A DNA stretch of 27,761 bases from a virus. This document shows, one piece after another, positions 1 through 27,761 of the stretch. The number at the start of each line of letters is the position of its first letter. Positions within the stretch are counted from its first letter, which is position 1. The notes under the pieces are model-generated. The model did not search any database and was not told the DNA's origin. It was given only the letters and a program-made list of their open reading frames with translations. The stretch lies in IMG/VR virus record IMGVR_UViG_3300037071_001299, positions 1 to 27,761 of that record; one strand, 5' to 3'. Made by a program: the position numbers and the translations under genes.

Positions 1-25
1 TCGGTGCTCACAGAGGAGAAACACC

Positions 26-589
26 ATGCCAGACAACGACATCGAGAAGAAAGACCGCACATTCGCGGCATTCATCGACGCGCACGCGATTTGCTTTGAG
101 GCGCAATGGATCCCGTTCCGTTTTCCGGTAGAGAGTGAAAGCGATTGGGGCAAAGAAGCCTGCCACTTCGCTGTTACCCTACGGAAGGGACCGTTTGGGC
201 CGATCCTTTGGCGCGGCTGCTATTCAATGGGCGGCGGCCATATCGAGGCGTGGGCAAATAGTAGCGCCAAGCTTCGTCGACGCTTCCTTTTGCCGCTGCA
301 TACCCTAAGGCTGTCCCCCCGCACGATTGATGCGGAGACGGCGCACAAGGCCCTGCGTAACGCTTTCCTGATCGCGGCGCCGATCGAACTAACGGACCTC
401 CTCGCGTCCCTGCAAGCTGATGCGCGTGCACTCGAAACCACGTTCACCGACTGGTGCGGCGACCTTGGCGAAGACTTGGACAGCCGCCGCGCGTTGAGTT
501 CTTTTGAAGCGTGCCAGACGGTAGGAATTAACCTGCGCAAGGGGCTGGGATGGACAGCCTTCGCCGAGTTCATGGCGTGCCAAGAATGA
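26..589 (+). CDS. Hypothetical phage protein, 187 aa
   Basis: I do not recognise this protein. It is a soluble, mixed alpha/beta-looking sequence with no signal peptide, membrane segment or clear catalytic motif. A central GGGHIEAWA stretch (around residues 70-78) and a helical C-terminal half with several Leu/Ala-rich helices are the only visible landmarks. The ATG start is supported by an AGAGGAG ribosome site 7-13 bases upstream. Its stop overlaps the next start as ATGA, so it heads a three-gene translationally coupled unit on the plus strand that converges on the replication operon. Codon use matches the rest of the window. Function unknown. Confidence 0.75.
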   Translation: MPDNDIEKKDRTFAAFIDAHAICFEAQWIPFRFPVESESDWGKEACHFAVTLRKGPFGPILWRGCYSMGGGHIEAWANSSAKLRRRFLLPLHTLRLSPRTIDAETAHKALRNAFLIAAPIELTDLLASLQADARALETTFTDWCGDLGEDLDSRRALSSFEACQTVGINLRKGLGWTAFAEFMACQE

Positions 590-690
590 CCTACGCCCTT
601 GAACACTTCGACGCCCTGCGATCCGTGCAGGGCGTCGGCATCGCGCTACTCGTGTTTCTCGCCCTCAAACTCTGGAGCAACCCGCAATGA
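586..690 (+). CDS. Small single-span membrane peptide, 34 aa
   Basis: A very short gene held between two genes by ATGA overlaps on both sides: its ATG overlaps the stop of the upstream gene, and its TGA overlaps the ATG of the downstream gene. The product has a short polar N-terminus of about 13 residues, then a hydrophobic run from about residue 15 to 30 (VQGVGIALLVFLALKLW), and ends in SNPQ. This predicts one transmembrane helix with a very short tail. No family can be named. Perfect coupling at both ends is the best evidence that it is translated. It could be a lysis-related or membrane-modulating peptide, but nothing in the sequence decides that. Confidence 0.65.
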   Translation: MTYALEHFDALRSVQGVGIALLVFLALKLWSNPQ

Positions 691-920
691 ACCCGGCACC
701 GATCATCTACATCCCAGGCTCTCAGGCCGACGCCATGGGAGGCGACAACCTTCAGAGGTTCGCCGATCTCCTTTCCACGATAGCAGGCGAGGTTGTCGAG
801 GTGCATACCTACGGGCCGACCGTCTACCACGGACGTAAGCGCTTCATCGGCGCGCCGGGCGACGTGATAGCCGCGACGGCCGCGCTGAACTGGCAGGTTA
901 AGCCGACGCCTGCCGAGTAG
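687..920 (+). CDS. Hypothetical protein, 77 aa
   Basis: Unrecognised small soluble protein. The N-terminus (PAPIIYIPGSQADAMGGDN) begins with a beta-strand followed by a Gly-Ser-rich loop, a helix (LQRFADLLSTIAG), a second strand (EVVEVHTYG) and a C-terminal segment with GAPGDVIAA. It could be a small nucleotide-binding-like or alpha/beta fold, but there is no diagnostic motif. Its start is ATGA-coupled to the 34-residue membrane peptide gene. Its last 23 bases overlap, tail to tail, the end of the replication initiator gene on the other strand. A perfect hairpin begins 10 bases after its stop. Confidence 0.65.
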   Translation: MNPAPIIYIPGSQADAMGGDNLQRFADLLSTIAGEVVEVHTYGPTVYHGRKRFIGAPGDVIAATAALNWQVKPTPAE

Positions 921-1857
921 CCTGCGCTCCGGTTCCGCCCGCCCAGGGCGGAACCACCCCATGCGCCCGGTATTCTTCCGCGAGGCGCCGAGCTATCTCC
1001 AGCCCTTCCATCTCTTCTCGTTCCAGGGGCGCCGCGCGCCGATTGCTGGCGGGCCCCACCATCCGCGGATTGCGCTTGGCAGCGATGCCCTTCAGCGCCA
1101 GCTCCAGCAGCACCGGCTCCGGCCGCCACTCCTCGCCTGCTGAGGGCGCTTGAACCGCGTGCTGGGTCCAGCGCTCGCCACGGAGCCAGCCTGCGGGCAT
1201 CTTCAGGTATTCCCCAGGCTCGCTCTTGGCATAGCCGAGTGCGCCTGAAATCACCGTCTCCGGGTCCGTCTTGGCGATGCCCTTCTGCTTGCCTGTGCAG
1301 ATGGCCTTGAAGATGGTGCGGCACGCCGGCTTGTCGGTCTTCCGGGCGCCATCGGGGTATGCCTTCCAGAACCGCTCAAAGGCGAGGTCGATCGGGGCTG
1401 AGGGATCTTCCTTCTCTGCCTTCTGGCTTTCTTCCTTCTGAGGATCTTTCCCCTGAAACAGGTCAGGCTCAGAATGAGCCGGTATCTTTTTACAGGGTTC
1501 ATTTACAGGGTTAAGATCTCTTACAGGGTTAGTGTCCAGATTTTGGACACGGCCCGTGTCCAGATTTGAGACACGCTCATGTCCAGATTTTGGACACGGC
1601 ATCTCAAATCCAAGGATGTAGCGGGTCGCTGTGCCAAGTGTGCCGGGCTGGCGCTCTATGTGGCCGGATTGCTCCAGTGCGGCCAGATGGGTGTTCAGCG
1701 ACGAGCGGCATATCTCAACATGCTCAACCAACCACTCCTGGGAGGGGAAGCACCCATGGATCGGGTTGTGGCAGTCGGCGAGGTAGAAGAGGATGATCTT
1801 GGCAACGGGCTTCAGTCCGCGCTGCTCCAGCGCCCAATTTGTCGCCTTGTGGCTCAT
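898..1857 (-). CDS. Helix-turn-helix replication initiator (lambda O-like role), 319 aa
   Basis: Likely binds the phage origin and helps load the DnaB-like helicase encoded just upstream. Residues about 15-80 form a winged helix-turn-helix of the HTH_36 kind (GCFPSQEWLVEHVEICRSSL, then a wing with ATRYILG). Residues about 85-170 are a low-complexity, charged linker. The C-terminal part (FERFWKAYPDGARKT, then GYAKS and MPAGWLRGERW at about 210-230) is the block commonly seen at the C-terminus of phage replication proteins. The linker-coding DNA holds two families of repeats that look like origin iterons. The ATG start has AGGAAG 8 bases upstream. It is separated from the helicase gene by a 144-base hairpin-rich gap, and its 3' end overlaps a plus-strand gene by 23 bases. 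The DNA-binding role is well supported; the exact family is inferred. Confidence 0.75.
   Translation of the reverse strand: MSHKATNWALEQRGLKPVAKIILFYLADCHNPIHGCFPSQEWLVEHVEICRSSLNTHLAALEQSGHIERQPGTLGTATRYILGFEMPCPKSGHERVSNLDTGRVQNLDTNPVRDLNPVNEPCKKIPAHSEPDLFQGKDPQKEESQKAEKEDPSAPIDLAFERFWKAYPDGARKTDKPACRTIFKAICTGKQKGIAKTDPETVISGALGYAKSEPGEYLKMPAGWLRGERWTQHAVQAPSAGEEWRPEPVLLELALKGIAAKRNPRMVGPASNRRAAPLEREEMEGLEIARRLAEEYRAHGVVPPWAGGTGAQATRQASA
931..955. terminator. Perfect 10-bp-stem hairpin at a convergent gene junction
   Basis: GGTTCCGCCC (931-940) is followed by a 5-base loop and its exact complement GGGCGGAACC (946-955). The hairpin starts 10 bases after the stop of the plus-strand unit and lies inside the 3' end of the minus-strand initiator gene. 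There is no T-run on either side, so it is not a canonical intrinsic terminator. It is placed where a bidirectional transcription barrier would be expected. Confidence 0.45.
1490..1530. repeat. Three TTACAGGGTT direct repeats next to the dyad iterons
   Basis: Exact 10-bp copies lie at 1490-1499, 1503-1512 and 1521-1530, immediately beside the 19-bp dyads and in an unusually AT-rich stretch for this window. Read on the coding strand as AACCCTGTAA, the copies at 1503 and 1521 encode NPV, while the copy at 1490 is in another frame and encodes EPCK. As with the dyads, conservation is at DNA level. Confidence 0.75.
1532..1597. repeat. Three 19-bp dyad-symmetric iterons inside the initiator gene
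   Basis: Copies lie at 1532-1550, 1556-1574 and 1579-1597, with start-to-start spacing of 24 and 23 bases. Copy 1 reads GTGTCCAGATTTTGGACAC and has 7-bp inverted arms around a 5-base centre. Copy 2 differs at two positions and copy 3 only at the first base. Copies 1 and 2 are read in the same frame on the coding strand, giving the peptides VQNLDT and VSNLDT. Copy 3 is read in another frame and gives CPKSGH. The DNA rather than the peptide is therefore conserved. Confidence 0.8.
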
Positions 1858-2001
1858 TTTCGGCTTCCTACTTGAAGCCCGATCCGCGTTGCCCTATAGT
1901 CAGGGCGCGGCGCAACCGGGCTGGGTTGCGTTTTCCTAGGGCCGGGTCGAGAGGTGAAGCTCTCCCCGGCCCATCTACTTTCCCCCCAAGACGGTTCTGT
2001 G
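1858..2001 (-). promoter_or_regulatory. Hairpin-rich gap between helicase and initiator genes
   Basis: This is the only sizeable gap in the leftward operon. It holds three inverted repeats. GCCCT/AGGGC lies at 1891-1906. CGCAACC/GGTTGCG at 1911-1930 is followed on the plus strand by TTTT. A long stem at 1939-1972 pairs GGGCCGGG with CCCGGCCC and GAGAG with CTCTC. On the minus strand the long stem lies in the leader of the initiator gene. A TTGACA sits on the minus strand at 2000-2005 but has no convincing -10 partner. The gap probably adjusts expression of the initiator relative to the helicase by attenuation, processing or an internal promoter. Confidence 0.4.
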
Positions 2002-3408
2002 TCAACCGAACTGAAGGGCATCCTGGGGCTCCGGGGCCTGCCCTTCATCGACATCCCCGACGTGGTTGTAAGCGAGGTCGCACTCGGCGTGCACGGTCGT
2101 CACAGGGCCGCCGCGGTTCTTGAGCACGCCAATCTCCAGCTTACCCACAGCCCGGCGCTTATCTTCATACCAGTCGCCGATTTTCTTGCTGTCCGAGGGC
2201 GTGGATTGGCGCTCAAGGTAATATTCATGGCGGTAGGCTGAGAGGATTACGTCGGCATCCTCCTCGATTTCTCCACTCTGCCTGAGGTCGGACAGACGCG
2301 GCCGCTTGTCGTCGCGCTCTTCCACTTGGCGGTTGAGCTGGGAGAGGACAAGGAAGGGGCAGTCCATCTCCAGGGCGAGGCTCTTGATGGTCTTCGACAC
2401 AATGCCCACGGCGTCGAAGGCTGAGCGCGCCTTGGGCACCGACACGAGCTGCATGTAGTCTACCACCACCAGCGCCGGCCTGATGTGCTTCGCCGCCTGC
2501 CGCAGCGCCATGGTCAGGCGCGGCAGCTCACGAAACTCCCGAGCGATGAAGCGGAACGGCAGCTCCTCGTATTCCTTCGCCACGTCGATCATCACGCGGG
2601 CCTGGGCCTCGTCCATCTTCCCGTTCATCAGGTCGCGGTAGGATGCCAGCACGCCGCGCTGGTGCATCAGTTGGCTGATCGAGCGGATGGTGACGTCACG
2701 CGATGGCATCTCCAGCGACGGCATCAGCACCGGATCCCCGCGCATGGCCGCCTTGTTGGCGATGTTCAGGGCGATGGCCGTCTTGCCCATGCTGGGGCGG
2801 CCTGCCAGCACATAGACCCAGCCTGGGCGCAAACTGCCTAGCACCCCGTCCAGCGCCTTCAAGCCGGTCGATACGCCCGGCGGAGTGCCTTCCATGTAGG
2901 CGCTATTAATGCTTGCCACGGCGTCGATCAATCCGCGCCTGAACGTGGTGGTCATGGGCACCGCCGATGATGCTGCCAGATTGGCCGCAATTCGGTCTTC
3001 CAGTGCGCTTGCGATCGACGGCACAGTGCCGCCCTCCGATGAGCATACCGCCGTGCTGGCGTCCTGTAGCGCCTGGGCTAGGTCGCGCCGGCTCCACAGC
3101 TCCATGATGCCGCGCGCATGGTCCTTGACGGCAGATAGCTGCACCGCCGCACCAGCGAGCCGCATTAGGTATCCGACGCCACCCAGCTTGGCGATGCCCT
3201 CGTCGTCCTGCATGGCAAACCTGAGGGTGACGGGGCTTGCTACCTCCCCATCGGTCACCTTTGCCTGTGCCACCCCGAAAATGCGCGCATGGGTGGGGTC
3301 ATAGAAATGGGATGCCTGTAACTCCCCGCAGCGCAGAAGGGCGTCGTTGTTGAGCAGGACGCAGCCCAGGAGGTTCTGCTCCAACTCGACGTTGAACAGG
3401 TCGCTCAT
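2002..3408 (-). CDS. dnaB: DnaB-like replicative DNA helicase, 468 aa
   Basis: A ring helicase that should unwind DNA at the phage fork. The N-terminal DnaB domain is clear (VELEQNLLGCVLLN at residues 7-20, then the usual helices to about 110). A linker leads to the RecA-type motor domain from about residue 175. The Walker A motif GRPSMGKT is at 203-210. Walker B (VVVDYMQL) is at 314-321. The LSQLNRQVEERDDKRP block, the DLRQSGEIEEDADVIL segment (374-389) and C-terminal GVLKNRGGP follow the DnaB order. Length is normal for the family. The ATG overlaps the methyltransferase stop as ATGA. Carrying its own helicase, next to an HTH initiator, points to origin-based theta replication rather than a T7-style primase-helicase system. 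Confidence 0.93.
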   Translation of the reverse strand: MSDLFNVELEQNLLGCVLLNNDALLRCGELQASHFYDPTHARIFGVAQAKVTDGEVASPVTLRFAMQDDEGIAKLGGVGYLMRLAGAAVQLSAVKDHARGIMELWSRRDLAQALQDASTAVCSSEGGTVPSIASALEDRIAANLAASSAVPMTTTFRRGLIDAVASINSAYMEGTPPGVSTGLKALDGVLGSLRPGWVYVLAGRPSMGKTAIALNIANKAAMRGDPVLMPSLEMPSRDVTIRSISQLMHQRGVLASYRDLMNGKMDEAQARVMIDVAKEYEELPFRFIAREFRELPRLTMALRQAAKHIRPALVVVDYMQLVSVPKARSAFDAVGIVSKTIKSLALEMDCPFLVLSQLNRQVEERDDKRPRLSDLRQSGEIEEDADVILSAYRHEYYLERQSTPSDSKKIGDWYEDKRRAVGKLEIGVLKNRGGPVTTVHAECDLAYNHVGDVDEGQAPEPQDALQFG

Positions 3409-4562
3409 TCCGACACATCGGAGAACAAGCCCGCCTCCCCGTTGATGCGGTCGCGGGCGAGGGCGGCATATGCCGGGTTCAGCTCGCAGATGATGGCGTC
3501 ACGCTGGAGCCGGTCGGCGACGAGGGCGGTCGTGCCGGCGCCGCCGAACGGGTCAAGGATCGTCTGCGGGATCGGCTCGTGCGCGGGGCAGGCGCAGGAT
3601 GGCGCCCAGCCCGTTGTTGTGGTGGTGGTGAGCATCCGCGGCATGTCGGCGTCCATTCGATCGGTGCATCCGACCTTGGCCCGCCCCGAGTGCCGCGCCG
3701 GGTCTTTTGTGCGCTCGGTTTCCGTCTGCCGCACCCACGGCGCCCCGCAATGCGGGCACTGGCCGCGCTCACTGCTCCCCGCCTTGATGCACGTCTCGGC
3801 GAGGGCGGGCGGCATGGTGGCAAAGTGCGCGCCGCTGTAGGGTTGCGACGGGATCGACCAGACAGAACGGCGGTTCGCGCCTATAGCTGACGAACATATC
3901 TTGCTGAGGTCATGCGCAAGCGTTTGCCCACCTGGGCCATCAGACCATTTATGGGTGTCTGATCTTCCTCTACTTGCCCTCGCAACACTATCTGGCGCAT
4001 ACGGCTCCCGAATCGCATCAGCGTCGTAGAAATACCGGGCGCTCTTGCTCAGGAGAAAGACGTATTCGTGCCCCTTGGTGCAGCGGTCGGTGACGCTCTC
4101 CGGCATCGGGTTGGGCTTGGCCCAGATGATGTCCTGCCGCAGATACCAGCCGTCCGCCTGTAGGGCGAAGGCTACGCGCCACGGGATGCCGATGATGTCT
4201 TTATGCTTAAGACCTTCCGGGGCCTTGGCGGAGTGCGCGCTCGTGCTCGGCTTGTAGGTCTCCTTCACAGCCGCCTTGCGCTCGTCGCTCGCATTCCAGA
4301 CGCCCTTACCGCTGCCCGCGTAGCTGTCCCCGAGATTGAGCCAGCACGTCCCGTCGTCGCGCAGCACGCGCTTAACCTCGCGGAACACCGCCACCATCTC
4401 GGCGACATAATCCGCAGGCGTCGGCTCAAGCCCTATCTGCCCGTCGTGGCCGTAGTCGCGCAGGCCGAAGTAGGGCGGCGAGGTGACGCAGCATTGGACC
4501 GAGCGATCCGGCAGGGTCGCCAGCGTCTCGCGGCAGTCGCCTGTGATAACGCGCACGCTCAT
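3405..4562 (-). CDS. DNA methyltransferase, N6-adenine/N4-cytosine (SPPY) type, 385 aa
   Basis: Transfers a methyl group from S-adenosylmethionine to an exocyclic amine of a DNA base. The catalytic TSPPY is at residues 27-31 and the cofactor-binding DPFGGAGTT at 337-345, so motif IV precedes motif I, the order of the beta-type N6_N4 methyltransferases. About 160 residues lie between the target segment (IIWAKPNPMPES, 145-156) and motif I. They include CPHC (269-272) and CAC (323-325), probably an inserted zinc ribbon. Residues 312-317 are six threonines. I chose the ATG at 4562, which is ATGA-coupled to the upstream gene; a longer in-frame reading to 4724 has no methyltransferase-like residues in its extra part. 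No restriction enzyme gene is nearby, so it is probably a solitary phage methylase for protection or regulation. Base specificity cannot be read. Confidence 0.9.
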   Translation of the reverse strand: MSVRVITGDCRETLATLPDRSVQCCVTSPPYFGLRDYGHDGQIGLEPTPADYVAEMVAVFREVKRVLRDDGTCWLNLGDSYAGSGKGVWNASDERKAAVKETYKPSTSAHSAKAPEGLKHKDIIGIPWRVAFALQADGWYLRQDIIWAKPNPMPESVTDRCTKGHEYVFLLSKSARYFYDADAIREPYAPDSVARASRGRSDTHKWSDGPGGQTLAHDLSKICSSAIGANRRSVWSIPSQPYSGAHFATMPPALAETCIKAGSSERGQCPHCGAPWVRQTETERTKDPARHSGRAKVGCTDRMDADMPRMLTTTTTTGWAPSCACPAHEPIPQTILDPFGGAGTTALVADRLQRDAIICELNPAYAALARDRINGEAGLFSDVSE

Positions 4563-4957
4563 CGGTTGCGCACCGGGCCGCGCTTGCCGCGGAACCATGT
4601 GTCCCACACCTTGGGCGCCGGCTTGCGCTTCTCCCCGTAGAGCACCTTCACCTTGCCCTTGGGCAGGCGCAGCACCTTGTTCTCGCGGGGCAGGATGGTG
4701 AGCGGGATCCAGAGGCCGAAGCACTTCTCCAGCACGACGAAATATTCCTCGCCATCATCCCATATGAACCGGTAAACCCGGCGCAACCCCGTCTCGCTGG
4801 CCGGCTGGCGCATCACGTATCGGCACCAGTCGTCGGCATCCTCGACGGACGCGATGATGCGGCGGAAGAGGTCGTGCGGGTCTACATCGGACCCAATACG
4901 CTCCCGCACCCGAAGAGCGAAATGCTCATGGGCGATCCTCTTGTCGTTGTAGGCCAT
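4559..4957 (-). CDS. Hypothetical protein, 132 aa
   Basis: Unrecognised. The sequence is mixed alpha/beta with a basic C-terminus. Residues 1-40 are helical and charged (HEHFALRVRERIG), a tryptophan/tyrosine-rich middle (RVYRFIWDDGEEYFVVLEK) looks like paired beta-strands, and the tail is very Lys/Arg-rich (KPAPKVWDTWFRGKRGPVRNR), which suggests nucleic-acid contact. The ATG at 4957 has GGAGGAG upstream and overlaps the resolvase gene by 32 bases; in-frame residues before it are Arg/Pro/Ser junk from the overlapping gene. The stop is ATGA-coupled to the methyltransferase. The setting suggests a DNA-metabolism accessory role, without proof. Confidence 0.75.
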   Translation of the reverse strand: MAYNDKRIAHEHFALRVRERIGSDVDPHDLFRRIIASVEDADDWCRYVMRQPASETGLRRVYRFIWDDGEEYFVVLEKCFGLWIPLTILPRENKVLRLPKGKVKVLYGEKRKPAPKVWDTWFRGKRGPVRNR

Positions 4958-5477
4958 CTGTCTCCTCCGATGCGGTGAAGGCGCCCCGGCGCATCCCCAT
5001 GGCGAAGTGCTGGGGATCGAGAAGCGCACACTGGTAGTCCCACAAGGCCAGCGCGTCGGCCTCGTCTTCGTCCTTGGTCTGCCAGCCGCGCCACTGGCAC
5101 TTCTCGATGACGGCTTTCTTTGCCGCCGCCCGCTTCTGCCCGCCATGCCCGACGAAGTGCTTCCTGACCGTGGCAGGCGTTACCATGTCGGCCACCCGCA
5201 CGCCCTTGTTGGCGCTGGCGATGTAGGCCGCCGCCCGGTAGCCGAAGAGTGGCATGAGGGTGTTGGCACGCTGGCCTTGGCCGACGAAGGGCGCCTCGCA
5301 AACCATGAGCGTCACAGCCTTGGCGTCGATCAGTCTCGTCACGATCTGGCACATCTCCAGAAAGCGGCGCTCGTCACGGGCGTCATGGATGGTGAAATGA
5401 CCGAAGGCAACCGGGCCGCAAGGTTTCCCCGCGGCCCAGCCAGTCCTACGCGCTAGGTCTAGCGCGAGCACGATCAC
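4926..5477 (-). CDS. RuvC-like Holliday junction resolvase, 183 aa
   Basis: Probably cuts four-way or branched DNA made during recombination or before packaging. The RNase H-fold landmarks are in order: first strand with D7 (VLALDLARRTGW, close to the RuvC DxGxxxTGW start), E61 (LMVCEAPF), and an acidic C-terminal motif DEDEADALALW (136-146) with candidate D138 and D141. Basic residues in AAAKKAVIEK (118-126) fit the usual Lys/His position before the last acid. The start is a GTG overlapping the upstream TGA as GTGA, because this gives the RuvC strand at residues 3-7; longer readings add low-quality sequence. Length suits a phage RuvC-type enzyme. Its neighbours are DNA-processing genes. Confidence 0.83.
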   Translation of the reverse strand: MIVLALDLARRTGWAAGKPCGPVAFGHFTIHDARDERRFLEMCQIVTRLIDAKAVTLMVCEAPFVGQGQRANTLMPLFGYRAAAYIASANKGVRVADMVTPATVRKHFVGHGGQKRAAAKKAVIEKCQWRGWQTKDEDEADALALWDYQCALLDPQHFAMGMRRGAFTASEETDGLQRQEDRP

Positions 5478-5875
5478 AGTTGGTCGGCGGCCTGATGGTC
5501 GACGGTTTCCGGCTTCTTCGCCGGCTTGCGAGTGCGCTGGAATTGCTGCGCCGCCGCGAGGCCGACGACGTTGGTATCCTCCGGCTCCGGGGTGGGCTCG
5601 GGGGCGGGCTCCTTGTCGAAGTCCATCTCCTGGGTGCTCTCCTGCGCCCACACGGGACGCATGATGCCGAAGAGGCTGTCCAGGCTGCGAATGATGTCGT
5701 CACGCTTCTCCGCCGTGAGCCGATCGAGCCGGGCGGCGAAACCGAGGGCCGTCTTGTTCAGCTCGGTCTTTTCGGCGACATCGGCGAGGGCCTGACCCAG
5801 CTCCTCCGTGATGTTGTGCTTCCGCTCGTTCATCCCCCGTCGTGCACGGTAGAATTCCCGCACTATGTCTTCCAT
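5474..5875 (-). CDS. Hypothetical helical protein with acidic Pro/Glu linker, 133 aa
   Basis: Family not recognised. Residues 1-70 are predicted helical and charged (EFYRARRGMNERKHN, then ELGQALADVAEKTELNKTAL and AARLDRLTAEKRDDIIRSLD). A low-complexity acidic linker follows (KEPAPEPTPEPEDT at about 92-105), then a basic tail (QRTRKPAKKPETVDHQ). An acidic disordered linker between a helical domain and a basic tail is common in phage DNA-binding or single-strand-binding accessory proteins, but no OB-fold is visible here. The ATG at 5875 has a strong AGGAGG site. Its stop is GTGA-coupled to the resolvase. It is the second gene of the leftward operon. Confidence 0.75.
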   Translation of the reverse strand: MEDIVREFYRARRGMNERKHNITEELGQALADVAEKTELNKTALGFAARLDRLTAEKRDDIIRSLDSLFGIMRPVWAQESTQEMDFDKEPAPEPTPEPEDTNVVGLAAAQQFQRTRKPAKKPETVDHQAADQL

Positions 5876-5892
5876 GGGCACTCCTCCTTTTT

Positions 5893-6324
5893 TTACCCCG
5901 CAGGGCGGTTGAAAATCTGCTCGGGAAACTTGAAGCCGATGCGCTCTGCCAGCGCTATAAACTCGGCCTTGGTCGAGGCGTTGAGATGCCCCCTGCTCTT
6001 GTTGACGTAGAGCTGAGCGCGGCTGACCGGCACCGCCTTCATCACCTCCTGCACCCCGCCAGCCGCGTCGTAGAAGTCCTGAATGAGGCTTCGGCGCTCG
6101 GATAGCAGGATAAGCGGGCGGATCTTCCGGGCGCCATCCAGTTGCTCTTGAGTGAGGCGCCGGCCTAGCCCCTTGGCCCGAAGCAGGATCCGGAAGTCGT
6201 GCCGAGGGTCCGGCAACTTCCCTTCCTTCTCCGCCCGAGCGAGGGCAATCACGCTTTCGCCGAGATCGAGCGCCATCTCGGCGGTCGTCGGCCACAGGCT
6301 CCACACTCTTTCTCGTATTTTCAT
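5893..6324 (-). CDS. Putative DNA-binding regulator, first gene of the leftward operon, 143 aa
   Basis: Likely a repressor-type regulator of the divergent control region it borders. Residues 10-40 (LWPTTAEMALDLGESVIALARAEKEGKLP) resemble the first helices of small cI/Cro-like or Carph-isopro-type helix-turn-helix proteins of alphaproteobacteria. A second HTH-like stretch lies at 88-130 (AGGVQEVMKAVPVSRAQLYV and on to LAERIGF). Which of the two binds DNA is unclear. The start is uncertain: ATG 6324 gives a clean N-terminus but has no good ribosome site, ATG 6345 adds seven residues, and a TTG at 6423 would run into the palindromes and is unlikely. Weak initiation would suit a tightly limited or leaderless regulator. 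Neighbours: operator-like repeats upstream, replication genes downstream. Confidence 0.65.
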   Translation of the reverse strand: MKIRERVWSLWPTTAEMALDLGESVIALARAEKEGKLPDPRHDFRILLRAKGLGRRLTQEQLDGARKIRPLILLSERRSLIQDFYDAAGGVQEVMKAVPVSRAQLYVNKSRGHLNASTKAEFIALAERIGFKFPEQIFNRPAG

Positions 6325-6373
6325 GGGCTTACTATGTAAGATCATTCCGGTTGGGTCGAGCGAAATTTTTCTC

Positions 6374-6404
6374 TTGAAAACCTCGCCGGTAACGTAGATA
6401 TATC
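6374..6404 (+). promoter_or_regulatory. Candidate rightward early promoter for the recE-like operon
   Basis: TTGAAA (6374-6379) matches five of six bases of a sigma-70 -35 box. An AT-rich -10 region follows, GATATA at 17-base spacing (6397-6402) or TATATC at 19-base spacing (6399-6404). The -10 region lies on the TAGATATATCTA palindrome, so a bound regulator would block it. Exact -10 choice is uncertain. Confidence 0.5.
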
Positions 6405-6406
6405 TA
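6395..6406. promoter_or_regulatory. 12-bp perfect palindrome TAGATATATCTA
   Basis: Shares its right half with the left arm of the adjacent inverted repeat, giving three related TAGAT-type half-sites in 41 bases (6395, 6402 and 6430). This looks like a multi-site operator overlapping promoter -10 elements. Confidence 0.5.
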
Positions 6407-6423
6407 ACACGCGGAAAAAGCAA
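6395..6423 (-). promoter_or_regulatory. Weak candidate leftward promoter
   Basis: On the minus strand TTGCTT (6418-6423) is followed at 15 bases by TATATC or at 17 bases by TATCTA. Both boxes match poorly, but they overlap the same palindromes as the rightward promoter, and a leftward promoter must exist near here to serve the regulator-to-initiator operon. Confidence 0.3.
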
Positions 6424-6435
6424 CCCGTGTTAGAT
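6402..6435. promoter_or_regulatory. Perfect 10+10 bp inverted repeat, likely operator
   Basis: ATCTAACACG (6402-6411) and its exact complement CGTGTTAGAT (6426-6435) are separated by 14 bases, placing the half-site centres 24 bases apart, a little over two helical turns. The left arm also forms half of the palindrome at 6395-6406. It sits between divergent operons and just downstream of the candidate rightward -10, the usual place for a repressor site. Confidence 0.6.
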
Positions 6436-6447
6436 TATGGGGCCTGC

Positions 6448-7485
6448 ATGGACATCAAAGACCTACCCGCCGATGGGGTAGTCCGAGAGGACGGCGCCTA
6501 CCGCATCCCGATCGAGGACTACCATCGCCAAGCAATTTGCCCCGGCAAGAGCGTGTCGTCGAGCGGCCTGAGGACGATTGAGCTACAGTCGCCGGCCGAC
6601 TTCTATGCCTTCTCGGAGCTTAACCCGGAGCGCGAGGAGAAACCGGAAACCGACGCGCTCACGTTCGGCAGGGCGGCACATGCTCTGCTCCTGGGCGACG
6701 AGATCTTCGAGGATGGTTTCGCTGTGGTGCCAGAGGGTGCACCGCCGCGCCCGCTGAAGTCTCAGATCAATGCTCGGCTGGCCGGCGGCAAGCTGACATC
6801 GAGCGCCGACGAACGGTTCTCGTTCTGGGATCCCTTTGACGAGGCGGCGCGCGGCAAGACGGTAGTGCGCGAGGCCGACATGCGGACGATCGGCAAGATG
6901 TCGGCGGCGCTGGCGGTGCACCCCCTGGTCGGCCCCCTGTTCATCGGCGAGCCGGAGGTTTCGCTAATCTGGCAGGATTGGAAGACGGGCGTATGGCTGA
7001 AGAGCCGGCCGGACATGCTGCCTGCCATGGGCGACATCCGCGCCGACCTGAAGACGACGAATGACGCCAGCCTGCGGGCAGTCATGCGCGACATCTCGAA
7101 GCGAGGCTACCACATGCAGGCGGCGCTTGCCGACATCGGCTGCGAGGTCTGCCTTGACCGGCAGATTGCGACCGACGTGCTGGTCTTCATCCAGAAGACG
7201 GCGCCATACCACGTCACCCCGGTCGAGATTAAGCCCAACGCCATCCATTGGGCGAAGGTGCGGCTGCGGCGCGCGATCGACACGTTCGCTGCCTGCGTCG
7301 AGGCCAACGTGTGGCCCGGCTACACCGATGGCGTGCCTCAGTATGACATTCCATCGTGGGAGGAGGAGATGCTGGCCGCCGAGCAAGTGGCCGGCACCCT
7401 GCCGCGGGGCTTCTACGCTGCCGACGACATGCCCGAGCCGGATCCGGTGGTAGACGCCATCCTGAGAGGAGAACCGCCGACGTGA
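6448..7485 (+). CDS. RecE-like PD-(D/E)XK exonuclease, 345 aa
   Basis: Expected to resect double-stranded DNA ends to leave single strands for the RecT protein encoded downstream. Visible motifs fit the RecE/exodeoxyribonuclease VIII-type PD-(D/E)XK nucleases: an N-terminal SSSGLRTI segment (37-44), TFGRAAHALLLG (72-83) with the conserved Arg-Ala-x-His, GEPEVSLIW (167-175), RPDML (187-191), DLKTT (200-204) with the catalytic Asp and Lys, and a tyrosine/glutamine helix YHMQAAL (221-227). The ATG at 6448 is chosen; an upstream in-frame GTG at 6427 lies inside the operator repeat. The ribosome site is weak (GGGG 6-9 bases before the ATG). It is the first gene of the rightward operon and is GTGA-coupled to the next gene. 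Confidence 0.85.
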   Translation: MDIKDLPADGVVREDGAYRIPIEDYHRQAICPGKSVSSSGLRTIELQSPADFYAFSELNPEREEKPETDALTFGRAAHALLLGDEIFEDGFAVVPEGAPPRPLKSQINARLAGGKLTSSADERFSFWDPFDEAARGKTVVREADMRTIGKMSAALAVHPLVGPLFIGEPEVSLIWQDWKTGVWLKSRPDMLPAMGDIRADLKTTNDASLRAVMRDISKRGYHMQAALADIGCEVCLDRQIATDVLVFIQKTAPYHVTPVEIKPNAIHWAKVRLRRAIDTFAACVEANVWPGYTDGVPQYDIPSWEEEMLAAEQVAGTLPRGFYAADDMPEPDPVVDAILRGEPPT

Positions 7486-7688
7486 GGCACCGCGAGCACC
7501 TGTCAGTCATCCGCGCCGTGGCCCGCAATCCCCGCTTCCCCATCGCCACGGACGGCGAGCTGAGGGCGGCGGAGAGTGCTGGCTTGCTGGTGCTCGTGGC
7601 TACACCTCGCGCTCACTGGCAGATCACGCCTGCCGGGGACCGCTACTTTGATGACCCATCACCCGCCGACGAAGGAGAACAGTTTTGA
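7482..7688 (+). CDS. Small winged-helix-like protein, 68 aa
   Basis: GTG start overlapping the nuclease stop as GTGA, with AGGAG 7-11 bases upstream. The product has an N-terminal helix (REHLSVIRAVARN), a second helix (TDGELRAAESAGLLVLV) and a final beta-wing pattern (WQITPAGDRYFDD). The wording ITPAGDRY near the C-terminus is typical of small winged-helix domains. A DNA-binding or regulatory role between the two recombinase genes is possible; no family is certain. Its stop is coupled to the next gene through TTGA. Confidence 0.65.
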   Translation: MRHREHLSVIRAVARNPRFPIATDGELRAAESAGLLVLVATPRAHWQITPAGDRYFDDPSPADEGEQF

Positions 7689-8749
7689 GCGAGACTACCG
7701 AAATCGCACTTCTGCCCGATCCGATCACTCCGGCCATCTTTCAGGAGGCGGGGCGGCTTGATGCCATCCTCGCCGAGATCAAGGCCAAGGTGGACGCCTT
7801 CGAGGTTGATGCGACCACGGCTTCCGGCAGGAAGGATGCCACTTCGTTCGCCTACAAGATCACTCGATCCAAGACCGCACTCGACGAGGCAGGCGCCAAG
7901 CTGGTCGAGGAGGCCAAGAAGACGGTCGCCGAGGTGGACGCCGAGCGGAGGCGCGTCCGTGGCGCGATGGATGCCATGAGGGACACTGTGCGTGCACCCA
8001 TCGAGCGGTGGGAGGCACAAGAGGCGGAGCGGGTAGCCCGGTTGAACGAGCGGCTGGCCGCGCTTGCGGCGCCAAACGTCTTCGGCTGGGCCGCCGCCGA
8101 CATCAAGCGGGTGCTGATCGAGGCCGAGGGCGTGCGGCTGGATACATCGTGGCAAGAGCGCTTCGATGACGCCAAGGCCGCCAAGGAAGCGCTGGTAGCC
8201 TTCCTTACCGAGCGGCTGGAGGAGGCGCGTGCCCGGGAGGAAGCGGCGGCGGAGCTTGATCGGCTTCGGCAGGCGGCGGCGGAGCGGCTGAAGGCCGACC
8301 AAGAGGCGGAGGTAGCGCGCAGGGCCGCGGAGAAGGCCGCCGAGCGGGAGAAAGCGGAGCAGGAGCGCCAGAACCGCGAGGAGGCAGCGCGGGCGGCGGC
8401 GGTAGAGGCGGCGCGGGAGCAGGCCAAGCGGGAGGAGGCCGAAAAGGTCGCCCAGGCGGAGGCTCGGCAGCGCCATGCGGAGCAGCAGGCGGAGGAGGCC
8501 AAGGCGGCGGCGGCCCGAGCGGCGGAGGAGGCCACTCAGCGGGAAAAGATCCGGGCCGCACAGGCTATGGAGGCGGTGCGCGCCAAGGAGGAGGCCATGC
8601 TCGCCCAGAAGCGGCGGCAGGCGGCGCTTAGGAAGGCCATTGCCGCCGGGCTGGAGGCCGAGGTGACCGGGCTTAGCGCTGGTGCCGCGGATGCCGTTGC
8701 GGCCGCAATCATCGCGGGCAAGATCCCCCATGTGAAGGTGACGCTGTGA
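7685..8749 (+). CDS. Long coiled-coil protein of the RecE/RecT operon, 354 aa
   Basis: Residues 1-165 are a helical folded part (FQEAGRLDAILAEIKAKVDAF, ITRSKTALDEAGAKLVEEA, a tryptophan-containing APNVFGWAAADIKRVL). Residues about 175-310 are an almost unbroken Ala/Glu/Arg/Lys coiled coil, and about 315-354 form a short C-terminal domain ending AAIIAGKIPHVKVTL. Similar proteins lie between the nuclease and RecT in other phages, so a structural or partner role in recombination is plausible but unproven. The start is a TTG overlapping the previous stop as TTGA, with GAAGGAG at good spacing; no better start exists. The base pattern is very G-rich because of GAG/GCG codons, not because of a DNA repeat. 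Confidence 0.8.
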   Translation: MSETTEIALLPDPITPAIFQEAGRLDAILAEIKAKVDAFEVDATTASGRKDATSFAYKITRSKTALDEAGAKLVEEAKKTVAEVDAERRRVRGAMDAMRDTVRAPIERWEAQEAERVARLNERLAALAAPNVFGWAAADIKRVLIEAEGVRLDTSWQERFDDAKAAKEALVAFLTERLEEARAREEAAAELDRLRQAAAERLKADQEAEVARRAAEKAAEREKAEQERQNREEAARAAAVEAAREQAKREEAEKVAQAEARQRHAEQQAEEAKAAAARAAEEATQREKIRAAQAMEAVRAKEEAMLAQKRRQAALRKAIAAGLEAEVTGLSAGAADAVAAAIIAGKIPHVKVTL

Positions 8750-8925
8750 GCTTGGTCGACACCGCCGACGCACAATGGACGAAGGTGATCGAGGAACATC
8801 GGCATCTGATCGTCGCCCAGATCATGGCGGGCAAGAAGGTGAATTGGGCGAGGTATGACGCCACGGTCCTGATCCAGTCGGGACACATGATGCTGGCGGC
8901 GGCTGAGGAGGGGCAAAATGGCTAA
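8746..8925 (+). CDS. Small hypothetical protein, 59 aa
   Basis: A short gene filling the space between the coiled-coil gene and recT. GTG start overlaps the upstream stop as GTGA; its last 8 bases overlap the recT start. The product is helical (TADAQWTKVIEEHRHLIVAQ, then KKVNWARYDATVLIQSGHMM). It resembles small helical proteins coupled to phage recombination genes but no family can be named. Its TAA lies just past the recT ATG, which suggests translational coupling of recT to it. Confidence 0.65.
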   Translation: MSLVDTADAQWTKVIEEHRHLIVAQIMAGKKVNWARYDATVLIQSGHMMLAAAEEGQNG

Positions 8926-9964
8926 TGACCTGATGATCGGCTTCAAGCGGGAGATCAGCACCCTTCTGCCGACCATGGGCCTGTCGAAAGACATCCCCGT
9001 AGAAAAGATGGAGAGTGCGCTCGTCATCGCGGCCAACAAGAACCCCAAGCTGCTGCTGGCCGATCGGGCAAGCCTGTGGCAGTCAACGCGCCAGTGTGTC
9101 GCCGATGGCCTTCTGCCGGACGGGCGGGAGGCGGCCCTGGTCATCTTCAAGACCAAGAAGGAAAATGCATGGGTCGACGCCGTGCAATATATCCCGATGG
9201 TTTTCGGGTTGCGCAAGCGGGCGCTCAACTCCGGCGACGTCAAGGACATCCGGGCCTATCTGGTCTATGAGGGCGAGTGGCAGAACGGGCGCTTCGAGAT
9301 GATCGCTGGCGACGAGGAAGCCATCATCCACAAGCCCATCATCGACGGCGCCCCGGGCGAGCCGGAGCGCGGCAAGGTCATCGGCGGCTACGCGGTGGCG
9401 GTGCTGAGGGACGGAAGCTACGTGCGCCAGTGGCTCCCCCTGTCGGACATCGAAAAGCGGCGCCGGGCGGCACCAAGCCAGCGCGTGTTCACCGAGAAGG
9501 GTGGTGCACCCAAGGTGTCCGACGTGCCGCTCGGCGTGTGGGCTGACTGGTGGGACGAGCAGGCCCTCAAGACGCTCGTGCGGGCCGTGAGCAAGAAGCT
9601 TCCCCTGTCGAGTGACGACATGCGCGCCGTCATGGAGAGTGACCGAGACTTCGAGCCGAGCGCGCCGGCAGCGCAGATTGCCCAGGCGCCGACGACACTG
9701 AAGGAACGGCTCCTCGCTGAGCAGGCGGCACATGCGGTCGAGAACACCTCTCAGGAGGTCGAGGAGGCGGAAACGGTCGAGGAAGATGACGGGGTAATCG
9801 ACGAATACGATGCCGCCGTCGCCTTCGCCATGGCGCCGGAATTCGAGGAGGGAGTGCAGGCCGCCGCCGCCGGCAAGGAGGAGAAAGACTGCCCCTACCA
9901 CAAGAACCCGCTCCTGTCTCACTGGCTTGGCGGTTTCAGGGGTGCGAAGGAAGCCAAGAAGTGA
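8918..9964 (+). CDS. recT: RecT-family single-strand annealing protein, 348 aa
   Basis: Anneals complementary single strands, working with the RecE-like nuclease. RecT-family landmarks are present: ALVIAANKNPKLLLADRASL (34-53), CVADGLLPDGREAALV (60-75), and YIPMVFGLRKRALNSG (91-106), followed by the strand-rich core (GYAVAVLRDGSYVRQWLPLSDIEKRR) and a WADWWDEQALKTLVRAVSKKLP helix. Residues about 230-320 are an acidic, low-complexity linker. The tail has a short Cys/Tyr/Pro/Trp motif (CPYHKNPLLSHWLGGFRGA) that RecT does not usually need. The ATG has a strong GAGGAGGGG site. The gene overlaps the small gene before it by 8 bases and is GTGA-coupled to the next gene. Confidence 0.9.
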   Translation: MANDLMIGFKREISTLLPTMGLSKDIPVEKMESALVIAANKNPKLLLADRASLWQSTRQCVADGLLPDGREAALVIFKTKKENAWVDAVQYIPMVFGLRKRALNSGDVKDIRAYLVYEGEWQNGRFEMIAGDEEAIIHKPIIDGAPGEPERGKVIGGYAVAVLRDGSYVRQWLPLSDIEKRRRAAPSQRVFTEKGGAPKVSDVPLGVWADWWDEQALKTLVRAVSKKLPLSSDDMRAVMESDRDFEPSAPAAQIAQAPTTLKERLLAEQAAHAVENTSQEVEEAETVEEDDGVIDEYDAAVAFAMAPEFEEGVQAAAAGKEEKDCPYHKNPLLSHWLGGFRGAKEAKK

Positions 9965-10317
9965 CCGGTGAGATGGCGTGTCCAAAGCCTACCAAGGTGC
10001 GGAGTGCTGCGCTGCGGTTGAGCGCCAAGGGGCAGTCGTGCACTGTCAGGCTACCGGGCATCTGCAATCACGATGCCGCTACGGTCGTGCTGGCGCACCT
10101 ACCCGGCCACGGCAAAGGCATCGGCACCAAGGAGAGTGACCTGCACGCTGTCTATGCCTGCTACCTCTGCCACAACTACATCGACGGTCGGCGGAGGGCT
10201 GGGCCGCAAGTCCTCGGCGATGCTATAGTTCTCGACGCCATGCTGCGCGGCCTTTCCGAAACCCAAGCCCGCATGGTCGAAGCCGGGCTTATCACCGTGA
10301 AGGGGTATGACCGATGA
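9961..10317 (+). CDS. YbcO-like (DUF1364) putative HNH-type nuclease, 118 aa
   Basis: The pattern SAKGQSCTVRLPGICNHDAA (21-40), VLAHLPG (43-49), then YACYLCHNYIDGR (65-77) is the hallmark of the YbcO/DUF1364 family of lambdoid prophages, small zinc-binding proteins thought to act as recombination-associated endonucleases. C27 and C35, with C67, C70 and H71, are the likely metal or catalytic residues. Length fits the family. The GTG start overlaps the recT stop as GTGA; an ATG four codons later is an alternative. The place after recT fits a role in processing recombination intermediates. Activity is inferred from the family only. Confidence 0.82.
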   Translation: MTGEMACPKPTKVRSAALRLSAKGQSCTVRLPGICNHDAATVVLAHLPGHGKGIGTKESDLHAVYACYLCHNYIDGRRRAGPQVLGDAIVLDAMLRGLSETQARMVEAGLITVKGYDR

Positions 10318-10787
10318 TCGAGCCTAACGACATGATCCCCCGAGGCGCCGACCTGACCGAGGCCGACATCGAGCGGCTGGCCGACGACGCCATCGAGACG
10401 CAGCGGTGGTGCTTCTCCAACTCCGTGAAGCTGCCGGAGACGCGCCGGCAGATCGTCCGCACGATGATGAAGCGGCTCGGCAAGCTGGCGCTCCTGCTGA
10501 TCTTCCTTCCGCTGGTGCCGGCCGATGGCAAGGCGCTGAACGTTGCCGGCGAGCCGGAGGTTACCTCAGGCTTCACGCTCGAAGATGTGGGTGACTGCGC
10601 CCCGCACGGAAAGGCACTCGTGCCAAACGAGGCGCGGCTTCTGATCGTTCTCTACAACAGTGACCACAAGCCGACGATAGGAGTGTGGATTATCAATGAG
10701 GAGTGGTTCATCACGGCAACCAAGGGCGACGAGCTGTGCCTCACCGCTGCTGGTGGGTCATCGGTGGTCTACCTGGGGAAGGAGTGA
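10314..10787 (+). CDS. Membrane-anchored or exported protein, 157 aa
   Basis: Residues 1-50 are cytoplasmic-looking, acidic then basic (ADLTEADIERLADDAIETQR). Residues about 54-69 form one hydrophobic segment (LGKLALLLIFLPLVPAD) after a basic patch (MMKRLGK). The rest (about 75-157) is a beta-rich domain with two cysteines. Two readings are possible: a bitopic protein with an outside C-terminal domain, or translation from the internal ATG pair at residues 51-52, giving a classic signal peptide cut near GKA-LN. The first start is ATGA-coupled upstream. Not recognised. An envelope-located early phage protein could act in superinfection exclusion, but that is a guess. Confidence 0.65.
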   Translation: MIEPNDMIPRGADLTEADIERLADDAIETQRWCFSNSVKLPETRRQIVRTMMKRLGKLALLLIFLPLVPADGKALNVAGEPEVTSGFTLEDVGDCAPHGKALVPNEARLLIVLYNSDHKPTIGVWIINEEWFITATKGDELCLTAAGGSSVVYLGKE

Positions 10788-10791
10788 AGCG

Positions 10792-12093
10792 ATGGCTGAC
10801 TTCGACGTGCTCCCGAAGGACGAGCGCGAGGCGCTGGCGCGGCTGCTGGCCGAATATCTGTGGTGCGATCCGACAAACCTTGACCGCACATACCGGCTTG
10901 TCGACCGCATCCTCGCCGCCGGCTACACCCGAGGGGACAGCGCGGCCATGCGGGAGGCGCTGGTGAGCGCGCGGGACGCGATCATCTATGGCGTGTCGGG
11001 CAACCCGCTTGCATACCGGCGCAAGCGCGCCAACACCGCTCTCGCCCGGATCGACGCTGCCCTCGCCGGCCCCGCCCCGGAGCCGGCCGCGCCAGACTAC
11101 AGCGGGCGGAACGAATACATGACGCTCCAAGATTACCGGTCAGGAGATCGCTTTCCTGGAATGCCCGCCCCGGAGCCGGTCGCCAATGAAGGGTGGACGC
11201 CACTGAAATACGCGCGGCAGTTGGCTGCTTCCCTCTCCGCCAAGCATTTCCCCGAGGTGCCGCAATGGGAGCCGATGTCCGATCTCATGGGGCTCCTGAG
11301 CCAGATCGACAACATGACGACGGCACTCGTCCGCGCCCCGGAGCCGGTCGGGCCCGTGGTGACGAAGGCGGAGATCAAGGGGGACAGCGCGGCCATGCGG
11401 GATCTTGCCGGACGAGCCCTGCGCCTCTTTGACACGCTGCGCACGGACGACCCGCACGAGCAGTTTGACGATGCCGGACATACCGTGCTCGACGCGCTGA
11501 TCCACGAAGCCGATAAAATCCGCGCCGCCCTCGCCCTCCCCGCCCCGGAGCTGGTCGCGATGACTGACTTCGGAATGTCCGGCTATGTAAGTCGAGAAGA
11601 CCGCGAATATGACAGGCGCCAGCAGGAGGCTTTGGAAAATCTCGGCGGCATAAGTCTGGAGCAGCACGAGGCCGAACTAACCGCCCTCCGCGCAGCCCTC
11701 GCCCTCCCCGCCCCGGAGCCGGTCGCGCCCGTGGTGGACGCACATGCCGACGAGATACAGCGGCGCGACGACGCCTTGGCCGAGAGCGCAGAGCGAAACC
11801 GCGCGCTCATCGCCGCCATCGCCGAGCGGGACGCCGTGATTGCGGAAGCGCGGGGGGCACTGGAACGGAATGGCCGGTGGGTGTGCTCGCCGGAGTGCTC
11901 CGACAAAATCGCCCCGGAGCCGGTCGCGATACAGGACAGGCAGCAAGCGGATGCGCTGCGCGGGCCGGTCGCGCCCGCGGTGACGGAGGCGATGGTGGAG
12001 GCTGCGATGACCGCAGGCGGGTTTCATGGCGACAGGATGCGTGAGTTGCTGCCCCTGGCAATCGAGGCCGCACTACGGGAGGCGGGGCGATGA
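10792..12093 (+). CDS. Mosaic variable protein with repeated APEPVAP linkers, 433 aa
   Basis: Not a recognised enzyme. It reads as five or six unrelated helical modules joined by near-identical linkers: APEP or APEL occurs at residues 95, 126, 182, 251, 307 and 374, often followed by VAP. The start (PKDEREALARLLAEYLWCDPTNLDR region) resembles small phage domains found alone elsewhere. Modules share pieces such as GDSAAMR (residues 48-54 and 197-203), ALALPAPE (247 and 303) and RDAVIAEARGALER (346-359). The layout recalls Ea22/Ead-like accessory proteins of lambdoid phages, which are also modular and variable. The ATG follows GGAAGGAG at 7-base spacing. It is ATGA-coupled to the next gene. Cargo or regulatory function unknown. 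Confidence 0.75.
   Translation: MADFDVLPKDEREALARLLAEYLWCDPTNLDRTYRLVDRILAAGYTRGDSAAMREALVSARDAIIYGVSGNPLAYRRKRANTALARIDAALAGPAPEPAAPDYSGRNEYMTLQDYRSGDRFPGMPAPEPVANEGWTPLKYARQLAASLSAKHFPEVPQWEPMSDLMGLLSQIDNMTTALVRAPEPVGPVVTKAEIKGDSAAMRDLAGRALRLFDTLRTDDPHEQFDDAGHTVLDALIHEADKIRAALALPAPELVAMTDFGMSGYVSREDREYDRRQQEALENLGGISLEQHEAELTALRAALALPAPEPVAPVVDAHADEIQRRDDALAESAERNRALIAAIAERDAVIAEARGALERNGRWVCSPECSDKIAPEPVAIQDRQQADALRGPVAPAVTEAMVEAAMTAGGFHGDRMRELLPLAIEAALREAGR
10933..10955 (+). repeat. 23-bp exact repeat, copy 1
   Basis: Identical to 11380-11402 and in the same reading frame of the mosaic gene, encoding GDSAAMR in both places. Neighbouring sequence differs. Confidence 0.8.
11380..11402 (+). 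repeat. 23-bp exact repeat, copy 2
   Basis: Second copy of the segment at 10933-10955, marking a module border after an APEPVGPVV linker. Confidence 0.8.
11527..11559 (+). repeat. 33-bp linker repeat, copy 1
   Basis: Differs from 11695-11727 at one base (CTGG instead of CCGG). It encodes ALALPAPELVA. Shorter versions containing GCCCCGGAGCCGG lie near 11073, 11167, 11334 and 11911, and a weaker one near 13286 in another gene. Confidence 0.8.
11695..11727 (+). repeat. 33-bp linker repeat, copy 2
   Basis: Matches 11527-11559 at 32 of 33 bases and encodes ALALPAPEPVA. Flanking sequence on both sides differs between copies. Confidence 0.8.
11827..11854 (+). repeat. 28-bp exact repeat shared between two genes, copy 1
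   Basis: Identical to 12799-12826, which lies in a different gene nearly 1 kb downstream. Both encode RDAVIAEAR in a short coiled coil. Confidence 0.85.
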
Positions 12094-12371
12094 GTAACGT
12101 CAACCTAACACCGGCGCAGATGGAATTGTTCCGGTTGCTTGGCTGCCCGTCGTTCAATCGAGACGCCGAAATCCTCGCCCTCCGCGCCCAGGTCGCCGCA
12201 CAAGCCGCCATCATCGCGGAGGCGCGGGAGGCGCTGGGGCGCATCAACGGAGAACTGCTTTACGGGACCGCATGGCAGGTTATCCCGACCGGCGATCCCG
12301 GCATCGACATTCGCGAGGTAGCCCGCGCCGCCCGCGACCACATAGACGCCATGAAGGGAGGGGCGGATTGA
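12090..12371 (+). CDS. Small coiled-coil accessory protein, 93 aa
   Basis: ATGA-coupled to the mosaic gene. The N-terminus (NLTPAQMELFRLLGCPSF) is followed by a coiled coil (AEILALRAQVAAQAAIIAEAREALGRI) built from the same type of module as in the genes on either side. The C-terminal part (GDPGIDIREVARAARDHID) is helical. No known family. It looks like one member of a set of recombining small phage proteins that share the coil and exchange their other ends. Confidence 0.7.
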   Translation: MSNVNLTPAQMELFRLLGCPSFNRDAEILALRAQVAAQAAIIAEAREALGRINGELLYGTAWQVIPTGDPGIDIREVARAARDHIDAMKGGAD

Positions 12372-12649
12372 CCCGCACCGTCCTCAACGGTCGCGCCCAT
12401 CCCGTGGTCCTGACGCCGGAGAACTGCACCCGCGACGGGTGGGGGTGGCACGATGGCGTCGCCTGGGATGATCTAGACTGGGCCGCCGCCGTCTATCAAA
12501 GGGACAGCCTCCTCGGCGTGCTTCGGGGTGCCGTTGACCGGCACATCTTGGTTCCGCACAAGGACAAGATCACGATGAACACGCGCCACCGTATCCGGGG
12601 CAAGCGATGGACCATCACGGGGCTGCTGCCAGGGAAGGTGGAAAGATGA
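12368..12649 (+). CDS. Hypothetical protein, TTG start, 93 aa
   Basis: Unrecognised. The TTG start overlaps the previous TGA as TTGA and has GGGAGGGG upstream. The product is tryptophan-rich in its first half (RDGWGWHDGVAWDDLDWAAA), with a helical centre (YQRDSLLGVLRGAVDRHIL) and a basic C-terminal half (KDKITMNTRHRIRGKRWTIT) that suggests strand-turn-strand structure. In-frame sequence before the TTG is Arg/Pro/His-rich and not protein-like. Its stop is ATGA-coupled to the next gene. It lacks the linker repeats of its neighbours. Confidence 0.65.
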   Translation: MTRTVLNGRAHPVVLTPENCTRDGWGWHDGVAWDDLDWAAAVYQRDSLLGVLRGAVDRHILVPHKDKITMNTRHRIRGKRWTITGLLPGKVER

Positions 12650-13098
12650 GCGAGACGCGACTTAATCCGCTGACAGATTGCGGATCGGCGATCTGTGAAC
12701 TCATTATCGAGCGGCAGCACGCCGAGATCACCCGCCTCCGCGCCGATGTTGCCACGCTGCACGGCGTAGCGGACGAACGTGATGCCATCATTGCGCTGCG
12801 GGACGCCGTGATTGCGGAAGCGCGGGCGCAGCTCGCCCGCATACACGGGGCTGCTGCCGTGACCTCCGCCCTGTGGCGGCCGATTGAGACTGCGCCGAAG
12901 GACGGGCGGCGGGTTGACCTATGGGTGCTCGACACCGCCGGGAACGGCTATCGCTACCCCGACGCCGCCTATGGTTTCGTGAGGGGAAGAATGGGGTGGA
13001 CGGACGCGAACAATCACGGCGCGCTTGAGCCATATGTCAGGCCGACGCACTGGATGCCGCCCCCCGATCCGCCTCGGGAGATCAGGAATGATGGCTGA
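12646..13098 (+). CDS. Coiled coil plus DUF551-like domain protein, 150 aa
   Basis: Residues 1-70 are a coiled coil (ERQHAEITRLRADVATL, then DERDAIIALRDAVIAEARAQ) that shares an exact 28-bp DNA segment with the mosaic gene upstream. Residues 77-142 show the DUF551 signature: WRPIETAPKDGRRVDLWV at the start and THWMPPPDPP at the end. DUF551 proteins are small phage proteins of unknown function. The domain join looks like module exchange through the shared coil. ATG start is ATGA-coupled to the upstream stop; the gene end overlaps the next start by 11 bases. Confidence 0.8.
   Translation: MSETRLNPLTDCGSAICELIIERQHAEITRLRADVATLHGVADERDAIIALRDAVIAEARAQLARIHGAAAVTSALWRPIETAPKDGRRVDLWVLDTAGNGYRYPDAAYGFVRGRMGWTDANNHGALEPYVRPTHWMPPPDPPREIRNDG
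12799..12826 (+). repeat. 28-bp exact repeat shared between two genes, copy 2
   Basis: Second copy of 11827-11854, within the coiled-coil half of the DUF551-like gene and at the edge of its unique domain. Confidence 0.85.
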
Positions 13099-13324
13099 GG
13101 AAAACCGAAACCACCCGCCTGGATGCGCGATGCGCGACCGATGCCGGCGGATGGAGGATGGCGCGCAGGGCATGATGGTTGTCGTCCGGCAGGTGCTCAC
13201 CGACGCGCGCGAGCGCCTGACCTACCTGCGCGGGGAGGAGGCGGGGCTGCTGTATGCGATTGCGTCGGCCAAAGCCGACATCCCCGCCTCGGAGCCGATC
13301 GCGCCCGTGGTTCTGTTGCCGTGA
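13088..13324 (+). CDS. Small hypothetical protein ending in a linker fragment, 78 aa
   Basis: Begins MMAEENRNHPPGCAMRDRC; either of two adjacent ATGs (13088 or 13091) could start it. The middle is helical (MMVVVRQVLTDARERLTYLRGEEAGLL). The C-terminus, ASEPIAPVVLLP, is a decayed copy of the APEPVAPVV linker of the mosaic gene, and the gene stops right there. It may be a module that lost its downstream partner. GTGA-coupled to the next gene. No function can be given. Confidence 0.6.
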   Translation: MMAEENRNHPPGCAMRDRCRRMEDGAQGMMVVVRQVLTDARERLTYLRGEEAGLLYAIASAKADIPASEPIAPVVLLP

Positions 13325-13497
13325 CCGAGCGCGCCGAGCAAATTGCCGACACGCTCGCGGTTACGGCGGAGTCCGCGCGCAAGGCTGGGCGAAGGCGCGC
13401 GTTGAGGTCACCCGCGGCGGCACATTCCGGGTTTGAGGTCGAGGCCGAGGGGGATAAGGTCGTGCGTCCCGCTTTTGGGACGGGGAGGGGAAAATGA
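13321..13497 (+). CDS. Small hypothetical protein, possibly frame-disturbed, 58 aa
   Basis: GTG start overlapping the previous stop. Residues 1-20 (TERAEQIADTLAVTAESARK) form a helix. Residues 21-38 read AGRRRALRSPAAAHSGF with poor codons (CGA, AGG, TCA), while another plus frame over 13383-13433 reads GWAKARVEVTRGGTFRV with mostly G/C third bases and strand-like sequence. The original frame becomes acceptable again from EVEAEGDKVV onward. This suggests two compensating indels. It may therefore be a damaged or quickly changing gene. ATGA-coupled to the next gene. Confidence 0.5.
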   Translation: MTERAEQIADTLAVTAESARKAGRRRALRSPAAAHSGFEVEAEGDKVVRPAFGTGRGK

Positions 13498-13712
13498 GCG
13501 AGCCGGTTTGCGCTGTCATGGGCGTGGTTGCGGGGCACCCGTCCGCCTGCGGCGACTGTGACCCGTGCGGCGCTGCGGACAGGGTATCGGAGCCGGTGAA
13601 GCGACTGATCGCCGAGCTTCGCGAGTGGATGGATAAATACGCGGCGGAGGCGACCGACTTTGACGCCTACCGTGCCGCCCCGTGCCCGTGCTGCGGCGAG
13701 GTTACGGGGTGA
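13494..13712 (+). CDS. Small cysteine-rich, possibly zinc-binding protein, 72 aa
   Basis: Cysteines occur in two clusters: CGDCDPC at 19-25 and CPCC at 64-67, with an extra C6 and H15. The spacing is right for a small zinc site joined by the helix VKRLIAELREWMDKYAAEA. No family is recognised. ATGA-coupled to the gene before; a 45-base gap separates it from the next gene. Probably an accessory phage protein. Confidence 0.65.
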   Translation: MSEPVCAVMGVVAGHPSACGDCDPCGAADRVSEPVKRLIAELREWMDKYAAEATDFDAYRAAPCPCCGEVTG

Positions 13713-13757
13713 CCCGAGGCCCCTAACCCGCCGCCACCCCGCAACCGGGAGAGACAG

Positions 13758-14150
13758 ATGAGTGAGCCAACTATCAACCTCAGGAGACTGACTATGCAGA
13801 AGACTTTGGGCCGCATTGCGGCAATCGCTACCGGCGTCCACCTCGCCCTTGCCTGCTGGGTGTTCACCGGATCCACCGTGAACGCCTGGAGCCTGTCCTC
13901 GCTCTTCGGGGGCCGGACCTACAGCACTCCGACGCGGGTGGTCGGGCACACCATGTATTACTACAATCCGGCCACGGCTCGCTGGGTCGGCGCCTACACC
14001 GACGCTCGTCGGCCGGCGCACTTCGGCACTGGGTATCGGACCTACGCCCAGAGCACGTTCTCGCTTCAACGAACGCTCAGCTACAATCAATCCGGCCGTG
14101 ATTTGAACGGAAATCTCGTCTACGGCCAGAACCCGGCCAACCGCCGCTAG
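13758..14150 (+). CDS. Exported protein with signal peptide, last gene of the rightward operon, 130 aa
   Basis: A hydrophobic segment (RIAAIATGVHLALACWVFTG) after a basic N-terminus, with a likely cut near VNA-WS, indicates secretion. The mature part is Tyr/Gly/Asn-rich and beta-like (GHTMYYYNPATARWVGAY, then a GYRTYAQSTFSLQRTLSYNQ stretch). Two starts are supported: ATG 13758 behind GGGAGAG, and ATG 13794 behind AGGAG at 7 bases. The second gives a shorter, more typical signal peptide. It is not recognised. As a secreted early-region product it could alter the host envelope or serve the lysogen. It runs tail to tail into the virion operon with a 4-base overlap. Confidence 0.7.
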   Translation: MSEPTINLRRLTMQKTLGRIAAIATGVHLALACWVFTGSTVNAWSLSSLFGGRTYSTPTRVVGHTMYYYNPATARWVGAYTDARRPAHFGTGYRTYAQSTFSLQRTLSYNQSGRDLNGNLVYGQNPANRR

Positions 14151-17100
14151 TCCTCGTCGTCATCGGCCTTGGGCGGGGCAATCTCCCACCAAGGCCGATC
14201 CTTCCCTTCTGCCCGATAGTCCTCGCCCTTCGGCCCTGTCAGCGTTTCAGCTACGGTCGCGGCGGCTTGAGGCGAAGATCCCCACCAGATTGCAGCAGTC
14301 GACGCCATCCCAGAGATGGGCCCGCCCGGCAGCAGGTTCGCCACGCCAGCCATCAGGCCCGGCTGGAAGATCATCTGGTAGCCAGCACGCACCGCATTGT
14401 TTTCCGCCGTGTTTGTGTTCGGGCTATTGCGCCCGGCCCACGCGGAGATGATGCGCTGGAGGTTGTAGAGGAAGTATGCGGCATATGGGCCAGCGGCGAT
14501 CGAAGTCAGGTCGCGCTCGTATTTGATGCCCGTGAAGAGCTGCACCAGCGGGTCGAACATGCCGGTAAGGCCGGAGCGGGCGAAGGCGCGCTGGAACAGC
14601 CACTTCAGCAGATCGTCTTCATCTTCCTTCTCGCGCCACTTCTCCGGATTGAAGATGGCCTCGCGGATGACGGTGGTAAGGAGTTGGCCGGCGAGTAGCA
14701 CGCCTACGCCCATGGCCGCGTGTCCCGTATGCAGCGCCGCGTTACCGAAGCCATCCGCGTTCTTGATGCGCCGCACATTGCGCACAAGGATGTTGCGGTG
14801 GAAGGCCATGGTGAAGGACATAATGCCGTAGAGCGAAGCAACCATGGGGTGGTTCGCCATGATCGGCCGGTCGCTCTTCATCGGCGACTGAATGACCGTG
14901 TTAATGAGCCGCACTGAGGCCGTCGCCCATAGGTCAGCCGCCGCGTTGTAGAAGCTGCCGTCCGGCGCCAGCATGTCCTCCGGCGTCGGCAGGCCCTTCA
15001 GCCCCTCCAGCCAAGCGAGGAGGTCCGGACGGTCTTCCTTGGCGATGCCCAACTCGTTCAGCTCGGCGTTAGCGAGCGCCTTCCCGCGGCCCTTGCCGGC
15101 ATCAGTCTGGAGGTGCCGCATGATGATGGCGTGCGCGACCGGGATAGAAGATGCCATCTGGAAGTTGGTCAGCGGGGTCAGCAGCGACTTCTGGAAAAAC
15201 TTCGCCATGGTGGCCGACATGCCCTTGGTCATCGCGGCACTGTCGGCGCCGATGCGGTTCGCCATCACAGTCTCTCGCATGGCCGACGTTACCAAGCCAA
15301 TGACGCGGGCCAGCTCGAAGAGGTCTTCCTGCCGGCCGCGGGAGACAAGGGTGCGGATCTGCGAAGCCACGGCGCGGAAGCTGTCCCGCACGTCGCCCGA
15401 GCGAAGGCCGGTCACCACAGGCTCGGAGAGGGAGGCGAAGGTGGCGCGGCCAAGCATGGCGATCGTGCCCCAGAACGTGAGGGCGCTGGATGCCTGCTCG
15501 CCGAAGCGGCTCGGGTGCCTGAAGCGGCCGGTAGCCGAGTTGACCGCGCGCCGCACAAGTCCGACGTCATAGCCCGTGGCGCCAGCCTTGACCGCTGCCT
15601 CAAGCATGTTCTCCAGCTTCTCGCCCTGGGCACCGAAGCGCTTGGCGAATTCAGCCCGCCGGGCCGACGCAAAGGCATAGCCGCTTATCAGCTCCAGCGG
15701 GTCGTTCTCCAGCCAGCGCGTGAGGATCTGGTCGGCTTCCTGGGGGAGGATGCGGCCCTTCAGGAAGCTGCCGGTCGGCCCCATCGTGTCGAAGTCGTTG
15801 CTGTCCCCGACCATCATGGAGGTGTGCCACTTCTCGGCGGAGTAGACAGAGAACCGGTCCTTCAGCACGTTCAGCAGGCGCTCGTGCAGATCCTCGTAAT
15901 CGGCCTCTGCCGCCACGATCTTGTCTCCGATGGTGGTGCTGAGCGGATCCTCCTCCGCCTGCTTCTGGAGGCGCTTCAGTTGGGCGCGGGCGGCGTTCCA
16001 TTCCTGTATCAGCTCCTCGTCGTTCTCGTCGAGGCGCGGCGCGGGGTTCCTCTCTCCCTCTGGTGTAGGCTGGGTGGCGTTGCGCAGGCCCCTGATGACG
16101 GTCTTCATGTCGAGGAGCTGAGTGTCGGGATCCTCGTTCTCAGTCACCTCCCTCTGGAACATGAGCGCGTAGACCTTGGTAGCGTCACGCCGGAAGGCCG
16201 CGGGGTCGGTGTTGATCTCCTCCTTGTTGGGGATGCGCGGCAGGTAGCTGTCAGCGTAGCCGAGCGTGATGCCGGCGTTCTTCAGGTCATACCAGATGCC
16301 CTTGAGGATCTGCCTCAGGTCCGAAGCCAGCGTCCGCATGGCCTGGGTGGTCTGCACGCCCTTCTGCCCGATCAGGAGCGAGCGGAGGGTCTTCGCCTGC
16401 TCGTCCGTCATGCGGTCGTGGCGGAAGCCAGCTTTGGCAAGCGCGCCGTCGACCATGCGGAGCCGGCGCTTCGCCGTCACCTCCATGTCCTGCTGGTAGG
16501 TGCGCTTCGCCAGTCGCCCGGAGCCTGGGTCGCTGCCGATCTGGTCGGCGATGTTGAGGATGGCGCGCGTAGCCCGCGCGTTGCTCTGGGCATAGGCGGC
16601 GGCGTGCATGGATGCCGTCAGGCTATTGAGGTAGTCGGTCCACAGGCCATAGAGCATACTTCCGGCAGTCGAAGCCTTGGCGCGCAGGTTGAAGAAGCGC
16701 TTCCATGCCGCCACCATCTCCCGCAGGGCCGCCTTCTCCGCCGCCGCCGTGAGCGCCATGGTGCCCATCTTCGGCAGGCGGAGCAGTAGCGTCTTGTCGG
16801 AGTAGATGTCGACGTCTTCCGGCTGCACCGCGGCAGGGTCGCGCCCGAAGAGCGACACGCGGGTCATCGCGTTCTGAAGCTCTTCCATCGCTTGACCGAA
16901 CGCCACGGCATCGCCGTCCTTCGGGAATGTCAGCTTCAGCCGCTCGTCGACGTTGCTGTCATAGGCCCATCCGCCCTTGGACAGGAAGCCCTGGGGGAGG
17001 TCGCTGATGGCGCTTACCGTCCGGCCGACCCAGCTCTCGAAGGCCCGGGCGAACATCTCCGCCGGGTCGACGAAGTAGCCCGTGCCGCCGCTATACTGGT

Positions 17101-20100
17101 CGTCATACTCCTTCGACGACTTGAAGTAGCGGTTCAGAAGCTCAGCCGGCGGGCGCTTGCCGGCGCGCAGGTTGAACATGATGCGCTGGGCGTTCTTGGC
17201 ACCTTCGGTCGGCTTTCCGTCCACACCCACCTGGGCCGCCTGCGACTGAAGCTCCAGTATCAGGGCGCTGATCTTGTCCTTTTCGCCATAGAGCGCCTGC
17301 ATGAGGCCGGCGAAGGCTTCCACCACTGATGCCTGCGGGTTGAGCTGGCGCTGCACGCCGGTCGCGTCCATCTGCCGGGATAGCATCCCCTCCCGCTTGG
17401 CAAACTGCACGAGCCAGTTGTCGAGGGCGTGCCCCCACTCGTGCGCGAAGCTGTTGCTCCGGCCTGGGAGGTGGATGGTGCGAGGCTGGCCCGGCCCCCA
17501 GGAGAACATGCCGAGCGCACCCACGCTGCGCACGCTCTGGAGTGAGAGGGTGATCGGCTCGCCATTGATCTCCAGCGCCAGCGCCTTCTCCGGCACTTGC
17601 ATGATATGCGCGAGCATCTGGAGGTTGCGGTAGGCGTCTAGCATCTGGTCGACGGCTTCGACCGGCGTGATGTCGCGCCGCACCTTCTTCACCAGCCGGC
17701 CGACTAGGTTCTTCTTCCGGACCTTGATCGTGGGGAGCTGAACGTTGATGCCGAATTTGTCCTTCAGCATCTTTGCCAGAACGCGGATCTGCTCCTCGAT
17801 CGGCATGTTGTTGGCTTCGCCTGGGTCGATGCCGGCGTCACGGAAAGCGGCGCCGTAGACCGATGCCCGGTTGGTGAAGCTGAAATTCAGGAAGCGCGGG
17901 GAGAGGCGGCCCCTCGGCTTGCGGCCGGTGGTGTCCCCGATGTCCTGTGCCGTGTTAATTTTCGGCGCCGGCTCCGCGTCGGTGTCAGCGGCATCTCGCG
18001 GGCCACCGAACGGCATGGTCGGGTTATCGTAGCCGCGCATCCACTCGCTGAAGTCGGTGATGTGGGTGATGCCCTGGGCGCGCAGATCCTTCGGGCTCGG
18101 TTTGGGCTCGCCTGCCTTGGCCGCCGCTTGGCCCTGCTCAAACATCTCCTTGCTCTTGGCTTGGCGCGCGGCCTTCACTGGCGCCGATGCCTCCGCCCTG
18201 ACTTCTGCCCGCTCGTCGCGCTCCTCGTCGGTCAGCTCTGATGTCGGGGTGCGCTTCGGCTCGTCAAACAGGTCACGCCGGTTCTCCGGATCCCCGAAGA
18301 GGCCGTCGTCGTCCATCGGCTTGCTACCGCCGCGCTTGGCCTCTTGCTGCTTGCGCTCCGCACGCTCCCGGTCGGTAATCTGCTCGGCGCCGGGGATGAC
18401 GAGCTGCTTGCCCTCCGGAGTGAGGTCTACGCGCCCGCCCTCTTCGGTCCCGGTGCGGGCGGGGCGAGGTCCATAAAGTGAGGTCATCCTCTCTTCGGCC
18501 CGCTGCCGATACTGAGCGGCTGTCAGTGCCGGGCCGGAACCCCAATCCGAACCAAGGGCGAATGACACAGATGGGAAGTCCGGCCCTTTGGAGAAGGCAT
18601 CGTCGAACGCCTGCCAGACTACCGGCGCTGGCCGCCTGTCGGGGGTGTAGCTGGCTGGCGCTTGGCCTCCATCATCTCCGCGTTCGCCAGCACCCGGCTC
18701 GCCGCCGTCCTCTGCTGGTTGCTCGTCGATGGGTCGTCCAGTATCTTCCGTGCCCGCTCGCGCACCATCGCCAACATCGTCATTGAGGTCGAAGCCTGGG
18801 ATGTCCCCGAAGGCGTCGATGACGTCGGATCCTGCTTCTGCATTTAGGATGCTCCTTACCATCTCGCGCTCGATTGCCTGCTCAACCGATCCGCCGTGCC
18901 GCTCCAGATGCCCGATAACTGCCTCGCGCTCAGCAGGGTCGAGGTTCAGGCCGAAGGTCGTCACAGTCTCGTCAACCGCCGCCTGCACCACCTGTCGGCG
19001 CTGCTCCCCGGTGCTCATGTCCTGCTCCGGGTCGACGATCGTATCTACCGCGCCAAGGATGGGGGCCGGCCGCGTCTCCTCGTCGCTTACGCGCTGGGCG
19101 GCTTCCCAATCCGCCCGCACTTGGGCCGCCATCTGCTGGTCAGCCATCGGTAGGGTGCGGCCATGGGCCTCGTCGATTATGGCGTCAAGCATGGCCTGAT
19201 GGTCGAAGTAGTAGCCACTCTCCGGAATGATGCCGCGAAGCTCGGGGTGATCGTCGGTGGGGATGGTGTCGAGGCCCCGGCCGCCCTTCTTGAACAAGCC
19301 GGGGTGGGTGTGCGGAGTGATGCCGGCGTTACGCAGCTCTGCGGCATCCGCGCTGGTCGGGTCGATCCGGATGTTCCTCTTGCGCAGGAGGTAGGCCAGC
19401 GGCTTGCGCTGCGGCAGGGGAGGCTCCTTGCCGGCGGCGATAGCTTGCTCCTCCCCTTGCGTCACCTCGATCGAGGGCGGCGGTGGGGCAGTCTCGTCGA
19501 TGGGTGGGACCAGCGCAGGAGTGCGCGCACCTTCGGCCACGGGCGGGGCTGGCGGTAGGACGGGCAGCGCGGGCGGCTCGGGCGGCAGGGAGGGCGGAGC
19601 AGGCGGCGGCGGCGGGCCTGCACGCTCCTCCTCTTCCTGCTGCTGAAGCGCCTGAATGAGCATGTCCCCGATGGAAGCCGGGGTGGCAGGCGGAGCGGGT
19701 GCTGCCGGAATAGCTGGAGGTGCGGGGGTGGCAGGCGGAGGGGTGGCCGCGCGTGCCTGCGGCTTGAGCGCTTCAACCGCGGCCTGTCCAACCTCAGTCG
19801 GGCCCCCAATGGCAAGGCCGCCGATGGCCTCCGCCAGCACGTCGCCCGGGCTGCCACCAGCCAGCGCCTCTCCAGCCGCGCCCATTGCCGGGTCGACGGC
19901 AGTAGCCCCAGCTATCGCCGCCGGCTGCCGCGCGATGCCGCCCCTGCTGGCCCACTTCGCCAGCGCACCAGTGGCGCCGCCGCTTAGCGCATCGAACGCG
20001 CCGATGATGGTCGCAGCCTTGGCAGCATCGGCCACCATGGCTTCCAGTGCGCCCGGATTGGCCGTGAGAAAGGCACCTACCGCTTGCGGGTTAGCAGGAT

Positions 20101-20986
20101 CCACGCCAGCGCTGCGAAGCGCATCCTCGACGCCAGCCGTGACACGGGAGGAATATTCCGTCCCGCCGCTCGTAAGTCCTGCCGCCGCTGCCGCCCCGCC
20201 CGGTCCCGCCGCCGAGCCAAGGACCGCTGCCACCATGGTAGGGAGCGAAACCGGGAGGCTTCGGACGCCGAACGTGCGAGCCACGCCCAGCGGATCTTTA
20301 CCCGTGGCCGAAAACGTCTCGCCCCAAGTCTCCGCACCCATGGCCTCCTTTGCCGCCGGATTGATTGGGATTTGAGCAATCTCGGCATTGCCCTGCAAAA
20401 TATCGGGCATGACTTCATTGACCAGTTTGGCGCCGCGGGCCACCAATTCATCCTTCCGCACGGCCGCCTCGTCCGCGTCGGCCTGGGGCACGTCGAAGCC
20501 TAGCTCTCGCGCCAAGGCAATGCCCTCGGAGATGTCTCCCGCTCGCTGGAGCTGCTTGGCGCCGCCGGCCGCAACCATCCCTTCCGGCACCATGCCGAGC
20601 TGGATCATTCCGGCCTTCCAGTCCCCCTCGAACGTGTCGGCTGTCGGATTGAACGGCGCCCCTACGTCAGTCATCACCGCCGGCCCTTCCGGCTTGCGGC
20701 TGAGGGCGATGGCTGCCTGCATCGGGTCGGCAGGCGGCTGGTAGATCTCCCCGGGGATGGGCGAGACTTCCGGTGCTGGCGCCATCGGCACGCCGGCATA
20801 GGGCGGAATGACGCGCTGGAGCGGATCTGGCTGGGCCGGCGGAGATAGCGCCTGAATGAGCATGTCGCCCAGCTCCGGCGCTTCAGTCATCATCGGCTCG
20901 GGCGGCAGGGAGGTAATGAGGTCGGCGAAGAGCCCCCCGCGACGGGGTGCACTCGCCTGCGGGATCAGATCGTCGAACATGCCCAT
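14147..20986 (-). CDS. Giant polyvalent ejection/internal virion protein with HEWGH zincin motif, 2279 aa
   Basis: Probably carried in the virion and delivered into the cell with the DNA. N-terminus: FDDLIPQ (4-10), FADLITSL (20-27) and GDMLIQAL (40-47). Residues about 240-400 are Gly/Ala-rich hydrophobic helices that could insert in membrane. A proline-rich stretch (about 410-500) repeats GDMLIQAL (440-447). Residues about 1030-1190 resemble the large polyvalent protein domain LPD1 and end in SFAHEWGHALD, with the zinc-type HEWGH at 1182-1186; EMFARAFE at 1310-1317 offers a third ligand. A long helical part follows with YLPRIPNKEE. The C-terminal 300 residues hold further hydrophobic segments (about 2085-2105 and 2165-2185) and an acidic tail. 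The start is TAATG-coupled to the upstream gene. Size and order match the ejection proteins of podoviruses. Protease activity is inferred. Confidence 0.85.
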   Translation of the reverse strand: MGMFDDLIPQASAPRRGGLFADLITSLPPEPMMTEAPELGDMLIQALSPPAQPDPLQRVIPPYAGVPMAPAPEVSPIPGEIYQPPADPMQAAIALSRKPEGPAVMTDVGAPFNPTADTFEGDWKAGMIQLGMVPEGMVAAGGAKQLQRAGDISEGIALARELGFDVPQADADEAAVRKDELVARGAKLVNEVMPDILQGNAEIAQIPINPAAKEAMGAETWGETFSATGKDPLGVARTFGVRSLPVSLPTMVAAVLGSAAGPGGAAAAAGLTSGGTEYSSRVTAGVEDALRSAGVDPANPQAVGAFLTANPGALEAMVADAAKAATIIGAFDALSGGATGALAKWASRGGIARQPAAIAGATAVDPAMGAAGEALAGGSPGDVLAEAIGGLAIGGPTEVGQAAVEALKPQARAATPPPATPAPPAIPAAPAPPATPASIGDMLIQALQQQEEEERAGPPPPPAPPSLPPEPPALPVLPPAPPVAEGARTPALVPPIDETAPPPPSIEVTQGEEQAIAAGKEPPLPQRKPLAYLLRKRNIRIDPTSADAAELRNAGITPHTHPGLFKKGGRGLDTIPTDDHPELRGIIPESGYYFDHQAMLDAIIDEAHGRTLPMADQQMAAQVRADWEAAQRVSDEETRPAPILGAVDTIVDPEQDMSTGEQRRQVVQAAVDETVTTFGLNLDPAEREAVIGHLERHGGSVEQAIEREMVRSILNAEAGSDVIDAFGDIPGFDLNDDVGDGARAGTEDTGRPIDEQPAEDGGEPGAGERGDDGGQAPASYTPDRRPAPVVWQAFDDAFSKGPDFPSVSFALGSDWGSGPALTAAQYRQRAEERMTSLYGPRPARTGTEEGGRVDLTPEGKQLVIPGAEQITDRERAERKQQEAKRGGSKPMDDDGLFGDPENRRDLFDEPKRTPTSELTDEERDERAEVRAEASAPVKAARQAKSKEMFEQGQAAAKAGEPKPSPKDLRAQGITHITDFSEWMRGYDNPTMPFGGPRDAADTDAEPAPKINTAQDIGDTTGRKPRGRLSPRFLNFSFTNRASVYGAAFRDAGIDPGEANNMPIEEQIRVLAKMLKDKFGINVQLPTIKVRKKNLVGRLVKKVRRDITPVEAVDQMLDAYRNLQMLAHIMQVPEKALALEINGEPITLSLQSVRSVGALGMFSWGPGQPRTIHLPGRSNSFAHEWGHALDNWLVQFAKREGMLSRQMDATGVQRQLNPQASVVEAFAGLMQALYGEKDKISALILELQSQAAQVGVDGKPTEGAKNAQRIMFNLRAGKRPPAELLNRYFKSSKEYDDQYSGGTGYFVDPAEMFARAFESWVGRTVSAISDLPQGFLSKGGWAYDSNVDERLKLTFPKDGDAVAFGQAMEELQNAMTRVSLFGRDPAAVQPEDVDIYSDKTLLLRLPKMGTMALTAAAEKAALREMVAAWKRFFNLRAKASTAGSMLYGLWTDYLNSLTASMHAAAYAQSNARATRAILNIADQIGSDPGSGRLAKRTYQQDMEVTAKRRLRMVDGALAKAGFRHDRMTDEQAKTLRSLLIGQKGVQTTQAMRTLASDLRQILKGIWYDLKNAGITLGYADSYLPRIPNKEEINTDPAAFRRDATKVYALMFQREVTENEDPDTQLLDMKTVIRGLRNATQPTPEGERNPAPRLDENDEELIQEWNAARAQLKRLQKQAEEDPLSTTIGDKIVAAEADYEDLHERLLNVLKDRFSVYSAEKWHTSMMVGDSNDFDTMGPTGSFLKGRILPQEADQILTRWLENDPLELISGYAFASARRAEFAKRFGAQGEKLENMLEAAVKAGATGYDVGLVRRAVNSATGRFRHPSRFGEQASSALTFWGTIAMLGRATFASLSEPVVTGLRSGDVRDSFRAVASQIRTLVSRGRQEDLFELARVIGLVTSAMRETVMANRIGADSAAMTKGMSATMAKFFQKSLLTPLTNFQMASSIPVAHAIIMRHLQTDAGKGRGKALANAELNELGIAKEDRPDLLAWLEGLKGLPTPEDMLAPDGSFYNAAADLWATASVRLINTVIQSPMKSDRPIMANHPMVASLYGIMSFTMAFHRNILVRNVRRIKNADGFGNAALHTGHAAMGVGVLLAGQLLTTVIREAIFNPEKWREKEDEDDLLKWLFQRAFARSGLTGMFDPLVQLFTGIKYERDLTSIAAGPYAAYFLYNLQRIISAWAGRNSPNTNTAENNAVRAGYQMIFQPGLMAGVANLLPGGPISGMASTAAIWWGSSPQAAATVAETLTGPKGEDYRAEGKDRPWWEIAPPKADDDED
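14162..14199. terminator. 11-bp perfect inverted repeat at the second convergent junction
   Basis: ATCGGCCTTGG (14162-14172) pairs exactly with CCAAGGCCGAT (14189-14199) across a 16-base loop that can pair further inside. It starts 12 bases after the stop of the plus-strand operon and lies in the last codons of the giant minus-strand gene. On the plus strand a pyrimidine-rich run follows. Position and strength suggest a terminator or barrier; no true T-tract is present. Confidence 0.45.
19647..19666 (-). repeat. 20-bp exact repeat inside the giant gene, copy 2
   Basis: Identical to 20847-20866 and in the same frame; together with adjoining bases both encode GDMLIQAL. It lies in the proline-rich region. 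A companion 19-bp exact repeat (19575-19593 and 20895-20913) encodes SLPPEP near both copies. Confidence 0.8.
20847..20866 (-). repeat. 20-bp exact repeat inside the giant gene, copy 1
   Basis: First copy, at the N-terminus of the giant protein (residues 40-47). See 19647-19666. Confidence 0.8.
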
Positions 20987-21804
20987 TAGGGTTTGAAGTC
21001 CTCTGCCCTGTTCGGGGTCTTGCCGAGCATCCGCATCACCAGCGCCGCAAGCCCTGTATCGTCATACTTCATCCCGACGTTCGGCGCACTAAGCACGAGC
21101 GGCTGGTCATAGGTGGTGGGATGGGTCCAGGGAAACGGGCGCTTGGCCTTGAGCGAAGGGTCGGCCCAACGGTCTTCGACGTCATAGGCTTCCATCTCGC
21201 CCTGGGTGTCGAAGTAGCCCTCAAAAAGCTCGTCCTCTGTCGGCATGGCGAGGAACGGGTCGCGAAGCTTCTGCTCCAGCGTCATGTTCCCCTTCTTCTG
21301 CTTCATCACCTCGCTCAACAGCTTGGCGTCACCCGGATATGTGCCTTGCTCGAAGCCCTCGGCGTTCTGGATGGCGTGCTGATACTCGTGCAGCACCGTC
21401 CGCATGGCCTCTTCACTGGAAGGCATTTCCTCCGCGACCGCCACCTCGTCTTTATCGTAATCGTATGCCCCGGCTACTCCGGGCGGCAGGCTGTTGGTGA
21501 TGCGGAGCGGGTGGGCATCGAGGAAGCCGGGCATGGCCTTCTCCAGCTCTGGGTGCACCAGCTCCCCGTTTTGTAGGCTGGCGCCGCTGTCATCAATCTC
21601 GCGCCGCCATTCCCCGTCCGGCCCGCGCCACCACCCCGTCTGGCCGTAGTTGGTCGGCGCCCCGGCACCAGCCATGTCAAGCGCCTTGGCGATCATCAGC
21701 GCGAGGCCCTTCCCCTCCGCCTCCTCGCCGACCACCATGGCCGTCCGGTTGGGGTCTGGTGCAGGCTTCGGCCCTTGCGGGATAAGGTCGGCGAAGCGGC
21801 TCAT
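20986..21804 (-). CDS. Virion protein with HEYQH zincin-like motif, 272 aa
   Basis: Begins MSRFADLIPQ, nearly the same as the start of the giant protein encoded next. Residues 53-74 (YGQTGWWRGPDGEWRREIDD) match a segment common in large polyvalent phage proteins (LPD23-like, from memory). A metallopeptidase-type motif HEYQH is at 139-143 (VLHEYQHAIQNAEGF), and GEMEAYDVEDR at 202-212 gives the expected downstream glutamate ligand. It looks like a zincin module split from, or exchanged with, the giant protein family. ATG start behind GGGAGGCTTCAGGAT, ATGA-coupled to the small membrane gene. Probably ejected or packaged; substrate unknown. Confidence 0.8.
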   Translation of the reverse strand: MSRFADLIPQGPKPAPDPNRTAMVVGEEAEGKGLALMIAKALDMAGAGAPTNYGQTGWWRGPDGEWRREIDDSGASLQNGELVHPELEKAMPGFLDAHPLRITNSLPPGVAGAYDYDKDEVAVAEEMPSSEEAMRTVLHEYQHAIQNAEGFEQGTYPGDAKLLSEVMKQKKGNMTLEQKLRDPFLAMPTEDELFEGYFDTQGEMEAYDVEDRWADPSLKAKRPFPWTHPTTYDQPLVLSAPNVGMKYDDTGLAALVMRMLGKTPNRAEDFKP

Positions 21805-21962
21805 ATCCTGAAGCCTCCCATCCCGAGATAGGCCACGATAGCCGCCGCGACCATGTAGGCCACCGTGAGCGCCACCGTGAAGCGGGTGATCTTTTTCGCC
21901 AGCGGCCGCTCAGTCCCGTAGCCGTAGCGGGACGGGTATTTCATGTCCGGATGCTTCTTCAC
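21801..21962 (-). CDS. Small single-span membrane protein in the virion operon, 53 aa
   Basis: Fills the gap between the M15 peptidase and HEYQH genes. GTG start overlaps the upstream TGA (GTGA) and its own TGA overlaps the next ATG (ATGA). The product has a basic, tyrosine-rich N-terminus (MKKHPDMKYPSRYGYG), a KK-containing border, then one hydrophobic helix at about 28-50 (FTVALTVAYMVAAAIVAYLG) and a three-residue tail (FRI). It could be a pinholin-like protein, a virion membrane component or a helper of DNA ejection. The coupling on both sides makes it a convincing gene; its role is open. Confidence 0.72.
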   Translation of the reverse strand: MKKHPDMKYPSRYGYGTERPLAKKITRFTVALTVAYMVAAAIVAYLGMGGFRI

Positions 21963-23359
21963 AGCCCGCTCGTGTCGATGCCCATGCCCTTCAGCCGCTC
22001 GATGACTGCGGCGGTGGGCGCCCCGGCCGCAATGGCGTCACGCGCCTCCTGAAGGATCGCCGCCGCCTCGTTCCCCACGCCTTGGTCTGGCGTCTTGATG
22101 CCCGTAAGCCTGCCGGGCACCGTCTCTTCGTCCCCGGGCCACCAGCTATCGGTGGTCACAGGCTCGGTGCGGTTCTGGTTGCCCGACTGGAGCGCGTAGG
22201 CGATGGCCTCGTTCTCGTTCATGCCGCCGGCAACCATCTGGTCGACCTGGGCCACGATGTTCATGGCGACGGCGCGGTCCTCGTCGGTGGTGGTGTCCTT
22301 GTCGGGCAGGAGCGCGTTGAGCAGCGTGGTCCGGCCGCCAGCGGACAGGGCCGGCACTTTCTCGTCACCACCATCGACGCCGAAGAGGTCGTCGGGGAAA
22401 AACTCGTCGGCCAAGCCGGACATGATGCGCGACTGGTTGCTGGACATGCCGGGTGTGCCGGCGCCGATCAGCAGCTCCATCGCCCTCGGGTCGATCATCT
22501 CCTCCGGCGCCGCACCGCCGCCGCCGACCGGGGATGAAACGGCTCCGGCCGCCCACTCGGGAAGACTGCCGCGGTGATAGTCCGGCCCCCATGCCCGGTC
22601 AGCGCCGACATCGAAGTGCAGGCTGTTGTCGTATACACCGATCCCCTTGAAGCCTGCCGCGCGTGCCTTGGCAATGAGGGCAGTGCGCTCCTCGTCGCTC
22701 ATGCCGCGCGTGCTCACGTCGAAGGCATTGCCGTGAATGTGCTCGCTGCCCTTGGCTCCGCCGACCGCCGCGTTGTGCTCCGGATCCCGGTAGCCGCTGG
22801 TGATTTCTAGCGGCCCGACCACGCCTTGCAGGCGCTCTAGCGCGCTTTGGGCGTTCGGCTGGATGCCGCGCATCCCGTTCGTGAAGGCATCGAAGCCACG
22901 CTCTGCCAGCGCCGCCTCTGCGGCCCGGTCGTCGCCCGCGATCTTCTCCCGCCCGGCGACGTTCATGCCCGTCTGGTCAAGCGCGTTCGCCAGCGTAGCG
23001 CCCAACCCGGAGAACGTGCCGCCGGCCGTCTGGGTGCCGGTGCCCACCGCCAGCCGATCGGCCTGCATTGGGCTGTAGCCGGATCCCGGCATGGACGCGA
23101 TGGAAGAGGCCACGCCCGGCGCCACCCGCCCGAATTCTCCGCCGGCCTGAAGCGCCGCCACCATCATCCCGGCGAGGTCTTGGTCATCGCCCATCGTGCC
23201 GATGTTCTCTCGGTAGCGGCGCGTGTCGTTCTCGTTCCCGGCCTTGGCCGCGTAGTATTCCGCCGACGCCACATCCTGGGGGCTACCGCCTAGGAAGCTG
23301 TCGACGAGCCCCCCAAGCCCGCTGGCGAAATAGGGGTTGTTGAAGAGCTGGCCGCGCAT
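21959..23359 (-). CDS. Virion-associated M15-type peptidoglycan peptidase, 466 aa
   Basis: Residues about 172-262 are a Peptidase M15-type domain: ITSGYRDPEHNAAVGG (186-201), SEHIHGNAFDV (205-215) and LHFDVG (247-252), giving zinc ligands H207, D214 and H248. Such enzymes cut peptide cross-links in peptidoglycan. The N-terminal 170 residues are Gly/Ala-rich helices like internal virion proteins, and the C-terminal 200 residues form an unrelated acidic tail ending in a possible helical domain. The catalytic domain inside a long virion-style protein, among ejection genes, points to local wall digestion during infection instead of lysis. Its ATG shares one base with the upstream stop (TGATG). 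Confidence 0.87.
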   Translation of the reverse strand: MRGQLFNNPYFASGLGGLVDSFLGGSPQDVASAEYYAAKAGNENDTRRYRENIGTMGDDQDLAGMMVAALQAGGEFGRVAPGVASSIASMPGSGYSPMQADRLAVGTGTQTAGGTFSGLGATLANALDQTGMNVAGREKIAGDDRAAEAALAERGFDAFTNGMRGIQPNAQSALERLQGVVGPLEITSGYRDPEHNAAVGGAKGSEHIHGNAFDVSTRGMSDEERTALIAKARAAGFKGIGVYDNSLHFDVGADRAWGPDYHRGSLPEWAAGAVSSPVGGGGAAPEEMIDPRAMELLIGAGTPGMSSNQSRIMSGLADEFFPDDLFGVDGGDEKVPALSAGGRTTLLNALLPDKDTTTDEDRAVAMNIVAQVDQMVAGGMNENEAIAYALQSGNQNRTEPVTTDSWWPGDEETVPGRLTGIKTPDQGVGNEAAAILQEARDAIAAGAPTAAVIERLKGMGIDTSGL

Positions 23360-24099
23360 CAGTAGAGCCCGCCTTCCGCGATGGTGTTGATCTTCGGGTT
23401 CGGCATCCCCTTCGGCTTGCGCTTCAGAATGTCGCCGATGCCGCCCGCCCCGGCCCGGCCGGCCCGCTGCCCGCCGATGCCTGAGGCAAGCTGGCCGCCC
23501 AGGATAAGGATGTCGCCTATCGGGCTGTCGCCGGCCGTCACATCAGCCGCCGGGATGCCCGCCTCCCTCTGAGCCACGCCTGCCGAAGCGCGCCGGTTGA
23601 CGCCGGTCGTCGAGATGCGGCCGCCGGCCCGGTCGATTTGGTTGTTCGCCCCGCTGAATTCGCCACCGATGGCGCTGAGCATGGCGATGGCTTCGGCTAC
23701 GGTATTGGTCCTGGCGCGGCTCTCCTTCTGGTAAGGCTTGGCCGCCGCGTTCACCGAGGCGTTCTCAATCCGCTGCGGCGCCGGATCCTCGTTGTAAGCG
23801 GCGGCGGCCTGGGTGATCTCGTTCGTCGGCGCCCGCACCGTATCCTGGGCGCGGAGGAGCGCTGCTGCCGGGTCTGCCTCGAAGAGCGCCTTGGCGACGT
23901 CGGCCGCCTGCTGCTCCTCCATGACGCGCTGCCGCTCTGCCTCCTGCTGCCGGGCCTGGGCGTTGATCTCCTGTGCCTTCCGGTTCTGCTGGTTAGTCTC
24001 CTCGATCGCCCTGTTCTGGGAGTTGGCGTTCATCATAGCGCCGCCGGTCGAGGCCGCCGTGCCCGCCGCCATCAGTGCCAGTGTTACCGGGTCGCACAC
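23359..24099 (-). CDS. Internal virion protein (T7 gp14-like role), 246 aa
   Basis: The N-terminus MCDPVTLALMAAGTAASTGG is a short hydrophobic, Ala/Gly-rich segment, followed by a long Gln/Glu/Ala/Arg coiled coil (about 25-75) and a Gly-rich C-terminal third. This plan (short hydrophobic start, coiled coil, glycine-rich end) is typical of the smallest podovirus ejection protein, the counterpart of T7 gp14, which forms a pore in the outer membrane. Start is GTG with AGGAG upstream. It sits in the expected place after the nozzle genes and before the larger ejection proteins. Family match is by organisation, not by a strong motif. Confidence 0.7.
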   Translation of the reverse strand: MCDPVTLALMAAGTAASTGGAMMNANSQNRAIEETNQQNRKAQEINAQARQQEAERQRVMEEQQAADVAKALFEADPAAALLRAQDTVRAPTNEITQAAAAYNEDPAPQRIENASVNAAAKPYQKESRARTNTVAEAIAMLSAIGGEFSGANNQIDRAGGRISTTGVNRRASAGVAQREAGIPAADVTAGDSPIGDILILGGQLASGIGGQRAGRAGAGGIGDILKRKPKGMPNPKINTIAEGGLY

Positions 24100-24109
24100 G
24101 CTCTCTCTC

Positions 24110-25120
24110 CTAGCTGATAACTCGGCTCTGGTCGCGATTGACCGTTGAGCCGCCGCGGGCCACCCGCTGAATGTTGCCCGTCTGGATGCCCTGTTGCAGC
24201 CTCCCGATGCCCTGTGTGAAGCCGATCAGGGTGTTCTCCAGAGGATTGAGGTCAGGGGTGTCCTTGGCGAAGGTCGAGAGGTTGGATAGCGCCGAATTCA
24301 GCGCGGCCGTCGCGTCACCGCTGGAGCGGAGCTGGCTCTCAATCTGCGAGCGCTGCTGGTTGTAGCCCGTCTCCGCCGCCGCCACGTCACGGCCGATGTC
24401 CGCAATGATGCCGGCCTTCTTCAGGCCGAAGCCCTCCGCCAGATCGGCGGCCTTCTTCTTCGCGGTCGTCGAGACGGTCTGGCCGGCGCGGCTAAGGGAG
24501 TAGATCAGCTCCTCCTTCGCGTTGGCGTTCTCCTTGTCCAACTGCGGCACGTAGTAGTCCGTGGATGCCTTGCGCCGGGCGTCAAGGATGGGGTCGACGC
24601 CGCCATATGTCTTCCCCTTGCCGAGCGTAGTCAGCTCCTTCAGCATCTTGGAGAATTGGTCCCCAGCGGGAGCGCCGGTCGCCACCGTCTTCATTGGGGT
24701 GGCGCGCGATCCCTTGTTGTGCGGATCCGCACGGCTCCCTGTGGCAACGTCCCTGCCCACGCGCCCGCCCCAGCGGTTCACGTAGTAGCCGTCCGGCGTC
24801 TTCCTGTAGCCTGGGAGCAGGCCAACGGGCTTGCCGGTGGAAGACGTGTTGGCCGCCGCCGCTATCTTCTTCGTGCCCTGCGGGGCCGGCGTCCACTTGG
24901 TGCCGTCATCGAGGTGGTAGGTCTGCTTGGGGTCATACGCCCCCTTCGCCTTGACCGGAGCGCCCGGCGCCGTGCCGCCCTCGAAGACCGCCGCAATCTG
25001 CTTCATGCCCAGGTCGATGCGCTTCTTCCGAGCCTCTTCTTCCGTGCGGGCGCGCTTGGCTTCCTCCATGCTGAAGTCTTGGAAGCTCGTATCCACCTCT
25101 GGCTTGCTACCGCCGCACAT
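24110..25120 (-). CDS. Structural or ejection protein, 336 aa
   Basis: Not clearly recognised. The N-terminus (MCGGSKPEVDTSFQDFSMEEAKRA) is cysteine-containing and followed by a basic helix. Residues about 45-140 are Gly/Pro/Lys-rich and loop-like (PAPQGTKKIAAAANTSSTGK, GYYVNRWGGRVGRD). The C-terminal half is helical (about 180-330) with many Ser/Ala/Gln residues (GYNQQRSQIESQLRSSGDA), like rod-forming virion proteins. ATG behind AGGAA. It lies between the gp13-like gene and the gp14-like gene, so it is probably packaged in the head or ejected. Confidence 0.7.
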   Translation of the reverse strand: MCGGSKPEVDTSFQDFSMEEAKRARTEEEARKKRIDLGMKQIAAVFEGGTAPGAPVKAKGAYDPKQTYHLDDGTKWTPAPQGTKKIAAAANTSSTGKPVGLLPGYRKTPDGYYVNRWGGRVGRDVATGSRADPHNKGSRATPMKTVATGAPAGDQFSKMLKELTTLGKGKTYGGVDPILDARRKASTDYYVPQLDKENANAKEELIYSLSRAGQTVSTTAKKKAADLAEGFGLKKAGIIADIGRDVAAAETGYNQQRSQIESQLRSSGDATAALNSALSNLSTFAKDTPDLNPLENTLIGFTQGIGRLQQGIQTGNIQRVARGGSTVNRDQSRVIS

Positions 25121-25123
25121 GGC

Positions 25124-25585
25124 TTATTCCTTTGTCCATGCGAAGACGATGCAGTCCTCGCCGTTCTTGCCGTAGGCAGGGAGCGTCTGCTCCTCTTTGG
25201 CGCCGAGCCACTTGAGCCACCTATGCGTATCCACATGGTCGACCGGTGAAATGCACCCGGCCCGTGTTGCCCCCGCGTTCTCGATTGCCGGCATCATAAA
25301 CCGCCGCGCATGTTTCGTCACCGTGGATAGGATCCGCGCGTAGGCGTCGGTCCCGAAGCCGAAAAGGGTCCACACGCCCTCGGCGATCGGATAGCCGCCG
25401 ATGATCGCCGCCGGCACGCCGTCATGGTAGCCGGCCCACATGAAGCCCCGCTTCTGGAAGTAGAAGCCGGCGAGGTCGGTCGGGTCATCATTCGGCCAGC
25501 GCATGAACATCTCCTGCCGACTGCGCTCGCGCATCCTCTGGCAGACATAGTGGATCTCGGCAAAGGACGGCTCTGCAAACATCAT
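25124..25585 (-). CDS. GNAT-fold protein like T7 gp13, 153 aa
   Basis: The order of elements matches the acetyltransferase-like phage family that includes T7 internal virion protein gp13: an N-terminal helix (EIHYVCQRMRERSRQEMFMR), FMWAGYHDGVPAAIIGGYP strands, EGVWTLFGFGTD, a helix KHARRFMMPAIE, and the final DTHRWLKWLGAKEE, a typical GNAT end (residue runs before LGF/LGA). No enzymatic activity is implied for the T7 relative, which is needed for virion assembly. The ATG is ATGA-coupled to the nozzle gene, as gp13 lies near gp12 in T7-type phages. Confidence is good for fold, moderate for role. Confidence 0.75.
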   Translation of the reverse strand: MMFAEPSFAEIHYVCQRMRERSRQEMFMRWPNDDPTDLAGFYFQKRGFMWAGYHDGVPAAIIGGYPIAEGVWTLFGFGTDAYARILSTVTKHARRFMMPAIENAGATRAGCISPVDHVDTHRWLKWLGAKEEQTLPAYGKNGEDCIVFAWTKE

Positions 25586-27225
25586 TTCTCCTCCCCGACG
25601 CCGCCCTCATAGAGCACGATGATTTGCCCGAGGATGGCCTTCTCCGCGGTCGAATTGGTGAGGCGCAGGGCCATGTGGCTGCACTTCGCCTCATAGGGGA
25701 TGATGCCGGTGTTGCAGAACGTCGAGTTGGTGAAGGTCGCCACCGTCTCCCAGGCGATGTTCTGTGGGTTCAGGCTCGCCTCCAGCGTCCATGTGCCGAC
25801 GCAGGCAATGTCGAAGCCGGTGATCTGCTTGATACTTGACGGTCGCCCCATGTCCATGTGCGGGGTGATGACTTCGACCGCCGACGTATCATAGGTGCCG
25901 GTGTCGGTGCCCCCGTAGAAGTAAACCTCGTCGGCGAAGTTGCGCAGCACGATGTCATCGCGGATGGAACAGGCATCCCCGCACCAGCGGCCCTTCGCGA
26001 CGCCGTTCTTGGTGGTCAGGTTGGCCGGCGTCGGGGTCGGCATGTCGAAGGTCGACCACGCTCGCACCTTGGCGCTCGGGTAGTTGGAGAGGACGTAGAC
26101 CTTCTCCTTAAGGAAGAGCCAGAACTGACCGCTGCCGCCGTGCACGACGCCTATGGCCGTGTGGAAGAAGTCGTTGGCGTTCTGCACGCTGCCATCGGTC
26201 GTCTCGTTCGGCGCGTCAGCCACGTTGAGGGCAGTCTTGATGAGCGCGTCGATAGGCGAGCCCACGTCGCTCACCTTGGCGAAGTTGGAGCTGTCCCGTG
26301 CCTGCATCGAGCGGATGCCGCTGCGGCTGAGGAAGAGCACGTCGCCGTCCCCGTAGCCGGTCACTGAGCGGGCGCCGTTCGTCTGGCTGCCAAGGAGAGA
26401 GTTGGGGATGGTGCGGAGATACTGGTTCTGGGCGAAGCTGGCGTCGACGTCCCAGAATTGCGTGCCCTTCTGGCCGCACACGAGGAGCTGCCCGAAATAC
26501 TCCCCGAGCTGATAGACGGTCCCGATGGGGAGGCCCTGACTGCGCACGTCGATCGAGCCCGAGCCGGTGCCGGCCATGTCGCCTGGGTCGCCTACCGCCG
26601 ATGCCTTAAAGGTGTTCCCGCCGCCGTTATAGCCCTTATCCTTCAGCACGGCCATGGCCATGAAATTGTTGTTGGCGGTGATGTGAGTTTCCGCGATCGG
26701 CTCTCCGTTGTCGGTGAAGGTGTTGGAGATCTGCACCTCAATCTGCTGGTTGTCGTCGGGGGTGAAGGTGGGGGTCTGGTAGCTCTCGACTACATAGACG
26801 TAATCGCCGGAGGGGCAGGCTGCGTTGACCCGGAAGCATGAGCCGAAGCCGGCGCCGAGCGCGACGGTGGATTTCATCGCCCATGCATGGAGCATGGGCT
26901 TGGTCGACACGGCCATTCGCATCGCCAGTGTGCCGGCGCCCGCCACCCATCCGGTGCTGGGCAGGCTGTTGTGCCGGTGCCGGAAGATCACGGCGTCGTT
27001 GCGGTTGCCTACCTGCCACGGGCCGGCGATCTTGCCCTTGTAGTTGGCGGTCTGCCCGTAGGCGGTCAGGGCGGCGTGAATGACGAAAGCCTTGCGCTTC
27101 TCGATCTCGCCGCCTTCGTTGATGAAGGCGTTGTTCAGCGTGCGCAGGCTGCCCGGCGGTGCGGTGTCGTGCGAGCGGCGGAGGTCCAGGCCGTTCGCGA
27201 AATTCTCAATGACGAATTGGGCCAT
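25582..27225 (-). CDS. Tail tubular protein B / nozzle protein (T7 gp12-like role), 547 aa
   Basis: The N-terminus MAQFVIENFANGLDLRRSHD with TLNNAFINEGGEIEKRKAF (residues 30-48) is the characteristic opening of podovirus nozzle or stabilisation proteins, in which an NG(V/L)D-type turn precedes an RRP/EKR strand. The rest is almost all beta with repeated short blades (for example GYGDGDVLFLSRSGIRSMQA and VYQLGEYFGQLLVCGQKGTQ), as in a propeller. It should form the tip of the short tail through which DNA leaves. Length is shorter than T7 gp12 (about 790) and closer to the P22 gp10-type proteins. It starts two bases after the upstream stop and is ATGA-coupled to the GNAT-like gene. Confidence 0.82.
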   Translation of the reverse strand: MAQFVIENFANGLDLRRSHDTAPPGSLRTLNNAFINEGGEIEKRKAFVIHAALTAYGQTANYKGKIAGPWQVGNRNDAVIFRHRHNSLPSTGWVAGAGTLAMRMAVSTKPMLHAWAMKSTVALGAGFGSCFRVNAACPSGDYVYVVESYQTPTFTPDDNQQIEVQISNTFTDNGEPIAETHITANNNFMAMAVLKDKGYNGGGNTFKASAVGDPGDMAGTGSGSIDVRSQGLPIGTVYQLGEYFGQLLVCGQKGTQFWDVDASFAQNQYLRTIPNSLLGSQTNGARSVTGYGDGDVLFLSRSGIRSMQARDSSNFAKVSDVGSPIDALIKTALNVADAPNETTDGSVQNANDFFHTAIGVVHGGSGQFWLFLKEKVYVLSNYPSAKVRAWSTFDMPTPTPANLTTKNGVAKGRWCGDACSIRDDIVLRNFADEVYFYGGTDTGTYDTSAVEVITPHMDMGRPSSIKQITGFDIACVGTWTLEASLNPQNIAWETVATFTNSTFCNTGIIPYEAKCSHMALRLTNSTAEKAILGQIIVLYEGGVGEEK

Positions 27226-27226
27226 G

Positions 27227-27761
27227 TCACCACGGGGTTCCGGGCGGGATGTAGTCGACGCCGGCCCTTGGCAGGTAGAGGCCCGGGCGGGTCGCTAGGT
27301 TCGGCACGGGCTGTTTGATGCGGTTGCGCTTCAGGAGGTCGGCAATCCGCATGGACGACTGCGCGCGGAGGGTGGCGGCCGTCTCCTTGTCGCTCTTCTC
27401 GATCAAAGCGGCGGCCGTCTCCAGCACCAGCACGTCGCCGTCCAGCACGCACCCGTCCGTGTCTTCGACCATGTTGCCGGCGGTGCGGTCGCCCGTGAAG
27501 CGGATGGTCTGCTCCACGTTGCCGATCGGCCACGTCTCGACGGCGTAGGGGTCGCTATCCCAGATGGCTTCATATCGCCTGATCGGGGTGTCGCGGTCAT
27601 CAGGCCCGAAGGTAGAGCGCTCGGCGGCGCCTATGCCCGACGCCATCGGCAGCCACTCGTCGCCGTATAGGCACCAGATCTCCAGCACGTTGGTATAGAC
27701 CGCCATGCCGACCGGGATGGCCGCCTCGTTCGCGTCGGCCGCGATCACCACCTCCTCTTCA
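27227..27761 (-). CDS. Tail adaptor-like protein (T7 gp11-type position), partial at window edge
   Basis: The frame is open to the end of the window, so the 5' end may lie outside; the first in-window start is GTG 27751 (about 174 aa), and codons before it read Glu-Glu-Glu. Visible features are a strand-rich N-terminus (VYTNVLEIWCLYGDEWLPM), RYEAIWDSDPYAVETWPIG, and a C-terminal helix (LVLETAAALIEKSDKETAATL) followed by a basic RIADLLKRNRIKQP segment. The position directly before the nozzle gene is that of the gatekeeper/adaptor that joins portal and tail. Family assignment rests mainly on position. Confidence 0.55.
   Translation of the reverse strand, partial: EEEVVIAADANEAAIPVGMAVYTNVLEIWCLYGDEWLPMASGIGAAERSTFGPDDRDTPIRRYEAIWDSDPYAVETWPIGNVEQTIRFTGDRTAGNMVEDTDGCVLDGDVLVLETAAALIEKSDKETAATLRAQSSMRIADLLKRNRIKQPVPNLATRPGLYLPRAGVDYIPPGTPW

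Follow-up and report, generated by a model that had tools for sequence, protein, structure and literature searches.

Two families of short repeats lie inside the gene for a predicted replication initiator in the window, by which we mean the whole 27.8-kb virus record that was analysed. This arrangement raises two questions: (i) have the repeats been kept as DNA or as the peptide that they encode and (ii) could they form the replication origin of the phage, as a preliminary description of the sequence proposed?

The initiator gene and its repeats

The gene, the segments encoding its domains and the neighboring helicase gene are located as follows.

898-1857, minus strand: replication initiator gene, 319 aa, encoding a winged HTH (HTH_36), a disordered linker and a helical C-terminal domain (Pfam, PHROG, AF2 model)
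1603-1857, minus strand: codons of the winged HTH domain, aa 1-85 (Pfam match 14-67; pLDDT 83-98)
1669-1707, minus strand: codons of the recognition helix, aa 51-63 (DSSP helix 51-63), in which R51 and T56 covary with the half-site
1411-1587, minus strand: codons of the predicted disordered linker, aa 91-149 (pLDDT mostly <50), with most of the array inside
1150-1401, minus strand: codons of the ordered C-terminal domain, aa 153-236, presumed to be the replisome-contacting part (AF2 pLDDT 82-97; PHROG primosomal protein match 128-236)
2002-3408, minus strand: DnaB-type replicative helicase gene adjoining the initiator, its likely partner (Pfam DnaB_C, E 7.5e-60)

The initiator matches Pfam HTH_36 with an E-value of 2.8e-9 (37.1 bits, above the gathering cut-off of 25) and PHROG 270 with an E-value of 4.4e-29; the PHROG matches are to replication-initiation families, some of them named O-like. 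HTH_36 is the only Pfam domain found, there is no sequence match to the RepA_N domain, and a PDB sequence search with the single initiator protein gave no match. In the AlphaFold2 model, an ordered winged helix (1-85) and an ordered helical C-terminal domain (153-236) are joined by a linker (91-149) for which pLDDT is mostly below 50. Fold matches include MarR-type repressors, with RepA_N and Rep-DNA structures among the weak ones. On the minus strand the initiator gene comes after the DnaB-type helicase gene, and the two adjoining genes constitute an initiator-helicase module of the P22 type. Two genes elsewhere in the window are unusual in their own right. The RecT-family protein encoded at 8918-9964 (plus strand) has at its C-terminus (306-345) a match to PF04957, the domain of ribosome modulation factor (E 3.4e-7), which makes it an odd fusion, and the 2279-aa protein encoded at 14147-20986 (minus strand), which carries an LPD1 polyvalent-protein domain, is very large for a 28-kb record.

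The repeats and the DNA around them are listed in the direction of transcription.

1579-1597, minus strand: dyad A, GTGTCCAAAATCTGGACAT, read in frame 0 (CPKSGH) (match search)
1556-1574, minus strand: dyad B, GTGTCTCAAATCTGGACAC, read in frame 2 (VSNLDT), imperfect (match search)
1532-1550, minus strand: dyad C, GTGTCCAAAATCTGGACAC, perfect arms, read in frame 2 (VQNLDT) (match search)
1521-1530, minus strand: second repeat family, copy 1, AACCCTGTAA (NPV) (repeat count)
1503-1512, minus strand: second repeat family, copy 2, AACCCTGTAA (NPV) (repeat count)
1490-1499, minus strand: second repeat family, copy 3, AACCCTGTAA, in another frame (EPCK) (repeat count)
1483-1531, no strand assigned: AT-rich block overlapping the second repeat family, a candidate DNA-unwinding element (65% AT versus 35% for the window; family-wide AT peak at the same place)
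1411-1450, minus strand: purine-rich stretch of the coding strand, 80% (base composition)

The three 19-bp dyads share a 7-5-7 geometry (arm, spacer, arm), follow the HTH codons on the coding strand and are spaced by 24 and 23 bp. They give 6 strand-matches with at most three mismatches versus 0.14 expected from dinucleotide shuffles, and none is found elsewhere in the 27.8 kb. Likewise, TTACAGGGTT occurs at 1490-1499, 1503-1512 and 1521-1530, three copies versus 0.26 expected. Both families, as well as the change of codon frame noted for one copy of each, are thus as the preliminary description reported: dyad A encodes CPKSGH in frame 0 versus VSNLDT and VQNLDT in frame 2 for the other two dyads, and the second family encodes EPC in one copy versus NPV in the others. 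The description of all three dyads as repeats stands, with the qualification that the middle one has unequal arms (GTGTCTC/TGGACAC). The AT-rich and purine-skewed DNA that had been placed beside the repeats is also evident, at 65% AT and 80% purine in the two segments listed, and AT content over the wider interval 1451-1550 is 55% versus 35% for the window. The GC-skew plot that had been suggested as a check came out differently. Window skew has no extremum near 1.5 kb and therefore lends the origin reading no support.

The first question can be addressed with a synonymous-redraw null, in which the peptide is fixed and codons are drawn from the window's own usage over 20,000 redraws. The dyad score of 15 compares with a null mean of 5.1 and a maximum of 14, and the three copies of AACCCTGTAA compare with a mean of 0.02 and a maximum of 2. 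Because 0/20,000 redraws reach a score of 15 and 0/20,000 reach three copies, the DNA is conserved beyond the requirements of the protein, which bears out, for both families, the earlier argument that the DNA was kept while the peptide was not and hence has a function of its own.

The array and the recognition helix in related genes

Relatives of the initiator were drawn from viral contigs, one genome per bacterial species, phages and plasmids. They comprise 177 distinct genes, mostly from alphaproteobacterial prophages and phages, of which most belong to Rhodobacterales and some to Hyphomicrobiales. Since they were fetched by protein, chiefly by the HTH part, the sample (bar a few loci) was not selected for repeats. 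PHROG replication initiation is matched by all 60 of the 60 family members tested. The C-terminal parts (in L012, L020, L031 and others) fall into several unrelated-looking types, with total length ranging from 174 to about 500 aa, as if a DNA-binding and origin half had been joined to exchangeable replisome-contacting halves. DnaB lies near the initiator gene in only a few relatives, and the annotations of RcKai and LagS-V1 show no helicase, loader or primase adjoining the initiator, with an AAA ATPase nearby in RcKai. Among 22 loci, the initiator flanks also contain NusG-like paralogues (5), proteins with the DnaA C-terminal, DnaA-box-binding domain (3), GapR and GcrA; which neighbors carry the DnaA C-terminal domain was looked for in these flanks and could not be pinned down.

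An alignment of homologous genes had been set beforehand as a check on the DNA reading, and it comes out in favor. Nearly all of the 177 genes keep a linker array, 164 of them with a convincing one according to an automatic caller that fixes bases 4-5 of the half-site as TC; families with other motifs (L021, L110, L229, L304, L227 and the L033 type) were read by eye and by repeat finding. The 13 weak cases divide into five in which the motif is unchanged and scores lower (L015, L039, L219, L220, L319), three that keep the pitch with a different half-site (L021, L110, L229) and five pelagic-type sequences with a TTAGAC dyad. All 92 of 92 representatives have their sites in more than one codon frame (two or three), and 89/92 exceed their synonymous-codon shuffles. 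The commonest spacing is 23 (142 intervals), followed by 25 (37). The sites are confined to a single place: 156 strong dyads lie inside arrays versus one outside in the 710 kb of DNA flanking the 92 representatives. The array is kept across proteins that are only 30-50% identical to that of the window.

The usual layout in relatives is a full dyad, two successive half-sites and a second full dyad, then the 12-bp repeats described below. The right arms of the two middle sites match at 2.2-2.9 of 7 bases versus 1.8 by chance. The window is atypical, as each of its three sites is a complete or nearly complete dyad, and because most relatives place two half-sites between two full dyads, stoichiometry differs between the two.

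Each gene encodes its own presumed target, which allows a direct comparison of protein and site. Numbering the half-site as G1 T2 G3 T4 C5 C6 A7, we find Arg51 accompanied by G3 in 134/135 genes and Val, Ile, Leu, Asn or Ser51 by C3 in 28/28. At the other end of the half-site, Arg56 is found with T6 C7 in 8/8, Asp, Glu or Ala56 with G7 in 85/87, and Asn, Thr, Lys or Val56 mostly with A7. The window (R51, T56, half-site GTGTCCA) fits this pattern. The sole R51 exception, L227, is a mis-called array with a half-site that reads ATGTGCA by eye and an Arg at residue 52. This locus (4001-4858), with base 5 changed to G alongside Arg52, provides a third candidate residue-base pair. Of all column-by-base pairs, none is as strong as R51 with base 3, and this holds at three redundancy levels. 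Some pairs outside the helix (K20, A9) also have high mutual information, probably owing to kinship rather than contact. In a tree from which the helix columns were left out, the changes of R56 and of T6 fall on the same 5 of 186 branches, and R51 and G3 share 4/5; this tree is short, and its few supported branches by themselves yield 1-3 independent pairs, nearly all in the expected direction and too few for significance. The spacing of residues 51, 52 and 56 equals the i, i+1, i+5 spacing of the base-contacting residues Arg72, Ser73 and His77 in the MarR-family protein SCO3205 (PMC3737563), an analogy. Helix and array sites change together across about 160 related phages. This joint change of half-site and recognition helix within one gene makes it very probable that the HTH domain binds the array in its own gene.

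The second repeat family behaves differently. Its consensus in relatives, RAACCWGTAARG, is present in up to three copies directly after the last dyad, with a period of 12 in 74/83 intervals, and at least two copies fall within 50 nt in 134/177 linkers versus 1/2110 control windows. Within this block Val is encoded by GTA in 159/166 cases and Arg mostly by AGA or AGG, codons that are uncommon in the genes of the window. The block is present alongside entirely different dyads and HTH domains in L021, L110 and L304, and partly in L229. Phage Pam5 has three copies of GGGGTCAGAATGTGACCCC, also 19 bp and spread over two frames, and a related tandem repeat follows them. The persistence of the 12-mers in these genes, together with the Pam5 repeats, indicates that the second family does not follow HTH specificity. 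Family-wide, AT content peaks just after the last dyad (57% versus about 35%), coinciding with the 12-mers, and a purine peak comes next, as an unwinding element would show. Across the family, the 12-mers are followed by a recurrent GGAGGAGGAGG run and then by DNA rich in GCGCGC.

A candidate origin and its alternatives

The explanation that we favor for these features jointly is that the replication origin of the phage lies inside its initiator gene, a reading of sequence and predicted structure to which we give a probability of about 0.86. Dimers of the winged-helix domain would bind the 19-bp dyads, the very DNA from which the flexible linker of the protein is translated, and several copies at a pitch of 23-24 bp would bend the DNA or wrap it. 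The AT-rich 12-bp repeats beside the dyads would then open, after which the C-terminal domain would probably load the phage's own DnaB helicase (2002-3408). For RcKai and LagS-V1, where no helicase, loader or primase is annotated beside the initiator, host DnaB would serve instead. We infer that the protein physically binds these sites, that the strands open, that the helicase is loaded and that replication starts here, and autoregulation through the same sites is compatible with this. The observations of the preliminary description are confirmed, and its interpretation is supported by comparative evidence of unusual strength.

An unlikely alternative is that the dyads are an operator and nothing more, at which the HTH protein roadblocks its own transcription while replication starts elsewhere. 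Palindromic sites and a covarying recognition helix would also be expected of a dimeric repressor, and the fold matches do include MarR-type repressors. However, the sites lie 260-330 nt inside the gene rather than at a promoter, there is one array per locus, and each array is followed by the conserved AT-rich 12-mer block that is independent of HTH specificity. Replication-initiation families are matched by every member tested, and plasmid pPR9, discussed below, shows that an HTH_36 Rep can sustain a replicon together with its origin segment. An operator role could nonetheless exist in addition to origin function. A regulon, with sites at other promoters, was considered separately and rejected, as only 1 site lies outside arrays in 710 kb. 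We regard as extremely improbable that the repeats arose from selection on the linker peptide (VQNLDT or NPVREP) rather than on DNA. Peptides such as VQNLDTNPVREPV do recur in many relatives, but the linker is predicted to be disordered, 92/92 genes have the same DNA in two or three different frames, the dyads are lost in synonymous shuffles, and the 12-mers are marked by the rare codons GTA and AGA/AGG; the frame and codon tests refute this reading. Recent local duplication that left functionless copies could produce near-equally spaced tandem repeats and is just as hard to credit, given an array kept over proteins of 30-50% identity and half-sites that change with the recognition helix. Conservation across the family refutes duplication by chance.

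A further proposal refines the in-gene origin and can coexist with it. The preliminary description suggested that two adjacent families might mean two bound proteins, and different factors for the two families are indeed favored by the retention of the 12-bp family where dyads and HTH change completely. A separate factor bound to the 12-mers is possible, with the dyads as initiator sites. That the 12-mers are bound by a different factor encoded by the host, and are more than DNA that opens easily, we consider somewhat less likely than not. The retention of RAACCWGTAARG where iterons and HTH differ completely and its regular 12-bp period argue for it, but we have identified no candidate factor, and the 12-mers coincide with the AT peak, as expected of an unwinding element.

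As each gene encodes both a reader and its target, the family is a collection of matched protein-DNA pairs. We suggest, tentatively and at slightly less than even odds, that these natural pairs give an HTH_36 recognition code (residue 51 for base 3 and residue 56 for bases 6-7) and that the family has an origin architecture of its own, in which the pair of full dyads around two half-sites and the iteron-independent 12-mers would have separate dimer-site, monomer-site and second-factor roles. In open papers we did not find descriptions of this array in alphaproteobacterial phages, of the mixed full-site and half-site layout, of HTH-independent 12-mers or of an in-gene recognition code, nor did we find an open paper containing the peptide VQNLDT. 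The in-gene reading gives a predicted replication origin a precise position across many alphaproteobacterial phages and prophages, a broad group for which we found no origin described. The single-gene pairs open two matters to direct testing, namely the specificity code of phage initiators and the way in which origin specificity shifts in phages where the site also has to encode protein. Sites read in different frames allow the DNA to persist while the linker peptide varies.

Comparison with known origins and initiators

The origin of phage lambda lies in gene O, where 19-bp inverted-repeat iterons bind O dimers and an adjacent AT-rich region opens (PMC5043065, PMC7466680). In-gene inverted-repeat sites of ~19 bp in the linker and an adjoining AT-rich block are both found in the window, and the spacing of 20, 24 and 23 that we measured for the annotated lambda iterons resembles the 23 and 24 of the window. 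The lambda iterons are read in frames 0, 2, 2 and 1, three codon frames in all, so the frame change is a property of the lambda origin too. There are also differences. Lambda uses a P-type loader, whereas the window has a DnaB gene as helicase partner, and most relatives, unlike lambda, have half-sites and a 12-bp repeat block. The lambda-style origin of the preliminary description thus agrees in anatomy and not in profile homology: comparison of the initiator with lambda O by hhalign gave an E-value of 0.22 and a probability of 0.3%. P22 provides a second parallel, since its origin is annotated in gene 18, next to the DnaB-like gene 12. An origin inside the initiator gene beside a DnaB-type helicase gene is the arrangement seen in the window, with the gene order reversed. 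The initiator has no significant hhalign profile match to P22 gp18 either. Because neither comparison reveals homology, we liken the family to the lambda origin, which it would resemble in its working, and do not assign it to the O family.

Plasmid initiators offer parallels in domain organization. The rep gene of pSK41 encodes a wHTH N-terminus that binds four central Rep boxes, a central linker and a host-specific C-terminal replication domain (PMC5703833). This is the same three-part plan, although pSK41 Rep belongs to a different family (RepA_N) and to Gram-positive plasmids. The hybrid Rep of pPR9 has an N-terminus of pfam13730, which is HTH_36, and its rep region supports autonomous replication of a mini-replicon; the swapped segment of ~500 bp comprises the DNA-binding domain and the origin (PMC5703833). 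The initiator of the window thus shares its Pfam HTH family with a staphylococcal plasmid Rep in which DNA-binding domain and origin were exchanged as one piece.
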